In this document: piece by piece, positions 1 through 64,000 of the stretch
How the letters are laid out: every line of letters starts with the position of its first letter
Position numbering within the stretch: position 1 is the first letter of the stretch
Made by a program: the position numbers and the translations under genes
NCBI RefSeq assembly: GCF_031884435.1
Contig: NZ_CP134779.1
Span: 5,766,001-5,830,000, forward strand
Length of the DNA stretch: 64,000 nucleotides
Source: Bosea sp. 685
Lineage (GTDB): Bacteria > Pseudomonadota > Alphaproteobacteria > Rhizobiales > Beijerinckiaceae
Reading direction: 5' to 3'
Notes under the pieces: generated by a model
What the model was told of the DNA's origin: nothing
The model's input: the letters and a program-made list of their open reading frames with translations, nothing else
Database searches by the model: none

Positions 1-1
1 G

Positions 2-754
2 CATAAATGGGGCGTCGGCGTCGACAATATCGACGTCGCCGCGGCGAAGGAGCTTGGCATCAAGGTCGCCCGCACCACCGGCAGCAATGCCGTGCCGGTC
101 GCCGAATTCACGCTCGGACTGATGCTCTCGACGCTGCGCTATATCGGCTATGGCCATGCCGAGCTGAAGAAGGGGCATTGGGCCACCGGACACCTTCCAG
201 GCGAGACCTTCATGCTCTCGGGCAAGACGGTCGGCATCGTCGGGTTTGGGGCCATCGGCAAGAATGTCGCCAAGCTGCTCAAGGGTTTTGGCTGCACGAT
301 CCTCTATTCCAAGCGCCAGCCGCTCAGCGCCACTGAGGAAGCCGCGCTCGGCGTGAAGCACGCCACGATGGCCGAGCTTCTGGCCCAGTCCGACGTGGTC
401 TCGCTGCATTGCCCGCTGACGCCGGAGACCACCAATCTGATCGACAAGGCCGCCTTCGCCGCGATGAAGAAGACCGCCGTGCTGATCAATGTCGCGCGCG
501 GTGGCGTCGTCAACGAGGCCGATCTGGTGGTGGCGCTGCGCGCCAAGGACATCGCCGGCGCGGCGATGGATGTGTACTCGGTCGAACCGCTGCCGCCCGA
601 GAGCGAGTTGCTGACGCTCGACAACCTCGTCGTGACGCCGCATCTCGCCGCCATGGCCGCCGATAATTTCGCACCGACGGTGGCGCGGATGTTCGCCAAT
701 ATGGCCCATGTCTCGCGCGGCGAGCCGGTGCCGCCGCTCGATCTCGTCGTCTGA
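2..754 (+). CDS. D-2-hydroxyacid dehydrogenase (phosphoglycerate dehydrogenase family), 5'-truncated
   Basis: The reading frame is open from base 2, so the N-terminal substrate domain is partly outside the window and only about 250 residues are seen. The Rossmann core is clear: GIVGFGAIG is the dinucleotide-binding glycine motif. The catalytic set is present: Arg in INVARGG, Glu in DVYSVEP and His in TPHLAA. Family members reduce or oxidise 2-hydroxy/2-oxo acids with NAD(P)H in the cytosol; SerA, glyoxylate reductase and hydroxypyruvate reductase are all possible. No ACT domain follows the catalytic domain, so this is the short form rather than the long SerA type. The gene ends at a TGA followed 7 bases later by a perfect hairpin. 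Substrate is not assignable from the sequence. Confidence 0.9.
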   Translation, partial: HKWGVGVDNIDVAAAKELGIKVARTTGSNAVPVAEFTLGLMLSTLRYIGYGHAELKKGHWATGHLPGETFMLSGKTVGIVGFGAIGKNVAKLLKGFGCTILYSKRQPLSATEEAALGVKHATMAELLAQSDVVSLHCPLTPETTNLIDKAAFAAMKKTAVLINVARGGVVNEADLVVALRAKDIAGAAMDVYSVEPLPPESELLTLDNLVVTPHLAAMAADNFAPTVARMFANMAHVSRGEPVPPLDLVV

Positions 755-760
755 ACGAAA

Positions 761-791
761 CATCGCCGGAGCGGGAAACGCTCCGGCGATG
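761..791 (+). terminator. Perfect 13-bp stem-loop after the dehydrogenase
   Basis: Bases 761-773 and 779-791 are exact reverse complements around a 5-base loop (GGAAA), beginning 7 bases after the stop codon. No run of T follows, so if it ends transcription it is not a textbook intrinsic terminator; it could also act by stabilising the 3' end. Confidence 0.6.
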
Positions 792-802
792 ATGTCTTTC
801 GA

Positions 803-902
803 GAGCGTTTTCGAGCGAAGTGGAAACCGGTTCGCGTGAAGAAAACGCGCTAAAATAAAGAGATCGAGCGGTTTCCGATCCAATTGGATCGGAAACCGCT
901 CG
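803..902 (+). repeat. Rhizobiales REP-like element, copy A, ending in a 38-bp perfect palindrome
   Basis: The element starts near GAGCGTTTTCGAGCGAAGTG, includes the internal CCGGTTCGCGTGAAGAAAAC block and ends in a loopless palindrome at 865-902 (19 + 19 bases, centre CCAATTGG). A second copy in opposite orientation lies at 57659-57766. It occupies the gap between the dehydrogenase and the convergent RND pump gene, so it may also work as a bidirectional terminator. Confidence 0.7.
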
Positions 903-907
903 AGACC

Positions 908-3900
908 TTAGGCCGCTTCAGCCAGCGTCTGGGCAGGCGGGTGATCGACCTGCTTCAGCGGCTTATTGCCCGTCAGCTTGCGCATCAGCACGTAGAACAC
1001 CGGCGTCAGGAAGATGCCGAAGGCGGTGACGCCGATCATACCGGCGAAGACCGCGACGCCCATGGCGTGGCGCATCTCGGCGCCAGCGCCGGTCGACGTC
1101 ACCAGCGGCACCACGCCCATGATGAAGGCAAGCGAGGTCATCAGGATCGGCCGCAGGCGCAGGCGGCTCGCCTCGATCGCGGCCTGGACCGGCGTCCTGC
1201 CCTCGAACTCCAATTCGCGGGCGAATTCGACGATCAGGATCGCGTTCTTGGCCGATAGTCCCACCAGAACGACGAGGCCGATCTGGGTGAAGACGTTGTT
1301 GTCGCCTGCCGTCAGCCAGACGCCGGTCATCGCGGCGAGCAGGCCCATCGGGATGATCATGATGATCGCGATCGGCAGGGTCAGGCTCTCATATTGCGCC
1401 GCCAGCACCAGGAAGACGAGCAGGATCGCGATCGGGAAGACCAGCATGGCGGAGTTGCCGGCCAGGATCTCCTGATAGGTCAATTCGGTCCACTCGAAGG
1501 CGAAGCCCTTGGGCAAGGTCTCGGCAGCAATGCGCTCGACGGCGGCCTGCGCCTGCCCCGAGGAATAGCCCGGAGCCGGACCGGCATTGATGTCCGAGGC
1601 CAGGAAGCCGTTATATCGCATCGCCCGTTCGGGACCGGCATCGGCGCGCACGTTCAGCACGGCGCCCAGCGGCACCATCTCACCCGAGGCCGAGCGGACC
1701 CGGAGCTGGGCGATCTGTTCGGGATAAGCGCGGAAGGCGGCGTCGGCCTGAGCGCGGACCGTGTAGGTGCGGCCGAACTTGTTGAAGTCGTTGACATAGG
1801 ATGAGCCGAGATAGATCTGCAGCGTGTCGAAGACATCCGTCACCGCGACGCCAAGCTGGCGCGCCTTGGTGCGATCGATATCGGCAAACAGCTGCGGGAC
1901 ATTGACCTGGAAGCTCGAGAACATGCCGGCGATCTCGGGCGCGGCCGCAGCCTTGGCCATGAAGGCCTTGGTCGCCTCGTCGAGAGCCTTGTAGCCCAGC
2001 CCGGCGCGATCCTCGATCTGCAGCTTGAAGCCGCCGATGGTGCCGAGCCCCTGGACGGGCGGCGGCGGGAACATCGCGATGAAGGCCTCCTTGATACCAG
2101 CGAATTGCTGGTTGAGCTGCATGGCGATGGCCGCCCCGCCCAGAGACGGGTCCTTGCGCTCCTCGAACGGCTTCAGCGTCACGAAGACGATGCCGGCGTT
2201 CGACGAATTGGTGAAGCCGTTGATCGACAGGCCGGGGAAGGCGACCGCACTCTGCACGCCGGGATGCTTCAGGGCGATCTCGCCCATCTTGCGGATGACG
2301 TCCTCGGTACGGTCGAGCGTCGCCGCATCGGGCAATTGCGCGAAGCCGACAAGATACTGCTTGTCCTGGCCGGGCACGAAGCCGCCCGGCACCGTGCGGA
2401 ACAGCACGGCGGTCAGGCCGACCAGCACCAGATAGACCGCCATCATCACCGCCTTGCGCGAGAGGATGCGGCGCACGCCACTGCCATAGGCCTGCGAGGA
2501 GCGGTTGAAGAAGCGGTTGAAGCCGCGGAAGAACCAGCCCAGCGTCTTGTCCATGGCGCGCGTCAGCGCATCCTTGGGGGCGTGGTGCGAACGCAGCAGC
2601 ATGGCAGCCAGTGCGGGCGAGAGCGTCAGCGAGTTCACGGCCGAGATCACTGTCGAGATCGCGATGGTGAGCGCGAACTGGCGGTAGAACTGGCCGGTCA
2701 GGCCGCTGATGAAGGCAAGCGGCACGAACACTGCCACCAGCACGAGCGCGATCGCGATGATCGGGCCGGAGACCTCGCGCATCGCCTTATAGGTCGCCTC
2801 GCGCGGCTCGAGACCTGCTTCGATGTTGCGCTCGACATTCTCGACCACGACGATGGCATCGTCGACGACGATGCCGATCGCCAGCACCAGGCCGAACAGG
2901 CTCAGCGCGTTGATCGAGAAGCCGAAGAGATGCATCACCGCGAAGGTGCCGACGACCGAGATCGGCACGGCGACGAGCGGGATGATCGAGGCCCGCCAGG
3001 TCTGCAGGAAGACGATGACGACGAGCACGACGAGCGCGATCGCCTCCAGCAGTGTCGAGACCACCGCATGGATCGAGGCGCGGACGAACTGGGTGGTGTC
3101 GTAGACGATCGAATAGTCCACGCCCTCGGGCATGTTCTGCTTGATCTCCTCCATGACCTTGCGGATCTGGTCGGAGATGGTGATCGCGTTCGAGCCCGGC
3201 GCCTGGAAGACCGGCACGGCGACGGCGGGCTTGTTGTCGAGCAGCGAGCGCAGCGCATAATCGGCCGCGCCCAGTTCGATGCGGGCGATATCCTTCAACC
3301 GCGTCACCGCCCCGGTTGGGCCGGTCTTGACGATGATCTCGCCGAACTCCTCCTCGCTCTGGAGGCGGCCCTGGGCGTTGACAGAAAGCTGGAGGTCGAG
3401 GCCCGCCGCGCTCGGCGAGGCGCCGACGACGCCGGCCGCGGCCTGGACGTTCTGGGCGCGGATCTCGCGGACCACGTCGCTCGGGGAAAGCCCGTGCTCG
3501 GCGACCTTCTGCGGATCGAGCCAGACGCGCAGCGAATAATCGCCCGAGCCGAAGAGCTGGACCTGGCCGACGCCATCGATCCGCGCCAGCCGGTCCTTGA
3601 CGTTCAGGACGGCGTAATTGCGCAGATAGGTCATGTCGTAGCGGTTATTGGGCGAGAGCAGATGCACGACCAGCATCAGGTCGGGCGAACTCTTGATCGT
3701 GGTGATGCCGAGGCGGCGGACCTCCTCCGGCAGGCGCGGCTCGGCCTGGCTGACGCGGTTCTGCACGAGCTGCTGCGCCTTGTCGGCGTCGGTGCCGAGC
3801 TTGAAGGTGACGGTCAGCGTCATCACGCCGTCGGTCGTCGCCTGGCTCGACATGTAGAGCATGTTCTCGACGCCGTTGATCTGCTCCTCGATCGGCGTGG

Positions 3901-4090
3901 CCACGGTCTCGGCGATGACGCGCGGATTGGCGCCGGGATACTGCGCCCTGACCACCACGGAGGGTGGCACGACCTCGGGATATTCCGAGATCGGCAGGAT
4001 GCGCAGCGAGATCAGTCCCGCGAGCAGGATCAGCACGGAGAGGACGCCGGCGAAGATCGGCCGGTCGATGAAGAATTTGGACAGGTTCAT
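908..4090 (-). CDS. RND efflux pump inner-membrane transporter, MexF/BepG type
   Basis: The 1060-residue protein is full length for a hydrophobe/amphiphile efflux RND pump. It begins with the family signature FFIDRPIFAGV, contains the proton-relay pair in GIVVDDAIVVVEN (transmembrane helix 4), and has the periplasmic PPPPVQGLGTIGGF segment typical of the MexF branch. Twelve membrane helices and two large periplasmic loops are expected. The start at 4090 was chosen over an upstream in-frame start because AAAGGGGG lies just before it and homologues begin MNLSKFF. It would pump drugs or toxic organics out of the inner membrane or periplasm by proton antiport, with the adaptor encoded upstream (100-base gap). 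No outer-membrane channel gene is adjacent, so a TolC/OprN partner must be encoded elsewhere. Confidence 0.95.
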   Translation of the reverse strand: MNLSKFFIDRPIFAGVLSVLILLAGLISLRILPISEYPEVVPPSVVVRAQYPGANPRVIAETVATPIEEQINGVENMLYMSSQATTDGVMTLTVTFKLGTDADKAQQLVQNRVSQAEPRLPEEVRRLGITTIKSSPDLMLVVHLLSPNNRYDMTYLRNYAVLNVKDRLARIDGVGQVQLFGSGDYSLRVWLDPQKVAEHGLSPSDVVREIRAQNVQAAAGVVGASPSAAGLDLQLSVNAQGRLQSEEEFGEIIVKTGPTGAVTRLKDIARIELGAADYALRSLLDNKPAVAVPVFQAPGSNAITISDQIRKVMEEIKQNMPEGVDYSIVYDTTQFVRASIHAVVSTLLEAIALVVLVVIVFLQTWRASIIPLVAVPISVVGTFAVMHLFGFSINALSLFGLVLAIGIVVDDAIVVVENVERNIEAGLEPREATYKAMREVSGPIIAIALVLVAVFVPLAFISGLTGQFYRQFALTIAISTVISAVNSLTLSPALAAMLLRSHHAPKDALTRAMDKTLGWFFRGFNRFFNRSSQAYGSGVRRILSRKAVMMAVYLVLVGLTAVLFRTVPGGFVPGQDKQYLVGFAQLPDAATLDRTEDVIRKMGEIALKHPGVQSAVAFPGLSINGFTNSSNAGIVFVTLKPFEERKDPSLGGAAIAMQLNQQFAGIKEAFIAMFPPPPVQGLGTIGGFKLQIEDRAGLGYKALDEATKAFMAKAAAAPEIAGMFSSFQVNVPQLFADIDRTKARQLGVAVTDVFDTLQIYLGSSYVNDFNKFGRTYTVRAQADAAFRAYPEQIAQLRVRSASGEMVPLGAVLNVRADAGPERAMRYNGFLASDINAGPAPGYSSGQAQAAVERIAAETLPKGFAFEWTELTYQEILAGNSAMLVFPIAILLVFLVLAAQYESLTLPIAIIMIIPMGLLAAMTGVWLTAGDNNVFTQIGLVVLVGLSAKNAILIVEFARELEFEGRTPVQAAIEASRLRLRPILMTSLAFIMGVVPLVTSTGAGAEMRHAMGVAVFAGMIGVTAFGIFLTPVFYVLMRKLTGNKPLKQVDHPPAQTLAEAA

Positions 4091-4133
4091 GGCACGCCCC
4101 CTTTGGAGCGGATGTCTTTGAGACGAAACGCGT

Positions 4134-4169
4134 CGTCGTCCCGGGCGACCCAACGGGTCCGGGACGACG
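4134..4169. repeat. Hairpin between adaptor and RND pump genes
   Basis: CGTCGTCCCGGG at the left pairs with the right arm ending CCGGGACGACG, with a small bulge and a short loop between GACCC and GGGTC. It sits inside the operon between adaptor stop and pump start, where it could attenuate read-through or protect the upstream message. Confidence 0.55.
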
Positions 4170-4189
4170 TGGCGTTTGTGTTTGCTGGC

Positions 4190-5395
4190 TCAGCGTTGCG
4201 CGAGTTCGGTCTTGGCCGCGCGCAGTTCGGACTTTTCGGCCATCGGCACGGATTCGGGCGCGACGGTCGCTCCCGGCCGGATGCGCTGCAGGCCATTGAC
4301 GACGATCCGCTCGCCGGCCTTCAGGCCGCCGGTGACGATGCGCAGCCCGTCATTCGATGCACCGAGCGTGACCTCGCGCCAGGCGGCCTTGCTGTCGGCG
4401 CCGACGACGAAGACGAACTTCTTGTTCTGGTCGGTGCCGACGGCGCGCTCGTTGATGACCAGCGCCGGCTCGGAGCGGGCCTGCCCCATCTGAACCCGGA
4501 CGAACTGGCCCGGCATCAGCTTGCCGCCGGGATTGTCGAGCACGGCGCGTACGCGCACTGTGCCGCTGGCCGCGTCGATGCCGTTGTCGACGAAGCGCAG
4601 CTTGCCGGTAAAGGTCGCGCCTTCGCTCGTCGAAGTCGTGAGCCTGACCGGGATCTGCTCAAGCGAGCGATTATTCTCCGGTAGCGAGGCCAGCGCGTCG
4701 AGCACCGTCCTCTCATCGGCGTTGAAGGCGGCATAGATCGGATCGACCGAGAGCAGCGTCGTCATCAGCGGCGCGCCGGCTCCCGCCGCGACGAGATTGC
4801 CGATGGTGACCTCGAGCCGGCCGATGCGCCCGCTGATCGGCGCGCGGATCTGGGTGTAGTCGAGGTTGAGGCGCGCGGTCTGCTGGGCTGCCTGCGCCGC
4901 GCGCAGATTGGCCTGCGCCTCGCGCAGCGCATTGAAGCGCGTGTCGAGATCCCTCTGCGAGACGTTGCGGCTCGCCATCAATTGCTGGCCGCGCTCATTC
5001 TCGCCGGCAGCCAGCGCGACGCGGGCTTCCGCCGCCAGCACCTGCGCCTGCGTCCGCTCGAACTCGGCGAGATAGGGAGCCTGGTCGATGCTGATCAGCA
5101 GATCGCCCTGCTTGACGAGGCTGCCCTCGCGGAAATGCACGGCCTCGACCACGCCGGAGACGCGCGAACGCACCTCGACGCGCTCGATCGCTTCCAGCCG
5201 GCCGGAGAACTCGGCCCAGGCGACGAGATCGCGCTGCTCCACGGTCGCGACCGAGACCGGGGTCGCCGGCGGGGCGACGGGCGGGGTGTCGCCCTGCGCG
5301 CGATTGGCGGTGGCATTGACGATGATGATGGCCGCGAGCGAAGCGCTGGCGGCAAGGCCGCCCAAAAGGCGACGACGGGTCGTTCCCTGAAACAT
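4190..5395 (-). CDS. RND efflux periplasmic adaptor (membrane fusion protein), MexE/BepF type
   Basis: This 401-residue protein starts with an arginine-rich n-region and a hydrophobic stretch (residues about 8-30), a likely signal or anchor. It then shows the lipoyl half-motif VRSRVSGVVEAVHF, a long alpha-hairpin (about residues 100-160) rich in Ala, Gln and Arg, the second lipoyl half IRAPISGRIGR, and beta-barrel and membrane-proximal domains to the C-terminus. Adaptors bridge the RND pump and an outer-membrane channel. There is no lipobox Cys. The start has a good Shine-Dalgarno GGAAGGAG. It lies 52 bases after the hydrolase-like gene and 99 before the pump gene, all on the minus strand, so the three are probably co-transcribed. 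Confidence 0.94.
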   Translation of the reverse strand: MFQGTTRRRLLGGLAASASLAAIIIVNATANRAQGDTPPVAPPATPVSVATVEQRDLVAWAEFSGRLEAIERVEVRSRVSGVVEAVHFREGSLVKQGDLLISIDQAPYLAEFERTQAQVLAAEARVALAAGENERGQQLMASRNVSQRDLDTRFNALREAQANLRAAQAAQQTARLNLDYTQIRAPISGRIGRLEVTIGNLVAAGAGAPLMTTLLSVDPIYAAFNADERTVLDALASLPENNRSLEQIPVRLTTSTSEGATFTGKLRFVDNGIDAASGTVRVRAVLDNPGGKLMPGQFVRVQMGQARSEPALVINERAVGTDQNKKFVFVVGADSKAAWREVTLGASNDGLRIVTGGLKAGERIVVNGLQRIRPGATVAPESVPMAEKSELRAAKTELAQR

Positions 5396-5447
5396 GGGTC
5401 CACTCCTTCCAAGAGATAAAAATTGAAAATTGCTGCCGGCAGCCCGT

Positions 5448-6284
5448 CTAGGGCGGTGCGGTCAAGGCATAGAATTCAGTGACATGGTTGCATGCCAGAC
5501 AGAGGCAGGAGCCTTCCTCGGGAGCGCCGGCATAAGCATCCGGCCATTGCGTCGGGCCAGTCTGCACATGGTGGCGGACCGTCACACCCGCTTCCCGCAA
5601 CCGCGTTGCATAATGCGCGGCTTCGTCCCGCAGCGGATCGTCCTGCGACGAGATCAGGAGCGCCGGCGCCAGGCCCGTCAGCCGCGAGGCGTTGAGCGGG
5701 GCGGCGTAAGGATGGGCCGCCTTGTCCGGCGTGCCGAGATAATCGGCCCAGCCATCGGCCCAGCGACAGCCGACCGGGCCAGCCTCAGCCGTCCGCAGCG
5801 AATAGGTGCCGAGGCAGGCATCAAGCATCGGCGAGAACAGGATCTGGCCGGCAAGCTCCGGACCGCGACGATCGCGCGCCATCAAGGCAAGCGCAGCGGC
5901 GAGGTTGCCGCCGGCCTCCTCGCCCGCCACATAAAGCGGCGCATGTTTCGAGGCCCAGCGGGCACGGCCCTTGGCGAGTGTCTGGAGCGCGGCATAGGCG
6001 GTCTCGAGCGCCTCGGGAAAGCGGTGGCCAGGCGCCAGCGGATAATCGATCGACATAACGATCGCCCCAGCCTCGGCCAGCGCCGTCGCGACCGCCTCGC
6101 CTTCGGCCAGCGAACCGCTGCTGAAGGAACCGCCATGGAGATGCAGGACCAGCCCGGCCTCGGGCTCGATCTCGGCCGGGGCATAGAGCCGGGCGGCAAG
6201 CGAGCCCTGCGCAGCCGCAATCGTCTCCTGCCGCCAGAAGACGGCGCGCCGGGTACGAAGTTGCGGAAGGAGCGAGACGGACAT
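5448..6284 (-). CDS. Alpha/beta-hydrolase-fold protein lacking catalytic Ser and His (HSL/acetyl-esterase family)
   Basis: The 278-residue protein has the hormone-sensitive-lipase layout: oxyanion motif HGGSF at residues 50-54, strand-helix pattern, the region around SIDYPLAPGHRFP, and an acidic residue in SSQDDPLRDE (215/216). The nucleophile elbow reads GEEAGG (121-126) instead of GDSAGG, so Ser is Glu (codon 5916-5918). The usual HGF near the C-terminus is replaced by PTQW. It is therefore probably not a working esterase and may bind a ligand. I chose the Met at 6284; an in-frame GTG at 6386 would place the AT-rich promoter region inside the gene. It is first in the operon with the RND adaptor and pump and divergent from a LysR gene. 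Confidence 0.85.
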   Translation of the reverse strand: MSVSLLPQLRTRRAVFWRQETIAAAQGSLAARLYAPAEIEPEAGLVLHLHGGSFSSGSLAEGEAVATALAEAGAIVMSIDYPLAPGHRFPEALETAYAALQTLAKGRARWASKHAPLYVAGEEAGGNLAAALALMARDRRGPELAGQILFSPMLDACLGTYSLRTAEAGPVGCRWADGWADYLGTPDKAAHPYAAPLNASRLTGLAPALLISSQDDPLRDEAAHYATRLREAGVTVRHHVQTGPTQWPDAYAGAPEEGSCLCLACNHVTEFYALTAPP

Positions 6285-6339
6285 GGGGTGGCCGATTGGG
6301 GTCGCCGACTGGTGTTGCAGTGCAGCGTGATTTAAGTGA

Positions 6340-6352
6340 TGCTCATGGAGCA
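6340..6352. promoter_or_regulatory. LysR-type T-N11-A box in the divergent intergenic region
   Basis: TGCTCATGGAGCA is a dyad with 5-bp arms and the exact T-N11-A form of LysR-type boxes. It lies between the hydrolase start (6284) and the LysR start (6422), in an AT-rich stretch of 137 bases that must hold promoters for both directions. A partial second half-site, TTTGCTCATTCATT, lies at about 6364-6377. Confidence 0.55.
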
Positions 6353-6421
6353 ATAAATGGCATATTTGCTCATTCATTATTTCCACAGGGAAACAATGGT
6401 TGAGCCGCCGAGGAGGATGGG

Positions 6422-7372
6422 ATGGACCAGCTCAACGCCATGCGCGCCTTCGTCCGGGTCGTCGAAGCCGGCACCTTCACACGCGCCGCCGATCTGCTCG
6501 ACATGCCCAAGCCCACCGTGACGAAGCAGATCCAGCAGCTGGAGGCGCATCTGCGCGCCAAGCTGCTCAACCGCACGACCCGGCGCGTGACCGTGACGAT
6601 GGACGGTGCCGCCTATTACGAGCGCGCCCTGCGCGTGTTGAACGAAATCGACGAGCTCGATTCAAGCTTGGCGCTGTCGCAGGCCCGGCCGGGCGGGCGG
6701 TTGCGGGTGGATTGCAGCACCTCGCTGGCGATGGCGGTGCTGATACCCGCATTGCCCGGCTTCCATGCACGCTATCCGGAGATCCAGCTCGACCTCGGCC
6801 TGAGCGACCGCCCGGCCGACCTCGTCGCCGAAAATCTCGACTGCGCCATCCGCGCCGGTGAGATCCAGGATCAGAGCCTGATCGCGCGGCGTATCGGGGA
6901 AATGTACCTGATCACCTGCGCCGCACCCGACTACATCGCCCGCCACGGCACGCCGCGCCATCCCAGCGAGCTCGAGGCCGACCACTACATCGTCGGCTAC
7001 CGCGCCGCCGGCACCAGCCGCACCGTGCCCTTCACCTATGTCGACGCCAAGGAGAGCATCGAGGTCCGGGGGCGCTATATCGTCTCGCTCAACGAGGGCG
7101 CCGGCTATGTCGCCTCGGCGGTGGCGGGGCTCGGCGTCATCCAGGCGCCGAGCTTCATGGTGCAGGAGCATGTTACGGCGGGGCGGCTCGTACCGCTCTT
7201 GGCGAGCTGGTGTTCAGCGCCGAAGCCCCTGCATATCGTCTATCCGCCGAACCGCCATCTCAGCAACAAGGTGCGCGTCTTCGTCGACTGGCTGGCCGAG
7301 CTTTTCGGCAAGAACGACCTGATCCAGCGCAAATCCAGCCTGCCGCATAGCGATGCCTGCGCGGCCGGTTAG
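6422..7372 (+). CDS. LysR-family transcriptional regulator, divergent from the RND operon
   Basis: The 316-residue protein has the N-terminal winged helix-turn-helix (MDQLNAMRAFVRVVEAGTFT then ADLLDMPKPTVTKQIQQLE) and a periplasmic-binding-like effector domain (about residues 90-295). The PTVTKQI recognition helix and length fit the CrgA/DmlR-like branch. Divergent position beside a T-N11-A dyad suggests that it controls the hydrolase-adaptor-pump operon and itself, as MexT does for mexEF-oprN; this is inference from layout. The effector is unknown. Confidence 0.92.
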   Translation: MDQLNAMRAFVRVVEAGTFTRAADLLDMPKPTVTKQIQQLEAHLRAKLLNRTTRRVTVTMDGAAYYERALRVLNEIDELDSSLALSQARPGGRLRVDCSTSLAMAVLIPALPGFHARYPEIQLDLGLSDRPADLVAENLDCAIRAGEIQDQSLIARRIGEMYLITCAAPDYIARHGTPRHPSELEADHYIVGYRAAGTSRTVPFTYVDAKESIEVRGRYIVSLNEGAGYVASAVAGLGVIQAPSFMVQEHVTAGRLVPLLASWCSAPKPLHIVYPPNRHLSNKVRVFVDWLAELFGKNDLIQRKSSLPHSDACAAG

Positions 7373-7464
7373 AGCCCGTCTGGCCACTCCGCGAGCCCTC
7401 ATCTTGAGAGTCTGGCCGAGAATGTGGTCAATTATTTCAGTGGGTTGGAGTTTCCTACCGAAAC

Positions 7465-7616
7465 GCGCCGTCATCCCGGGCGACCCACCGGGCCCGGCTT
7501 TCAGCCGGCCCGATGGCAGGCTCCGGGAGACCCGGGATCCATGCCTGAACCTCTCGCGATAGGCGTTCCGGCATTGATCCCGGGTCTGCGCTTCGCTCCG
7601 CCCGGGATGACGGCGC
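7465..7616. repeat. REP-like element with 16-bp perfect terminal inverted repeats
   Basis: GCGCCGTCATCCCGGG at 7465-7480 is the exact reverse complement of 7601-7616. Inner copies of GACCCGGGATC and CCCGGGTCTGCGCTTC make further hairpins. It fills most of the gap between convergent LysR and SDR genes. Related elements are at 10184, 16275, 39152 and 54846. Confidence 0.7.
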
Positions 7617-7655
7617 GCTTGTCGCTCAGGGCTAGGCCCTTTGAAAACAAGGACA

Positions 7656-8348
7656 TCAGAAGGTCTCGGCCCACGGCCTGAGATCGACCTCCATCGTCCA
7701 GGCATTTCTCGGCTGGCGCAGCACATCGAGATAGCTCTGCGCGATGGCGTCAGGATCGAGCGTATTGTCGGAGGCGTCCGGCCGCTTGGCGCTGCGCACG
7801 CCGCCGTCGATGACGAAATGCGCGACATGGATGCCTTTCGGCCCAAGCTCGCGCGCTGCGCTCTGCGCGAGGCCGCGCAAGGCGAATTTACCCATCGCGA
7901 AGGGCGCCGAGCGGGCAAAGCCCTTGATCCCGGCGGTGGCGCCGGTGAGCAGGATCGCGCCCCGCTCTCGTGGCAGCATCCGCCGCGCCGCCTGCTGCAC
8001 GACCAGGAAGGCGCCGAAGGCATTGACCGAGAGCGATTGCGCCACCGTCGCCGGATCAAGCTCGGTGAGCGGCCCGCGCACGGCCATGCTGGCATTGTAG
8101 ATCACGACATCGGGCTCGCCGAGCCTGGCTTCGACCTCGTCGAAAAGCCGCGCGACGCCATCCTGCTCCGAGGCGTCGACCGAGAAGATCGATGCGCCGG
8201 TCTCGACCGCCAATGGCGCGAGCTTCTCGACATGGCGGGCGGCCAGCGCAACCTGCACGCCGCTGGCCGAGAGCTTGCGGGCGAGCGAGGCGCTGATGCC
8301 GGGGCCGGCCCCGACGATCAGCGCGGTACGATAGGGGAGGCTCGTCAT
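7656..8348 (-). CDS. Short-chain dehydrogenase/reductase family protein with altered active site
   Basis: The 230-residue protein has the SDR nucleotide-binding region (ALIVGAGPGISASLA, residues 9-23) and the YNAS equivalent of NNAG (84-87). The catalytic YxxxK reads FAMGK (150-154), so the Tyr is Phe while Lys is kept, and the usual Ser site is in TGATAG. Ordinary SDR chemistry is therefore doubtful unless another group replaces Tyr. AGGAG precedes the start. It lies 30 bases after the MFS gene on the same strand, so MarR, MFS and SDR probably form one operon. Substrate unknown. Confidence 0.9.
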   Translation of the reverse strand: MTSLPYRTALIVGAGPGISASLARKLSASGVQVALAARHVEKLAPLAVETGASIFSVDASEQDGVARLFDEVEARLGEPDVVIYNASMAVRGPLTELDPATVAQSLSVNAFGAFLVVQQAARRMLPRERGAILLTGATAGIKGFARSAPFAMGKFALRGLAQSAARELGPKGIHVAHFVIDGGVRSAKRPDASDNTLDPDAIAQSYLDVLRQPRNAWTMEVDLRPWAETF

Positions 8349-8378
8349 GGGCTGGCTCCTGCGACAGGTTCGGTGAGA

Positions 8379-9695
8379 TCAGGCCGCGACGGGCTTCAGG
8401 CGCGGCATCGCCGTGCCGCGCAGCGTCACCACGAAGGCGGCAGCAAACAGGCAAAGCGCACCGGCGATGAAGAAGGCCGGCAGATAGCTCTGATAGACCG
8501 TCCGGCTGAAGCCCGCGCCATAGGCGGCGAAGGCCGCGCCGATCTGGTGCCCGGCAAAAATCCAGCCGAAGACCAGATTGGACTTCTCGCCGAAGCGGTC
8601 GGCCGCGATCTTGATCGTCGGCGGCACGGTCGCGACCCAGTCCAGCCCATAGAAGACGGCAAAGAGCGACAGACCGTAGAAGGAGAAATCGGTGAAGGGC
8701 AGATAGAGCAGCGAAAGCCCGCGCAAGCCATAATACCAGAACAGCAGCCAGCGGCTGTCATAGCGGTCCGAGAGCCAGCCCGAACCGACCGTGCCGATGA
8801 AATCGAAGATGCCGATCATCGCGAGCACGCCGGCCGCCGTCACCGCCGCCATGCCGTAATCGCCGCATAGCGAGACGAAATGGGTCTGGACGAGACCGTT
8901 GGTGCTTGCCCCGCAGACGAAGAAGGTGCCGAACAGAACCCAGAAGGTGTGCGTGCGCGAGGCATCCCTGAGCGCAACCAGCGGCGACATCAGCATCGCG
9001 CCGAAACTCGCAGCCTGAGCCGGGGCCGGCACGAGCGCGTCAGCGCCATAAGGGGCGAGCCCAATATCGGAGGGGCGATCGCGCATCAAGGCGAGCACGG
9101 CGACGACCGCGACGACCAGCATGGCCAGGACGAAGACGAGCGCACTGCGCCAGCCGACCTGCTCGGTCAGGCTCGCGAGCAGCGGCAGGAAGACGAGCTG
9201 CCCCGTCGCCGTACTCGCCGTCAGCAGGCCGAGCACGAGGCCCCGCCGATTCGCGAACCAGCGCGTCGCGACCGTCGCGCCGAGCACCATGGCGGTGAGC
9301 CCGGTGCCGAGGCCGACGACGATGCCCCAGAGCAATACGAGATGCCAAAGCTGCGTCATGAAGAAGGAGCCGAGGATGCCGCTACCGATCAGCGTGAGCG
9401 CGACGATCGCGACCCTGCGCACGCCGAAGCGGTTCATGAAGGCCGCCGCGAATGGACCCATCAAACCAAACAGCATCAGGCGGACCGCCAGGGCTGAGGA
9501 GATGTCGGAGGTCGCCCAGCCGAATTCGCGCTGCAGCGGGGTGATCAATACGCCGGGCGCGCCAACCGCGCCGGCCGTCACCAGCATGGTCAGGAAGGTC
9601 ACGGCCGCGACGACCCAGCCGTAATGGATTCCGCGTCTTGCCAGCAGCCTCGCGAGCGTCGAGGTCGGGGTCAAACTATCGGCGAAGGACGCCAT
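8379..9695 (-). CDS. Major facilitator superfamily transporter
   Basis: The 438-residue protein shows twelve hydrophobic segments in two halves separated by a loop near residues 205-225 (MRDRPSDIGLAPYGAD). It has the MFS motif-A-like MNRFGVRRVAI after the second helix and SDRYDSRW in the second half. The GLAPYGAD segment before the central loop is common in monocarboxylate/OFA-type members. It would export or import a small organic molecule by proton coupling in the inner membrane. A 12-base palindrome matching one before marR lies 17 bases upstream of the ATG, next to Shine-Dalgarno AGGAGA, so repression by the neighbouring MarR protein is likely. Confidence 0.92.
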   Translation of the reverse strand: MASFADSLTPTSTLARLLARRGIHYGWVVAAVTFLTMLVTAGAVGAPGVLITPLQREFGWATSDISSALAVRLMLFGLMGPFAAAFMNRFGVRRVAIVALTLIGSGILGSFFMTQLWHLVLLWGIVVGLGTGLTAMVLGATVATRWFANRRGLVLGLLTASTATGQLVFLPLLASLTEQVGWRSALVFVLAMLVVAVVAVLALMRDRPSDIGLAPYGADALVPAPAQAASFGAMLMSPLVALRDASRTHTFWVLFGTFFVCGASTNGLVQTHFVSLCGDYGMAAVTAAGVLAMIGIFDFIGTVGSGWLSDRYDSRWLLFWYYGLRGLSLLYLPFTDFSFYGLSLFAVFYGLDWVATVPPTIKIAADRFGEKSNLVFGWIFAGHQIGAAFAAYGAGFSRTVYQSYLPAFFIAGALCLFAAAFVVTLRGTAMPRLKPVAA

Positions 9696-9711
9696 GGCAG
9701 TCTCCTGTTGT

Positions 9712-9723
9712 GGGTATCTACCC
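9712..9723. promoter_or_regulatory. Probable MarR operator before the MFS gene
   Basis: GGGTATCTACCC has 5-bp arms and a 2-base spacer. It lies between the marR stop (9741) and the MFS start (9695). The near-identical GGGTATATGCCC lies just before marR, which supports a shared operator rather than chance. Confidence 0.55.
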
Positions 9724-9740
9724 GCAAATTGTCGAGAAAA

Positions 9741-10139
9741 TCAGATCCGATTCAGGATCTCGCGCAATTCCTGCGTCGCCTTGGCGCCCATTCGGGCTTC
9801 CAGGGCCGCTTGCACCGCCTCCCAATGCGGCGCGGCCTCCTGCAGAACCCGACGTCCCGCCTCGGTCAACGTCACCGTCGCCTCGCGCCGGTCCTTGCCA
9901 CTGCCGAGCTTCACCAGATCCATCCGCTCGAGCACACGGACATTGCGCCCGATCGTCGAACGATCGAGCTCCATCCGCCGGCCGAGCTCGGTCAGGATGA
10001 CGGGCTCCAGACGCGCGATCGAGCGCAGCAAGCTGAACTGGGCGATATTGATGCCCAGGGGCGCCATCGCCTCGTCATAGAACGCCGCCATCCGCCGGGT
10101 GGCGGATCTCAGGACGGTGCAGTAGCAATCAACCTTCAT
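9741..10139 (-). CDS. MarR-family transcriptional regulator
   Basis: The 132-residue protein has the MarR winged-helix arrangement: helices around RMAAFYDEAMAPLGI, the recognition segment ELGRRMELDRSTIGRNVRVL, and the wing GKDRREATVTLTEAG. I start it at MKVDCYC (ATG at 10139) because family members begin there; longer in-frame starts up to 10253 would run through the operator and an upstream repeat. Two close Cys residues (CYC, 5 and 7) might sense oxidants or electrophiles, which is speculative. It is first in a probable operon with the MFS and SDR genes (46 and 30 base gaps). No Shine-Dalgarno is seen before 10139, so the message may be leaderless. Confidence 0.88.
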   Translation of the reverse strand: MKVDCYCTVLRSATRRMAAFYDEAMAPLGINIAQFSLLRSIARLEPVILTELGRRMELDRSTIGRNVRVLERMDLVKLGSGKDRREATVTLTEAGRRVLQEAAPHWEAVQAALEARMGAKATQELREILNRI

Positions 10140-10144
10140 AATGC

Positions 10145-10156
10145 GGGTATATGCCC
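10145..10156. promoter_or_regulatory. Probable MarR operator before marR
   Basis: GGGTATATGCCC differs from the element before the MFS gene at two positions and has one arm mismatch. It lies 5 bases upstream of the chosen marR start, a position fitting autorepression. Confidence 0.5.
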
Positions 10157-10183
10157 CCATCATGATAATGACAAGCCCCGAGA

Positions 10184-10320
10184 GCGTCATTCTCGGGCTT
10201 GCCCCGAGAATCTCGTGACCAGAGTGCTCTGGTTTACGAGAGGGTCGGGTCAAGCCCGACCATGACGCGCTCCGGCATGGATCCCGGGTTCGCTTCGCTA
10301 CGCCCGGGATGACGGCGCGA
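10184..10320. repeat. REP-like composite element upstream of marR
   Basis: It starts with GCGTCATTCTCGGG and ends with CCCGGGATGACGGCGCG. In between are GGGTCGGGTCAAGCCCGACC (a hairpin) and ATCCCGGGTTCGCTTCG, so it looks like two abutting elements of the family at 7465. It separates marR from the metallophosphoesterase gene. Confidence 0.6.
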
Positions 10321-10328
10321 TTGTCGCC

Positions 10329-11063
10329 TTAGCTCATCCAGCCCTTCAACAGGGCCTGCGCCCAATCCTCGCGGCCATTCTCCCGTGCGCGGCGGGCGGC
10401 GGCGTCCCAGTCATAAGCAATCGCCTGGAACGCGACCTCGACCTTGTCACCCTCCACGGTCAGGACAGCGAAGCGGGCATGAGGCGAACCGCTTTCCGAG
10501 ACATGGGCGGGCGCGTCGGGATCGTCATAGGCCGGGCAGCCGACACTGCCGGGATTGACGATGGTGGCGCCGCTCCCCAGCCGCAGAAGACGCGGCAGAT
10601 GGCTGTGGGCGCATAGGATCAGCCGCGAAGCGTTCCCTTCCAGCCTGCCCTCGACCTCCTCCAGGGAGGCCGGCAGCAGGCAGCCCGCCACGACGCTCTC
10701 AAGCAGATAGGTGTTGTCGTCCTGCGGGCTGGCGTGGATGCACAAGGCACCCGCAACGGACAGGCTGAAGGGCAGCGCATGCAGCCAATCGCGCGCGTCC
10801 TGATCGAGCTGCGACCGGGCATAGGCATCGGACAGGCCGAGCCCCGTGGAATCGGGCGCGCCGACCACCCGGTCGTGATTGCCCCGGACATGATGGAACC
10901 CGCTCTTGCGCAGCAAGGCGACGGACTCGGCCGGCCAGAGCGGGCTCGACGCGCAATCGCCGAGATTAATGACGGCATCGAGCTCCAACCCGGCGAGCCG
11001 CTCCATCACGGCCTCCAGAGCCGGGAGGTTGCCGTGAACATCCGCGATGACGCCAAGCCGCAT
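10329..11063 (-). CDS. Metallophosphoesterase (YfcE/MJ0936-like phosphodiesterase)
   Basis: The 244-residue protein carries the calcineurin-like metal-binding motifs in order: DVHGN (residues 8-12), GDC (about 36), GNHD (about 60-63), CAHSHLPR and NPGSVGCPAYDD. These bind two metal ions for phosphodiester or phosphomonoester hydrolysis in the cytosol. The Asp-X-His start and the GSVG close match the YfcE/MJ0936 branch. The C-terminal segment ending AIAYDWDAAARRARENG is typical of bacterial members. It is a single gene flanked by a repeat and a divergent LysR gene. Physiological substrate unknown. Confidence 0.9.
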   Translation of the reverse strand: MRLGVIADVHGNLPALEAVMERLAGLELDAVINLGDCASSPLWPAESVALLRKSGFHHVRGNHDRVVGAPDSTGLGLSDAYARSQLDQDARDWLHALPFSLSVAGALCIHASPQDDNTYLLESVVAGCLLPASLEEVEGRLEGNASRLILCAHSHLPRLLRLGSGATIVNPGSVGCPAYDDPDAPAHVSESGSPHARFAVLTVEGDKVEVAFQAIAYDWDAAARRARENGREDWAQALLKGWMS

Positions 11064-11190
11064 GTCGGGACCAGCCTTTCCGTGTCGATGATCGCTCCGA
11101 TTCGCCCGGGAGCCTTCGCAGGGTAATCACTCTCGGGAGATCCTGCACGAGCGATTCATCCAATCCCGATGCAAGGCTCATGCTATAAGG

Positions 11191-11208
11191 CCTCATTATG
11201 GAATGAGG
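11191..11208. promoter_or_regulatory. 7-bp inverted repeat overlapping the LysR start codon
   Basis: CCTCATT (11191-11197) and AATGAGG (11202-11208) are exact complements with a 4-base gap, and the annotated ATG (11203) lies in the right arm. It could be an operator for autoregulation or an RNA hairpin that hides the start. A start at 11212, preceded by GAGG, is also possible. Confidence 0.4.
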
Positions 11209-12114
11209 CGGATGCGCGCGCGGCAACTCGAAGTCTTTCGCATGGTGATGCGCTGCGGCACGCTGACCAGCGCGGCCGAGGCGCTCAACGTCTCGCAGCC
11301 GGCCTTGAGCCAGATCCTGCTGCACACCGAGGACGAGCTCGGCTTCAAGCTGTTCCTGCGGGTCAAGGGTCGATTGATCCCGACGCCCGAGGCGGAGGAA
11401 CTCTATCCGGAAGTCGACCGGCTGTTCAGCGATTTGGAAGGGTTGAGGCAGCGTGCCGGCGACCTGCGCCAGGGTAAATCCGGCGTGGTGCGGCTCGCAG
11501 CTTCGGCGCCGCCATCGCTGGCTCTGGTGCCGGAAGCCTTGCGCCATTTCCGGGCGGCCCATGCCGATATCCGCATCCTGTCCTATGTCGTGCCGGCCGA
11601 GGTGATCGTGGCGATGCTGGATCGCGGCCAGGCCGGTCTCGGCATCGCGATGACCGATCAATCGATTCCCCTGATCGACACAGAGATCATCGGCCACACC
11701 CGGATCGTCTGCGTCCTGCCCTCGGCCCACCCTCTCGCCTCCCGCGAGGCGATCGGCCCGGCCGATCTGCGTGGCGAAACGCTGATCTCCTATCGCGCTG
11801 AATCCCTTCCCGGGCAGTTGCTGCGCGCGGCGCTAGGGCGCGAGGGCGTCAGCTTCCAGCCGGAGATGGAAATCGACGTCTCGATCATCGCGCTCGCCTT
11901 CGTGCAGCAGGGGCTCGGCATTGCGATCGTCGACGGGCTTTTGCCCTGGCACAGCTTTCCGGGGCTGGTGACCCGCCCCTTCCGGCCGAATGTCGCCTTG
12001 CCGCTTTGCCTGCTGACGAGTTCGCGTCGGCCGCTTTCGCGCAATCACGAATTGCTGCGGGCCCATCTGCGCAGTGCCTGCAAGAGCCTCGGCCTCGAAC
12101 AGCACGAGCCCTGA
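11203..12114 (+). CDS. LysR-family transcriptional regulator upstream of hyuA
   Basis: The 303-residue protein has the LysR HTH (ARQLEVFRMVMRCGTLTS, then LNVSQPALSQILLHTEDEL) and an effector domain from about residue 90. The HTH resembles regulators of amino-acid and opine metabolism. It is on the same strand as hyuA-hyuB, ending 101 bases before hyuA, so it could control that pair; the divergent phosphoesterase is the other candidate. Start is uncertain between 11203 and 11212 because of the inverted repeat covering the first codons. Confidence 0.9.
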   Translation: MRRMRARQLEVFRMVMRCGTLTSAAEALNVSQPALSQILLHTEDELGFKLFLRVKGRLIPTPEAEELYPEVDRLFSDLEGLRQRAGDLRQGKSGVVRLAASAPPSLALVPEALRHFRAAHADIRILSYVVPAEVIVAMLDRGQAGLGIAMTDQSIPLIDTEIIGHTRIVCVLPSAHPLASREAIGPADLRGETLISYRAESLPGQLLRAALGREGVSFQPEMEIDVSIIALAFVQQGLGIAIVDGLLPWHSFPGLVTRPFRPNVALPLCLLTSSRRPLSRNHELLRAHLRSACKSLGLEQHEP

Positions 12115-12215
12115 TTCCATAAGCCAGGCTTATCCGCCCGTCGTATTTTGCTCTTTGACGGTGCCGCCCTCCTGCCCTCAGATTGCCAGCTGCATTCTCG
12201 CGAGCGGGCGGATTC

Positions 12216-14267
12216 ATGAGCTGGCGTATCGGCGTCGACATCGGCGGCACCTTCATCGACTTCTGCGCAATGGAGACCGGCACCAACCGGTTCGAGACCA
12301 TCAAGGTCCTGACCACGCCGAATGAGCCCGGCAAGGAATTGCTCGACGGCTTGAGCCTCCTGCAGGAGCGCCATGGCGTGGCGCCCGAGGAGGTCATCTC
12401 CTTCGTCCACGGCACCACGGTCGGCATCAACACCATCATCCAGCGCAAGGGCAGCCGGCTCGCCCTGATCACCACCGCCGGCTTCGAGGACGTGATCGAG
12501 CTCGCCCGGCTGCGCATGCCGGAGATGTATTCGCTGTTCTGCGCCAGGCCCGAGCAATTGATCCCGCGCGACCTGATCCATGGCGTCAGGCAGCGCCAGC
12601 TCGCCAATGGCGCGATCGCCGAGGAGCTCGACCGCGCGGCGCTGGCCGATGTCATCGCGACGATCCGCAGCAAGGACGTGGACGGCGTCGTCATCTCCTT
12701 CCTGCACGCCTATCGCAATCCCGCCCATGAGGCGCAGGCCAAGGCGCTGATCGCAGAGCTTGCGCCGGAACTCTTCGTCTTCACCTCCAGCGAGGTCTGG
12801 CCGGTGATCCGCGAATATGAGCGCAGCACGACTGCGATCCTGAACGGCTATGTCCATCCGCGCGTCGCGGGCTATCTCGGCGCGCTCGAGGCTGCGCTGG
12901 CCTCGCGCGGCGTGCCGGCCGGGCCGATGCTGACCAAATCAAATGGCGGGCTGATGAATGCGCAGACCGGCAAGCGCGCCTGCGTCAACATGCTGCTCTC
13001 GGGCACGGCGTCGGGCGTCATCGGCGCAGCCTATCTCGCCGAACAGACCGGCATCGCCAATGTGCTGACGCTCGATATCGGCGGCACCAGTGCCGACCTC
13101 GCCCTGATCATCGACGGCAAGCCGCAATTCGGCACCGGCGAGACCGTCGGCGACTTCCCGCTCTTCGTGCCCAGCGTCTCCGTGACATCCATCGGCAGCG
13201 GCGGCGGCTCGATCGCCTGGGCCGACGCCTTCGGCGTGCTCAAGGTCGGGCCGGAAAGCGCCGGCTCGACGCCGGGCCCTGCTTGCTATGGCCGCGGCGG
13301 CACGCGCGCGACCGTCACCGACGCGATGGCGGCTTGCGGTTTCCTCGGCCACACCCCGATCGCCTATGACCAGATCGGCATGCGGCGCGACCGGGCGGAG
13401 GCCGTGATCGGCGAACTCGCCGGTCTCTTGGGCCTCGCCTCGCAAGCGACGGCAGAGGCGATCATCGCGGTTGCGGTCTCGGAGATGTTCGTCGAGGTCA
13501 ACAAGCTCGTCGCGCGCTATGGCGTCGATCTGCGCGAGTTCACGCTGATGCCGTTTGGCGGCGCCGGCCCGATGCTGGGCTGCTTCCTGGCGCGCGAGCT
13601 CGGCATTCCGCATGTGATGGTGCCGCAACGACCGGGCGTGGTCAGCGCGCTCGGCGGTCTCATCGCCGATGTGAAGGGCGACTTCATCCAGACGATCTTC
13701 GCGCCCTCGGCCGCAGAATCCTTGCCGCGTCTCAGGGAAGCGCTTCTCCGGCTCAAGGCCGATGGTTCGAGCTGGATCAGGGATGAGCAAGGCTTCACCG
13801 GCCAGGTCATCGAAACCCTCTCGGCCGATATGCGCTATCACGGCCAGTCCTTCGAGATCGAGGTGCCGCTCTCCGAGGCCTGGCTGGCAGGGGGCGACAT
13901 CGCCGCGATCAACGCCGCCTTCCACCGCCAGCATCTGGCGATCTACGATTTCAACGACGAGGCCGGCGAGGTCCAGATCGTCAATCTGCGCCTCGTCGTC
14001 AGTGGGACGACCGAACGGCCGAATCTCGCCCCCGTATTGGAGACAGCAGCCGGGATGGCCGCGCCTGAGCGGCTGATCCCGGTCTGGCTCGACGGATCGA
14101 GCCAGCAGGTTGCGCTCTATCACCGCAACGCGCTGCGCCACGGCCACCGCTTTTCCGGCCCTGCCATCGTGGCGCAGGACGACACCACCATCTGCATTCC
14201 CGCCGGCTTCGAGGCCCATGTCGATGGTTGGCTGAACCTTCACCTCACCTTGCGGACGGAGGCTTGA
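12216..14267 (+). CDS. hyuA: ATP-dependent hydantoinase/oxoprolinase subunit A
   Basis: This 683-residue protein has the hydantoinase-A pattern: an actin-like ATPase start MSWRIGVDIGGTFID, the HGTTVGINTIIQRKG segment, the second nucleotide motif LTLDIGGTSADLAL, IGSGGGSIAW, GPACYGRGGT and FGGAGPML. Family members couple ATP hydrolysis to opening of a cyclic amide (N-methylhydantoin, 5-oxoproline) or to acetone/acetophenone carboxylation. The start at 12216 replaces an upstream one because the family begins MxxRIGVDIGGT. It is followed after 2 bases by hyuB, so the two subunits are translationally coupled. A zinc-dependent carboxylase gamma subunit is absent, favouring hydantoinase over acetone carboxylase. 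Confidence 0.93.
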   Translation: MSWRIGVDIGGTFIDFCAMETGTNRFETIKVLTTPNEPGKELLDGLSLLQERHGVAPEEVISFVHGTTVGINTIIQRKGSRLALITTAGFEDVIELARLRMPEMYSLFCARPEQLIPRDLIHGVRQRQLANGAIAEELDRAALADVIATIRSKDVDGVVISFLHAYRNPAHEAQAKALIAELAPELFVFTSSEVWPVIREYERSTTAILNGYVHPRVAGYLGALEAALASRGVPAGPMLTKSNGGLMNAQTGKRACVNMLLSGTASGVIGAAYLAEQTGIANVLTLDIGGTSADLALIIDGKPQFGTGETVGDFPLFVPSVSVTSIGSGGGSIAWADAFGVLKVGPESAGSTPGPACYGRGGTRATVTDAMAACGFLGHTPIAYDQIGMRRDRAEAVIGELAGLLGLASQATAEAIIAVAVSEMFVEVNKLVARYGVDLREFTLMPFGGAGPMLGCFLARELGIPHVMVPQRPGVVSALGGLIADVKGDFIQTIFAPSAAESLPRLREALLRLKADGSSWIRDEQGFTGQVIETLSADMRYHGQSFEIEVPLSEAWLAGGDIAAINAAFHRQHLAIYDFNDEAGEVQIVNLRLVVSGTTERPNLAPVLETAAGMAAPERLIPVWLDGSSQQVALYHRNALRHGHRFSGPAIVAQDDTTICIPAGFEAHVDGWLNLHLTLRTEA

Positions 14268-14269
14268 GC

Positions 14270-16252
14270 ATGGTCGACAAGGTGACATTGCAGGTTCTGG
14301 CGAACCATTGCCGGGCCGCGGCCGAGAACATGGCCTACACGCTCTACCGCACGGCGCACTCGACCTTCGTCAAGGAGACCGAGGACTTCACCGTGATGGT
14401 GATGGACCGGACCGGCCGCGTCGTCGCCGTGCCGATGGATCTGGGCGCGACCTGGTATCCGGGCATGAACTACAACCGCGCCATCGACCTCGTCGACGAA
14501 TACCGGCCGGGCGACATCGCCTTCACCAACGACCCCTATAGCGGCTATCTCGCGACGCACGCCCCCGACACGCATCTCTGGAAGCCGATCTTCCATGAGG
14601 GCGAGATCGTCTGCTTCGTCGGCGGCCATGTCCACAACACCGATATGGGCGGCGCGGTGCCCGCTAGCCTGTCGCGCTCGCTGACCGAGATCCACCAGGA
14701 AGGCATCCGCTTCCCGCCGATGACATTGATGCGCGATGGCGTCTTCGACGAGAAGGTGCTGCGCATCATGATGATGAATGTGCGCAAGCCAGACCTCAAT
14801 ATGGGCGACCTCAAGGCGCTGGCCGGCGCGCTCAACACCGGCGAGCGCAAGATCCAGGCGATGATCGCGAAGTTCGGCGCCAAGGGCTTCATGGAGGGGC
14901 TCGACGGGCTGATGGATTATGCCGAGCACCAGGCTCGCGAGATCCTGCGCTCGATCCCGGACGGCGAATATTTCTTCTCCGACTATGCCGATGAGGACAG
15001 CGTCGACGGCAATCCCTGCCGGCTCGCGCTGACGCTGACGATCAAGGGTGACGAGGCGGTGCTCGATTTCACCGGCTCCGACCCGCAGCTCGGCTCCTCG
15101 CTCAACGTCCCGACCGGCAGCGACCCGCGCCACACCTTGCTGCTCGTGGGCGTCTATTACGTGCTCTACACGCTCAACCCGCAGCTCCTGCTCAATTCCG
15201 GCCTGACGCGCCCCTTCACCTGCATCGCCCCCGAGGGCACGGTGCTGAACCCGTCATTCCCGGCGGCGGTGGGCATGCGCAGCCTGACCTGCGGGCGGGT
15301 GCGCAGCCTGATTTTCGGCGCTTTCAGCCTCGCCATCCCCGAGCGTATGCCGGCCGCGCCGGCCGGCTCGAGCTCGATCGTCAATGTGATGACGACCGAC
15401 GAAAAGACGCATCGCAGCATCATCGCCGCGATCAATCCGGTGGTCGGCGGCGGCGGCGGCATGCCGCATCGCGACGGCCCCAACGGCTCAGGCGCCGACG
15501 CCGCCTATCTCAAGAACACGCCGATCGAGATCACCGAGACGGAGGTGCCGATCCAGTTCGTCCGCTATGGCCTGCTGCCCGATTCCGGCGGGGCCGGGCG
15601 CTGGCGCGGCGGGCTTGCGACCGTGATGGAGTTCAAGGTCTTCGCGCCCAACACCCGCATCACCGCGCGTAACCGCGACCGCTCGATCTTCCGGCCCTGG
15701 GGCACGCTGGGCGGGCTTTCGGCCGAGCCCTCGAACTTCATCATCAACCCCGGCGCCGCCAACGAGCGCGTGCTCGGCAACACCGACATCGCCGTCACCG
15801 AGCCCGGCGACATCATCCACATCCATTCGCCGGGCGGCGGTGGCCGCGGCTCGCCGCTGGAGCGCGAACCCGAGCGCGTGCTGCTCGACGTCGCGCGCGG
15901 CTATGTCAGCGTGGCGGCGGCGCGCGCCCGTTATGGCGTGGCGATCCGGGACGGAGCGGTCGATGCCGAGGCGACGGCAGCACTCAGGGCCGAGATGAAG
16001 CAGACCGCGCATGGCGGGCATTTCCATTTCGGCCCGGAGCGCGACGCTTTTGAGCGCGTCTGGCACGACGGGAACTACGCAGCCCTGACGCGCCTGCTCG
16101 CCGCCCTGCCGGTGCATTGGCGCTTCTTCACCAAGACGAAGATCTTTGCGGCGATGCGCGAGGCCGGCTCGCAAGCCGACGTCACGAGCGCTTTCGGCAG
16201 CGTCCGGCGCGATTATCCGCAGGTGCCGGAGATCGCGCTCGCGGCGGAGTAG
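14270..16252 (+). CDS. hyuB: ATP-dependent hydantoinase/oxoprolinase subunit B
   Basis: The 660-residue protein is a typical hydantoinase-B subunit: MVDKVTLQVLANHCRAAAENM, the TNDPYSGYLATHAPD metal/substrate region, HVHNTDMGG, SLNVPTG, and the C-terminal SPGGGGRGSPLER. GGACGGAGG precedes the ATG, which sits 2 bases after hyuA stops. With HyuA it forms a cytosolic complex that opens a lactam or hydantoin ring at the cost of ATP. A REP-like element follows, and the next gene on the opposite strand is a sarcosine-oxidase-like flavoprotein, a reasonable next enzyme if the ring product is an N-methyl amino acid. Confidence 0.93.
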   Translation: MVDKVTLQVLANHCRAAAENMAYTLYRTAHSTFVKETEDFTVMVMDRTGRVVAVPMDLGATWYPGMNYNRAIDLVDEYRPGDIAFTNDPYSGYLATHAPDTHLWKPIFHEGEIVCFVGGHVHNTDMGGAVPASLSRSLTEIHQEGIRFPPMTLMRDGVFDEKVLRIMMMNVRKPDLNMGDLKALAGALNTGERKIQAMIAKFGAKGFMEGLDGLMDYAEHQAREILRSIPDGEYFFSDYADEDSVDGNPCRLALTLTIKGDEAVLDFTGSDPQLGSSLNVPTGSDPRHTLLLVGVYYVLYTLNPQLLLNSGLTRPFTCIAPEGTVLNPSFPAAVGMRSLTCGRVRSLIFGAFSLAIPERMPAAPAGSSSIVNVMTTDEKTHRSIIAAINPVVGGGGGMPHRDGPNGSGADAAYLKNTPIEITETEVPIQFVRYGLLPDSGGAGRWRGGLATVMEFKVFAPNTRITARNRDRSIFRPWGTLGGLSAEPSNFIINPGAANERVLGNTDIAVTEPGDIIHIHSPGGGGRGSPLEREPERVLLDVARGYVSVAAARARYGVAIRDGAVDAEATAALRAEMKQTAHGGHFHFGPERDAFERVWHDGNYAALTRLLAALPVHWRFFTKTKIFAAMREAGSQADVTSAFGSVRRDYPQVPEIALAAE

Positions 16253-16274
16253 AGCCGGACTGACTGAAAACCGT

Positions 16275-16384
16275 GCGCCGTCATTCCGGGCAAGCGAAGC
16301 GCAGACCCGGAATCCATTGTAGAGCGCAGTACCCTCCGATGGATTCCGGATCGGCGCCGCTGCGCGGCTTGTCCGGAATGACGG
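16275..16384. repeat. REP-like element between convergent hyuB and oxidase genes
   Basis: GCGCCGTCATTCCGGG opens and TGTCCGGAATGACGGG closes the element; inside, GGAATCCAT and ATGGATTCC form a second hairpin. It is nearly the same as the element at 54846-54954, including the GGATTCCGGATCGGCGC block. Confidence 0.7.
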
Positions 16385-16411
16385 GATGAAGGCTCACGCT
16401 GTTGCGTGCAC

Positions 16412-17515
16412 TCAATATCCCGCCGCCCAATGGGCGAGATCGTTTGCGCTCTCCTCGCCTGCGAACATGCCAAGAATGCGCTCGCCGAGGAGCGGGCCGA
16501 ATTTGAACATCTGGCCGTCGCAGTTCGTGACCACCAGGCCGCGCCCTGTCTGCGCGACCTCGAAGCGCCGCGTGGCGTCGAGCACGTAATAGCCGACCTG
16601 AATGCGCGTCGGCCGATAGGCCTCGAAGTCGCGAAAATAGGGCTTGAAGGCGCCGAGAATGGCGCGGCTCTCATTTTCCAGATCGGAGCCGAAGCCTTCC
16701 TTTTCGGGGCGCGCCAAGCGGCGATGCGCGGAGTAACCGATCTTGAGGCCGGCGCCGCGACGATCGGGCAGCGTATAGCCAGTGTGGTCGCCAAGGGCCG
16801 CGATCGCCGGGGCGTCACGCCAGGATTGCTCGTATTGCGCCGGCGGCTCGACATAGCAGAGCCCCTGCCGATAGACCGAGGCCTCGCCATAACGCTCCGG
16901 CAGCAGCGCCGGCAGCCAGGCCCCGGCCGCGACCAGAAGCAGATCGCCGGCGACCTCCGAGCCGTCGGCGCGGACAGCGATGCCGGCCTCCAGATCGACC
17001 CGCGCGACGCGGCAATCATGCTCGATGACCCCGCCATGCTCGCGCACCCATTGCGCCAGCTCGGTCACGATACGGCCGGCGAAGAGCGGCCCGCCGGGGA
17101 AGGAGACCACGCCCCAGGCATGAGCGGGCAAGCTCAGATGCGGGCAAAGCGCCTCGACACCGTCGCGGGAGAGCACCTCATGGGGCAGCCCGACAGCCTT
17201 GAAGGTGTCGAGGGTCTTCTGCGCGTAGTCGCCGGCCTCCAACGAAATCGCGATCGCGCCCGTATTCTCGAAATGCACCGTACCGAGATCCGACCAGAGC
17301 CGGTCCCAGGCTGAAAAGGCCTCGGTGACCATGCGCGTGTAGCCAGCGGCCAAACCATAGGGGTAGCGGATCATGCGGTGGTTATCGAAGGAGGCCGCCT
17401 GCGGGTTGGGCGCCGGTCCCTGCTCCAGAACGATGACGTCATCGCCGCGCTTGAGGGCCGCGCGGGCAACCGACAGGCCAACGATGCCGGCCCCGATGAT
17501 GACGATACGGCTCAT
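16412..17515 (-). CDS. FAD-dependent oxidoreductase, sarcosine/N-methyltryptophan oxidase-like (DAO family)
   Basis: The 367-residue protein has the N-terminal FAD motif VIIGAGIVGLSVARAALKRG and the MSOX-like FDNHRMIRYPYG segment that packs around the flavin. It ends with NCDGQMFKFGPLLGER, the family's flavin/substrate motif. Where monomeric sarcosine oxidase has the Cys that links FAD covalently (CMYT), this protein has YYVLDATRRFEV, so flavin is probably not covalently held there. It likely oxidises a secondary amine or N-methyl amino acid. It lies 29 bases downstream of the MOSC gene and is part of a minus-strand block with the dipeptide-type ABC importer. Confidence 0.88.
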   Translation of the reverse strand: MSRIVIIGAGIVGLSVARAALKRGDDVIVLEQGPAPNPQAASFDNHRMIRYPYGLAAGYTRMVTEAFSAWDRLWSDLGTVHFENTGAIAISLEAGDYAQKTLDTFKAVGLPHEVLSRDGVEALCPHLSLPAHAWGVVSFPGGPLFAGRIVTELAQWVREHGGVIEHDCRVARVDLEAGIAVRADGSEVAGDLLLVAAGAWLPALLPERYGEASVYRQGLCYVEPPAQYEQSWRDAPAIAALGDHTGYTLPDRRGAGLKIGYSAHRRLARPEKEGFGSDLENESRAILGAFKPYFRDFEAYRPTRIQVGYYVLDATRRFEVAQTGRGLVVTNCDGQMFKFGPLLGERILGMFAGEESANDLAHWAAGY

Positions 17516-17544
17516 GATTGGATATCCTCGGCAGCATGGCGCCT

Positions 17545-18288
17545 TCAGGCGCTGACAGGAGCAACCGTCACGGTGTCTCCGGGCTTGATCTCGCCGGGAA
17601 CCAGGACGTCGCAGTAGATTCCGAAATTGCGGTTATGACGCTTCACCACCGTGCGCAGCAGCTCGATATCGAGCGGGATGCCCTCCTGCGCGATGGTGAT
17701 GAAACCGCAGCGCCCACAGGGGATACTGCCTCTCAGGACGGCATCGCCGATGCGGATCTCGCGGCCGAGCCAGCCATTTTCTGGGATCGGCTCCTGCTCG
17801 TCTGGCCAATCGACGACGATGTTGGGCCGGAAGCGGCGCTCGTCGACGATGCTGCCCGGCATCTCGCGCTCCAGGCTGCGCATCGCGGCCGTGCTCAGGA
17901 GATGGATCGGCGCATGCTCGTAGCGCGGCCGAAACCCCTCCTGCCCGCGCCGGACGAACGGCTTCAGCTGCGCCGGGAAGCCGAAGAGCAAGGACAGCCT
18001 CTCGATGACCTCCGCATCGTCAGGCTTTGCCCAGGCGGTGCCGTCGGCCGAGATGGCAGCACCATCCAGAGCCGTCCAGCGGGCGTATCCGCGGGGGACT
18101 TCGATGAAATGCTTCTCGCGGCCGGGCGAGGCGATGCGCTCGCTGGACGCATCGACGACGCCCCATAGCCGATCGCCGACGACGCCGGACGCCTCGAGCG
18201 GGGCGACCTCCAGCCGTTCGCCCGCCATCGAACTGACCGGATAGCGCCAAAGCGCCGCAACGCTGCCGCTCATGGCAGGCCGCGTCAT
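17545..18288 (-). CDS. MOSC domain protein with MOSC_N barrel (YcbX/mARC-like)
   Basis: The protein (about 247 residues) starts with a MOSC N-terminal barrel (VAALWRYPVSSMAGERL, GVVGDRLWGVVD) and continues into a MOSC domain containing RFRPNIVVDWPDE and the conserved Cys of SIPCGRCGFITIAQ, which in mARC/YcbX binds molybdenum cofactor. Relatives reduce N-hydroxylated compounds or transfer sulfur to molybdoenzymes. No ferredoxin domain is attached. Starts at 18288 and 18273 are both possible; neither has a strong ribosome site. It follows the ABC permease gene by 11 bases, so it belongs to the transport operon. Partner reductase and substrate unknown. Confidence 0.85.
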   Translation of the reverse strand: MTRPAMSGSVAALWRYPVSSMAGERLEVAPLEASGVVGDRLWGVVDASSERIASPGREKHFIEVPRGYARWTALDGAAISADGTAWAKPDDAEVIERLSLLFGFPAQLKPFVRRGQEGFRPRYEHAPIHLLSTAAMRSLEREMPGSIVDERRFRPNIVVDWPDEQEPIPENGWLGREIRIGDAVLRGSIPCGRCGFITIAQEGIPLDIELLRTVVKRHNRNFGIYCDVLVPGEIKPGDTVTVAPVSA

Positions 18289-18299
18289 GGCAAGTCGCG

Positions 18300-19199
18300 T
18301 CACGGCAAATCCAGGCGCGGGTCGAGCGCATCGCGCAAGCCGTCGCCGACGAAGTTGAAGCTGGTGACGGCGAGCGTGATCGCGGCTCCCGGCAGGATCG
18401 CGAGCCAGGGCGCGCTGGTGAGATAGCTCTGCGCGCCCTCCAGCATGTTGCCCCAGCTCGGCGTCGGCGGCTGGATGCCGTAGCCGAGGAAGGAGATATA
18501 GCTCTCGGCCAGGATCGCATGGGCGACGTTCAGCGTCGCCGCCACGACGATCGGCGCGACCGCGTTCGGCAGCAATTCGCGAAACATGATGCGCGCATTG
18601 CTGGAGCCCATCGCGACGGCGGCCACGGCGAAATCGCGCGTCCGCAGCGAGCGCATCTGCGCCTCGACGACGCGCGCCACCTCCATCCAGGAGGTCATCG
18701 CGATCAGCATCACGATCGAGGGAACCGAGGGCGAGATCAGCGCCGAGATGGCAAGCAGCAGGAAGATCGAGGGAAAGCACAGCATCGCATCGACGAAGCG
18801 CATCAGCGTGGCGCCGATCACGCCTTCATAGAAGCCGGCGACCATGCCGACGCAGATGCCGATCGCCATGCTGATCACCATCGCGGCGAAGCCGACCGCG
18901 AGCGAGATGCGTCCCGCCATCAGCAAGCGCGCGAGGATGTCGCGCCCCAGCGGGTCGGTGCCCAGCACATGCGGCCCGGAGAAGGGCGGAGCGAAGCGCT
19001 GGCGGATGTCGATGAAGGTGTCGTTATAGGGCAGCAGCAGCGGCCCAACGATGCAGGCAAGCGTCATCAGGATGATCGCCGTCGCGCCGAAGACCGCGAG
19101 CTTGTGGCGGCGGAAACGGCGGAAGCCCGGGCTGTTCCAGAAGCTCGGCGGCGGGGCCAGGCTGGGCTCGGCGGTGCTGATCAGTTCGGTGCCGCTCAT
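18300..19199 (-). CDS. Dipeptide/oligopeptide-type ABC transporter permease (DppC-like)
   Basis: The 299-residue protein has a long N-terminal cytosolic tail, a first membrane helix (about residues 38-58), a periplasmic loop with GTDPLGRDILARLL, five more helices, and the ATPase-contact EAA loop around AVAAVAMGSSNARIMFRELLPN. It pairs with the DppB-like protein in a channel for peptides, nickel or similar solutes. Its ATG overlaps the stop of the upstream permease by one base (TGATG), so the two are translationally coupled. The start at 19199 was preferred because the longer open frame upstream is the DppB gene read in another frame. No DppD or DppF ATPase gene is in the operon. Confidence 0.93.
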   Translation of the reverse strand: MSGTELISTAEPSLAPPPSFWNSPGFRRFRRHKLAVFGATAIILMTLACIVGPLLLPYNDTFIDIRQRFAPPFSGPHVLGTDPLGRDILARLLMAGRISLAVGFAAMVISMAIGICVGMVAGFYEGVIGATLMRFVDAMLCFPSIFLLLAISALISPSVPSIVMLIAMTSWMEVARVVEAQMRSLRTRDFAVAAVAMGSSNARIMFRELLPNAVAPIVVAATLNVAHAILAESYISFLGYGIQPPTPSWGNMLEGAQSYLTSAPWLAILPGAAITLAVTSFNFVGDGLRDALDPRLDLP

Positions 19200-20152
19200 C
19201 AGCCGTTCCTCGCGATACGGGGATCGGCAATGCCGTAGAGCAGATCCGCGATCAGGCTGCCGAGCAGGACGAGCACGGCGGTGAACATCAGGATGCCCAT
19301 CACGACGGGATAGTCGCGATAGCTGATCGAATCGAGAAAGAGCCGGCCCATGCCCGGCCAGGTGAAGACGGTCTCCGTCACCAGCGCCCCGCTGAGCAGC
19401 GTCGGCACATGCAGGCCGGTGATGGTGATCATCGGCAGGAGCGCGTTGCGGAAGGCGTGGCGCAGCAGGACGCTGCGTTCGGGCAGGCCCTTGGCGCGGG
19501 CGGTGCGGATATAGTCCTGGTTGACCACCTCCAGCATCGACGAGCGCATATAGCGGCTCCAGACCGCGGTCGAGACCAGGGCCAGCACGATGCAGGGCCC
19601 GATCAGATGGTGCAGCTGGTTGAGCAAGGAGCCGTCGCCGATGGTGTAGCGATTGCCCGAAGGCAGCCAGCCGAGCCCGACCGAGAAGACATAGATCACG
19701 ACCAGGCCGAACCAGAAGGTCGGGATCGAGAGCGCGATCATCGCGCCGATCGTCGCCAGGCTGTCGAACAGCGAATAGCGCTTGATCGCGCCCAGAATGC
19801 CGATCCAGGCGCCGAGCAGCATGGCGAGCAGCGTCGAGGTCAGCATCAATTCCAGCGTTGCCCCGATATGGGAGGCGATGATGTGGAGCACCGGCTGCTG
19901 GTCGCGATAGGACAGGCCCCAATCGCCGCGCAGCATGCGCCAGAGCCATTCGACATATTGCACCGGCAAGGGCCGGTTGAGGCCGAGCTGCTCGGCGATG
20001 CGGTCGAGATCGGCCTGGGTCATCTCGCCGCTCGCCGCGAATTGCGAGAGCGGCCCGCCCGGGGCCAGGTGCAGGATGGCGAAGCCGATCATCGAGACGA
20101 TGAGCAGCAGGACCAGCGCCTGCATCAGCCTTTGCACGAGGAACGTGCTCAT
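19199..20152 (-). CDS. Dipeptide/oligopeptide-type ABC transporter permease (DppB-like)
   Basis: The 317-residue protein is a DppB-type subunit: start FLVQRLMQALVLLLIVSMIGF, the conserved HLAPGGPL segment, six membrane helices, and the EAA region RTARAKGLPERSVLLRHAFR followed by LLSGALVTETVFTWPG. It lies 33 bases after a solute-binding protein gene and overlaps the DppC-like gene. It forms the membrane channel with DppC. The absence of an adjacent ATPase means ATPases must be shared from elsewhere. Confidence 0.94.
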   Translation of the reverse strand: MSTFLVQRLMQALVLLLIVSMIGFAILHLAPGGPLSQFAASGEMTQADLDRIAEQLGLNRPLPVQYVEWLWRMLRGDWGLSYRDQQPVLHIIASHIGATLELMLTSTLLAMLLGAWIGILGAIKRYSLFDSLATIGAMIALSIPTFWFGLVVIYVFSVGLGWLPSGNRYTIGDGSLLNQLHHLIGPCIVLALVSTAVWSRYMRSSMLEVVNQDYIRTARAKGLPERSVLLRHAFRNALLPMITITGLHVPTLLSGALVTETVFTWPGMGRLFLDSISYRDYPVVMGILMFTAVLVLLGSLIADLLYGIADPRIARNG

Positions 20153-20185
20153 GGTGCGTGGTTCCGGGCGGAGCGCGTCATGGTC

Positions 20186-21874
20186 TCAGCGCGCCCAGTA
20201 CCAGCTGCCCATGTTCCAGGTGTTCTGGCGGGCGTTGATGTTGGGCTCGAAGCCAATGAGGCCTTCCTTGTAGCCCTCGATCGGAGCGTACTGGAAGATC
20301 GGCAGGATCGGCAGCTCCTCGCGGGCGATCTCCTGCAGCTTCCAGTAGATCTCCTTGCGCTTGGCCTGGTCGAAGGTCTCCTGGCCGGCCTTGAGCAGCT
20401 TGTCGACCTCGGCGTTCTGCCATTGCATCTGGTTGGCACCGCTGCCGTTCTTGGCCGGGATCGCATCGGACGCGAAGCGCGAGGCCGGATCGGGATCGAT
20501 CACGGTGCGGAAGGCGGTGCCGACGAGCAGCGACTGGAATTTCGAGCGGGTGTAGAAATCGCCCCAGATCACGGCTGCCGGCATGTTGTTGATCGTCATC
20601 TTGACGCCGACCTGCTGCCAGTCCTGCATCATCAATTGCTGGCACTGCTCGCGCAGCGCGGCGCCCGTCGTGGTCGAGACCGCGAATTCGAGCGGCACAT
20701 TGTTCTTCATGCGCACGCCCGAACCCGAGCGCTTCCAGCCGGCCTCGTCGAGAATCTTGTTGGCCTTGGCGAGATCGTATTGCTGCTTGGGCAGATTGGG
20801 ATTGTAGGCCCAGGATTCCTGCGGCGCGAAGGATTCAGTCGGCTTGTGGGTGCCGTAGTAGATGATGTCGATGATCGCCTGCTTGTTGATCGAGGCGTAG
20901 AGCGCCTGGCGCACCGCCTTCTCGGCCAGGACCGGGTTCTCGAGGTTCGGCATCAGGATCTCGAGCGAGGCGTTCGGGATCATCACGACCTTGCGGCCCG
21001 GCAGCTTCTTGGCTTCCTCGTAGAAGTTCGCGGGGATGCCGGTGCCGATGATCAGATCGACCTGGCCAGTACGGAACTGGGCGTAGAGCGCGGTCTGGTC
21101 GGGCACATATTTGAGGACGGCCTTCTCCAGATAAGGCCCCTTGCCATGGTACTTCTCATTGGCGACGAGGGTGATGTTGTCGCCCGGCTGGCGCGTGCCC
21201 CATTTGAACGGGCCGGTGCCGACAGGCGCGCCGTTGAAGGGGGCGGTGTTGGGGTCGGTCGCCTTCTCCAGCAGATGCTTGGGCACGATGAAGGTGTTGG
21301 AGAGCAGCGCGAGATAAGGCGCATAAGCCTTCTCCATGCGCCAAGTGATCTCAAGCGGCCCGGTGACCTTGATGTCCTTGACCAGGGCATGGCCGACGCG
21401 GGTCCGGCTCTTGAAACCCGGCGCATTGATGAGTTCGAGCGTGTATTTCACGTCCTCGGCGGTGAACGGCGTACCGTCATGCCAGGTCACGCCCGCGCGC
21501 AGCTTGACCTTCCAGGCGAGGCCGCCCTCGGAGATGCCGCCATTCGCCTCGCTGGGGATCTCGACCGCGAGGTCGGGTATCAGATTGCCCTGCGGATCGG
21601 CCAGCCACATCGTATTGAAGACCTGCATCCAGACGGTCTCGTCGACCTCGATGCCCGGCATCAGCGGATTGAAGGCGGTCGGCTCCTGCGACAGGCCGAC
21701 GACGACCTGTCCGGTCGGCTTGGCGGGGGGCGGCGGAGCGGCCTTGGTCTGGGCGCGGGCGCTGAGGCCGGAGGCGGCGAGCAGGCCACCCGCGCCGAGC
21801 GCGAGAATTTCGCGGCGATGCAAAGCAGGCATCGGGAAGGTCGATTTGATCGTCTCGTCGGAATGCTTGGTCAT
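20186..21874 (-). CDS. ABC transporter solute-binding protein, family 5 (peptide/nickel type), copy 1
   Basis: The 562-residue precursor has an N-terminal RREILALGAGGLLAASG segment, a Tat-like twin-Arg signal ending near ARAQ. The mature part shows family-5 hallmarks: the domain I start GQVVVGLSQEP, LAWKVKLRAGVTWHDGTPFTAEDV, and AYNPNLP. It binds a peptide-like or cationic solute in the periplasm and hands it to the DppBC-like channel, whose genes follow by 33 bases. It is a paralogue of the next upstream gene with the same domain order. The ligand is unknown; amide, opine or ureide solutes fit the neighbouring hydrolases. Confidence 0.92.
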   Translation of the reverse strand: MTKHSDETIKSTFPMPALHRREILALGAGGLLAASGLSARAQTKAAPPPPAKPTGQVVVGLSQEPTAFNPLMPGIEVDETVWMQVFNTMWLADPQGNLIPDLAVEIPSEANGGISEGGLAWKVKLRAGVTWHDGTPFTAEDVKYTLELINAPGFKSRTRVGHALVKDIKVTGPLEITWRMEKAYAPYLALLSNTFIVPKHLLEKATDPNTAPFNGAPVGTGPFKWGTRQPGDNITLVANEKYHGKGPYLEKAVLKYVPDQTALYAQFRTGQVDLIIGTGIPANFYEEAKKLPGRKVVMIPNASLEILMPNLENPVLAEKAVRQALYASINKQAIIDIIYYGTHKPTESFAPQESWAYNPNLPKQQYDLAKANKILDEAGWKRSGSGVRMKNNVPLEFAVSTTTGAALREQCQQLMMQDWQQVGVKMTINNMPAAVIWGDFYTRSKFQSLLVGTAFRTVIDPDPASRFASDAIPAKNGSGANQMQWQNAEVDKLLKAGQETFDQAKRKEIYWKLQEIAREELPILPIFQYAPIEGYKEGLIGFEPNINARQNTWNMGSWYWAR

Positions 21875-22205
21875 CGAGAAACCCCTCTGTTCTTTGTTTT
21901 GCGGAAGGCGGGAGGCAATCCGGACCGGCGCGACGCGCGCCCCGGCCTGATCCAGATCAGTTCGACCGCTTGACCACGCGCTCCCACTTCGTCTGGCGGG
22001 CTGCTCATGGTTGGTCGATCTTTTGGTTGGCAGATCCTTTGGTTGGCCGATCTTGCAACCTTCCCCCTAGGTTAGGCTTGCGGCGCCCTCATTCGGATAC
22101 CGATCGCGGCCACAGGCCGGATAGAATCTGCCGATTCGACCGCCATCGACGGCATAGGCTTCTGCGCCGGCTCGGCTTCTCGCCGGAACCTTCCCCGGCG
22201 CGGCC
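21875..22205. other. 331-base gap between tandem binding-protein genes
   Basis: It contains three similar short units built on TTGGTTGGC/GATCTTTTGG near 22012-22052, that is, a degenerate direct repeat, but no ORF with coding character. It probably holds a leader or processing site for copy 1. Confidence 0.4.
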
Positions 22206-23882
22206 TCAAGCCCAGTACCAACTGCCAGCATTCCAGGCGTTGGAGAGCACGTTGACGTTGTTGGCGAAGCCGATGAGCCCGACCTTGGTGCCCTCGACCT
22301 GAACAGACTGGAAGATCGGCAGCATCGGCAGATCGTCGAGGATCAGCGCCTGCGCCTCCCGGTAAATCTCGGCCCGCTGGGCCATATCGGTCATGGCGAT
22401 GCCTTTCGCCAGCAAGCCGTCGACCTTCGGGTTTTCGTACTGGCTGACATTGGAGCCCGTGCCGGCCTTGAGCGGGATCGCGTTGCCGCCGAAGCGGTGC
22501 ATCACGTCGGGATCGGAGGCGACCGTATAGGTCGTATTGGTCATCAGGCTGTCGAACTGGGATTCGGCCCAGAATTTCGCCCAGAGCACCGCGGCCGGCA
22601 GATTCTTGATGGTCATCTCGGCGCCGATCTGGGCCCAATCTTGCACCAGCAGCTGCTGGGCCTGTTCGCGCGTCGGATTGCCGGTCGTGGTCGAGTTGGT
22701 GAAGGCGAGACGCACGCCATCCTTCACGCGCACGCCATCGGGGCCGGGCTTCCAGCCGGCCGCATCGAGAATGGCCCTGGCCTTGGCGGGATCATGGATC
22801 TGGTGCGGAAGCGCGTCGTTGAAGGCCCAGCTCTGCGGCGGCATGAAGCTCGAAGCCGGAAGGGGAAGCCCGTAATAGAGCGCCTCGACGATCGCCTTCT
22901 TGTCCATGGCGAGATAGAGCGCCTGCCGGACCGCCTTCTCCTTCAATGCGGGATGGGCGAGATTGAGCGTGAAGTTCTCGACGGAAGCCCGTGGGCAGAG
23001 ATGCACGACGACGTTCTTGAGCGTCTTTGCCTCGGCGTAGTGGTTCGGCGGAATACCCTGGAGGCCGATATAGTCGATCTCGCCCGTCCGGAACTGCGTG
23101 TACATCGCGTTGAGGTCGGGCACATAACGGAAGACCAGCCGCTCCAGATAGGGCCCTTCGCCGAAATAGGCCGTGTTGGCCGCGAGCAGGACATGGCTGC
23201 CGGTCCTGCGCTCGACGAATTTGAACGGGCCCGTACCGACAGGGTTGGCATGGAAAGGCGTCGCATTCGGATCGGCCGCACCATCGAGCAGATGCCTGGG
23301 CACGATGAAGGTCCAGGCGAGGAAGGACAGGAACGGCGCAAAGGGCTCCTTCATCCGCCAGCTGATCGTGCTGCCTTCCGTCTTCACATCCTCGACGAGG
23401 CTGAAGCCGGAGCGGCTGCGCGTACGGAACTGCGGATTCCGGATGAGATCGAAGGTGAACCGGACGTCTTCAGCCGAGAAATCCCGGCCGTCATGCCATT
23501 TGACACCCTCGCGCAGTGTCACCTTCCAGACCAATCCATCGGCGGAAATCCCGCCATTGGCCACGGTCGGCACGTCCTTGGCCAATACGGGGACGAATTT
23601 GCCAGCGTGATCCAGCGCCCATAGCGGGCTGAACAGGTTCCACCAGACGCCCTGATCGACCTCGTTCGCCGGCATCAGCGGGTGCAGGACGGTGATCTCC
23701 TGCGAATAGCCGATGACCACCTGTCCCTTTGGCGCGGATGGCGGCCCCTTCGGCTTCGGCGCCGGCTGTGCCTGGAGTTGCGAGCCCCAGGGCGTGAGCC
23801 CAAGGACAGAGGCACCCAGCAACAGCGCGCGGCGGGAGACGGCCCCGCCCCCGGACGGCTCGGCTTCACGGCGATCTGTCAT
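22206..23882 (-). CDS. ABC transporter solute-binding protein, family 5, copy 2
   Basis: This 558-residue paralogue of the downstream binding protein has its own signal (SRRALLLGASVLGLTPWGSQ), then GQVVIGYSQEITVLHPLMPANE, VTLREGVKWHDGRDFSAEDV, and a C-terminal GSWYWA, as in copy 1 (GSWYWAR). The Met at 23882 was chosen for its Shine-Dalgarno AGGGGG. A 331-base gap to copy 1 holds no gene. Two tandem binding proteins in front of one permease pair suggest recognition of two related ligands. It is the first gene after the divergent promoter region facing the XRE-cupin regulator. Confidence 0.92.
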   Translation of the reverse strand: MTDRREAEPSGGGAVSRRALLLGASVLGLTPWGSQLQAQPAPKPKGPPSAPKGQVVIGYSQEITVLHPLMPANEVDQGVWWNLFSPLWALDHAGKFVPVLAKDVPTVANGGISADGLVWKVTLREGVKWHDGRDFSAEDVRFTFDLIRNPQFRTRSRSGFSLVEDVKTEGSTISWRMKEPFAPFLSFLAWTFIVPRHLLDGAADPNATPFHANPVGTGPFKFVERRTGSHVLLAANTAYFGEGPYLERLVFRYVPDLNAMYTQFRTGEIDYIGLQGIPPNHYAEAKTLKNVVVHLCPRASVENFTLNLAHPALKEKAVRQALYLAMDKKAIVEALYYGLPLPASSFMPPQSWAFNDALPHQIHDPAKARAILDAAGWKPGPDGVRVKDGVRLAFTNSTTTGNPTREQAQQLLVQDWAQIGAEMTIKNLPAAVLWAKFWAESQFDSLMTNTTYTVASDPDVMHRFGGNAIPLKAGTGSNVSQYENPKVDGLLAKGIAMTDMAQRAEIYREAQALILDDLPMLPIFQSVQVEGTKVGLIGFANNVNVLSNAWNAGSWYWA

Positions 23883-24145
23883 CGCATGGCCCCCTGTTGC
23901 GGCGGACGGCGATCCGCGCATGGACCGAAATATTCATTTTATTGATTTTCGCGTCAAGCGGATTGCACGTCACGCAGATATGGAGCGAGACGCCCACCCC
24001 TGGCGGAAAACCCCGCACCGGGCAGTCCCAAGCATTTTTCGTATCAATGCCGTTGAAAGAACGAGATTTTCGAGACTTGAGGCGCTGCGGCCGATTGCAT
24101 GGCTCGGCGCAATCCCATATGAATCTCATTCATTAAGATGGAAAT
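23883..24145. promoter_or_regulatory. Divergent promoter region: binding-protein operon / XRE-cupin operon
   Basis: This 263-base stretch is more AT-rich than its surroundings. Similar motifs ATTCATTTTATTGATTTT (about 23931) and TCTCATTCATTAAGATGG (about 24123) lie at each edge, next to each gene start, and could be sites for the XRE-cupin protein. No gene is evident inside. Confidence 0.45.
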
Positions 24146-24778
24146 ATGAGCATCATGCCCGCAAATCATGCGCGCGACATCAAGGTGACCGAGGCGATGT
24201 CTCCCCCCGAGGGCGGCGCCAAGCAGATCGGCGAGAGGCTGCGCAGCCTGCGCGGCGAGCGCAATCTCACCATTCTCGATCTCGCGGCCAAGGCAGGCGT
24301 CTCGGCCGGCATCATCAGCCAGATCGAACGCGGCAACTCCAACCCGTCGATGAAGACGCTGCAGCGCATCAGGGCGGCGCTCGGCGTGAACCTCTGGGAG
24401 TTCCTGGCGCATCGCGAGCCACAGACGACCGAAGATCCGCCCTTCGTGCGACGTGGCGCACAGCGGCCGCGCATCGTCGTCGGCGAGACACGGCTGGTGA
24501 AGGAACTGCTCTCGCCCCGCAATGACGAGAATCTGCGCTTCATGATCGTGACGCTGCCGCCGGGCGGAAACAGCGAGGACGTGCTCATCGGCACCGGGCA
24601 GAAGGGCGGCTATGTCATGTCGGGCTGCATCGAGCTGACCGTCGGCGAGCGCATGGCCAGGCTTGCCGAGGGTGACAGCTTCCAATTCAAGAGCGATGCT
24701 CCCCACCACATCGCCAACCGCTCGGATGCGGACGCCAAGCTGCTCTGGATCATGAGCGTCCTCGACACGCATCTCTAG
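24146..24778 (+). CDS. XRE-family regulator with C-terminal cupin domain
   Basis: The 210-residue protein has a lambda-repressor-like HTH (about residues 30-84: IGERLRSLRGERNLTILDLA, GVSAGIISQIERGNSNPSM) and a cupin beta-barrel (about 125-205: GGNSEDVLIGTGQKGGYVM, DSFQFKSDAPHHIANRSD). The architecture matches PuuR-like and other amine or amino-acid responsive regulators. It is divergent from the transporter block and followed 42 bases later by a flavoprotein, RidA, amidase and a second flavoprotein, so it probably governs these genes. The ligand is likely a substrate or intermediate bound by the cupin. Confidence 0.92.
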   Translation: MSIMPANHARDIKVTEAMSPPEGGAKQIGERLRSLRGERNLTILDLAAKAGVSAGIISQIERGNSNPSMKTLQRIRAALGVNLWEFLAHREPQTTEDPPFVRRGAQRPRIVVGETRLVKELLSPRNDENLRFMIVTLPPGGNSEDVLIGTGQKGGYVMSGCIELTVGERMARLAEGDSFQFKSDAPHHIANRSDADAKLLWIMSVLDTHL

Positions 24779-24820
24779 AACCCTTCCCCCGAAATACGCC
24801 ACGCCAAGGAAAGCCAGCCC

Positions 24821-26149
24821 ATGTCGCCTCCGGTCACGCGCATTCGCAGCGATGAGACGCTGCCGAATTCAGCCGATGTCGTCGTGATCGGCGGCGGCAT
24901 CGCCGGCATCACCACCGCCTATCATCTCGCGAGGAAGGGCCATTCCGTCGCGGTGGTCGAGAAGGGCTATGTCGCGGGCGAGCAATCGAGCCGGAACTGG
25001 GGCTGGTGCCGCCAGCAGAATCGCGACCTGCGCGAATTGCCGCTGGCCCAGCGCGCCGTCGAGATGTGGAACGGGCTCAACGAGGAACTGGGCGCGGATA
25101 CGGGCTTCCGGCGCACCGGCCTGGTCTATGTGACGACCAAGCAATCCGATCTCGACGCCTGGTCCAACTGGACCGACAAGGCACGCGAGATGCAGATGCA
25201 TAGCCGCGTGCTCTCCGCCGCCGAGGCCAAGGCGATGTCGCCGGGCTCGACCGAGAACTGGGTCGGCGGCATCCATTCGCCGACCGACGGCAAGGCCGAG
25301 CCGGCGCTCGCCACCCCGGCCTTCGCGGAAGCGGCCCGCAGGCTCGGCGTGACAATCCACCAGGATTGCGCGGCGCGCGGGCTTGAGACCTCGGCGGGCC
25401 GCGTCTCGGCGGTCGTCACCGAGAAGGGCACGATCCGCACCAGCACCGTGCTCGTCGCCGGCGGCGTCTGGACCTCGATGTTTTGCCGGCACCACGGCAT
25501 CGACATGCCATTGGCCGGCGTGCAGTCGACCTCGTTCTTCACAGCGCCGGCGCCGGAGGTCACCGTCGGCGGCATCTCGACGCCGGACGTCACCTTCAGG
25601 CGCCGGCTCGACGGCGGCTACACGATCGGCATCAGCGGGCGCGGGCTGCTTCGCCTCAGCCCGCAGGGGATGATGTATGCCAAGCCGTTCTGGGCCACCT
25701 TCAAGAAGCGCCACAGGCTGCTGACGATCCGCGCCGACAAGACCTTCTTTTCGGGCCCCGAGGCCCTGATGCGCTGGAGCAACGACAGCATCTCGCCTTT
25801 CGAAAAGATGCGAACCTACGATCCGCCGCCGCAGGAAAAGCTGATCAGCTTCGCGCTGAAGCGCATCGGCGAGATCTATCCGCAGCTCGCCGATGTGAAG
25901 ATCGCGCACAAATATGGCGGCCTGATCGACTTCACGCCCGACTGGGTGCCGGTGATCTCGGCCATCGACAAGCTGCCGGGCCTGCATGTCTCGGCCGGCT
26001 TCAGCGGCCATGGCTTCGGCGTCGGGCCGGCGGCCGGCCGGCTCGCGGCCGATATCATCGCGGGCGACGCACCGATCGTCGATCCCCACCCCTATCGCTA
26101 TAGCCGCCTCGTCGATGGCAGCGATCTCGGCGAACCCGGATTGATGTGA
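24821..26149 (+). CDS. FAD-dependent oxidoreductase, DadA-like (DAO family), sister A
   Basis: The 442-residue protein shows the dinucleotide motif VVVIGGGIAGITTAYHLARK, then SSRNWGWCRQQNRD near the flavin, an FRRTGLVYV core, a substrate domain, and the C-terminal SAGFSGHGFGVGPAAGRLAA flavin motif. DAO-family enzymes oxidise D-amino acids or secondary amines to imines plus a reduced carrier or peroxide. A RidA protein, which hydrolyses reactive enamine/imine products, starts 89 bases later, which supports imine production. A close paralogue is at 28061, with the same lead sequence ERIASDERLP / RIRSDETLP. Confidence 0.92.
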   Translation: MSPPVTRIRSDETLPNSADVVVIGGGIAGITTAYHLARKGHSVAVVEKGYVAGEQSSRNWGWCRQQNRDLRELPLAQRAVEMWNGLNEELGADTGFRRTGLVYVTTKQSDLDAWSNWTDKAREMQMHSRVLSAAEAKAMSPGSTENWVGGIHSPTDGKAEPALATPAFAEAARRLGVTIHQDCAARGLETSAGRVSAVVTEKGTIRTSTVLVAGGVWTSMFCRHHGIDMPLAGVQSTSFFTAPAPEVTVGGISTPDVTFRRRLDGGYTIGISGRGLLRLSPQGMMYAKPFWATFKKRHRLLTIRADKTFFSGPEALMRWSNDSISPFEKMRTYDPPPQEKLISFALKRIGEIYPQLADVKIAHKYGGLIDFTPDWVPVISAIDKLPGLHVSAGFSGHGFGVGPAAGRLAADIIAGDAPIVDPHPYRYSRLVDGSDLGEPGLM

Positions 26150-26238
26150 AAGCGGGCAGCGCGCTGTTCCCATCACCCCCTTTTTTCCTTCCCCTGCCAT
26201 CCGCCTCTGCGGTGCGGCCAATCACGGACACGACCGAT

Positions 26239-26583
26239 ATGATCACCCGTCACGAGAAGAGCGCCCGGCTGAGCCGCGTCGTCGTCGCCAACGGCTTCGC
26301 CTTCCTCTCCGGCATCACGGCCAAGGATCGCAGCGGCGGCGCCAAGGAACAGACCGCCGACATCCTGGCGCAGATCGACCATTTCCTGGCGCTCGCCGGC
26401 ACCAGCAAATCGAAGATCGTCACCGCCAATATCTGGCTGAAGGATATCGGCGCGTTCAATGAAATGAACGCGGCCTGGGACGCATGGGTCGATCCCGAAG
26501 CGCCTCCGGCACGCGCCACCGTCGAGTCCCGCCTTGCAGCCGAGGCGATTCTCGTCGAAATCCAGGTGCAGGCCCTGGTCTGA
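26239..26583 (+). CDS. RidA family (YjgF/YER057c/UK114) protein
   Basis: The 114-residue protein has the Rid fold pattern: HEKSARLSRVVVANGFAFLSG at the N-terminus, then KEQTADILAQIDHFLALAGT, NIWLKD and PARATVESRLA. The Arg of ARATVESRL aligns with the one that holds the carboxylate of enamine substrates. RidA proteins hydrolyse 2-aminoacrylate-type imines to keto acid plus ammonia. The start at 26239 gives the usual short N-terminus; an upstream start in the same frame overlaps the flavoprotein end. Position between an amino-acid oxidase and an amidase supports imine clean-up. Confidence 0.92.
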   Translation: MITRHEKSARLSRVVVANGFAFLSGITAKDRSGGAKEQTADILAQIDHFLALAGTSKSKIVTANIWLKDIGAFNEMNAAWDAWVDPEAPPARATVESRLAAEAILVEIQVQALV

Positions 26584-26624
26584 CGCAGATCGTGCTGCGC
26601 GGGTGGGCGAAGGAGACGGACGAG

Positions 26625-27971
26625 ATGCGCACCCTGCAGGACACCGCCAAGGCACTGGCAAACGAGACGCTCACCGCCCGCGCCCTCGTGGAGGAATGCC
26701 TGGCGAAGATCGCCGATCCCGCTGGTGAAGGCGCACGCGCCTTCACCAGCGTCTCCGCGGACACAGCCCGCAGTTCCGCCGACGCGCATGACGCGCTACG
26801 GCGCGCCGGCCGCGCAGCCGGCGCCTTCGCCGGCATCCCCTTTGCGGTGAAGGATCTCTACGACGTCGCCGGCGAACGCAGCATGGCCGGCTCGCGCGCG
26901 CTCGCCGACAGCGCGCCGGCGAAAGCCCATGCGCCGACGATCGCGCGCATGCTGGCCGCCGGGTTCATCCCCATCGGCCGCGCCAACATGACCGAATTCG
27001 CCTATTCCGGCATCGGCGCAAACCCGCATTACGGCACGCCGCTCAGCCCCTGGGACCGCGCCTCGCGCCGCATTCCCGGCGGCAGTTCGTCGGGCTCGGC
27101 CGTGGCGGTTGCGGATGGGATGGCTATTGTCGCGCTTGGCAGCGACACCGGCGGCTCCTGCCGCATTCCAGCCGCGCTATGCGGCATCGTCGGCTACAAG
27201 CCGACCGCGCGGCGGGTGCCACTCGACGGCGTCATCCCGCTTTCCGGCAGCCTGGATTCACTCGGGCCGCTCGGCGCCAGCGTCGGCTGCTGCGCCATCG
27301 TCGATGGCGTGCTGGCGGGCGAGACGCCTGCCCTGCCCGCGACGCGGCCAGTGTCGGGCCTGCGCCTGGCGATCCCGACCCAGATCGTGCGTGACGGCAT
27401 GGATGCAGCGGTTTCCGCTGCCTTCGACAAGGCGATCGCGCGACTGAGCGGGCTCGGGGCGCGCATCGTCGAAGTCGATTTCGCGCCGCTGTCCGAGATC
27501 GGCCGGGCGATGGTCGCGGCCAAGGGAGGCTTTGCGGCGCCCGAGGCCTTTGCCTGGCACCGTGAGTTGCTGGCAAGCAAGGGCGATCTCTATGATCCAC
27601 GCGTAAGCAGCCGGATCGCGACCGGAGCGCAGATGCTGGCCGCCGACTATGTCAATCTAGTTCAGGCGCGGCGCGATATCATCGCCGCGATGGACGCGCA
27701 GACAGCCGGTTACGACGCTCTGGTGATGCCGACCTGCCCGATCATCGCGCCGCGCCTCGACGAGTTAGTCGAGGATGCCGAGTATTTCCGGCTCAATACG
27801 CTGCTGCTGCGCAATCCGAGCCTCGGCAATTTTCTCGATCGCTGCTCGATCAGCCTGCCCTGCCACGAGCCGGGACAAGCGCCGGTCGGATTGATGCTGA
27901 CGGGCGAAACCGGTGGCGACCACGCCTTGTTTTCGATCGCGGCCGGGGTCGAGGCCGCCCTGCGGCATTGA
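26625..27971 (+). CDS. Amidase (amidase-signature family)
   Basis: The 448-residue protein has the Ser-cisSer-Lys triad: Lys in FAVKDLYDVAG, Ser in GGSSSGSAVAVADG and nucleophile Ser in SDTGGSCRIPAALCG, with GYKPT after it. These enzymes hydrolyse carboxamides or carbamoyl compounds to acid plus ammonia, and the branch includes AtzF/allophanate hydrolase N-domains and GatA-like proteins. AAGGAG lies before the ATG at 26625; a longer frame upstream overlaps RidA and is not used. It follows RidA by 41 bases. Specific substrate not known. Confidence 0.93.
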   Translation: MRTLQDTAKALANETLTARALVEECLAKIADPAGEGARAFTSVSADTARSSADAHDALRRAGRAAGAFAGIPFAVKDLYDVAGERSMAGSRALADSAPAKAHAPTIARMLAAGFIPIGRANMTEFAYSGIGANPHYGTPLSPWDRASRRIPGGSSSGSAVAVADGMAIVALGSDTGGSCRIPAALCGIVGYKPTARRVPLDGVIPLSGSLDSLGPLGASVGCCAIVDGVLAGETPALPATRPVSGLRLAIPTQIVRDGMDAAVSAAFDKAIARLSGLGARIVEVDFAPLSEIGRAMVAAKGGFAAPEAFAWHRELLASKGDLYDPRVSSRIATGAQMLAADYVNLVQARRDIIAAMDAQTAGYDALVMPTCPIIAPRLDELVEDAEYFRLNTLLLRNPSLGNFLDRCSISLPCHEPGQAPVGLMLTGETGGDHALFSIAAGVEAALRH

Positions 27972-28060
27972 GACCGACGCCAGGCGCAAAGATGATCCAA
28001 TGCCGGCGGCAGTTCGCGCGTTAACGTCGCGACGAGACTGTCCCCCGGAGCCTTGGATTC

Positions 28061-29386
28061 ATGTCACCGACGATCGAACGCATCGCCAGCGACGAGCGCC
28101 TGCCGACCGAGGTCGATGTCGTGGTGATCGGCGCCGGCATCGTCGGCAGCGCGGCGGCCTATTACCTGGCGAAGCGCGGCCATTCCGTCGCGTTGCTGGA
28201 GAAGGGCGTCGTCGGCGGCGAACAATCGAGCCGCAACTGGGGCTGGTGCCGGCAACAGAACCGCGATGCGCGCGAATTGCCGCTCGCCATGCGCGCCATG
28301 GAATTGTGGGAGCGCCTCAACGGCGATATCGGCCGCGATATCGGCTTTCGCCGCACTGGGCTGGTCTATGCCAGCAACGATGCCGGCCAGATCGCGCAAT
28401 GGGAGAAATGGCGCGGAACGGCCCGGCAATTCGGCATCGAGACACACATGCTGTCAGGTGCCGAGGCCAGTGCCATGACGAGCGGCACCGGCCGGTCCTG
28501 GCTCGGCGGCGTGCATTCGGTCAGCGACGGCAAGGCCGAACCCGCCCTGGCCGCTCCCGTGCTCGCCCATGGCGCAAGATTGAACGGCGCGACGATCCAT
28601 CAGGATTGCGCGGCGCGCGGGCTCGACATCACCAATGGCGCCGTCACGGGCGTGATCACCGAGAAGGGGTCGATCCGGACCCGCTCCGTCATTCTCTCCG
28701 GCGGAGCCTGGGCTTCGGCCTTCTGCCGCCGCCACGGTCTTCGGTTCCCCCAGGCGAGCGCTCGCCAGTCAATTCTGCGGACGGAGATCGCGCCGCAACT
28801 GCTCGATGCGCTCTATACGCCCGACTGCGCGCTGACACGCCGGCTCGACGGCAGCTATACGATCGCGATCAGCGGCAAGGCGACGCTCGATGTGACGCCG
28901 CAGGGTCTGCGCTATGCCCGCGATTTCATGCCGATGTTCGTCCGACGCCTGAAGGCGCTCGAGTTCGGAATCGGCCCCTCCTTCTTCAAGGGGCCCGAAG
29001 CCATGATGGGGAGCTGGGCCTTCGACAAGGAAACGCCGTTCGAACGCATCCGCGTGCTCGATCCCGCCCCCAGCCGCAGTGCCATCGCATTGACGATGGC
29101 GCGGGCTCGCGCGCTCTATCCCGCGCTCAAGGATGTCGGCGTCCGCGAAAGCTGGAGCGGTTATGTCGATTCGACGCCCGACGCCGTGCCGGTGATCTCG
29201 CCCGTAGCCGGGCTGAAGGGCTTTGTGCTCGCGGCCGGCTGCAGCGGACATGGCTTCGGGCTCGGGCCCGGCATCGGCCATCTCGCCGCCGATCTTGCGG
29301 TCGGGGACACGCCGATCGTCGATCCCCGCCCCTTCCGGCATTCACGGCTGATCGACGGTTCGAAGGGCGAGATCGGCGAGTTCTAG
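28061..29386 (+). CDS. FAD-dependent oxidoreductase, DadA-like (DAO family), sister B
   Basis: The 441-residue paralogue of the protein at 24821 has VVVIGAGIVGSAAAYYLAKR, SSRNWGWCRQQNRDARELPL, FRRTGLVYA and CSGHGFGLGPGIGHLAADLA. Conservation with sister A is spread over the whole length, so it is a duplication that has diverged, probably to a second amine or amino-acid substrate. It lies 89 bases after the amidase on the same strand. Its stop TAG shares bases with the stop of the convergent NTF2-like gene. Confidence 0.92.
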   Translation: MSPTIERIASDERLPTEVDVVVIGAGIVGSAAAYYLAKRGHSVALLEKGVVGGEQSSRNWGWCRQQNRDARELPLAMRAMELWERLNGDIGRDIGFRRTGLVYASNDAGQIAQWEKWRGTARQFGIETHMLSGAEASAMTSGTGRSWLGGVHSVSDGKAEPALAAPVLAHGARLNGATIHQDCAARGLDITNGAVTGVITEKGSIRTRSVILSGGAWASAFCRRHGLRFPQASARQSILRTEIAPQLLDALYTPDCALTRRLDGSYTIAISGKATLDVTPQGLRYARDFMPMFVRRLKALEFGIGPSFFKGPEAMMGSWAFDKETPFERIRVLDPAPSRSAIALTMARARALYPALKDVGVRESWSGYVDSTPDAVPVISPVAGLKGFVLAAGCSGHGFGLGPGIGHLAADLAVGDTPIVDPRPFRHSRLIDGSKGEIGEF

Positions 29387-29763
29387 CCCGGCTCAACCAC
29401 GCGCCAGGCCGTGGCCGTGTCATAGAAGAAGCGCTCCTCGGCAATGCGGTCACCGCGCCAGCGCTGGATCGCGAGTTCCTCGAGCCGCCTGGTCACGCCG
29501 CTCTGGTCGGTCGCGTCGAACACCCAGTTGATCACCACCCTGTCGCCATCGACGAGGACGGCGCGGGCGGGGTGGGTGTGCATTCGCTGCAATCGGGCCA
29601 AGGCCTTGGCCTCATGGGCCATCAGAACATCTCGTCCCTGGCGCGGCTCGGTCGCGTTCTCCTGCATGGAGGCGTCCTCACAATAGAAATCCCGGATGGC
29701 GCCGACATGATCACCGCTGACGACGGCGGCGACGAAGGCCTCGACACGCTTGCGATCAGGCAT
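29383..29763 (-). CDS. NTF2-like/SnoaL-like small protein
   Basis: The 126-residue protein has the cone-fold pattern RVEAFVAAVVSGDHVGAIRDFYCEDASMQEN and RLEELAIQRWRGDRIAEERFFYDT. This fold hosts polyketide cyclases, ketosteroid-isomerase-like proteins and many ligand binders, so function cannot be assigned. The Met at 29763 was chosen for AGGGAG 7 bases upstream; 29781 is an alternative. Its stop and the stop of the convergent flavoprotein gene overlap through a CTAG. Confidence 0.8.
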   Translation of the reverse strand: MPDRKRVEAFVAAVVSGDHVGAIRDFYCEDASMQENATEPRQGRDVLMAHEAKALARLQRMHTHPARAVLVDGDRVVINWVFDATDQSGVTRRLEELAIQRWRGDRIAEERFFYDTATAWRVVEPG

Positions 29764-29843
29764 GCGCTGCTCCCTGCTCATGATCTTCAGCAGTCTTCTA
29801 CTCGGTTTTCTCCAAGCCGCATCGTTCGAAAGCGCGGGCTCCG

Positions 29844-30989
29844 TCAGGCGGCCAGCGTATCGGCAAGCCGTGCGATCATTGCCATCGCGCCGGCAAGTTC
29901 GCCATCGGTGATGTATTCCTCAGGCCTGTGGGCGCGGTTGACGTCGCCCGGCCCGCACACGATCGAGGCGATGCCCGCCGCCTGATAGAGCCCGGCCTCG
30001 GTGCCGAAGCTGACCGCCTGCTGGCGCGGCAGCCCTGACGCCGCTTCGGTCAACGCGACCAGCGGATCGGCCTCGTCGAGATCGAGCGGCGGGTAGTCGC
30101 TCATCGTCTCGAAGCCGAAGGCGACGCGATGGCCGGTCTTCTCGGCCGCCGCGCGAATGCGCTCGGCCTCCCCTGGCAGGAAAGCCAGCAGGCTGGCCGG
30201 CTCCTGGCCGGCGATGGCGCGCGCCTCGATCTCGAAGACGCATTGCGCCGGCACGATATTGATGCCGGTGCCGCCATGGATGGTGCCGACTTGGATCGTC
30301 GAATAGGGCGGCGCGAAGGCGGGCGCGAACGGGCCTGCTATGGCGTGCCGCAACGCCTCGTCCTGCACGGCGGCGATCAATTGCGCGGCATAGTGGATCG
30401 CGTTGTCGCCGAGATCGGGGCGGGAGGAGTGCCCGGCCTTGCCATCGACGGTGACGCGCTGGGCGATCTTGCCCTTATGCCGCAACACCGGGTGCAAGCC
30501 GCTCGGCTCGCCGACGATGCAGCCCAAGGGCTGCGGGCAGAGCTCCGGCAGCCGCGCGATGAGATGGCGCACGCCGACGCAGCCGACCTCCTCGTCATAG
30601 GACAAGGCGATATGGACCGGGCGGGTCAGCTTGCGCGAGACGAGATCGGGCACGCTCGCCAGCACGCAGGCGACGAAGCCCTTCATGTCGACAGCGCCGC
30701 GCCCGATCAAGCGCTCGCCATCGCGCCGCAAGCTGAAGGGATCGCCGAGCCAACCCTCGGGAGCCGCCGGCACGACATCGAGATGCGCCGACAGGATAAT
30801 GCCGCCGGGCAGGCGCGGCCCGATCGTGGCGAAGAGGTTCGAGCGGTCTCCCTCCGGCCCGGGCAGGACCACGCTCTCGACGCCGTAGCCGGCAAGAAAG
30901 CCGCGGACATGCTCGATGATAGCGCCGTTCGGCGTGCGGCAGATCGACGGAAAGGCCACGAGATCGGCCAGCACGGATTCGACAGTCAT
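29844..30989 (-). CDS. M20 family deacylase, acetylornithine deacetylase (ArgE)-like
   Basis: The 381-residue protein has the M20 metal-site motifs: SAHLDVVP with the His-X-Asp, GRGAVDMKGF with the bridging Asp, SYDEEVGCVGVRH with the catalytic Glu, and a C-terminal His (RAHRPEEY). The dimerisation domain, about residues 175-285, includes HSSRPDLGDNAIHYAAQL. Such enzymes remove N-acyl groups from amino acids or split dipeptides with two zinc ions. It lies among amine catabolic genes rather than an arginine operon, so an N-acyl amine or amino acid other than acetylornithine is possible. The NTF2-like gene follows on the same strand. Confidence 0.92.
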   Translation of the reverse strand: MTVESVLADLVAFPSICRTPNGAIIEHVRGFLAGYGVESVVLPGPEGDRSNLFATIGPRLPGGIILSAHLDVVPAAPEGWLGDPFSLRRDGERLIGRGAVDMKGFVACVLASVPDLVSRKLTRPVHIALSYDEEVGCVGVRHLIARLPELCPQPLGCIVGEPSGLHPVLRHKGKIAQRVTVDGKAGHSSRPDLGDNAIHYAAQLIAAVQDEALRHAIAGPFAPAFAPPYSTIQVGTIHGGTGINIVPAQCVFEIEARAIAGQEPASLLAFLPGEAERIRAAAEKTGHRVAFGFETMSDYPPLDLDEADPLVALTEAASGLPRQQAVSFGTEAGLYQAAGIASIVCGPGDVNRAHRPEEYITDGELAGAMAMIARLADTLAA

Positions 30990-31236
30990 TGAGTATCCGC
31001 CATCAGGTCATAGGCGCTCGGTCGAGCAGCGATGGCAGGAGCCTAACAGAGCCCGTCGGCTTGACCTCGCATCCTTTCGCCTGCTGCGGCAATCCATGCC
31101 GAAGCGGGCCATCTGATCGGCAGAATCTTCGTTGGGCCGGACGCAATTCCATCTCCGTGCCCACGCATGCACCCTAATCTTAGGCGCAACGTGGCGGATT
31201 GGGCCGTCGCGGCCACATCCGAAGACGAGAGACGCA

Positions 31237-31905
31237 ATGAGCACCGCTCGGCCGAAATTCATCACCTTCGACTGCTACGGCACGCTGATCGATTTCCAGA
31301 TGGGGCCGGCCGCACGGCGGGTCTACAGCTCCAGGCTGACGCCCGAAGTGATGGACGGGTTCTACGAGAGTTTCCGAGGCTATCGTCTCGACGAGGTCCT
31401 GGGCGCCTGGAAGCCGTTCGACGAAGTCGTCCACAACGCGGTCGAGCGCAGCTGCAAGGCCTGGAACGTGACGTTCGACCCAGCCGATGCCCAGCGGATC
31501 TATGACGAGATTCCGAGCTGGATTCCGCATCCCGACGTGCCCGCGGGCCTCGCCAAGGTCGCCAAGGACATCCCGCTCGTCGTCCTCTCGAATTCGATGA
31601 CGGACCTTATCCCTCATTCCATGGCCAAGCTCGGCGCGCCCTTCCATGCCGCCTATACGGCGCAGGAGGCGCAAGCCTACAAGCCGCTGCAGCGGGCTTT
31701 CGAATACATGTTCGACATGCTGGGCTGCGGGCCGGCCGATGTCATGCATTGTTCGTCGAGCCTGCGCTACGATCTGATGACCGCCTACGACATGAAGATC
31801 GGCCAGCGTGTCTTCGTGAATCGCGGCCATGAGCCGGGCATCGATTTCTACGGCTATCGCGAGATCAAGAGCATCGAGCAACTCCCCGGCCTGCTTGGGC
31901 TTTGA
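31237..31905 (+). CDS. HAD-superfamily hydrolase, haloacid dehalogenase type II-like, paralogue 1
   Basis: The 222-residue protein begins with the nucleophile motif FDCYGTLID (Asp about 11), has VLSNSMTDLI as motif II, YKPLQRAFEYMF with the motif III Lys, and MHCSSSLRYDLMTA as the acidic motif IV. This resembles 2-haloacid dehalogenases and related phosphatases or phosphonatases; the type II halide cradle is not plainly seen. The start at 31237 replaces a longer frame. It is followed 5 bases after its stop by an aldehyde dehydrogenase, so the two are probably one operon. Possible jobs are phosphatase, dehalogenase or azetidine-ring hydrolase. Confidence 0.85.
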   Translation: MSTARPKFITFDCYGTLIDFQMGPAARRVYSSRLTPEVMDGFYESFRGYRLDEVLGAWKPFDEVVHNAVERSCKAWNVTFDPADAQRIYDEIPSWIPHPDVPAGLAKVAKDIPLVVLSNSMTDLIPHSMAKLGAPFHAAYTAQEAQAYKPLQRAFEYMFDMLGCGPADVMHCSSSLRYDLMTAYDMKIGQRVFVNRGHEPGIDFYGYREIKSIEQLPGLLGL

Positions 31906-31910
31906 CGCGC

Positions 31911-33383
31911 ATGCGCGATTTCAATCCCGACAGCGTCGCCTTCGCCAAGGGCCATTTCATCGCCGGCGCCGTCGTCGATGAGCCTGGCGAGCGATTGACC
32001 GTCGCAAGACCGTCCGACGCGGCAGATTATGCCGAATTGCCAATCGCGTCGGTCGAGACGGTCGATCGCGCGGTCAAGGACGCGACCGAGGCGGTGAAGC
32101 GCAGCGGCTGGGCGACGCGGCCGCCGCGCGAGCGGGCGCGCGCCATGCAGCGCTGGGCCGAATTGATCGAGGCGAAGGCCGAGGAGCTGGGGCAGCTGGA
32201 GGCGCTGGGCTCGACCCGGCCGATCGCCCAGGCCGTGACCGGCGACGTGATGGGCACGGCGGAAGGCATCCGCTTCTTCTCCGAATATGCCGACAAGCTC
32301 GGCGGCGAGGTCGCGGCGACGCGAACCGACCATTTCGGCATGATCGTCTCCGAGCCCTATGGCGTCGTCGGCGCGATCACGCCGTGGAATTTCCCCCTCA
32401 GCATGGCGTCCTGGAAGGCCGGCCCGGCACTGGCGGCGGGCAACGCCATCGTGCTGAAGCCCTCCGAGCTGACACCGTTCTCGACCGTACGGCTGGCGCA
32501 ACTCGCCGTTGAGGCCGGTATTCCCGCCGGCATCTTCAATGTCGTGCAGGGCACGGGAGCGGTCACCGGCGATGCGCTGAGCCGCCATCCCGGCATCGCA
32601 AAGCTCTCCTTCACCGGCTCGACCCGCACCGGCATCGCGATCATGAAGGCCGCGGCCGAAAGCGGCATCAAGCCGGTGACGCTGGAGCTCGGCGGCAAGA
32701 GCCCGCAGCTCGTCTTCGCCGATGCCGATCTCGATAAAGCGGCCGACTGCATAGCCGGCTCATTGCTCGCCAATGCCGGGCAGGCCTGCGTCGCAGGCTC
32801 GCGCCTGATCGTGCAGCGGCAGGTCGCTGACGCGCTGGTGGCGGCATTGAAAGGCCGGCTCGCACGCGTGGCACCCGGACCGACCTGGAAATCCTCGACC
32901 GGCTTCGCGCCGATCATCTCGGAATTGCAGGCGCGCCGGATCGACACCATCCTGGCGCGCAGCCGTGAGCAAGGCGCCGAATTGCTGCTGGGCGGCAGCC
33001 GGATCGAGGGGCATGGCGGCGCGTTCTACCAGCCGACCCTGCTCGCGGGCGTCACGACCGAGAATGCCGCCGTGCGAGAGGAAATCTTCGGCCCGGTGCT
33101 CACCATCCAGAGCTTCGAGACGGAGGAAGAGGGTTTCGCGCTCGCCGACCATCCCGAATATGGGCTGGCGGCCGGCGTCTACACCGCCGATCTCGGCCGG
33201 GGCCTGCGGGCCGTGCGCCAGCTCAAGGCCGGCACGGTCTGGATCAACCGCTATAGCCGCACGCTCGACTTCATCCTGCCGACCGGCGGCTACAAAAGCT
33301 CCGGCATCGGCAAGGATCTCGGCCGGCAGGCTGTCGAGGCCAATCTGCGGCACAAGACGGTACTGATCGATATCGGGGTGTGA
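31911..33383 (+). CDS. NAD(P)-dependent aldehyde dehydrogenase
   Basis: The 490-residue protein has AITPWNFPLSM (Asn of the oxyanion hole), TFTGSTRTG around the cofactor, LELGGKSPQLVF (general-base Glu) and AGQACVAGSRL (nucleophile Cys). All catalytic residues are kept. It likely oxidises amino- or hydroxy-aldehydes made by the amine oxidases and aminotransferase of the region, for example gamma-aminobutyraldehyde-type compounds. ATG at 31911 is used instead of a TTG at 31902. A long inverted-repeat element follows. Confidence 0.94.
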   Translation: MRDFNPDSVAFAKGHFIAGAVVDEPGERLTVARPSDAADYAELPIASVETVDRAVKDATEAVKRSGWATRPPRERARAMQRWAELIEAKAEELGQLEALGSTRPIAQAVTGDVMGTAEGIRFFSEYADKLGGEVAATRTDHFGMIVSEPYGVVGAITPWNFPLSMASWKAGPALAAGNAIVLKPSELTPFSTVRLAQLAVEAGIPAGIFNVVQGTGAVTGDALSRHPGIAKLSFTGSTRTGIAIMKAAAESGIKPVTLELGGKSPQLVFADADLDKAADCIAGSLLANAGQACVAGSRLIVQRQVADALVAALKGRLARVAPGPTWKSSTGFAPIISELQARRIDTILARSREQGAELLLGGSRIEGHGGAFYQPTLLAGVTTENAAVREEIFGPVLTIQSFETEEEGFALADHPEYGLAAGVYTADLGRGLRAVRQLKAGTVWINRYSRTLDFILPTGGYKSSGIGKDLGRQAVEANLRHKTVLIDIGV

Positions 33384-33685
33384 GGCGCAGCGTCACGCCG
33401 CGCCGTCCTTCCCTCATCCGTTATGCTCGGGCTCGTGGCGAGCATCTCGTGCCATGAGCCTTTCCTTGCCAAGCTAGATGCGGGGAACCCTCTCCCGGAT
33501 GGGAGAGGGCAGGGTGAGGGTGTGCCCTTTCAGTAGAAGGCGCTGCGCCTCCGTTGCGCCTCAATAATCAGCGGCAGGCCCTCATCCCTGCCCTTCTCCC
33601 ATCCGGGAGACGGGTTCCCCGCGTATGATCTCATGAGGACAGTGCCTCGAAGTCTCCCTGGAACGGGGCGTAGGATCATGACTGG
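33384..33685. other. 302-base convergent gap dominated by a repeat element
   Basis: No coding sequence is evident. Bases 33480-33622 form the long inverted repeat listed separately; the rest is short flanking sequence. As the flanking genes converge here, it may terminate both. Confidence 0.6.
33480..33622. repeat. Long inverted repeat with 41-44 base arms
   Basis: Left arm 33480-33520 and right arm 33579-33622 are reverse complements apart from three single-base insertions in the right arm. Each arm holds its own hairpin around TCTCCCGGATGGGAGA. The 58-base centre has no evident gene. This type (CCCTCTCCC...GGGAGAGGGCAGGGTGAGGG) is common in alphaproteobacterial intergenic DNA. Confidence 0.75.
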
Positions 33686-34639
33686 CTAATAGCTCGCGCG
33701 CAGCAGGCCAAGGGCAGGGTGAAGCTTGTCGATCGCCTCGATCTCGGCGCGCAGCTCGGCGATGATCCAGTCGCGGATCTCCTTCACGATCGGCCGGGCC
33801 GGACGGTTGGGCGGCGTGACCAGCACGCAGACACGGGCTCCCGCTGTCAGCCGGTCGGACGCAGGTGTCAGCGCGCCCGAGATCAGCGCATGCGAGACGA
33901 CCGTGCTCCAGCCGAAGGCGATGCCCTGCCCGAGCAGCGCCGCCTGCACGACCACCGCATAATCGGAGAAGCTCAGCGTCTTGACCGGGCCGGAGCGGCC
34001 GGTGGCGAAGGGCGGGTACTGGCTCGGCCAGTCCAACGAACTGTCGGTCAAGTGGATAATGGTGTTGCCGTCCTCGGCAGAGCCCGGCCCGGCCGATCCC
34101 GGCCGGCAATAACCTGGACTGCACACCGGCAGCATGACTTCGCGGATGACGAATGAACCCGGCTGGACGACCTCGTCGGCTGCTGCGAAGCGCATGCCGA
34201 GATCGACATTCTCGACCGGGCCGCGCAACGACCCGGCGATCATCTGGAAACGCAGATCGGCGGCCGGAAAACGCCGCTGGAAGCGGTCCATGCGCGGCAT
34301 CAGCCAATGCGTGGTGAAGGCCGAGGAGACCGAAAGCGTCACCGTCTCCTTGCCCGCACGCAATTGCTCGATCTCGCGCAATCCCGCCTCGATGCTGCGG
34401 AAGCCGTCGGAGACGCGCCGGTACAGCGTCTCCCCTTCCGGCGTCAGGACCGCGCCCTTACCGCCACGCTCGAACAGCCGGACGCCGAGATAACTTTCGA
34501 AGCGCGCCAGCATGCGGCTCACAGCCGGCTGGGTGACGTTCAACTCATCCGCGGCGCGCGTGAAGCTGCCGCCGCGGGCCGCCGCCTCGAACACGAAGAG
34601 CGCATTGCTAGACGACACCATGCGGCGCAAGTCAGACAT
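33686..34639 (-). CDS. LysR-family transcriptional regulator (GcvA-like)
   Basis: The 317-residue protein has the HTH NALFVFEAAARGGSFTRAAD followed by LNVTQPAVSRMLARFESYLG, the GcvA-type signature, and an effector-binding domain (about residues 100-305). It is divergent from the polyamine-type ABC operon (233-base gap) and convergent with the aldehyde dehydrogenase. A role in sensing an amine or amino acid to control the importer and oxidases is plausible but inferred from position. Confidence 0.92.
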   Translation of the reverse strand: MSDLRRMVSSSNALFVFEAAARGGSFTRAADELNVTQPAVSRMLARFESYLGVRLFERGGKGAVLTPEGETLYRRVSDGFRSIEAGLREIEQLRAGKETVTLSVSSAFTTHWLMPRMDRFQRRFPAADLRFQMIAGSLRGPVENVDLGMRFAAADEVVQPGSFVIREVMLPVCSPGYCRPGSAGPGSAEDGNTIIHLTDSSLDWPSQYPPFATGRSGPVKTLSFSDYAVVVQAALLGQGIAFGWSTVVSHALISGALTPASDRLTAGARVCVLVTPPNRPARPIVKEIRDWIIAELRAEIEAIDKLHPALGLLRASY

Positions 34640-34872
34640 TACATGAAGTTATGATCTTCCTGATTATTTGGCAATTGCCGTCTCCCGCCGAAAACCCTTT
34701 CATGATCGGGTCGAATGCAGCTTGCGGCGACGGGTTCACAGAGACCCGCACCGCTAGATGGCATGCTCCGGAAGGCACCACCAGGTCATAAGCCCTCCTT
34801 ATGGCGTGGCCTGAAATCGGTCCTTGTCCGTTCGCGCCAGCAACCGCTGTATTCATGACGGGAGAGTTCGAA
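34640..34872. promoter_or_regulatory. Divergent promoter region: LysR / polyamine-type ABC operon
   Basis: The 233-base region is AT-rich next to the LysR start (TTACATGAAGTTATGATC near 34640) with the dyad GAAG-N7-CTTC at about 34647-34661. These are candidate regulator contacts. No ORF in it looks real. Confidence 0.35.
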
Positions 34873-35958
<1,086 letters not shown>

Positions 35959-35999
35959 TCGAGCCCGTTCCTTCCAACTGTCCAAGAGAAGACGACGCC

Positions 36000-36704
36000 A
36001 TGGCGCTCAGCGATTTCAAGGTTCTCACATTCGATGTCGTCGGCACGCTGATCGACTTCGAAAGCGGCGTTCTCAATGCCGTGCGCCGCATCGGCGGGCC
36101 AGCGGCGGCGAAGCTGAGCGACGACGAGATCTTCGCGCCCTATCTCAGGGGGCGCGAGCTCAATTACGAGCGCTCCAGCGAGGTGATGAAGCTGGTCTAC
36201 ATCCACCTTGCCAAGGAACTCGGCCTGCCCGCCGACGAGGCCTCCGCCGACTCTTTCCAGTACGCCATTTTGCAGCATCCGGCCTTCCCGGATTCCGTCC
36301 AGGCGCTGGCGCGGCTGCGCAAGCACTACCGGCTGGTCGCGATGACCAATGCCGACCGCTCGACCTTCACCTTCTATTCGCACACGCTCGGCAACCCGTT
36401 CCACGACAGCGTCACCGCCGACGAGGCGCTCCACCCCAAGCCCGATCCGCTGTTCTTCGCCTTCAACCGCGGCCGCCAATCGGCCTTCGGCTACAAGCAG
36501 GAAGAGATTCTGCACGTCGCCCAGAGCCAGTATCACGACATCGGCGTGGCGAAATCGCTCGGCTACAAGACCTGCTGGATCGAGCGGCGCCAGGGCCAGA
36601 AGGGCTTCGGCGGCACGCCGGCCGTGCCGGAGCTGACCAGGCCCGACTACCACTTCCCGACCCTGGCGGCGCTCGCCAACGCGGTCGAGGCCGAGAAGGC
36701 ATAA
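36000..36704 (+). CDS. HAD-superfamily hydrolase, haloacid dehalogenase type II-like, paralogue 2
   Basis: The 234-residue protein has the nucleophile motif FDVVGTLIDFE, motif II AMTNADRSTF, a motif III Lys in LHPKPDPLFF and the motif IV acidic residue in AQSQYHDIGVAKSLG. It lies between an ABC ATPase gene and a flavoprotein gene on the same strand with short gaps (41 and 6 bases), so it is part of the transport/oxidation operon. A distant paralogue is at 31237. Substrate unknown; a halogen-, phosphate- or strained-ring compound is possible. Confidence 0.88.
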   Translation: MALSDFKVLTFDVVGTLIDFESGVLNAVRRIGGPAAAKLSDDEIFAPYLRGRELNYERSSEVMKLVYIHLAKELGLPADEASADSFQYAILQHPAFPDSVQALARLRKHYRLVAMTNADRSTFTFYSHTLGNPFHDSVTADEALHPKPDPLFFAFNRGRQSAFGYKQEEILHVAQSQYHDIGVAKSLGYKTCWIERRQGQKGFGGTPAVPELTRPDYHFPTLAALANAVEAEKA

Positions 36705-36710
36705 GCGCCG

Positions 36711-38024
36711 GTGTCCAGCGGAGCGCCCTGGCAAGCCCTCGATCCCGCGCCGTCGCTCTGGCAGGCGACGGCCGCGCCATTGTGCGACCTGCCGCCTCTG
36801 CAGGGCGACGCGCAGGCCGATGTCGTCATCATCGGCGCGGGCTATACCGGGCTGTCGGCGGCGCATCACCTGGCACAGAGCGGTCTCCAGCCGATCGTGC
36901 TGGAGGCCAACCATCCCGGCTGGGGCGCAAGCGGGCGCAATGGCGGCGTCATCACCGCGAAGTTCCGCATCTCCTTCCCCGCCATTGCCGCCGCTTATGG
37001 CCGGGACATGGCTCGGCGCATGTACGATATCGCGCTCGAGGCGACCGATATCGTCTCGGAGCTCGTCGATGAATTCGGCATCGAGAATGCGGCCCTGACG
37101 CGCTCGGGCCAGGTCAAGGCGGCGCATAACCATGAGACCCTGACCTACGCCATCACCGAGGCGCAATGGCTGAAGGCCGAACTCGGCGACACCACCATGT
37201 CGGTGCTCAGCGCCGATCAGGTGCGTGAGGAGACCGGCTCGGACGGCTTCGTCGGCGGCGTGCTCAATGCCGGCTCCGGTGGCATCCACCCGCTGAACTA
37301 CCTGCATGGCCTCGCCAGGGGCGTCGCCAAACGCGGCATCGCGATCCATGCGGAGACGCCGGCCTTGCGGCTGCGGCGCGAGGGCAGCGGCGTGCTGGTC
37401 GAGACGCCGAGCGGGATCGTCCGGGCGCGGCAGGCGATCATCGCCACCAACAGCTATTCCGACCTGACCCCGGCGACGGCCGCGTTCCGCACCACGCTGA
37501 TCCCGTTCCGCAGCGCCATCATCGCGACGGACACCCTCTCGCCCAATCTGGCGGCGAGCGTGATGCCGACGCGGCGGACCTATACCGAGACCAAGCGGAT
37601 GATGCGCTGGTTCCGCATGGTCGACGACCGGGTGATTTTTGGCGGACGCGGCGCCTTCGGGAAGAAGGATTCGCCGGCCGCCTTCCGTGCCTTGCACAAG
37701 GCGATGACCGGCATCTTCCCGCAGCTTTCGGAGGTGCCCCTGGCCTATCGCTGGTCCGGGCTGGTCGCGATGACGCTCGACTCGGTGCCCCATGTCGGGC
37801 GTCTCGACGACCGCGTGCTGTTCGCCATGGGCTACAATGGCGCAGGCGTCGCGATGTCGAGCCTGATGGGGCGCTACCTTGCCGCCTACGCGCGTGGCGA
37901 GGCGCCCGATCTCGGGCTGCTCGACGCCGCCCGGATGCGGCGCGTGCCCTTCTACCCGCTTCGAGAACCGGCCGTCCGCATGGTCGCCGGCTGGTATCAG
38001 TTTCTAGACGCGATCGGACGGTAG
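36711..38024 (+). CDS. FAD-dependent amine oxidoreductase, PuuB-like
   Basis: The 437-residue protein starts at a GTG 6 bases after the HAD stop. It has the PuuB/OrdL layout: a leading SLWQATAAP segment, VVIIGAGYTGLSAAHHLAQS, GWGASGRNGGVIT, a substrate domain containing LAASVMPTRRTYTETKRM, and the C-terminal MGYNGAGVAMSSLMGRYLA. PuuB oxidises gamma-glutamylputrescine; this one may act on polyamines or other imported amines. Within an ABC operon, it probably acts on the imported solute. Confidence 0.92.
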   Translation: MSSGAPWQALDPAPSLWQATAAPLCDLPPLQGDAQADVVIIGAGYTGLSAAHHLAQSGLQPIVLEANHPGWGASGRNGGVITAKFRISFPAIAAAYGRDMARRMYDIALEATDIVSELVDEFGIENAALTRSGQVKAAHNHETLTYAITEAQWLKAELGDTTMSVLSADQVREETGSDGFVGGVLNAGSGGIHPLNYLHGLARGVAKRGIAIHAETPALRLRREGSGVLVETPSGIVRARQAIIATNSYSDLTPATAAFRTTLIPFRSAIIATDTLSPNLAASVMPTRRTYTETKRMMRWFRMVDDRVIFGGRGAFGKKDSPAAFRALHKAMTGIFPQLSEVPLAYRWSGLVAMTLDSVPHVGRLDDRVLFAMGYNGAGVAMSSLMGRYLAAYARGEAPDLGLLDAARMRRVPFYPLREPAVRMVAGWYQFLDAIGR

Positions 38025-38058
38025 CTCGAAGATCCGATCCAAAAACAGGGGACTAGAC

Positions 38059-39138
38059 ATGCTTAAGCACGATTTGGCCAAACGACGCCTGAACACCCGG
38101 CTTGCCTGCACCGTCGCAGGTCTCGCCATGGCGCTGATGAGCGCGGTCCCGGCATCCGCCGCCGAGCAGATGCTCTTCGTCTCGCAGGGCGGCGCCTATC
38201 AGAAGGCGCAGACGATCGCGATCCTCGACCCTGCCGCCAAGAAGCTCGGCATCACCATCAACCAGGACAGCGTGCCCGACGCCTGGCCGATCATGCGCTC
38301 GCAGGTCGCCACGGGTAAGCCGACCTGGGACGTCGTCGACGTCGCCACCAATTTCTGCCTGCGCGGCGGCGAGCAGGGCATCGTCGAGAAGCTCGACTTC
38401 AGCAAGATTCCGAACGCGGCGGCGATGCCGGCGGAGTATCGCAGCGATTATTCGATCGCCTACGAGTTCTATTCCAGCGTGATGGGCTACAGCCTGAAGA
38501 AATTCCCGGACGCGGCCACCGCGCCCAAGACCTGGGCCGATTTCTGGGATGTGAAGAAGTTCCCCGGCCGGCGCTCGCTGCGCAACCACCCGCTCGCCAC
38601 GCTCGAAGCCGCGCTGATGGCCGACGGCGTCGCGCCCGACAAGCTCTACCCGCTCGATGTCGACCGCGCCTTCAAGAAGCTCGAGGAGATCAAGCCCAAC
38701 ATCACCGTCTGGTGGACCTCGGGCGCACAGTCGGCCCAGCTCCTCAATGATGGCGAGGTCGACATGGTGATGGCCTGGAACGGCCGTATCAGCGCGCTGG
38801 TCAAGGAAGGCGCCAAGGTCACCTACACCTATAACCAGGGCATCCTGCAGAGCACCTCGCTCTGCGTGCTCAAGGGCGCGCCGAACCTGCCGACCGCGAT
38901 CAAGTTCCTGAACGAGGCGGTCGACCCGGTGCACCAGGCCAATCTGCCGATGCAGATCGATTACGGCCCGGCCAACCCGAAAGCCTATGACACCGGCGTG
39001 ATCCCGGCCGCGCGCGTCGCGGAACTGCCGAGCGCGCCGGCGAACGCCAAGGCCCAGGCGTTGATGTCCTATGCCTGGTGGACCTCGGCTGACGGCGAAG
39101 CGGCGGAAAAGCGCTGGCTCGCCTTCACCCAGAAGTGA
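38059..39138 (+). CDS. ABC transporter solute-binding protein, polyamine (PotD) type
   Basis: The 359-residue precursor has a Sec signal peptide (positive n-region KHDLAKRR, hydrophobic core, cleavage after ASA near residue 34-36). The mature protein starts AEQMLFVSQGGAYQKAQ and shows class-F binding-protein features: TWDVVDVATNFCLRGG, VWWTSGAQSAQLLNDGEVDM and WNGRISALVKEG. It captures an amine in the periplasm for the two permeases downstream. A hairpin lies just behind the stop. Confidence 0.92.
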   Translation: MLKHDLAKRRLNTRLACTVAGLAMALMSAVPASAAEQMLFVSQGGAYQKAQTIAILDPAAKKLGITINQDSVPDAWPIMRSQVATGKPTWDVVDVATNFCLRGGEQGIVEKLDFSKIPNAAAMPAEYRSDYSIAYEFYSSVMGYSLKKFPDAATAPKTWADFWDVKKFPGRRSLRNHPLATLEAALMADGVAPDKLYPLDVDRAFKKLEEIKPNITVWWTSGAQSAQLLNDGEVDMVMAWNGRISALVKEGAKVTYTYNQGILQSTSLCVLKGAPNLPTAIKFLNEAVDPVHQANLPMQIDYGPANPKAYDTGVIPAARVAELPSAPANAKAQALMSYAWWTSADGEAAEKRWLAFTQK

Positions 39139-39151
39139 GCCAAGCCCCGTA

Positions 39152-39230
39152 GCGTCATTCTCGGGCCGCGCTCGCGCGGACCCGAGAACCGCTTGCAGGA
39201 GATGCTCGGGGTGAGCCCGAGCATGACGGG
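39152..39230. repeat. REP-like hairpin element between PotD-like and PotB-like genes
   Basis: GCGTCATTCTCGGG opens and CCCGAGCATGACGGG closes the element, with inner GATGCTCGGGGTGAGCCC. Its place between binding protein and permeases matches the element at 54846 in the sugar operon. Confidence 0.6.
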
Positions 39231-39239
39231 AGAGACGAG

Positions 39240-40103
39240 ATGAGCGCCATCGACCCATCCCTCCGCTACCAGCGCCGCGAACAGGGGCTGATGCTCCTGC
39301 TCGCCTCGCCGGCCGTGATCGTGATCGTGGCGCTCGTCGTGCTGCCCGTGGGCTGGCTGATGGGCCAGTCCTTCTACGATGGCGGCTTCACGCTGGAGCA
39401 CTACAAGCGCATCTTCAGCGAGGACATCTATTGGCGCAGCTTCCTGCTGACCTTCCGCATCGCCTTCACGGTCACGGTGCTGACGCTCATCCTCGGCTAT
39501 CCCGTCGCCTATGCCGCCGCCCATGCCAGGCGCCCCTGGGACATGCTGATCCTGTCCTTCGTGATCCTGCCATTCTGGACCAGCGTCCTGGTGCGCGCCT
39601 ATGCCTGGCTCGTGCTGCTGCAGCGCACGGGCGTGGCCAATCAGGTGCTCGAACGGTTCGGATTGATCAGCGACCCGCTGGCGCTGGTGCATAACGAGCT
39701 CGGCACGGTGATCGCGACCGTCCACATCCTGCTGCCCTTCATGGTGCTGCCGCTCTACTCGACCATGCAGAAGATCCCGCGCGACCTGATGCTGGCTGGC
39801 GCCAGCCTCGGCGGCGGGCCGCTCCACACCTTCCTGCGCGTGTTCCTGCCCTTGTCCCTGCCTGGCGTCGTCGCCGGGCTGACGCTGGTCTTCGTGCTGA
39901 CGCTCGGCTTCTACATCACGCCGGAGCTGCTCGGCGGCGGCCGGACGATCATGATCTCGATGGTCGTGAGCCGGAATGTCGAGCTCTACAATCAATGGGG
40001 CGCGGCGAGCGCGATCGGCGTCGTGCTGCTCGTCTGCGTGCTGGCGATCTTCATGTTGGTCGGACGCATCATCCCGCTCGACAAGATGCTGGGGCAGAAA
40101 TGA
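39240..40103 (+). CDS. ABC transporter permease, polyamine (PotB) type
   Basis: The 287-residue protein has six membrane helices, starting with LLLASPAVIVIVALVVLPVG. It has a PotB-like periplasmic loop and the EAA contact loop IPRDLMLAGASLGGGPLHTFLRVFLP. Shine-Dalgarno GGGAGAG precedes the ATG. Its stop overlaps the start of the next gene (ATGA), so the two permeases are translationally coupled. It forms the membrane channel with the PotC-like partner. Confidence 0.93.
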   Translation: MSAIDPSLRYQRREQGLMLLLASPAVIVIVALVVLPVGWLMGQSFYDGGFTLEHYKRIFSEDIYWRSFLLTFRIAFTVTVLTLILGYPVAYAAAHARRPWDMLILSFVILPFWTSVLVRAYAWLVLLQRTGVANQVLERFGLISDPLALVHNELGTVIATVHILLPFMVLPLYSTMQKIPRDLMLAGASLGGGPLHTFLRVFLPLSLPGVVAGLTLVFVLTLGFYITPELLGGGRTIMISMVVSRNVELYNQWGAASAIGVVLLVCVLAIFMLVGRIIPLDKMLGQK

Positions 40104-40885
40104 AACATCCCCTCCTCCCGCGTCTCGTCTTCGGCCTCTTCGTCGGGCTGGTGCTGGCCTATCTGATCGTGCCGCTCGCGATCATCGTGCCGATGTCGTT
40201 CTCCGGCACGCGCTTCCTGACCTTCCCGCCGCCGTCCTTCTCGCTGCGCTGGTATGAGGAGTATTTCGGCAACCCGGCCTGGATGCAGGCGACCAGGGTG
40301 AGCCTGACGATCGCGGCGCTGACGGTCGCGCTCGCGACGCCGCTGGGCGTGGCCGCCGCCTATGCCATCAGCAACTCGCAAAGCCGGCTGATGCGCTCGT
40401 TTCACATGGTGCTGATGCTGCCGCTGATCGTGCCGATCATCATCATCGCGATCGGCATCTTCTTCGTCTATGCGAAGGTCGGCCTGATCGCGACGCTGCC
40501 CGGGCTCGTTCTCGCCAATGTCATGCTCGGCCTGCCCTATGTCATCACCTCTGTGGTCGCCGGGCTGCAGAGCTTCGATCCGGCGCAGGAGATGGTGGCG
40601 CGCAGCCTCGGCATGAACCGCCTGCGCGCCTTCCTCACCGTGACGCTGCCGCAGATCAAGGCCAGCGTCTTCGCCGGCGGCATCTTCGCCTTCATCTCGG
40701 CGATCGACGAGACGATCATCTCGCTCTTCGTCTCCGGCGGGCAGTATCAGACGCTGACGCGGCGGATGTTCACCGCGCTGCGCGACGAGATCGACCCGAC
40801 CATCGCCTCGATCTCGACCTTGCTGACGGCAGCCTCCTTCGTGCTCGTGCTGCTGGCGATGAGCGGGCAGAAGAAGGCCGCGTAA
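40100..40885 (+). CDS. ABC transporter permease, polyamine (PotC) type
   Basis: The 261-residue protein has the PotC arrangement: PLAIIVPMSFSGTRFLTFPP in the first periplasmic loop, six helices, and EAA loop FDPAQEMVARSLGMNRLRAFLTVTLPQ. It ends MSGQKKAA. It completes an importer with the PotA-, PotD- and PotB-like genes. ATG 40100 overlaps the previous stop; the longer open frame upstream is a shadow of the PotB-like gene. Confidence 0.93.
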   Translation: MKHPLLPRLVFGLFVGLVLAYLIVPLAIIVPMSFSGTRFLTFPPPSFSLRWYEEYFGNPAWMQATRVSLTIAALTVALATPLGVAAAYAISNSQSRLMRSFHMVLMLPLIVPIIIIAIGIFFVYAKVGLIATLPGLVLANVMLGLPYVITSVVAGLQSFDPAQEMVARSLGMNRLRAFLTVTLPQIKASVFAGGIFAFISAIDETIISLFVSGGQYQTLTRRMFTALRDEIDPTIASISTLLTAASFVLVLLAMSGQKKAA

Positions 40886-40914
40886 CGAGCGCAGGACGCT
40901 CTACCCCATAGAGA

Positions 40915-41048
40915 CTGTTCCGAAACTCGCTCCGGTGAGTCGGCTGGCGCGGATTTCAAGAACCGGAGCGCAGCGGACTTCATGTCCGTGAGCACCGGAA
41001 GCGCAGAAAGCTGCGTCAGGCGGCCGCCGGAGTAGAGTTTCGGGACAG
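40915..41048. repeat. 134-base element with 14-bp terminal inverted repeats
   Basis: CTGTTCCGAAACTC (40915-40928) and GAGTTTCGGGACAG (41035-41048) are complementary with one mismatch. It fills the gap between the convergent PotC-like and PuuB-like genes. Internally it holds CCGGAGCGCAGCGGACTTCA and further short dyads. No target-site duplication is obvious and it has no ORF; it may be a MITE-like unit or a fixed bidirectional terminator. Confidence 0.55.
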
Positions 41049-41050
41049 GC

Positions 41051-42328
41051 TCAGTGGCGCCAGTCCTGATAGCGGTAATAGGCGCCAACGAAGGGCAGGA
41101 ACCAGGGCGGGCCGAAATGACCGGGTACGGCCGGCCAGTCGAGCCCGGCCAGCGGGTTCGCCTCGGCGTCGCCGCCCATGACGCGGGCCATGATCTGCCC
41201 CATATGCACCGACATCTGGGTGCCATGGCCGCTATAGCCCAGCGCGTAGAACAGACCGTCGCGCTCACCAGCGCGCGGCAGGCGGTCCGAGGTCATGTCG
41301 ACCAGCCCGCCCCAGCAATAATCGATGCGTGTGCCGGCGAGCTGGGGGAAGAGCTCGAGCATCCGCGCCTGGAGGATCGCGCCGCTCTTGGCGTCCGATT
41401 TCGGGCTCGACAGCGCAAAGCGGGCCCGCCCACCGAAGATCAGCCGGTTGTCGGGCGTCAGGCGAAAGTAATTGCCGATATTCTTGGTCGTCGTCGCGGT
41501 GCGCCGCGTCGGCATGATCGAGGCTGCGAGATTGTCCGAGAGCGGCTCGGTCGCGATGATGAAGCTGCCGACCGGAACGATACGCCGCCGCAGCCAGGCG
41601 AAGGGGCCCTCTCGGGACGCGCCGGTCGCCAGCAGAACCTGCCCGGCCTCGATCTCGCCGCGCGTCGTCACGACCCGATGCGCGTTGCCGTTCAAGCGGT
41701 GAAGGCCGGTCACGCGGGCATTCTCGAAGATGCCGGCGCCGCGCCGCGCCGCCGCATTCGCAAGGCCCACGCCGAAGCGGCCCATATGCATATGGGCACC
41801 GCGCGGGAAGACGAGGCCGCCATAGAAGCCGTCCGAGCCGATCTCGGTCCTGGTCTCTTCCGGCCGCACGATGACGAGATCGGGCTCGACCGTGCGCTGC
41901 AGCAATTCGGCGCTTTTTTCGAGCTTGGCGAAATGCCCGGGCTTGGCGGCAAGCTTGATCTTGCCGGTGCGACGGAAATCGCAATCGATCGCCTCCTCCG
42001 CGACCAGCGCCTCGACCTGATCGACGGCGGTGTCGAAAGCGCGGTAGAGCGCGCTCGCACGTTCGAGCCCGAGGCTGGCGGCGAGGCCTGCGAGATCATG
42101 CGCCGTACCGTTGTTGCAATGCCCGCCATTGCGGCCCGACGCCTCGCCAATGACGCGGCCCGCTTCCAAGACAGCCACGGTCGCGCCGGATTTTGCCAGC
42201 GCCAGCGCCGCCGACAGGCCGGTGAAACCGCCGCCGACAACGGCGACATCGACCTTGCCGGCAAGAGGTCCAGCCATATCCGCATCGAAACGCGGCGCCG
42301 AATCGAGCCAATAGGGTTCCAGTTTCAT
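41051..42328 (-). CDS. FAD-dependent amine oxidoreductase, PuuB-like, second copy
   Basis: The 425-residue protein has the lead EPYWLDSAP, VAVVGGGFTGLSAALALAKS, EASGRNGGHCNNGTAHDL, a substrate domain with LAASIMPTRRTATTTKNI and the end motif LGYSGHGTQMSVHMGQIMA. It is a distant paralogue of the protein at 36711. ATG 42328 is preferred because homologues begin close to YWLDS; the codons upstream to 42388 do not look like the family. It is divergent from a GNAT gene. It probably oxidises an amine brought in by the ABC importer. Confidence 0.9.
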   Translation of the reverse strand: MKLEPYWLDSAPRFDADMAGPLAGKVDVAVVGGGFTGLSAALALAKSGATVAVLEAGRVIGEASGRNGGHCNNGTAHDLAGLAASLGLERASALYRAFDTAVDQVEALVAEEAIDCDFRRTGKIKLAAKPGHFAKLEKSAELLQRTVEPDLVIVRPEETRTEIGSDGFYGGLVFPRGAHMHMGRFGVGLANAAARRGAGIFENARVTGLHRLNGNAHRVVTTRGEIEAGQVLLATGASREGPFAWLRRRIVPVGSFIIATEPLSDNLAASIMPTRRTATTTKNIGNYFRLTPDNRLIFGGRARFALSSPKSDAKSGAILQARMLELFPQLAGTRIDYCWGGLVDMTSDRLPRAGERDGLFYALGYSGHGTQMSVHMGQIMARVMGGDAEANPLAGLDWPAVPGHFGPPWFLPFVGAYYRYQDWRH

Positions 42329-42536
42329 GAGCATACGGGTCCGCGCGTCGGCATGAGCTATCAGGGTCCGTGAAGCGTATCGAGCCAATTCAGGGCAAAT
42401 GTCGACCCTGGATCAGATCCAGCCCCGCCGCCTCAGCTTGCACCAAGTTAAGCCTCTGTATTGTATGAATTTTACTATTCTCGAATGCTCCCGACGGACC
42501 TATACTTGCGTTCCATTTCGCACGAGGCCAGCAGCG
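42329..42536. promoter_or_regulatory. Divergent promoter region: PuuB-like / GNAT
   Basis: This is one of the most AT-rich stretches of the window (about 42440-42510, including TATTGTATGAATTTTACTAT), as expected for promoters and operators. No internal gene is supported. Confidence 0.4.
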
Positions 42537-43412
42537 GTGGTTTACAGAACGGCCAAGCGCAAACTCGACTACGACATCGATATCCGGGCGATGACCGAGG
42601 CCGATCTGGTGCAGGCGCATCAGCTCTCGATCGGCGTCGGCTGGCCGCACCGCCCCGAGGATTGGCGGCTGGTGCTCGAGGTCGGGCACGGCTTCGTCGC
42701 CTGCGACGGGATCGGACGCGCGCTCGGCTCGGCGATGTGGTGGCCCTTCGGCGAGCATTTCGCCACCTGCGGCATGGTCATTACCTCGCCCAGGCTGCAG
42801 GCGCAGGGTGCGGGGCGGCGCCTGATGGACACGATCTTCGAGCAGTCAGGCGCGCGCGATCTGCGTCTCAATTCGACACGGGCCGGCTATCGGCTCTATC
42901 GCTCGCTCGGCTTCGAACCGGTCGGCCGCGTCTTCCAGCATCAGGGTCGGGCCCGGCTTGCGGCCCCCGCGGCTGAGGATGGCATCGCAGTGCGCGACAT
43001 CGTCGCAGCTGACCGCGACGCGATCGCCCGGCTGGATAGCATGGCCTATGGCGCAGACCGGACGCGGGTGATCGCGGCTTTGATGGCGCAGTCGGCCGGG
43101 ACGATCGTCGAGCGCAATGGCGAAGCGGTCGGCTTCGCGCTGTGCCGGCGCTTCGGCCGCGGCCATGTCGTCGGGCCGATCGTCGCCGAGGACGACGCGA
43201 TGGCGATCGCACTGACGAGGCCGCATGTCGCCGCGCATGAAGACGCCTTCCTGCGCGTCGACACCGCCCAGGAGCAAGGCTTGTTCGGCGGCTTCCTCGA
43301 AGCCAGCGGCATGACGATTTTCGACAGCGTGACGACGATGATCCGCGGCCGCAATCACGGGGCGCAGGGCGCGGCACGCACCTTCGGGCTGGTCAACCAG
43401 GCCTTGGGCTGA
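42537..43412 (+). CDS. GNAT acetyltransferase with two acyltransferase domains, paralogue 1
   Basis: The protein (about 291 residues from GTG 42537) has an N-terminal GNAT domain (VQAHQLSIGVGWPHRPEDWR, ACDGIGRALGSAMWWP, SPRLQAQGAGRRLMDTIFEQ with the acetyl-CoA QxxGxGrrL loop). A degenerate second GNAT-like domain follows (VRDIVAADRDAIARLDS, VGFALCRRFGRGHVVGPIVAED). A sister at 46741 keeps the same blocks. The start is uncertain: GTG 42537 follows GAGG at 12 bases and fits the sister's length. Substrate could be a polyamine or amino acid. Confidence 0.85.
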   Translation: MVYRTAKRKLDYDIDIRAMTEADLVQAHQLSIGVGWPHRPEDWRLVLEVGHGFVACDGIGRALGSAMWWPFGEHFATCGMVITSPRLQAQGAGRRLMDTIFEQSGARDLRLNSTRAGYRLYRSLGFEPVGRVFQHQGRARLAAPAAEDGIAVRDIVAADRDAIARLDSMAYGADRTRVIAALMAQSAGTIVERNGEAVGFALCRRFGRGHVVGPIVAEDDAMAIALTRPHVAAHEDAFLRVDTAQEQGLFGGFLEASGMTIFDSVTTMIRGRNHGAQGAARTFGLVNQALG

Positions 43413-43415
43413 CCT

Positions 43416-43454
43416 AGAGCAATTTCTGATCGCTCGAAAACGCTCTCGCGATCA
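43416..43454. terminator. Hairpin between convergent GNAT and Lrp genes
   Basis: TGATCGC (43427-43433) pairs with GCGATCA (43448-43454), and AGAGC (43416) with GCTCT (43442). The right arm covers the Lrp stop codon. Its core TCGAAAACGCTCTCG resembles part of the REP-like copies at 803 and 57659. Confidence 0.45.
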
Positions 43455-43940
43455 GACTTCGAACAGCACCGGCAGCGGATAACCCGATTTCTGGATCGGC
43501 GTCTTGATGACGATGTAGCTGAAATATTTCGAGATGCCGAGATTCCGGTCGAGCAGCGTCTCGATCAGCGACTGGTAATGCGTCAGCCCGCGCGTCACGA
43601 ACTTGACCAGATAGTCATAGCCGCCGCTGACCAGATGGCATTCCACCACCTCGTCGACCCGCCGCAGCGCGGTCTCGAAGCGGATGAAATACTCCTTGGT
43701 ATGGTCGGCCAGCGTGATCTCGGTGAAAACCGTGATGGTCTCGCCGAGCTTCTGCAGGTTGATCGTCGCGCCATAGCCGGAAATGAAACCGGCCTGTTCC
43801 AGCCGCTTCACCCGCAGCAGGCAGGGGCTTGGCGACAAGCCCACCGCATCGGCCAGGGTGACATTGGTCATCCGGCCATTGTTCTGGAGCTCGACCAGAA
43901 TCTTCATGTCGATGCGGTCGAGCCGCACGCCTGGTGTCAC
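43452..43940 (-). CDS. Lrp/AsnC-family transcriptional regulator
   Basis: The 162-residue protein has the AsnC HTH (LDRIDMKILVELQNNGRMTN, then ADAVGLSPSPCLLRVKRLEQ) and the RAM ligand domain with VECHLVSGGYDYLVKFVTRG. Members sense amino acids. It lies 116 bases downstream of the class III aminotransferase gene, same strand, so it may co-regulate that gene; it is convergent with the GNAT gene. Confidence 0.92.
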   Translation of the reverse strand: MTPGVRLDRIDMKILVELQNNGRMTNVTLADAVGLSPSPCLLRVKRLEQAGFISGYGATINLQKLGETITVFTEITLADHTKEYFIRFETALRRVDEVVECHLVSGGYDYLVKFVTRGLTHYQSLIETLLDRNLGISKYFSYIVIKTPIQKSGYPLPVLFEV

Positions 43941-44056
43941 GACGAAAGCCTCACCATCACGCTCCTCAAGCCGGACATTCTCGTCTCGCCGGCCGGGCGA
44001 GCGTAGACGGTTCGGCTGGCCACGGCAAAGCGAGGATCATGCCGGCATCGCCGCGC

Positions 44057-45442
44057 TCAGCGCAGCTCCGCCTTGACCTCGGGAATGGCGAGCATGTCGT
44101 CGAGCGTCTGGCGCAGGCGCGCGACGATCAGGTCGATCTCGCTCTCGTTGCAGCATAGCGGCGGAGCGAGCCCGATGATGTCGTCGCCGAAGGCCCGGAA
44201 GATCACACCGTTAGCGTAACCGCGCGCGAAGAGATGCTCCGGCAGCCTGGCTGCGCGGGAGAATTTCTCCTTGCTCGCCTTGTCCGCGACGAGCTCGATG
44301 CCGGCGAGCAGGCCGCGCGCCCGGACCTCGCCGACGAGGGGATGATCGGCGAGCGTTGCCAGCTTCTTTTCGAAATAAGCGCCGACACGCTGGCCATTGG
44401 CGAGGATGCCGCCTTCGTCATAGAGCCGCAGCACCTCGAGCGCGACGGCGGCCGAAACGGGATGGCCGGAATAGGTCTGGCCATGGCCGACCGGCCCACC
44501 GTCGGGGGCATTATCCTTGATGCCGTTGTAAATCTTCTCGCCGATCGCGAGCGCACCCAGCGGCGCATAGCCTGAAGTCAGCCCCTTCGCCATCGTCATC
44601 ATGTCGGGCACCACGCCCTCGCCCTCGCAGGCGAACATCGGACCGGTGCGGCCGAAGCCGGTGATGACCTCGTCGGCCAGGAAGAGGATGTCGAGTTCGG
44701 CCGCCGTGTCGCGCATCGCCTTGAGCCAACCCTTCGGCGGCACGATGACGCCGCCGGAGCCTACGACCGGCTCGCAGAAGAAGGCCGCGACATTGTCCGC
44801 CCCGAGCTCCTCGACCTTGGCGCGCAGCGAGGCGACGCTGGCCGCGATCACCGCCGCATCGTCGGAACCGGTCGGGTTGCGATAGGCGTAAGGAGCGGCA
44901 ACGTAGTGCCGGACATGGGAGGGGAAGTCGAAATTCGCATGGAAGGCCGGCAGCGCGGTGACGCCGGCGCCCGTCGAGCTCGAGCCGTGATAGCCGCGCT
45001 CCAGCGAGAGGATCGCCTTCTTCGTCGGCCGGCCGGTGACATTGTAGTAGAACTGGATCAGGCGCAGCGCAGCATCGATCGCGTCCGACCCGCCCAGCGA
45101 GAAATAGATGTGGTTGAGGTCGCCGGGGGTGAGTTCGGCGAGCTTGGCCGCGAGCCTGATCGTGGGCTCGCTGCCAAAACTGAAATAGCCGGTCGCATAG
45201 GGCAGTTCGCGCATCTGCGCCGCGGCCGCCTCGACGATGCTCTCATGCCCATAGCCGACATTGACGCACCAGAGGCCGGCGAAGCCGTCGATCAATTCAT
45301 GCCCGTCCGTATCCGTGATGAAGGCGCCCTTGGCCGACTTCATGATGGTAACGCCGCGCTTCTCATGACCGGCCCAGTTTGCCACCGGGTGGACCCAGTG
45401 CATGCGGTCGAGAGCTTCGAGCGAATTGACGGTCATGGGCAT
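44057..45442 (-). CDS. Class III PLP-dependent aminotransferase, putrescine/omega-amino acid:pyruvate type (SpuC-like)
   Basis: The 461-residue protein begins MHWVHPVANWAGHEKRG after a short lead, as in SpuC-like enzymes. It has YHGSSSTGAGVTALP, LFLADEVITGFGRTG (Asp that holds the PLP nitrogen), MAKGLTSGYAPLGA (Schiff-base Lys) and HGQTYSGHPVSAAVALEVL. It moves the terminal amino group of a diamine or omega-amino acid to pyruvate, giving an aldehyde for the aldehyde dehydrogenase. ATG 45442 or 45436 are both possible. Confidence 0.93.
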   Translation of the reverse strand: MPMTVNSLEALDRMHWVHPVANWAGHEKRGVTIMKSAKGAFITDTDGHELIDGFAGLWCVNVGYGHESIVEAAAAQMRELPYATGYFSFGSEPTIRLAAKLAELTPGDLNHIYFSLGGSDAIDAALRLIQFYYNVTGRPTKKAILSLERGYHGSSSTGAGVTALPAFHANFDFPSHVRHYVAAPYAYRNPTGSDDAAVIAASVASLRAKVEELGADNVAAFFCEPVVGSGGVIVPPKGWLKAMRDTAAELDILFLADEVITGFGRTGPMFACEGEGVVPDMMTMAKGLTSGYAPLGALAIGEKIYNGIKDNAPDGGPVGHGQTYSGHPVSAAVALEVLRLYDEGGILANGQRVGAYFEKKLATLADHPLVGEVRARGLLAGIELVADKASKEKFSRAARLPEHLFARGYANGVIFRAFGDDIIGLAPPLCCNESEIDLIVARLRQTLDDMLAIPEVKAELR

Positions 45443-45487
45443 AGGCCTTGGTGAGTGGATGCTCTGGAGAAGGAACGATCGGGCTCG

Positions 45488-45925
45488 TCAGACCGCGACG
45501 GCCTGGACATAGCCGCCGCGGGCAGCCCGAGGCCTCTCGGGCTGCGCCAGGTCACGCAGATAGCGCCCGGGCGTCACGCCGCAGATGCTCTTGAAATGGC
45601 GCGAGAGATGGCTTTGGTCGAAGAAGCCGGCCTCGGATGCGGCCTGCGCCATCGGCACGCCCTCGCGCAGCAGCGCCTTGGCATGGCGAATGCGCCGGTG
45701 ACAGATGAAGCGATGCGGCGTCAGGCCAACCTGCCGGCGAAACACCGTGACGAAGCGACAGACGCTCAGGCCTGCGAGAACGGCGAGGTCCTCGAGATAG
45801 ACGCTATCCGTGAAATTCCGCTCGATATGGACAAGCGCACGTTGGATTCCGGGATTGATCCCGGGCGGGAGCTTTTCGCCGAAATCAAGAACGGGCTCTT
45901 GCATGGATCCGCTTTCCTCGCTCAC
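45488..45925 (-). CDS. AraC-family regulator, short form
   Basis: The 145-residue protein is mostly the AraC double HTH: YLEDLAVLAGLSVCRFVTVF, then LTPHRFICHRRIRHAKALL and MAQAASEAGFFDQSHLSRHF with the closing GVTPGRYLRDL. There is only a short N-terminal lead (about 35 residues), so the usual sensing domain is missing; many such short forms are real regulators. It lies 45 bases upstream of the aminotransferase gene on the same strand and may be in the same transcript. Confidence 0.88.
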   Translation of the reverse strand: MSEESGSMQEPVLDFGEKLPPGINPGIQRALVHIERNFTDSVYLEDLAVLAGLSVCRFVTVFRRQVGLTPHRFICHRRIRHAKALLREGVPMAQAASEAGFFDQSHLSRHFKSICGVTPGRYLRDLAQPERPRAARGGYVQAVAV

Positions 45926-46125
45926 GGCGCCGGCGCCGCTTCGTCACAAGGCTAGAGGCAAGCCGCCATGCTGTCGGCGGGGTGTGATAGGCTGCGGCGA
46001 TATCCCCTGCGCTATTGGCTCGCGGCGACAGCAGATCGTGCTTCGATGTCTCTCAATCGCGGTTGGCGATCGGCCGATCCGGGCAGTGCTCCCCCGGGCG
46101 CAACGGCGCCGCACGGCGTCGCCGG

Positions 46126-46722
46126 CTAGATCATGCCAGTGATATGGCTGGTGATCAGCACGCGGGGATCGCTCCAGAGCGCATGGCCCTTAGGAAGCTG
46201 CTCCTCGGAGGAGACATCGAGCACAGCAGCCGAAACCTGGCCATCGTCGAGCGCGGCGAGCAGCGCATCCTGATCGAGATGATCGCGGCCGCCCGCGCTC
46301 AGCAGCCTCGCCCCACGCGGCAGTTTCGCAAAAAGCGCGGCATCGAGTCTGATGCGCGCCTCTTCGGCCGGCGGCGGCAGGCACACCAGGATCTCGCTGC
46401 GGGCGAGAAACTCCGCCATCTCGTCGGGACCGGCAGAACAGGCGACGCCATCGATCTCGCAGCGCGAACCGCTCCAGCCCACGACCTGGAAGCCGAAGCC
46501 CGCGAGCTTGCGGCAAGCCGCCTGGCCCAGCGCACCCAGCCCGAGGACACCGACATGGCGGCTCGAAGCGGGCAGGATTCGCATCTGCTGCCAGCCCTGG
46601 CTGCGCTGCATGGCGATATAGGGCACGAGGTCGCGATGCAGCGCCAGAACCGACACGGTGACGTATTCGACCCTGCCATCGACGATGTCCGGCCGGTCGG
46701 ATTTGGAAAGAAGCACCATCAT
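46126..46722 (-). pseudogene. Truncated glyoxylate/hydroxypyruvate reductase A (GhrA)-like dehydrogenase
   Basis: The 198-residue product matches the middle of GhrA-like D-2-hydroxyacid dehydrogenases: VGVLGLGALGQAACRKLAGF (dinucleotide site), LVCLPPPAEEARIRLDAALF, and TSHITGMI where the family has a catalytic His followed by some 25 further residues. About 90 residues are missing at the start, and the protein stops two residues after HITGM. The usual family length is near 310. Either a decayed gene or an odd short protein; decay is more likely. Confidence 0.75.
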
Positions 46723-46740
46723 ATCCGCCTGTTCTGAGAC

Positions 46741-47601
46741 TCAGCCGAGTGCCTGGTTGATCACCGCGTAGAGTTGCGCGGGCCCTGACGGAACCGGTTT
46801 TTCGCCGCGCACCATCGAGGTCACGGGGCCCGCAGGTTTCAGGCCATTCTGCATCAGCCAATCCTCCAGCCCGGTATCCAAGGGAATATCGATCCGCAGG
46901 AACTGGCCGCGTCGTTCATAGAGCCAATGCGCGATCAGAGTTTGCGCATCGCCGCCATTGGTGGCGACCACCGGGCCGATGACATGCCCCCGGCCGAAAC
47001 GGCGCAGGATACTGAAGCCGACAGCTTCGCCGTCTCGCTCCAGCACGATGCATTCGCCGCAAGCGAGGAGCACCTTGAGCGCCGGCTCGCGTGGCAGTCC
47101 CGTTGCCTGCGTATCGAACCGCTCCAACAGCGGCAGGTCATCGGGGCCGCCAAGGCGCAGCGTCTCGCCGGGTTGCAGCACCGACGAGGCGGCGGCCAGC
47201 GATACGCCATGATACTGGAGCACGCCGCCCCAGGGCACGAAGCCGTTCCTGGCATAAAGCGGCTCGCCCGCCACCGTGGCATTGAGCAGCAGCGAGCGCC
47301 CCTGCGTCTGCTCGAACAAAGCGCTCATCAAGCGCTTGCCGATGCCGCCGCCCTGCTGCGCGGGCGAGACGATGATCGAGCCGAGCGTGGCATGGGTCTC
47401 GCCATAGGGCCACCACAGCGCCGTCGCCACGATCTCCTCGCCCAGCGTCGCGACGACGCCATGGCCGAGGCCGATCAACATTTCCCAATCCTCGACGCGA
47501 TGCGGCCAGCCGACAGCCTGCGACAGAAGCTGGCCGGCAGCAGCGTCGGCCAGCGCGACCTCGCGCAGGGTCAAAGCCTCTTGAGGGGCGGTGTCGGACA
47601 T
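46741..47601 (-). CDS. GNAT acetyltransferase with two acyltransferase domains, paralogue 2
   Basis: The 286-residue sister of the protein at 42537 keeps VGWPHRVEDWEMLIGLGHG, ATALWWPYGETHATLGSIIV, SPAQQGGGIGKRLMSALFEQ and RFGRGHVIGPVVATNGGD. ATG 47601 is preferred because GGAG lies 8 bases upstream. It follows a bicupin gene by 41 bases and precedes the broken dehydrogenase on the same strand. Confidence 0.87.
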   Translation of the reverse strand: MSDTAPQEALTLREVALADAAAGQLLSQAVGWPHRVEDWEMLIGLGHGVVATLGEEIVATALWWPYGETHATLGSIIVSPAQQGGGIGKRLMSALFEQTQGRSLLLNATVAGEPLYARNGFVPWGGVLQYHGVSLAAASSVLQPGETLRLGGPDDLPLLERFDTQATGLPREPALKVLLACGECIVLERDGEAVGFSILRRFGRGHVIGPVVATNGGDAQTLIAHWLYERRGQFLRIDIPLDTGLEDWLMQNGLKPAGPVTSMVRGEKPVPSGPAQLYAVINQALG

Positions 47602-47642
47602 GACGAGCTCCATGGCAGGGATCGCGGCGCGAGCGCTCACGC

Positions 47643-48365
47643 TCAGCCCGCGACCTCCTGCACGACATAGAACTTGGCGACATGAACGCTGCTGTCCCAG
47701 GCGCAGGGCGCGCCATGGGCGACGAAGACGCTGTCGCCTTGATCGACACGCGTGACGGTTCCATCCGGCCCGGTCAGGTCGATGCTGCCCGTCACCACAT
47801 GCATCAGCTCATTGAGGCGGTGCGGACGCAAGATCCGGCGATAGGGCGTCGAATCCCAGGTGCCGGCCCGGAAGCGCGTGGCCTCGTCGGTGAAGGCGTT
47901 GAAGCTGCGGCATTGCGGCGTCGGCCCGACCAGCGCCTCGGCCGGCGGTGCAGCGGAGGGCGAAAGCGGCGCATCCGCCAGGATCTCCTGCAGACCGGGC
48001 GCTGCCGAGGATGTGCCGGTCGCAACGCAGAAAACAAGGCGCGTGCCGGGTGCGGCCTCGGCCTTCACCACGGTTCCGCGCGCGATCACGGCGCCGCGGC
48101 CGGGCGAAAGCTCCAGGGCGGCCTTGCCGGGCTCGGCAAGACGCAGATGGCCGGCGACGACCACGACGAATTCGGTGTGCGGAAACGCTGCGCTCTCATA
48201 GGCACCTGCCAGAGTCACCCGGCCGGCAGCCATGGCGTCAGGCCCCGTCCAGGCGATCTCGCGCCCGACGCCGAAGGGGTCGTTCTCGCCCAGCGCGGCC
48301 GACCGGAAGGGCGTGGCGAGCGGCGCATCGCCGGCCCGGTTGAGAAGAAGGATTCCTGAGGACAT
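47643..48365 (-). CDS. Bicupin protein (two DUF861/EutQ-like cupin domains)
   Basis: The 240-residue protein repeats a cupin barrel: FPHTEFVVVVAGHLRLAEPG with GRGAVIARGTVV in the first half, and RLNELMHVVTGSIDLTGPDG with VDQGDSVFVAHGAPCAWDSS in the second. Both halves keep the Glu before the hydrophobic strand. The fold binds small polar ligands or a metal; a sugar- or amine-related enzyme or sensor role cannot be told apart. ATG 48365 was chosen over a longer frame. It is first in a minus-strand set with the GNAT gene. Confidence 0.85.
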   Translation of the reverse strand: MSSGILLLNRAGDAPLATPFRSAALGENDPFGVGREIAWTGPDAMAAGRVTLAGAYESAAFPHTEFVVVVAGHLRLAEPGKAALELSPGRGAVIARGTVVKAEAAPGTRLVFCVATGTSSAAPGLQEILADAPLSPSAAPPAEALVGPTPQCRSFNAFTDEATRFRAGTWDSTPYRRILRPHRLNELMHVVTGSIDLTGPDGTVTRVDQGDSVFVAHGAPCAWDSSVHVAKFYVVQEVAG

Positions 48366-48477
48366 CAGCCGCTGTTCCATCATTCGAGATGTCCCCGAGC
48401 TAACGCGAATGGCCCGGCCGTGATTGGACGGTTTTGTCGGCGCGCGCCGGAACTGTTCCATGCGCAGCCGATCCGGC

Positions 48478-49503
48478 TCAGAGCGTCCGGGTCACCTTGT
48501 TGAGATGCGGGGGATTGTCGGGATCGAGCCCGCGCGCGACCGCAAGCGCGGCAATGCCGCCATAGAAAGCCCGCGCCTGGACCAGCGGGGCGAGCGCGGG
48601 AGAGACGTCAGGCGGCATCGGCAGGGCCGTACCGACATCCGGGCCATGTCCGGCATAGGCGATCTCGGCGCCGAAACGCGCGAGCGCCGCCGCGACGGAC
48701 AAGGTGCTGTCGCGCCCCTCATCGGCCGGATCGAGCACGATCGCCGGGAAGCCGGGGCCGACCAGCGCCAAGGGCCCATGCAGCACTTCGGCGGCGCTGA
48801 AGGCCTCGGCGTGGATGCGGCAGGTCTCCTTGAACTTCAACGCCATTTCCTGCGCGATACCCAGGCCGAGGCCACGACCGATCACATAGAGGCTGGCGGC
48901 ATCTTTCAGCCCTGCGAACATGGGCGACCAGTCGCAACCGCCCGCCTCAGTGAGCAGTCGCGGCGCCTGTTCCAAGGCAGTGACGAGCGCCTCGTCCTGG
49001 CTCCAGGCCGCCGTGAGATGAAGGAAGGCGATGCAGGTGGCGAGGAAGCTCTTCGTCGCGGCGACGCTTTTCTCCGGCCCCGCCCGCAACGGAATCAGCA
49101 CATCGACCAGGCCGGCCAGCGGCGAAGCCTCGTCATTGATGAAGCCGACCACCAGCGCGCCGCCGCGCTTGGCAGCCTCGGTCAAGCGCAAGGCGTCGGG
49201 GCTGTGGCCGGATTGCGAGACGGCGATGAACAGCGCGCCGGAGAGATCGAGCTTGCCGCCATAGACTGAGGCGAGGCTCGGGCCGAGCGACGCCACCGGC
49301 AAGCCCAGCGTCCGCTCGATCAGGTATTTGCCATAGGTCGCGGCATGGTCCGACGAGCCGCGCGCGCAGCTGGCGACAAAGGCGGGCCTTTGCCGGCGCA
49401 AGCGCTCGCCAAGCTCTGCCATGACCGCCGCATTGCCCGTGATCTGCCTTTCGGCGACCCGTGCGGCCTCGGCGGCCTCGCTCGTCAGAAGCGCTTCAGG
49501 CAT
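48478..49503 (-). CDS. SIS-domain sugar isomerase/deaminase (NagB-II/AgaS/FrlB superfamily)
   Basis: The 341-residue protein has two SIS domains like the isomerase half of GlmS: ASCARGSSDHAATYGKYLIE, AVSQSGHSPDALRLTEAAKR, KSVAATKSFLATCIAF, RIHAEAFSAAEVLHGPLALV and end PPHLNKVTRTL. The end resembles NagB-II deaminases. Family reactions on sugar 6-phosphates include removal of ammonia from glucosamine-6-P and deglycation of fructosamine-6-P. It overlaps the PfkB gene by 8 bases and is last in the ABC operon, so it probably acts on the product of that kinase. Confidence 0.9.
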   Translation of the reverse strand: MPEALLTSEAAEAARVAERQITGNAAVMAELGERLRRQRPAFVASCARGSSDHAATYGKYLIERTLGLPVASLGPSLASVYGGKLDLSGALFIAVSQSGHSPDALRLTEAAKRGGALVVGFINDEASPLAGLVDVLIPLRAGPEKSVAATKSFLATCIAFLHLTAAWSQDEALVTALEQAPRLLTEAGGCDWSPMFAGLKDAASLYVIGRGLGLGIAQEMALKFKETCRIHAEAFSAAEVLHGPLALVGPGFPAIVLDPADEGRDSTLSVAAALARFGAEIAYAGHGPDVGTALPMPPDVSPALAPLVQARAFYGGIAALAVARGLDPDNPPHLNKVTRTL

Positions 49504-50443
49504 CGATGCGACCATGCTCCTCGAGCAGCGTCTTGCTGATATCGGCGACCCGGCCGCGAGCGAGCCGCACGCCGGCGCCGCCCACCCCCTGGACGGACAG
49601 CGTCCCGCACGCGATCCCCTCGGCAAGGGCCTGGCTTGGCGGATGGCCCGCAATCCAGGCCGCGATGAAGCCAGCGTTGAAGGCATCGCCCGCGCCGGTG
49701 GTATCGAGAACCGGGCCGCCCTGTGGAGCGGGCAGGTTCAAACTCTGCTCGCGCTGGAACAGTTTCGCACCGGCCGCACCATCCTTGATGACGACGACGG
49801 GGAAATGACGGGCGAGCCGGCGGCCCGCCTGGTCGAGATCCTCGCAGCCGGCAATCGCCCGGGCCTCGGCGGCATTGGGCAGGAAGATATCGGTGCCGGT
49901 CGAGCGCAGGACGAGATCGGGATCGTGGATCAAGGCGTCGTCCCAACTCGGATCGAGGGAGACGGTGAGGCCTGCGAGCTTGGCGAGCGAGACCAGTTCC
50001 GGGCTCTCGGCGAGCGTCGCGAATTCGGCGATGTGCAGATGGCGCGCCTCGGCATCCGCCAGGGCAGCTTCGAGGGTGGTTGGCCGCGCCTTGCCGGCCC
50101 GGCGGGACAGGAAGGCGCGTTCGCCTGCTTGCACCATCACCACGGTGGGTTGCGGCCCGGCGTCGGGCGCCCGCTCGAGCCAGCGCAGATCGACGCCGCT
50201 CTGCTGCAAAGCCGGTGCGATGACCTCCGACAAGGGATCGGTTCCAATGCGCGCGAGCAGAGCCGCCCGCTCGCCCAGCGACGCCAGATGGGCCGCCGTG
50301 ATGAAGCCGCCGCCGCCGGGCACGACCGAAACCTCCTTGGCGAAGCGCTCCTCGCCGAGCCTGGGCAGCGCCTCCAATCCCCGGAAGACGAGATCGCAAT
50401 AGAGTCGGCCGATGCTGAGGACGAGATTGCGTCCGTCTTTCAT
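49496..50443 (-). CDS. PfkB-family carbohydrate kinase
   Basis: The 315-residue protein has the ribokinase pattern: N-terminal VLSIGRLYCDLVFRGL, the GG dipeptide region VVPGGGGFITAAHLASLG, DPSWDD, and the ATP/anion-hole motif LDTTGAGDAFNAGF with the catalytic Asp. The family phosphorylates sugars such as ribose, fructose, KDG and fructosamines (FrlD). It sits between the MalK-type ATPase gene (overlap 4 bases) and the SIS gene (overlap 8), so phosphorylation of the imported sugar is likely. Confidence 0.92.
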   Translation of the reverse strand: MKDGRNLVLSIGRLYCDLVFRGLEALPRLGEERFAKEVSVVPGGGGFITAAHLASLGERAALLARIGTDPLSEVIAPALQQSGVDLRWLERAPDAGPQPTVVMVQAGERAFLSRRAGKARPTTLEAALADAEARHLHIAEFATLAESPELVSLAKLAGLTVSLDPSWDDALIHDPDLVLRSTGTDIFLPNAAEARAIAGCEDLDQAGRRLARHFPVVVIKDGAAGAKLFQREQSLNLPAPQGGPVLDTTGAGDAFNAGFIAAWIAGHPPSQALAEGIACGTLSVQGVGGAGVRLARGRVADISKTLLEEHGRIDA

Positions 50444-51516
50444 AGCGCGCGCTCGCTTGCGGCATCGAACAGCGTCAAGGCGGCCACGGGTGCGCCGAGC
50501 CGCACGGCCGCGCCGACAACCGGGGGCGACTTGGCGGGAGCCGAGGCCAGGATCAGCCCGCCACCGAACTCGACATGGACGAAAGTCTCGGAGCCGAGCG
50601 GCTCGATCACCGCGACAGTGCCGGTCAGCACGAGATCGGCCGGCTCGTCGCCCGCCAGAACGCGCAATTGCTGCGGCCTGACGCCGACAAGGACATCCGT
50701 TGGCACCGTGCCGACGGTGGCGGGCAAAACGACGGGCTTCTCGCCCAGAGCAAGCGTCGCGATGCCGGCCTCAGTCGCCACGCGGCCGGGCAGGACGTTC
50801 ATGGTCGGAGAGCCGATGAAGCGGGCGGTGAACACATCGGCGGGCTTCTCATAGAGCTCCATCGGCGCGCCGACCTGGAGGATGCGGCCGTCGCGCATCA
50901 CGACGATGCGATCGGCGAGCGTCATTGCCTCGACCTGGTCATGCGTGACGAAGACGATGGTGGTGCCGAGCCGCTGATGCAGGCGCTTGATCTCCAGCCG
51001 CATCTGCGCGCGCAATTGCGCGTCGAGATTGGAGAGCGGCTCGTCGAAGAGGAAGACCGTGGGGTCGCGCACCATGGCGCGGCCGATGGCGACGCGCTGG
51101 CGCTGGCCGCCGGACAAGGCCGAGGGCCTGCGCTCCAACAACGGCTCCAGGCCGAGAATGCCGGCGACCTGCTCGACCCGCTTGCGCTTCTCGGCCTTGT
51201 CGAGCTTGGCGGTATGGAGGCCGAAGCCGATATTCTCGGCAACGCTCATATGCGGGTAGATCGCATAGTTCTGGAACACCATCGCGATGTTGCGATCCTT
51301 CGGCTCCAGCCGGTTCACGACCCTGCCGCCGATGCTGATCTGCCCGCCGTCGATGTCCTCAAGCCCGGCGATCATGCGCAAGGTCGTCGACTTGCCGCAG
51401 CCGGAGGGGCCGACGAAGACGACGAACTCGCCATCGGCGACGGTGAGGTCGATGCCGTGAACGACCTGCGTCGCGCCATAGCGCTTGACCAGCCCTTGAA
51501 GTTCGATACCCGCCAT
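50440..51516 (-). CDS. Sugar ABC transporter ATP-binding protein, UgpC/MalK type
   Basis: The 358-residue protein has Walker A GPSGCGKST, Q-loop FQNYAIYPHMSV, signature LSGGQRQRVAIGRAM, Walker B VFLFDEPLSNLD and VTHDQVEAM, followed by an OB-fold regulatory domain (about 240-358). It energises the two carbohydrate permeases upstream in the operon. It overlaps the lyase gene (TGATG) and the kinase gene (4 bases). Confidence 0.95.
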   Translation of the reverse strand: MAGIELQGLVKRYGATQVVHGIDLTVADGEFVVFVGPSGCGKSTTLRMIAGLEDIDGGQISIGGRVVNRLEPKDRNIAMVFQNYAIYPHMSVAENIGFGLHTAKLDKAEKRKRVEQVAGILGLEPLLERRPSALSGGQRQRVAIGRAMVRDPTVFLFDEPLSNLDAQLRAQMRLEIKRLHQRLGTTIVFVTHDQVEAMTLADRIVVMRDGRILQVGAPMELYEKPADVFTARFIGSPTMNVLPGRVATEAGIATLALGEKPVVLPATVGTVPTDVLVGVRPQQLRVLAGDEPADLVLTGTVAVIEPLGSETFVHVEFGGGLILASAPAKSPPVVGAAVRLGAPVAALTLFDAASERAL

Positions 51517-53033
51517 TACGTCGTTTCCATCAGGGCGGCGAAGGCCGCGTCGAGTTCCTGCCGCGCGGCTTGTTCGCGCGCGGCGATATCGGCCGCAGCG
51601 CCATCAGCCGCATCGAGTTTGGCGCGATAGCCCGCCAGCGCCTGGCCCAGCGCCTGCGGTCCCGGCCCGCCGAAGCGCTCGCGCACCGCGACGAAGTTTT
51701 CCGGTGAGACCACGCCCGCGAAATCGCCTGCCGTCAGCGCCGGCTCACGGCCGGTGTGATGGCGGAAGGCCTCGAGGAAGGGGGCATAGCCATCGCGCGG
51801 CAGATCGCCGTCGAGCGCGACGACGGCGCGCGCGACGCTGGCTGCAATCTCATGCGCGGCGCGGAAGGAGAGCCCCTCGCGGCGCACCAGCGTATCGGCG
51901 AGTTCGGTGATGGTGATGCAGGAGCGGCGGATGTTCTCGGCGACACGGCGGCCGTCGACGCTCATCGATGGCAGCAGCGCGGCGAGCAGATCGAGCACGC
52001 GCTCGCCGGTCGCGAAGGCCTGGTAGCCGGCCTCGTTGGTCTCAGCCTCCGCGTCGTTCATGTCGGTGAAGGGGGTGTTGTGGACGACGTCCCTGACCAG
52101 CCGGGCGCGCGCCATCGCCTGCGAAGAGAGATGGCGCAGATGTTCGATCGGCACCGGATTGCGCTTCTGCGGCATGATCGAGGAAATCTGCACGAAGGCA
52201 TTGGGCACGTAGAGCTGGCCGACCTCGAAGGCGGTCCAGACCTGGAGATCCTGGATCAACCGGCCGAGATGCAGGAAGGTGAGTTCGACCGCGCTATAGG
52301 TCGCGGTGACGTAGTCGATCGCGGCGATGCAGCCATAGGAGTTTTCCAGCGGCGCGGCGAAACCCAGGAGATGAGCAATGTGGGCCCGGTCGAGCGGGAA
52401 TCCGGAGGTGGTGATCGCGGCCGCACCCATCGGCGAAAGGTCGAGCAATGCGCGCGCCTGCATCAATCGCTCATGGTCGCGCAGCATCACCTCGATGGCC
52501 GCCGCCAGATAATGCCCGAAGGTCGTCGGCTGGGCCGGCTGGCCATGGGTGTAGGCGACGATCAGCGTCGCCTTCTCGCGCTCGGCCAGGGCCAGCGTCG
52601 CGGTGATCAGCGCGCGCAGCCTGGCCGCAAGCCGGTCGAGGCGCGGCTTCAGCGCCAGCTTGAACAAGGTATGGTCGATGTCGTTGCGCGAGCGGCCGGT
52701 GTGCAGGCGGCCGGTGTCGTCGGGGCTGAGCCGCTTGCGCAACTCCGCTTCGATCAGGAAGAAGAAATCCTCGACCTCGCCGGTATAGCTCAACGCGGCC
52801 GGATCGATCTCCGCATCGATCTCACCCAGCGCCCTAGCGATCCGGCCGGCGGTCGCGCGCGGCAAGATGCCGGTCTCGGCGAGCATGACGAGATGAGCGC
52901 GGTCGATGGCGCGGAAAGCCTCGACATGATGCGTCTTGGCACCGTCGAAGAGCGGGCGCAGCACCGTTTCCTTGTAGACGGGATCGGGGAAGACGGAGGT
53001 GTCGCTCAGGCGCGGATCTGCATGTCTGCTCAT
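51516..53033 (-). CDS. Argininosuccinate-lyase-family C-N lyase in a sugar ABC operon
   Basis: The 505-residue protein belongs to the aspartase/fumarase superfamily: GRLHTGRSRNDIDHTLFKL, AYTHGQPAQPTTFGHYL (catalytic His region) and the signature SSIMPQKRNP with the catalytic Ser loop. It differs from housekeeping ArgH: THGQPAQP replaces THLQRAQP, and the region NSYGCIAAIDYV lacks the SDRD motif of ArgH. It is also longer by about 40 residues. Ethylenediamine-disuccinate lyase is a known relative with a non-arginine role. Position between the permease and ATPase genes (4 base gap and 1 base overlap) suggests it splits a C-N bond to fumarate and an amine or sugar amine. True substrate unknown. 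Confidence 0.88.
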   Translation of the reverse strand: MSRHADPRLSDTSVFPDPVYKETVLRPLFDGAKTHHVEAFRAIDRAHLVMLAETGILPRATAGRIARALGEIDAEIDPAALSYTGEVEDFFFLIEAELRKRLSPDDTGRLHTGRSRNDIDHTLFKLALKPRLDRLAARLRALITATLALAEREKATLIVAYTHGQPAQPTTFGHYLAAAIEVMLRDHERLMQARALLDLSPMGAAAITTSGFPLDRAHIAHLLGFAAPLENSYGCIAAIDYVTATYSAVELTFLHLGRLIQDLQVWTAFEVGQLYVPNAFVQISSIMPQKRNPVPIEHLRHLSSQAMARARLVRDVVHNTPFTDMNDAEAETNEAGYQAFATGERVLDLLAALLPSMSVDGRRVAENIRRSCITITELADTLVRREGLSFRAAHEIAASVARAVVALDGDLPRDGYAPFLEAFRHHTGREPALTAGDFAGVVSPENFVAVRERFGGPGPQALGQALAGYRAKLDAADGAAADIAAREQAARQELDAAFAALMETT

Positions 53034-53037
53034 CGGA

Positions 53038-53880
53038 TCAACCCTTCAGGCCGGCCATCACCACGCCGCGCACGATGTAGCGCTGCAGCACGAGGAAGAC
53101 CGTCAGCGTCGGCAGCGTCGCGAGCGCCGCGCCCGTCATGATCAGCTCCCACTGGATCTGCGACTCCACGGCGAAGCTCGAGAGACCGACGGGCAGCGTG
53201 TAGAGTTCCTTGCTGGTGGTCACGATCAGCGGCCAGATGAAGGCCGTCCAGTTGCTCAGGAAGGTGAAGATCGCGAGCGCCGAGAGCGCCGGCGTCACCA
53301 GCGGCATGGCGATGCGCCAGAAGATCGAAAATTCGTTGAGCCCGTCGATGCGGGCGGCTTCGAGGAAGTCGTCGGGCACCGTCTCGAAGAACTGCTTCAT
53401 CAGGAAGGTGCCGAAGGCCGTCATCATGCCCGGGAACATGATGCCCCAATAGGTGTCGAGCCAGCCGAAATTCCGGGCCATGACATACCAGGGAATGACC
53501 AGCATCTCGGTCGGGATCATCAGGGTCGAGAGGATCGCCAGGAAGACGATGTAGCGCCCGCGGAACTGGAATTTCGCCAGGGTGTAGCCGACCAGGCTGT
53601 CGAAGAAGACGTTCGACAGCGTCACCGCCGTGGCGATGCCCAGCGAATTGCCGAACCAGCGCAGGAAGCGGCCGTCGGACAGCACCGTGACATAGTTGTC
53701 GAGCGTCGGATGGGCCGGCACCAATCTCAGATCATAGACCTCGGAGGCGTCCTTCAGCGAGGTCGAGAACATGAAGAGCAGCGGCGTGATCATCACCAGG
53801 CCGCCCGCGAGCAGCAGCAGCCAGATGGCGACGCGGCCGGGTTGGAAACGGTTGGGCATGGTAAGGGACAACGCGGGCAT
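53038..53880 (-). CDS. Carbohydrate ABC transporter permease, MalG type
   Basis: The 280-residue protein has six membrane helices beginning VAIWLLLLAGGLVMITPLLF, then FSTSLKDASEVYDLRLVPAH, and the EAA loop DDFLEAARIDGLNEFSIFWR, MPLVTPALSALAIF. It forms the channel with the MalF-type gene, which ends in the TAATG overlap at its start. The start at 53880 is fixed by this overlap; longer open frames upstream are shadows. Confidence 0.94.
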   Translation of the reverse strand: MPALSLTMPNRFQPGRVAIWLLLLAGGLVMITPLLFMFSTSLKDASEVYDLRLVPAHPTLDNYVTVLSDGRFLRWFGNSLGIATAVTLSNVFFDSLVGYTLAKFQFRGRYIVFLAILSTLMIPTEMLVIPWYVMARNFGWLDTYWGIMFPGMMTAFGTFLMKQFFETVPDDFLEAARIDGLNEFSIFWRIAMPLVTPALSALAIFTFLSNWTAFIWPLIVTTSKELYTLPVGLSSFAVESQIQWELIMTGAALATLPTLTVFLVLQRYIVRGVVMAGLKG

Positions 53881-54806
53881 TAGCGGTCCCTCAGCAGGCG
53901 CAATTGCAGGAAGGAGACGGCGAGCAGGACGAGGAAGAGCACCACCGTCTGCGCCGCCGCATAGCCCATCTCGAAGGACGAGAAGGCGGTCTGGTAGATC
54001 ATCAGCACCAGCGGCTTGGTGGCGTTCAAAGGCCCGCCGGGATCGCCGCTCGTCATGTTGTAGACCTGGTCGAAGATGCGCAGGAAGCCGATCGAGGAGA
54101 ACACGACGAGGAAGATGATCGTCGGCTTCAACAGGGGAATCGTGATCCGGCGCAGGATCGTCAGATTGGAGACGCCGTCGATGCGGGCCGCCTCGTAATA
54201 GGTGTTGGGGATGGCGCGCAGGCCGGCGAGGAAGATCACCACCTGGAAGCCTAAGCCCGCCCAGATCGCCGGCGCCAGCACCGAGGGCAGAGCCTGGCTG
54301 GTCGAACGCAGGAAGGGCTGCTGCGGCAGGCCGAAGCTTGAGAGCAGATCGTTGATCATGCCGATCGGCACCGGCTGGTAGAACCAGCGCCAGACCCAGG
54401 CCATGGCCGCCGCCGTCGTCAGGAAGGGCAGGAAATAGAGCGCCCGGATGAAGCCATGCAGAAAGCGGACGCGGTCGAGGTGATAGGCGATGGTGAAGGC
54501 CAGGATCAGGCTCACCGGCGTGCCGATGGCGAGATAGAGCACGGTATTGCGGAACACCTGCCAGAACACGACATCGGCCCAGAGCCGCTGGAAGTTCGCC
54601 AATCCGACGAAGCCGGGCTTGGAGAACAGGTTCCAATTGGTCGTCGACAGATAGAACGCCTCGATCGTCGGGTAGAAGCGGATCAGCGCGTAGAACAGGA
54701 TCGGGACGGCCAGGAAGGCCCAGGCCCAGACGACCTGCTTCCGGCGCAGGGAGAGCCCGCCCCAAAAGCGGCCGCCGGAGGTTTCCTGTTGGATTGGCAT
54801 GCTCAT
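53880..54806 (-). CDS. Carbohydrate ABC transporter permease, MalF type
   Basis: The 308-residue protein starts MSMPIQQETS with a cytosolic lead, then WAWAFLAVPILFYALIRFYP as the first helix, a periplasmic loop, and the EAA motif NTYYEAARIDGVSNLTILRR. It overlaps the MalG-type gene. A hairpin of the REP family lies between it and the binding-protein gene upstream. Confidence 0.94.
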   Translation of the reverse strand: MSMPIQQETSGGRFWGGLSLRRKQVVWAWAFLAVPILFYALIRFYPTIEAFYLSTTNWNLFSKPGFVGLANFQRLWADVVFWQVFRNTVLYLAIGTPVSLILAFTIAYHLDRVRFLHGFIRALYFLPFLTTAAAMAWVWRWFYQPVPIGMINDLLSSFGLPQQPFLRSTSQALPSVLAPAIWAGLGFQVVIFLAGLRAIPNTYYEAARIDGVSNLTILRRITIPLLKPTIIFLVVFSSIGFLRIFDQVYNMTSGDPGGPLNATKPLVLMIYQTAFSSFEMGYAAAQTVVLFLVLLAVSFLQLRLLRDR

Positions 54807-54845
54807 CGCGACGAGATCTGAACTCTAGTTTTCGGTCGCCCCGCC

Positions 54846-54954
54846 ACGTCATTCCGGGTGGAGCGAAGCGGAGGCCCGGAATCCATCGGAGGGTTCCGGA
54901 GCTCTAGGATGGATTCCGGATCGGCGCGGCTTCGCCGCTTGTCCGGAATGACGA
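54846..54954. repeat. REP-like hairpin element between binding-protein and permease genes
   Basis: ACGTCATTCCGGG opens and TCCGGAATGACG closes the element; inside, CCCGGAATCCATC and GATGGATTCCGG pair as a second hairpin. It is a close copy of the element at 16275. Confidence 0.7.
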
Positions 54955-54977
54955 TGCGGTTCCGAGGAAACTCGCCC

Positions 54978-56237
54978 CTACTTCTTGTAGAACTTGTCGA
55001 GGATCGCCTGCTCGGCCTTGGCCGCATCAGTGAGCGAGGCCTTGGCGTCCTGGTTCTGGATCAGCACGCGGTTGATCATGTCGAGCGAGACCTGGCGCTG
55101 GCCCATCTCGTCGACGAAGACCGTGGCGTAGGAATAATTCAGCGCCTTGAGGAAGGGCCCGTAGATCGGGTGGTTCAGGTTCTTCTCGGTCTCGGCCGCG
55201 GCCTTGCGGGCCGGCAGTTCGCCGACAGTCTCGAGCCAGAGCTGCATCGCCTCGGGCGAGGTGACGAAGGCCATGAACTTCTTGGCGGCTTCAAGCTTCT
55301 CGCCGGTGGGCTTGGCGGTGATGGCGTTGACCCAGTAGCTGGCGAAGTTCGCCTTCTTGCCGTCGGCGCCCGCCGGCAGTTCGGCGACGCCCCACTCGAA
55401 GGCCTTGATCGCCCCGAACCCGCCGAGCCGGAACGAGCCGTCGATGGTCATTGCGGCGCGGCCGGCGCGGAAGGCGGCCTGTCCTTCATCCATGAAGCCG
55501 ACCTGGCCGACCTTGTGGACGCGCTGGAGATCGGCATACCAGTTCAGGGACTTGGCGCCGGCCTCGCTGTCATAGGTGACCTTCCTATTGTCATCGCTAT
55601 AGGGCGCGCCGCCATTCTGGCGCAGCAGCGTCTCGCGCCACCAATGATAGTCCTGCCCGGGGAAATCGAGCGTGATGCCAGCCGAGAGCATGTTGCCGGC
55701 GGCGTCGCGCTTGGTCGTCTTCTTGGCCATGTCGAGGAGTTCGTCGATCGTCGCCGGCGGCTTGGTCGGATCGAGACCAGCCTCCTGGAACAGCTTCTTG
55801 TTGTAGAATAACGCCAGCGAGCGCACCGCGGTCGGCAGGCCGTAATACTCGCCATCGCGCTTCATCGCGGAGACGATCGGATAGAATTCCTTCTCGATCA
55901 TCGCCGGCGGAAAGGCGTCGCGCGGCAGCGGCTGGATGAATTTGGCGGCGACGAAATTGTCGAGCCAGCCATAGAACAGCTGCACCACATCCGGCCCCTG
56001 ACCAGCAGGGACGGCAGCCGCGATCTTGGTCTGGTAGTCGGCATAGGGGAAGGTCGTGTGCTTGACCTTGATATTGGGATTGGCAGCCTCGAACCGCTTG
56101 ATCAGCTCGTTCATCGCCTTGATGCGAGCGTCGAAGACATATTGCCAGTATTCGATCTCGACGGTCTGAGCCGCCGCGCCGGTGACGGCACCGAACGAAA
56201 CCAGCAGACCCAACAGCATTCCTCGAAAGCCGCGCAT
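54978..56237 (-). CDS. Extracellular sugar-binding protein (ABC, UgpB/MalE family)
   Basis: The 419-residue precursor has a Sec signal (MRGFRGMLLGLLVSFGAVTG, cleavage after AAA). The mature part shows VEIEYWQYVFDARIKAMNEL, YADYQTKIAAAVPAGQGPD (family 1 signature region) and AAMTIDGSFRLGGFG. It binds a carbohydrate in the periplasm. ATG 56237 follows GGAGAGG; a longer frame is not used. First gene of the operon, divergent from the ROK regulator. Confidence 0.93.
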   Translation of the reverse strand: MRGFRGMLLGLLVSFGAVTGAAAQTVEIEYWQYVFDARIKAMNELIKRFEAANPNIKVKHTTFPYADYQTKIAAAVPAGQGPDVVQLFYGWLDNFVAAKFIQPLPRDAFPPAMIEKEFYPIVSAMKRDGEYYGLPTAVRSLALFYNKKLFQEAGLDPTKPPATIDELLDMAKKTTKRDAAGNMLSAGITLDFPGQDYHWWRETLLRQNGGAPYSDDNRKVTYDSEAGAKSLNWYADLQRVHKVGQVGFMDEGQAAFRAGRAAMTIDGSFRLGGFGAIKAFEWGVAELPAGADGKKANFASYWVNAITAKPTGEKLEAAKKFMAFVTSPEAMQLWLETVGELPARKAAAETEKNLNHPIYGPFLKALNYSYATVFVDEMGQRQVSLDMINRVLIQNQDAKASLTDAAKAEQAILDKFYKK

Positions 56238-56338
56238 GATCCTCTCCCCTGTCGTGACGACGCCTGTGCCCTTGCCCTCAAATTCGGCATTCAAGACGCG
56301 CAACCGTCATGCTCGCTCCAGCCCCACCATCCTGTCAA

Positions 56339-56369
56339 TCGATTAATTCACTTGAGTTGGATTAATCGA
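56339..56369. promoter_or_regulatory. Candidate ROK operator in the divergent region
   Basis: TCGATTAAT (56339-56347) and ATTAATCGA (56361-56369) are exact complements with a 13-base gap that itself has a weak dyad (TTCACTTGAG). It lies between the binding-protein start (56237) and the ROK start (56408), the AT-richest part of the gap. Confidence 0.6.
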
Positions 56370-56407
56370 AAGCGCAGCCTGTCGATCTCAACAAGCACTG
56401 GCCCATC

Positions 56408-57655
56408 ATGCCTCACCGCCGCTCTCCCCCGTCCCGCAGCGTCGCCGTCGGCACCAATCCCGAGCGAACGCGCAGCCATAACCGCCGCGTGGTGCTGGAA
56501 ACGGTGCGCCAGCACGGCCGGCTCGGCCGCTCCGACATCGCCGCCCTGACGCGGCTGACGGCGCAGGCCGTCTCGAACATCGTCGCGGAACTGGTCGGCG
56601 AAGGGTTCCTGATCGAGCAGGGGCGCCGGCGCACGGCGCGCGGCCAGCCGCCGATGGAGCTCGCGGTCAATGCCGATGGCGGCATGACCGCCGGCATGGA
56701 GATCGCAGCCGACCATATCACCACCGTCCTGGTCGATCTCGCCGGTGCAGTCCGGGCGCAGCGCATCGTGCCATTAGGCGATTCCGCGCTCGAGGCCGTG
56801 CAGGCGCTCGCCGCTGCCGAACTCGCCCTTGCCCGCACCGGGGCGGGATTGCCGCGCCGCCTGCTCGGCTGCGGGGTGGTGATGCCGGGCCCCTTCGAGA
56901 TCGAGGGGATGAACTCTGTCGGCTCATCGCCGCTGCCGGGCTGGGCCGGGCACGATGCCGGCCGGCTCCTGTCATTGGCACTGCAGACACCCGTCACGAT
57001 CGAGAACGACGCGACGGCAGCTGCCGTCGGCGAGCATCTGCACGGGCTGGGGCGGAATCTGCGGCATTTCTGCCTGGTCTATTTCGGCGCGGGCCTGGGG
57101 CTCGGCACCATCATCGGCGGGCAGCCCTATCGCGGCGCCTTCGGCAATGCCGGCGAGATCGGCCATATCCCGGTCGTCCAGAACGGGCTCGCCTGCGCCT
57201 GCGGCGGCCAGGGCTGCCTCGAACGCTATGCCTCGACGCATGCGTTGAGCGAGGCCCTGCGCGCCGCCGGGATTGCGCATGCCGGCCCCGACGAGGTCGC
57301 GCAGCTGCATCTGGCCGGGCACCCCGCCGTGCTGGGCTGGATCACCGAAGCGGCCCGGCTGCTCGCGCCGATGCTGGTGATGCTGGAAAACCTGTTCGAC
57401 CCGGAGACCATCATCCTGGGTGGCGGCTTGCCCGATGGCGTCATCGACGCCTTGATCGAGGCGATGTCGCCTTTGGCCGTCTCGGTCTCGAACCGGTCGG
57501 GCCGCAGCGTGCCGCGCGTGCAGCGCGGCGCGACCGGCAGGCTCACCGCGGCGCTCGGCGCAGCCGCCTTGCCGCTGCTCGACACGATGACGCCGAAACT
57601 CGACCGCACCGTTCTGCATGAGCAGGACGAGACCATCACGGCCGAAGCCGAATAA
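56408..57655 (+). CDS. ROK-family transcriptional regulator
   Basis: The 415-residue protein has an N-terminal MarR-like HTH (about residues 20-75: RRVVLETVRQHGRLGRSDIA, TAQAVSNIVAELVGEG) and a ROK sugar-kinase-like domain with GNAGEIGHIPV and the zinc site CACGGQGCLERYAS. ROK repressors such as NagC and XylR sense sugars or sugar phosphates. The binding-protein operon is divergent, with a dyad between them, so regulation of that operon is likely. An amino-sugar effector would fit. Confidence 0.93.
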   Translation: MPHRRSPPSRSVAVGTNPERTRSHNRRVVLETVRQHGRLGRSDIAALTRLTAQAVSNIVAELVGEGFLIEQGRRRTARGQPPMELAVNADGGMTAGMEIAADHITTVLVDLAGAVRAQRIVPLGDSALEAVQALAAAELALARTGAGLPRRLLGCGVVMPGPFEIEGMNSVGSSPLPGWAGHDAGRLLSLALQTPVTIENDATAAAVGEHLHGLGRNLRHFCLVYFGAGLGLGTIIGGQPYRGAFGNAGEIGHIPVVQNGLACACGGQGCLERYASTHALSEALRAAGIAHAGPDEVAQLHLAGHPAVLGWITEAARLLAPMLVMLENLFDPETIILGGGLPDGVIDALIEAMSPLAVSVSNRSGRSVPRVQRGATGRLTAALGAAALPLLDTMTPKLDRTVLHEQDETITAEAE

Positions 57656-57658
57656 GAG

Positions 57659-57766
57659 GCCTCCTAGAGATGCTTTCCGATCCGATGGATTCGAAAAGCA
57701 TCTCTAGTCTCTTGTTTTGACGCATTTTCTTCAGGCGAACCGGATGCCACTTCGCTTGAAAATGCT
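57659..57766 (-). repeat. Rhizobiales REP-like element, copy B
   Basis: On the minus strand it reads GAGCATTTTCAAGCGAAGTG then CCGGTTCGCCTGAAGAAAAT, matching copy A at 803-902 with a few changes. CTAGAGATGCTTT (57664-57676) and AAAGCATCTCTAG (57695-57707) form a perfect 13-bp stem near the ROK stop codon. Confidence 0.7.
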
Positions 57767-57773
57767 CTTGCGA

Positions 57774-59054
57774 TCAGCCGGCGGTCGCTCTCGCGAAGAA
57801 ATCGACCGGCCCCATCTGGCCGCCCTTCAGGACGATATCGAGATCGTCCAGACGAGGGTCATCGCTATGTGTCCGGCAGAGCGGCGCGCCCGAAGCCAGC
57901 GGACCGCGATAGGACAACCCCCAGATGTCGAGCGATTTGACGGCAAGGCTCGATGTGTCGCCACCGGCCACGACGAGCCGGGACAGGCGCGCTTGCGCAA
58001 TGATGTCGCGCAACAGCAGGCCGGTTGCCGCCGCGACGCCGCCGGCATTCTCCGGAGCCTGCGACGGACGCTCGGTGATCAACATGACATGGCCCTCCGC
58101 CAATCGCCGGAGCGCCTCCTGCCGCAGCGCCTCGGCATAGGCTGCATCATCGAGAAGCCTGCGCGGCTCGATCGCCAGCTTGGCAAAGCCCGTCGCCACC
58201 TCGACCTGCCCCCGGGTCACGGGCGAAAGGCTGCCAACCAGCGCCAGCACGGGACCATCGCGCCGCAGCGGAACAGTCCTCGCTACGGCTTCCTCCTGGA
58301 CACCCCACAGGCCCGCCAGCGCCTGGGCGACAGAGCTCGGGCCGACGGCAAGCATCGGCTGCGCCTGCGCCCGCTGCGCGATCAGCTTGCCGATGACCGG
58401 GAGATCGGAAGCGCGGGCGACATCGAGCAGGACTGCGCCAGGCTCGGTTGCGAGACAGGCGGCGAGTGCAGCCTCCGCCCCGTCCTCCCAATTGCGATAG
58501 TCGAGCAGGGCGACCCGCTCCAACCCCTGCGCCGTGAGATGCCGGCGCAGATCCGCCTCCGCCATCGGCGTGACCGGGTGGACGCTCATCGTCGGATGGC
58601 GGTCGATCCTGTGGACCACGCCACCGATGCCGGCCGCGGCGAAGAGGTTTCCGAACAGGCAGTAGCGGCCGAGATTGGGCTGGCCGCCGAGGATCGGCAG
58701 GAACGGACTCTGAAAATAGGGGCGCAGCGCCTTCACCGCGGCGCCGATGCTGCCGATAAGTGGCGCGCTGTCGAAGGTCGAGCAGCATTTATAGTGCAGC
58801 AACGCGACGCCCTGCCCGGCGAAGAAGCGGCCGGCCTCGTCGAGCTCGGCTGCCATCGCGACCGGTTCCATCGAGCGGGTCGCCCCGGCTATGCCGATGG
58901 CGTCGAGCGGACCTGCAGCGCTCAGTTGCTCCGGCGTCGGAATCCGCAGGAACAGCAGCGCACGCCGCCCCTGCTCCGCCAGCGCCGACAAGGTGTCGGT
59001 CGCGCCGGTGAAATCGTCGCCATACCAGCCATAGAGCGGCGATGGGTTTGCCAT
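57774..59054 (-). CDS. Four-carbon acid sugar kinase (DUF1537), OiaK-like
   Basis: The 426-residue protein has the family's N-terminal YGDDFTGATDTLSALAEQG (substrate domain) and the C-terminal nucleotide domain with VVAGGDTSSLAVKSLDIWGL and IVLKGGQMGPVDFF. These kinases phosphorylate acid sugars such as erythronate, threonate and 3-oxo-isoapionate. The start at 59054 was chosen because homologues begin just before the YGDDFTG motif; the longer frame to 59321 is shadow. It follows the RuBisCO-like gene by 7 bases. Pairing a DUF1537 kinase with a RuBisCO-like protein fits the known OiaK-OiaX branch, and no PdxA2 dehydrogenase (threonate route) is present. Confidence 0.88.
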   Translation of the reverse strand: MANPSPLYGWYGDDFTGATDTLSALAEQGRRALLFLRIPTPEQLSAAGPLDAIGIAGATRSMEPVAMAAELDEAGRFFAGQGVALLHYKCCSTFDSAPLIGSIGAAVKALRPYFQSPFLPILGGQPNLGRYCLFGNLFAAAGIGGVVHRIDRHPTMSVHPVTPMAEADLRRHLTAQGLERVALLDYRNWEDGAEAALAACLATEPGAVLLDVARASDLPVIGKLIAQRAQAQPMLAVGPSSVAQALAGLWGVQEEAVARTVPLRRDGPVLALVGSLSPVTRGQVEVATGFAKLAIEPRRLLDDAAYAEALRQEALRRLAEGHVMLITERPSQAPENAGGVAAATGLLLRDIIAQARLSRLVVAGGDTSSLAVKSLDIWGLSYRGPLASGAPLCRTHSDDPRLDDLDIVLKGGQMGPVDFFARATAG

Positions 59055-59061
59055 CAGGGCC

Positions 59062-60336
59062 TCAACCAGCAAGCTTGCCGAAGAAATCGAGCGCCTGCCG
59101 CAATTCGCCCTGCGTCCTGGCAGCGTCCTCCAGCGAAATGCCGGCCGCCACGGCGTCCCAGGCCTGCCGGATGCTGACCACGCCGGCCGTCGGCCCGCCG
59201 GGATGGGCGAGGATGCCGCCGCCGGCCATGAAGAGCAGGTCGGAATGGCCGATCGCATCCCAGGTCGGCTGGGCCGTGCCGGCCCATTGGCCCGAAGAGA
59301 AAGCCGGCATGACGCGGTCATCGATGCCCGCGCTCAACGGCGTCACGCAATCCCTGGCGGAGGAGACGACCTCCTCGTCTTCCTGCGCGAATTTGCCCTG
59401 CAAGCCGTGGACATGCATGTGATCGACGCCGGCGAGCCGCCAGAGCGTCTGATAAGCCTGGAAGGAGATACCGAGCATGGGATGGCGCGAGAGCGCGCCA
59501 TAGCCGTTGCGATGGCCGTGCACGGCGAGATCGGTCGAGCGGCGCAGCGTCTCCATGGCAGAGAACCCGCACCAGTTCAGGCTCGTCATGATGCAGGTAC
59601 CGCCCTCGCGCGCCACCAGATCGGCATGGCGGCGCATCGCGTCGGTCTCGTCGGTGATATTGAAGGCGACCATCACCGCCTTGCCGGTGCGATCCTGATG
59701 GCGGCGCACGGCGGCCATCACCGCCGGCACGCGTTGCGCCAGCGGCGCATGGACGGGATCGGCCGAGATCTCGTCATCCTTGATGAAATCAAGCCCCGCC
59801 TCGCAGAGCTTGGCAACGAGCGCCGCCGTCTCCTCCACGCTCAGCCCGACATTGGGCTTGATGATCGAGCCGACCAGCGGACCCTGCGGAACACCCGTCA
59901 GCCGGCGCGTCCCAGCGATGCCCTGGCTCGGCAGCGGGAAGCGAGCCCGGAAGGAGGCGGGCAGCGTGATCGTGTCGAGCCTGAGGCCCGTGACCTCGCC
60001 GAGATCATAGAGATTGCCCGCGACGATCGCAGCCAGGGTCGCCAGATTGGCGCCGACATTGTCGACCGGAAACGAGATCGCCACGCGGGCCCGCCGCCAG
60101 GGGCCGGAGACGCCTTTGCGGGCGAGCCAGGCATTAGGCAGGCTCGGCGTGGCGATCGTTTCAAGCTCCTCGACCTTGATGACGACGGCGCTCGCCCGCT
60201 CGCGCAATTCGTCGGTCTCGCCGGCGACGCGGGTGAAGGTGCCACTCGACTGCTCGCCCGCCATCACCTGCGCCACCTTCATCGGATCGAGCGGTGTCTC
60301 GATCAGATAGGTCGCCTCGAAGCGTTCGCTGGTCAT
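59062..60336 (-). CDS. RuBisCO-like protein, OiaX-like decarboxylase candidate
   Basis: The 424-residue protein is a form IV RuBisCO large-chain relative. It keeps the reaction Lys in GSIIKPNVG (Lys160), the carbamate Lys and metal ligands in FIKDDE (Lys186, Asp188, Glu189), HGHRNG (273-278), the loop 6 Lys in GLQGKF (Lys315), and phosphate-binding SSGQ and GGGILAHPGG. KPN replaces KPK of true RuBisCO. So metal-activated enolate chemistry on a phosphorylated sugar acid is likely, but CO2 fixation is not. Adjacent DUF1537 kinase points to 3-oxo-isoapionate-4-phosphate decarboxylase; substrate is inferred. A weak hairpin separates it from the VOC gene. Confidence 0.9.
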   Translation of the reverse strand: MTSERFEATYLIETPLDPMKVAQVMAGEQSSGTFTRVAGETDELRERASAVVIKVEELETIATPSLPNAWLARKGVSGPWRRARVAISFPVDNVGANLATLAAIVAGNLYDLGEVTGLRLDTITLPASFRARFPLPSQGIAGTRRLTGVPQGPLVGSIIKPNVGLSVEETAALVAKLCEAGLDFIKDDEISADPVHAPLAQRVPAVMAAVRRHQDRTGKAVMVAFNITDETDAMRRHADLVAREGGTCIMTSLNWCGFSAMETLRRSTDLAVHGHRNGYGALSRHPMLGISFQAYQTLWRLAGVDHMHVHGLQGKFAQEDEEVVSSARDCVTPLSAGIDDRVMPAFSSGQWAGTAQPTWDAIGHSDLLFMAGGGILAHPGGPTAGVVSIRQAWDAVAAGISLEDAARTQGELRQALDFFGKLAG

Positions 60337-60404
60337 CTCGTCGATCCATCGTTGGGCCTGCCATTGTTCGGCCTGCCATCATTACACGGAGGCGCAGCCG
60401 AATA

Positions 60405-60441
60405 AGCAATCCGGGGAACCGCCTGCGAGACGCAGGATTGC
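60405..60441. repeat. Inverted repeat between VOC and RuBisCO-like genes
   Basis: AGCAATCC (60405-60412) pairs with GGATTGCT near 60434-60441. It lies in the 154-base gap inside the operon and may partly separate expression of the two halves. Confidence 0.45.
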
Positions 60442-60490
60442 TCCGCCGCGCCCGCAATGACGGGGAAGGCGCCGCCTCGCCGTCCCGCCC

Positions 60491-61030
60491 TCAGAGCTTG
60501 CTGAGATCGGGGAATGGACGCACGGGATCCTTGCCGTCCCAGCCTTCCGAGGCCTCGCGAATCAGGCGGAACATCTCGCCCTTGGGGCCGGCGACCTCCG
60601 ACAGCTCGATCACGGTGCCGGGATGGTAATGCGTGTCGAAATAGATGAAGCGGCCGCGCTCGCCGACTTCGCCTGACATCACCGGCTTGAAGCCCTGCCC
60701 GATCAGGCGTTCGAGATCGGCGTCGTAGCTGTCGGTCCAGTAGGCGACATGCTGCAGGCCGCTATGCCCGGCCTGGGTGAAGTCGCGATACATCGAGGGC
60801 ACGTCGTTGCGGCATTGGATCAGTTCGATCTGGAGCGGCCCGGAATTGGCCAGCGCGACCGAATTATGCGGCTCGTAGCGCTCGCCCTTGTAGCGGTAAT
60901 TCTTGATCGGAACCTTCGGGTTGTAGAAGAACGGCCCGACGCCAAGGACACGGCTCCAGTAGTCCATCGCCGCCTCGATATCGGGGACGACATAGCCAGC
61001 CTGGCGGATCTGGCCGAAGAAGCGGCTCAT
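60491..61030 (-). CDS. VOC-superfamily (glyoxalase/bleomycin-resistance fold) protein
   Basis: The 179-residue protein has two beta-alpha-beta-beta-beta units: IRQAGYVVPDIEAAMDYWSR and GLQHVAYWTDSYDADLERLI. Likely metal ligands are His in LQHVAYW and Glu in PGTVIELSEV. The fold includes epimerases, dioxygenases and isomerases. Placed between the TRAP transporter and RuBisCO-like genes, it may catalyse an isomerisation in the same pathway. Start at 61030 begins right at the family motif. Confidence 0.88.
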   Translation of the reverse strand: MSRFFGQIRQAGYVVPDIEAAMDYWSRVLGVGPFFYNPKVPIKNYRYKGERYEPHNSVALANSGPLQIELIQCRNDVPSMYRDFTQAGHSGLQHVAYWTDSYDADLERLIGQGFKPVMSGEVGERGRFIYFDTHYHPGTVIELSEVAGPKGEMFRLIREASEGWDGKDPVRPFPDLSKL

Positions 61031-61063
61031 GGGAATGCCTCGCGTTCGAAGAGCGGTGAAGGA

Positions 61064-62944
61064 TCAGAATTTCAGGAAGCCGGTGGAGATCCACGGCACG
61101 GCGGCGACCACAACGAGGCCGATCAGCAGGGCCAGCATGTAGCCCCAGATGTATTTCAGGCCCTCATCGGGATTGATCTTGCTGATCGCGCAGGCGCCGT
61201 AATAGCCAACCCCGAAAGGCGGCGCGAAGAGGCCGATGCCCATCGCGAAGATCACCACCATGGCGTAGTGCACCTCATGCACGCCGACCTGCTTGGCGAT
61301 CGGAAACAGGAGCGGTCCGAACAGCACGATCGCCGGGATACCCTCCAGCACGCTGCCGAGGATGATGAAGGCGACGATCGAGATCGCCAGGAAGCCCCAG
61401 GTTCCACCGGGCACGGCCGCCATGATCTTCGCCAGATCCTGCGAGAAGCCGGATTGGGTCAGGCCCCAGGCCATGGCCGTGGCGCAGCCGACGATGAAGA
61501 TGATTGCACCCGTCAGCGAGGCGGTGTCGACCAGCATGCGCGGCAGCCGGCGCCAGTCGAACTGGCGGTAGACCAGAAGCCCCATCACGACGGAATAGGC
61601 GATGCCGATGGTCGAGACCTCGGTCGCCGTCGCCACGCCCTCGACGACCGCGGCGCGAATGACGAAGGGCAGCGAGACGGCCGGCAGCGCGACCAAAGCG
61701 AGCTTGCCGATCTCGCGCTTTGAATAGCGCGCGACATGGCTGAGATCCTCGCCGCGATAGCGCCACCAGATCACGAAGCAGAGCGCAGCGCCGAGCACGA
61801 CACCGGGCAGCATGCCGCCGGTGAAGAGCGCAGCGATCGAGACGCCCGTCACGGAGCCGATGGTGATCAGCACGATCGAGGGCGGGATCGTCTCGGTCTG
61901 CGCGCCTGTCGCCGAGAGCAGGGCGACGAGATCGCCGGGCTTGGCGCCGCGCTTCTGCATCTCCGGGAAGAGCACCGGTGCGATCGCGGCCATGTCGGCG
62001 ATCTTCGAGCCCGAAATGCCGGAGACGAGATACATCGCCCCGACCAGCACATAGGAGAGGCCGCCGCGGACATGGCCGAGCAGCGAAGCGAGGAACTGGA
62101 TCATCGCCCTGGCCATGCCGGTCATCTCGATCAGCGCGCCCAGGAAGATGAAGAGCGGCACCGCGAGCAGGATGAGATGGCTCATGCCCTCGTCGAGCCG
62201 CCCGACCATGACGATCAGCGGCGTCGCGGTGGTGAGCGCGAGATAGCCGAAGGTGGCGAGCGCGAAGGAGAAGGCGATCGGCACGCCGGAGAAGACGTTG
62301 AGCGCCACCACCCCGACGAAGAAGACCACGAGATTGAGCTTGCCGAGCGGCTTCAGCATGGGGCCGACAAGCCAGAACAGCAGCACGAGGGCAACTGTGA
62401 GGCCGAGCGCCAGCAATAAGGGCTTGAGCGAGCCGAAACGCAGCAGCCGGAAACACGCCGCCAGCAGCATCAGCCCCATGCCGACGGGAATCGCCGCCGC
62501 GCGCCAGGCATTGGTGATCTCCAGCGCCGGAGTGACGATGAACCTTTCCTCCTCGGCATATTCCAGCGCATGGGGCAAAATCATCAGCAGGAAGGCGATC
62601 GAGGCGGTGATCGCGAGCGCCTCCAGTAGGCTGCGCGCCCCTGGCCCGACACGGCTGACGAGGCCGGTCATGCGCATATGCTCGCCGCGCCGGAGGGCTA
62701 CGACCGCGCCCAGCATCGAGAGCCAGAGGAACAGGATCGAGGCCAGTTCGTCCGACCAGATCAAGGGCCTGTGGAAGACATAGCGCGCCGTCACGCCCGC
62801 CCCGAGGATGGCGATCTCGACCAGGACGAGCGCGGCCGCCACGGCCTCGACGAGGCCGCCGACCAGGCGGTCGAGCTTGCCGGCGAGATGCGCAATGCCA
62901 TTCTCGGGGACAGGCGCAGGCGACAGCGTCGCATGTCCGTGCAT
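61064..62944 (-). CDS. TRAP transporter fused permease (DctQ-DctM)
   Basis: The 626-residue protein joins a small DctQ-like four-helix domain (about residues 10-165; GVTARYVFHRPLIWSDELA) to a large DctM-like domain (about 195-626; NVFSGVPIAFSFALATFGY, LVGAMYLVSGISGSKIADMA, GLFAPPFGVGYYGACAISK). Such fusions transport carboxylates with sodium and a binding protein. ATG 62944 has GGAGG upstream; ATG 62959 is the alternative. The binding-protein gene lies 41 bases upstream. Confidence 0.93.
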   Translation of the reverse strand: MHGHATLSPAPVPENGIAHLAGKLDRLVGGLVEAVAAALVLVEIAILGAGVTARYVFHRPLIWSDELASILFLWLSMLGAVVALRRGEHMRMTGLVSRVGPGARSLLEALAITASIAFLLMILPHALEYAEEERFIVTPALEITNAWRAAAIPVGMGLMLLAACFRLLRFGSLKPLLLALGLTVALVLLFWLVGPMLKPLGKLNLVVFFVGVVALNVFSGVPIAFSFALATFGYLALTTATPLIVMVGRLDEGMSHLILLAVPLFIFLGALIEMTGMARAMIQFLASLLGHVRGGLSYVLVGAMYLVSGISGSKIADMAAIAPVLFPEMQKRGAKPGDLVALLSATGAQTETIPPSIVLITIGSVTGVSIAALFTGGMLPGVVLGAALCFVIWWRYRGEDLSHVARYSKREIGKLALVALPAVSLPFVIRAAVVEGVATATEVSTIGIAYSVVMGLLVYRQFDWRRLPRMLVDTASLTGAIIFIVGCATAMAWGLTQSGFSQDLAKIMAAVPGGTWGFLAISIVAFIILGSVLEGIPAIVLFGPLLFPIAKQVGVHEVHYAMVVIFAMGIGLFAPPFGVGYYGACAISKINPDEGLKYIWGYMLALLIGLVVVAAVPWISTGFLKF

Positions 62945-62985
62945 GACGGGATCCTCCATCGGCTCGACCGCGCGACGCACCGGCC

Positions 62986-64000
62986 TCAAGCCAGCTTGCC
63001 GACAGCGCCTTCGAGCAGCCCCCAAGCCTCCTCCCCGAAGCGCCCCTGCCAATCCTTGTAGAAGCCGGCCTCGCGCAGCTTGGCGCGGAAGGAGTCGGGA
63101 TTGGTCTTGTTGAAGGCGAGGCCCTTCGCCTGCAGATCCGCCTGGACCGTCTCGTTCAGGCCCTTGATATCGGCGCGCTGCCTGACGCCGGCCTCGTTGA
63201 TGGCGTCGCTGACGATCGTCCTGACGTCGGCCGGCAGGGCGTTCCAGGCGCGACCATTGGCGATGAACCAGAAGCCGTCCCAGATGTGGTTGCTGATGGC
63301 GCAGTTCTTCTGCACCTCATAGAGCTTGGCGACCTGGATGATCGGCAGCGGGTTCTCCTGCGCGTCGACGATCCTGGTCTGGAGCGAGGAATAGACCTCG
63401 CTGAACTGCAGGCTGGCGGGTGCGGCCTCCAGCGCCTTGAACATCGCGATCGAAAGCGGGCTCACCGGCACGCGGATCTTCAGGCCCGCCATGTCCTTGG
63501 CGGTCTCGATCGGCTTGCCTGACGTCGTCATCTGGCGAAAGCCGTTGTCCCACATCTTCTCGAAGGCGAAGAGGTTCACCTTGGCGATCGCGGCGCGGAC
63601 ATGGGCGCCGAGCGCGCCATCCATCGCCTTCCAGACCTGGTCGTAATCGGCAAAGGCGAAGCCCACCGCATTGATCGCGGCGACAGGCACCAGCGTCGCG
63701 ATCACCAGTGCTGAAGGCGTGAAGAAGGTGATGCCGCCATTGCGGACCTGGCTCAGCATGTCGGTGTCGCCGCCAAGCTGGTTGTTGGGGAAGATCTTGA
63801 TCTCGACCCGGCCGTTGGTCTTCGCCTTGATCTCTTCGGCAGCCTCGGCGGCGCGCACGTTCAAGGGATGGCTGAGCGGCAGGTTGTTGCCGTATTTCAA
63901 TTCGATCTCGGCGGCGCGCGCGATATGCGGCATGCCGATGAGGGGAATGGCCGGCGTCGCGGCAAGCGTGCGCAGCACCGTACGGCGGGTCAATGACGTC
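62986..64000 (-). CDS. TRAP transporter solute-binding protein (DctP), start outside the window
   Basis: At least 335 residues are seen. The visible N-terminus is TRRTVLRTLAATPAIPLIGM, a twin-Arg-type signal, and the frame stays open to the window end, so the true start may lie beyond base 64000. The mature part has IELKYGNNLPLSHPLNVRA, PNNQLGGDTDMLSQVRNGG and GLKIRVPVS with the Arg that binds a carboxylate. It presents an acidic solute, probably a sugar acid given the neighbouring enzymes, to the fused permease. Confidence 0.92.
   Translation of the reverse strand, partial: TSLTRRTVLRTLAATPAIPLIGMPHIARAAEIELKYGNNLPLSHPLNVRAAEAAEEIKAKTNGRVEIKIFPNNQLGGDTDMLSQVRNGGITFFTPSALVIATLVPVAAINAVGFAFADYDQVWKAMDGALGAHVRAAIAKVNLFAFEKMWDNGFRQMTTSGKPIETAKDMAGLKIRVPVSPLSIAMFKALEAAPASLQFSEVYSSLQTRIVDAQENPLPIIQVAKLYEVQKNCAISNHIWDGFWFIANGRAWNALPADVRTIVSDAINEAGVRQRADIKGLNETVQADLQAKGLAFNKTNPDSFRAKLREAGFYKDWQGRFGEEAWGLLEGAVGKLA

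Follow-up and report, generated by a model that had tools for sequence, protein, structure and literature searches.

The window analysed here, a stretch of 64,000 nucleotides from the soil bacterium Bosea sp. 685, contains an operon on the reverse strand and, divergent from it, a gene for a ROK-family transcriptional regulator (56408..57655, + strand; 149.8 bits to ROK, plus a weak match of the MarR type). The operon starts with a gene for a periplasmic solute-binding protein (SBP, 54978..56303, - strand like all that follow; matches to SBP_bac_8 and SBP_bac_1), which may in fact begin at an ATG at 56237, and continues with the ABC permeases PermF (53880..54806; MalF/UgpA type, BPD_transp_1 53.5 bits) and PermG (53038..53883; MalG/UgpE type, BPD_transp_1 76.7 bits), an argininosuccinate-lyase-family (class I) lyase (51516..53033; Lyase_1 136.8 bits, ASL_C2 36.3 bits), a MalK/UgpC-type importer ATPase (50440..51516; 477.7 bits against the UgpC subfamily model, above its cut-off of 432), a PfkB/ribokinase-family kinase (49496..50443; Pfam PfkB, PF00294, 133.9 bits, over the gathering score) and a SIS protein of the NagB-II type (48478..49515; Pfam SIS 93.2 bits). 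We predict that the lyase releases fumarate from a glucosamine conjugate, that the kinase acts on glucosamine and that the SIS protein is a glucosamine-6-phosphate deaminase. PermF and PermG overlap by 4 bases, PermG and the lyase gene are 4 bases apart, the lyase and ATPase genes overlap by 1 base (TAATG), the ATPase and kinase genes by 4 bases (ATGA), and the SIS gene starts about 20 bases within the kinase gene if its likely ATG at 49515 is used (the mechanical ORF extends to 49686). The initial annotation had described a sugar ABC operon with SIS, PfkB and argininosuccinate-lyase-family enzymes under a ROK regulator, and we confirm that all of these genes are present there, translational overlaps included. 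Since the SBP scores only 93.5 bits against the UgpB-like model, far under the cut-off of 411, its ligand cannot be inferred from this match.

The operon is conserved among relatives. At the 80 best-matching of 227 loci, several of which come from one genus, we counted a gene near the lyase homologue as present when tblastn matched it with one of a few query proteins, a procedure that a distant replacement would escape; loci without enough flanking sequence were dropped from each count. Within this set the ABC ATPase accompanies the lyase at 80 of 80 loci, SBP, PermF and PermG lie beside it at all 77 sufficiently flanked loci, and the ROK regulator adjoins the operon at 76 of 77. A PfkB kinase is found at 65 of 72 loci, a ROK kinase at 3 and no recognised kinase at 4, while the SIS gene occurs at 16 of 72. 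Because partner genes accompany the lyase at nearly all best-matching loci, their association is not due to chance. The recurrence of the gene set, which the initial annotation had proposed to survey, thus holds widely for lyase, transporter and kinase, but for the SIS gene only at a minority of loci. Other arrangements exist as well: no kinase, PIG-L hydrolase (see below) or deaminase was seen in a sister lyase operon (L101, L092 and L093), no PIG-L, SIS or recognised kinase was seen at L149 and L154, and at L147 and L151, both from one genus, Opp/Dpp/Nik-type transporter genes flank the lyase and PIG-L genes and the sugar transporter was not detected.

The lyase carries a Lyase_1 domain together with the SRND, TH and SSxMPQK segments of class I lyases, and residues S115-D118, H163, S284, S285 and M287-N292 are invariant in 26 aligned rows. 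Its best solved relative is an argininosuccinate lyase (2e9f, 193 bits), followed within the same sequence family by 6g3d (151 bits), which we take to be EDDS lyase, the entry title being argininosuccinate lyase; the catalytic segments of both are retained in the Bosea protein. Relatives of the lyase are named argininosuccinate lyase in databases, and it scores 278.9 bits against the argH model TIGR00838, narrowly under the curated cut-off of 279.5. It is, however, not the ArgH of this genome. Three other genes pass the argH cut-off (L002, 596 bits; L003, 503 bits; L005, 360 bits), so the refutation named in the initial annotation, by which this lyase would be the genome's sole argH, does not apply in that form. 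Moreover, the stretch that follows the signature loop in ArgH, KGLPLTYSKDMQEDKE, whose residues contact arginine, is replaced by HNTPFTDMNDAEAETNE in the Bosea lyase, the ArgH sequences branch outside the lyase group in our tree, and the partner genes differ.

Related lyases also occur in Deinococcus, where 4 of 7 loci group the lyase gene with those for a ROK protein, a binding protein, two permeases, a kinase and one or more PIG-L proteins, PIG-L and kinase both being absent at the other 3. The HNTPFTDMND segment of the Bosea lyase follows a pattern common to the Deinococcus lyases and missing from 11 outgroup rows. The outgroup comprised plasmid homologues from other clades of the family (Haladaptatus, Natribaculum, Geminicoccaceae, Cereibacter, two Cupriavidus and Streptomyces), near which no PIG-L is annotated in gene tables that are incomplete (L104 is without annotation). 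Alphaproteobacterial and Deinococcus lyases formed a clade (support 94/84, unstarred) only after the long-branch rows oL103 and oStrep were dropped and not with them included, so a single clade is not firmly supported.

The sugar end of the pathway is indicated by the SIS protein. It scores 331 bits against the NagB-II glucosamine-6-phosphate deaminase model NF046059, below the curated cut-off of 430 but by far its best family, compared with 153 bits against GlmS and 24 bits against FrlB (NF008481, cut-off 430). Six NagB-II genes adjoining nagA in relatives, to which the Bosea SIS gene is homologous, likewise score 265-348 bits, and the best solved relatives are 7kqa (deposited under the name FecR), 3hba, 8eol (whose entry reads glucosamine-6-phosphate deaminase) and 3fj1. 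The operon SIS genes do not form a single clade apart from the housekeeping NagB-II genes; starred branches require at least three label changes (21 rows, two long branches). In a genus sample, 22 genomes carry the clade-A lyase, and 21 of them have NagB-II at 300 bits or more, the exception falling at a contig edge, as against 0 of the 39 genomes lacking that lyase. NagB-II at E 1e-55 was absent from the 8 genomes of the genus that carry the sister lyase only. At the lyase loci of four genera (L042, L049, L089 and L091) we found a classical nagB, which belongs to a different Pfam family and scores above its curated cut-off; among 51 genomes (those of 50 of the 80 loci and Bosea sp. 685 itself) only those of L042 and L049 have a nagB over the cut-off. 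The L049 match spans one TGA, with a 244-aa frame open. As a NagB-II-type SIS protein and an unrelated classical NagB appear in the same context, the pathway very likely ends in glucosamine-6-phosphate rather than in an Amadori sugar, and we consider glucosamine or its 6-phosphate a probable sugar end product. The PfkB kinase reaches no NCBIfam cut-off. The operon would thus share its last step with the Nag pathway (NagB-II or NagB, NagA, NagK), from which it differs in lacking NagA, in its predicted fumarate-releasing lyase and, in most relatives, in a PIG-L partner.

That partner, a large PIG-L protein, is encoded at 54 of the 70 fully flanked loci among the best 80 of 227, the L049 gene being counted although it is oriented differently, and a SIS gene is found at the remaining 16; no locus has both or neither. 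L033 and L065, with SIS and without PIG-L, lack enough flank and fall outside the 70. Among 289 genomes of the class, Bosea sp. 685 included, 10 others carry the lyase, with PIG-L at 7 of these 10 loci. The PIG-L family includes GlcNAc-malate deacetylase and bacillithiol amidase. Three of the large PIG-L proteins match the Mca, MshB and BshB models weakly (21-58 bits), and four small Deinococcus PIG-L proteins score 145-161 bits against MshB, 106-124 against Mca and 76-85 against BshB2, all below cut-off; the highest score to any of the BshB1, BshB2, MshB and Mca equivalog models was 160.6 bits, for a small Deinococcus protein against MshB (cut-off 224.35). Some PIG-L proteins perform other chemistry, as indicated by 5cgz, named 4-oxalomesaconate hydratase. 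Whereas BshB, Bca, MshB and Mca serve synthesis or detoxification within the producer, the PIG-L gene at lyase loci accompanies an importer and catabolic enzymes. The large PIG-L is absent from the Bosea window and from the whole genome, whose single PIG-L gene we rejected as the missing partner, as it is a short 303-aa frame in what its ORFs suggest is a gallate-type cluster. The substrate in Bosea must therefore arrive de-acylated or be handled otherwise. This partner, found at most other loci and beyond the window, and an O-linked (malate) substrate were both outside the initial annotation.

We infer, with about even confidence, that the operon serves to salvage a glucosamine conjugate from the surroundings, split off fumarate and feed glucosamine into sugar metabolism. 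The CUT1-type importer would take up the conjugate; in most relatives the PIG-L hydrolase would free the nitrogen of glucosamine from its acyl substituent, acetyl or cysteinyl; the lyase would eliminate glucosamine from a 2-substituted succinate to give fumarate and glucosamine; the PfkB kinase, or a ROK kinase in some lineages, would form glucosamine-6-phosphate; and the SIS enzyme or NagB would convert this to fructose-6-phosphate and ammonia, with the sugar as a possible signal for the ROK regulator. Fumarate is a very likely co-product, class I lyases being described as typically cutting O- or N-succino groups with release of fumarate (PMC9706529). PIG-L (LmbE-like) enzymes known in 2014 are reported to act on N-acylglucosamine cores, among them GlcNAc-Mal and bacillithiol conjugates (PMC4101496). 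What the data establish is gene content, protein families, conservation and co-occurrence, from which each reaction is inferred. Against this reading speak the SIS score under the NF046059 cut-off, the missing large PIG-L in Bosea, the weak model matches of the large PIG-L proteins, the strict exclusion between PIG-L and SIS, which it does not firmly explain, the weakly supported clade of alphaproteobacterial and Deinococcus lyases, and the lyase loci without kinase, PIG-L or deaminase, those of the sister operon included.

Among conjugates, alpha-D-glucosaminyl-L-malate would fit the parts best, either by itself or within bacillithiol (Cys-GlcN-malate), a thiol that substitutes for glutathione in many other bacteria. 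In it the malate is joined through an O-linkage at C2 and has the L configuration used by the lyase superfamily; this linkage, with the known N-acyl hydrolysis by PIG-L enzymes, makes it our leading candidate, at slightly less than even confidence, and would make the enzyme a lyase that breaks the C-O bond of a malyl glycoside. As bshC is absent from all 28 tested lyase-carrying alphaproteobacterial genomes (28 of the 51), a bacillithiol-type substrate would be foreign to them. More tentatively still, Alphaproteobacteria and Deinococcus may share a pathway that consumes the bacillithiol/glucosaminyl-malate core by PIG-L deacylation followed by C-O beta-elimination by the lyase in place of a glycosidase. 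We found no description of such a pathway in open-licence PMC papers, the scope of our search, and know of no earlier catabolic route for the bacillithiol thiol class.

The main rival, which we regard as unlikely, is a substrate with an N linkage, N-(1,2-dicarboxyethyl)-D-glucosamine, which corresponds to the Heyns product formed from fructose and aspartate, or to glucosamine that fumarate has succinated. C-N elimination, the chemistry of argininosuccinate lyase, would yield fumarate and glucosamine for the kinase and deaminase, which accounts for NagB-II and NagB alike, and none of the sequence features tested discriminates between a C-O and a C-N leaving group. However, the PIG-L protein of most loci and of Deinococcus would be idle unless the substrate were also N-acylated, and compounds of this type are minor in nature.

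A C-S lyase reading is improbable. Here a PIG-L amidase would free S-succinocysteine from S-(2-succino)-bacillithiol or -mycothiol, the lyase would form cysteine and fumarate, and the kinase and deaminase would take the glucosamine part. Its precedent is 2SL, the S-(2-succino) lyase of yxe-type operons, which also belongs to class I, is encoded in a catabolic cluster, forms fumarate from a 2-substituted succinate and was likewise predicted from gene neighbours and inverse distribution (PMC9706529); PIG-L amidases that act on thiol conjugates are also known (PMC4101496). 2SL nevertheless cleaves a C-S bond to yield N-acetylcysteine, and neither kinase nor amino-sugar deaminase belongs to its pathway as outlined there (PMC9706529). 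At 32 of 56 loci the gene after PIG-L encodes a transporter of the DMT/EamA type, which would suit cysteine export, but we set this assignment aside because its function cannot be inferred. Cysteine dioxygenase, annotated once (L095), has a homologue at 0 of 80 loci and was rejected as a conserved partner; the malate or inositol moiety would go unexplained, and SIS-type loci have no PIG-L to produce S-succinocysteine.

Less probable again is fructosyl-aspartate, from which the lyase would free 1-amino-1-deoxyfructose for phosphorylation by PfkB and cleavage by the SIS protein as a deglycase. Frl/Fra fructosamine operons do combine an importer, a PfkB-type kinase and a SIS enzyme, and there are weak matches to FrlB and, for the kinase, to fructoselysine 6-kinase (42.6 bits). 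Yet the Bosea SIS protein is of the NagB-II and not the FrlB type, classical NagB is unsuited by its chemistry to an Amadori amine, and PIG-L would have no job. Of the initial interpretation, the dedicated catabolic operon, the lyase probably releasing fumarate and the ensuing kinase and SIS steps stand, as does its option of glucosamine derivatives, while the fructosamine analogy does not. Least probable is an ordinary amino-sugar or chito-oligosaccharide operon with a displaced argininosuccinate lyase for arginine synthesis or salvage: the database names and a score 0.6 bit short of the argH cut-off speak for it, but three better argH genes, the replaced segment, the tree and the lyase's fixed position within the importer operon speak against it.

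The gene set is apparently undescribed. If the glucosaminyl-malate reading is true, many genes labelled 'argininosuccinate lyase' carry the wrong name and are part of a catabolic pathway in two phyla, and a lyase that expels the aglycone of a glycoside as fumarate would cleave a glycosidic bond in an unusual manner. Should the substrate be N-linked, the operon would still define a glucosamine-conjugate pathway.

The initial annotation had described the window operon and its gene overlaps, and sequence and profile checks found both as claimed. The operon (minus strand) encodes a binding protein, two permeases (PermF and PermG), an argininosuccinate-lyase-family enzyme (51516..53033), an ABC ATPase, a PfkB kinase and a SIS protein (48478..49515), with a divergent ROK regulator gene. 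PF00206 matches occur at nine places in this 6.8-Mb genome, and the argH model (cut-off 279.5 bits) is passed elsewhere in it by L002 (596 bits), L003 (503 bits) and L005 (360 bits) and narrowly missed by the window lyase (278.9 bits), whose closest relatives in named genomes are from Bosea (96% identity). Since the window lyase retains the superfamily catalytic segments, while it has HNTPFTDMNDAEAETNE in place of the ArgH segment KGLPLTYSKDMQEDKE of L002 and its argH score lies under the cut-off, it probably releases fumarate from a substrate other than argininosuccinate. A further ASL-family lyase of this genome (L103:7696-9252, C2 near 5293304) has an N-terminus that by eye resembles a signal peptide, which suggests a periplasmic location.

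Genome contigs contained 227 lyase relatives, and the gene content of the best 80 of these (68-96% identity) was mapped by tblastn, with loci possessing the relevant flank as denominators. Among these 80, SBP, PermF and PermG each lie beside the lyase in 77/77 flanked loci, the ABC gene is present at 80/80 and the ROK regulator at 76/77. The kinase is PfkB at 65 of 72 loci and a ROK kinase at three of 72, and none was recognised at four (L025, L037, L047 and L063). Annotated plasmid loci concur in having regulator, transporter, lyase and kinase; at three others the lyase is accompanied by the transporter, but neither kinase nor PIG-L is present. One contig labelled Bacillus subtilis SK6B4 (L070) carries an alphaproteobacterial operon much like L081 (56-81% to the window genes), and its label probably reflects contamination or mislabelling. 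In Terrarubrum (L096:7234-16131), the operon lacks a kinase and is followed by genes for an NrtR-type regulator, nadA, L-aspartate oxidase and nadC. Adjoining the window ROK gene (57774-60336, minus strand) are an OiaK-like kinase (306.7 bits) and an OiaX-like RuBisCO-like protein (444.9 bits; cut-off 700 for both), and L009, L010 and L095 likewise have homologues of both close to their lyase operons.

The window SIS protein scores 331 bits against NagB-II (cut-off 430), 153 against GlmS and 24 against FrlB, and its closest solved structures are 7kqa (named FecR), 3hba, 8eol (named glucosamine-6-phosphate deaminase) and 3fj1. Among the best 80 loci, SIS occurs at 16/72 and classical NagB at 2/72. 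We surveyed 51 genomes (our own and the genomes in which 50 of the 80 loci lie): NagB-II matches reach 258 bits or more in all 51, and of the 17 with an operon SIS gene, eight have a second NagB-II of at least 200 bits and nine do not. Classical nagB exceeds its curated cut-off in only two of the 51, and both copies sit, by position, within lyase operons (L042 and L049); at plasmid loci L089 and L091, nagB over the cut-off adjoins the operon. In a tree of 21 SIS proteins, including two long-branch rows of unsure position, operon copies do not group together and starred branches force at least three label changes. This repeated recruitment of its deaminases, partly from non-homologous families, argues for glucosamine-6-phosphate as the predicted intermediate. 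Across the 61 genomes sampled from the genus, 21/22 with a clade-A lyase and 0/39 others have NagB-II at 300 bits or above; in G071, one of the 21, it and the lyase are on separate contigs, and in G105, the sole exception, the lyase lies close to where the contig begins, on the strand that would lead past its edge. For NagB-II genes located elsewhere than in the lyase operon, ten surrounding stretches were taken and the adjacent gene tested in seven. Six of these neighbours, each from a relative whose operon has no deaminase, pass the nagA cut-off; the seventh, from our own genome, is CoA-transferase-like.

A large PIG-L gene (about 800 residues, with an HPDDE site in each of 56 listed frames) is present at 57/76 of the best 80 loci; outside Bosea, most loci have it adjoining the ROK regulator gene. 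Where both flanks are available (70 loci), 54 have PIG-L and 16 have SIS; none has both or neither. Because PIG-L accompanies classical NagB in Loktanella, Skermanella and Devosia, and Paroceanicella has NagB without PIG-L, this exclusion concerns SIS. A DMT/EamA-type transporter gene directly follows PIG-L at 32/56 loci (within L025-L088) and has no match at SIS-type loci L009-L024. Drawing 289 genomes of the class added ten lyase loci (54-59% identity), seven with PIG-L (L147, L148, L150-L153, L156); it was not seen at L149, L154 and L155, and several of the ten stretches end at contig ends. SIS without detectable PIG-L occurs in Roseomonas (L097) and L155. At L147 and L151, from one genus, the sugar transporter was not detected, and lyase and PIG-L are flanked by Opp/Dpp/Nik-type binding-protein and permease genes.

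To our knowledge, glucosaminyl-L-malate is the sole abundant natural compound joining glucosamine to a 2-substituted succinate, and for this reason we infer it as the substrate: importer, PIG-L, lyase, kinase and deaminase would together break it down to fumarate and fructose-6-phosphate. Class I lyases are described as typically releasing fumarate by cleavage of O- or N-succino groups (PMC9706529). The LmbE-like (PIG-L) enzymes known in 2014 are described as acting on N-acylglucosamine cores, such as GlcNAc-malate (BshB) and bacillithiol conjugates (Bca), and Bca action presumably lets glucosaminyl-malate be recycled (PMC4101496); bacillithiol is Cys-GlcN-malate, with millimolar pools reported in Bacillus (PMC4360819).

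Related loci occur in a second phylum. Deinococcus lyases are 33-37% identical to the window lyase, and the pattern HNxPFxDxN is present in 16/17 alphaproteobacterial, 10/12 Deinococcota and 0/11 outgroup rows. A ROK gene, a kinase and PIG-L occur together at four of seven annotated Deinococcus loci, and at three of the four PIG-L is present as one long and one short gene; at the remaining three loci the lyase is accompanied by a binding protein and permeases alone. The D. ficus long PIG-L starts, by eye, with a signal-like peptide, and that of D. wulumuqiensis, as annotated, begins almost at the PIG-L domain. The short proteins match MshB best (145-161 bits), then Mca, BshB2 and BshB1, all under cut-offs.

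Several results weaken the glucosaminyl-L-malate reading. The clade uniting alphaproteobacterial and Deinococcus lyases depends on a tree with two rows dropped, the characterised enzymes of the searched libraries are only remotely similar to the large PIG-L, and a search of our own genome found no large PIG-L. Lyase and transporter can also occur without the rest of the gene set, since a second operon of this genome (L101:6131-12222, C2 near 3991631; lyase 65% identical, LacI-type regulator) has no visible kinase, PIG-L or deaminase. Similar arrangements occur in L092 and L093, and eight of the 61 genus genomes have only the L101-type lyase, with NagB-II in 0/8 at E 1e-55. This objection is qualified by a divergent nagA-like/nagB-like pair in our own genome, both under cut-off. 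An N-linked analogue of glucosaminyl-malate would be compatible with every test made except that of PIG-L. The fructosyl-aspartate of the initial annotation could fit not the window but a Cereibacter plasmid cluster (L106:1222-9552) of asparaginase, amino-acid ABC importer, MmgE/PrpD protein, ASL-family lyase and FrlB-like SIS protein (79.4 bits, cut-off 430).

We rate the system a catabolic operon of known families whose partner set and likely substrate are undescribed in the open PMC literature searched, where neither the gene set nor a catabolic route for bacillithiol has an apparent description. The gene bshC was found in three of 14 controls (Bacillus subtilis, Thermus composti and Deinobacterium chartae) and in 0/28 lyase-carrying alphaproteobacteria tested, so that a substrate of the glucosaminyl-malate type would be foreign to the bacteria that carry the lyase.
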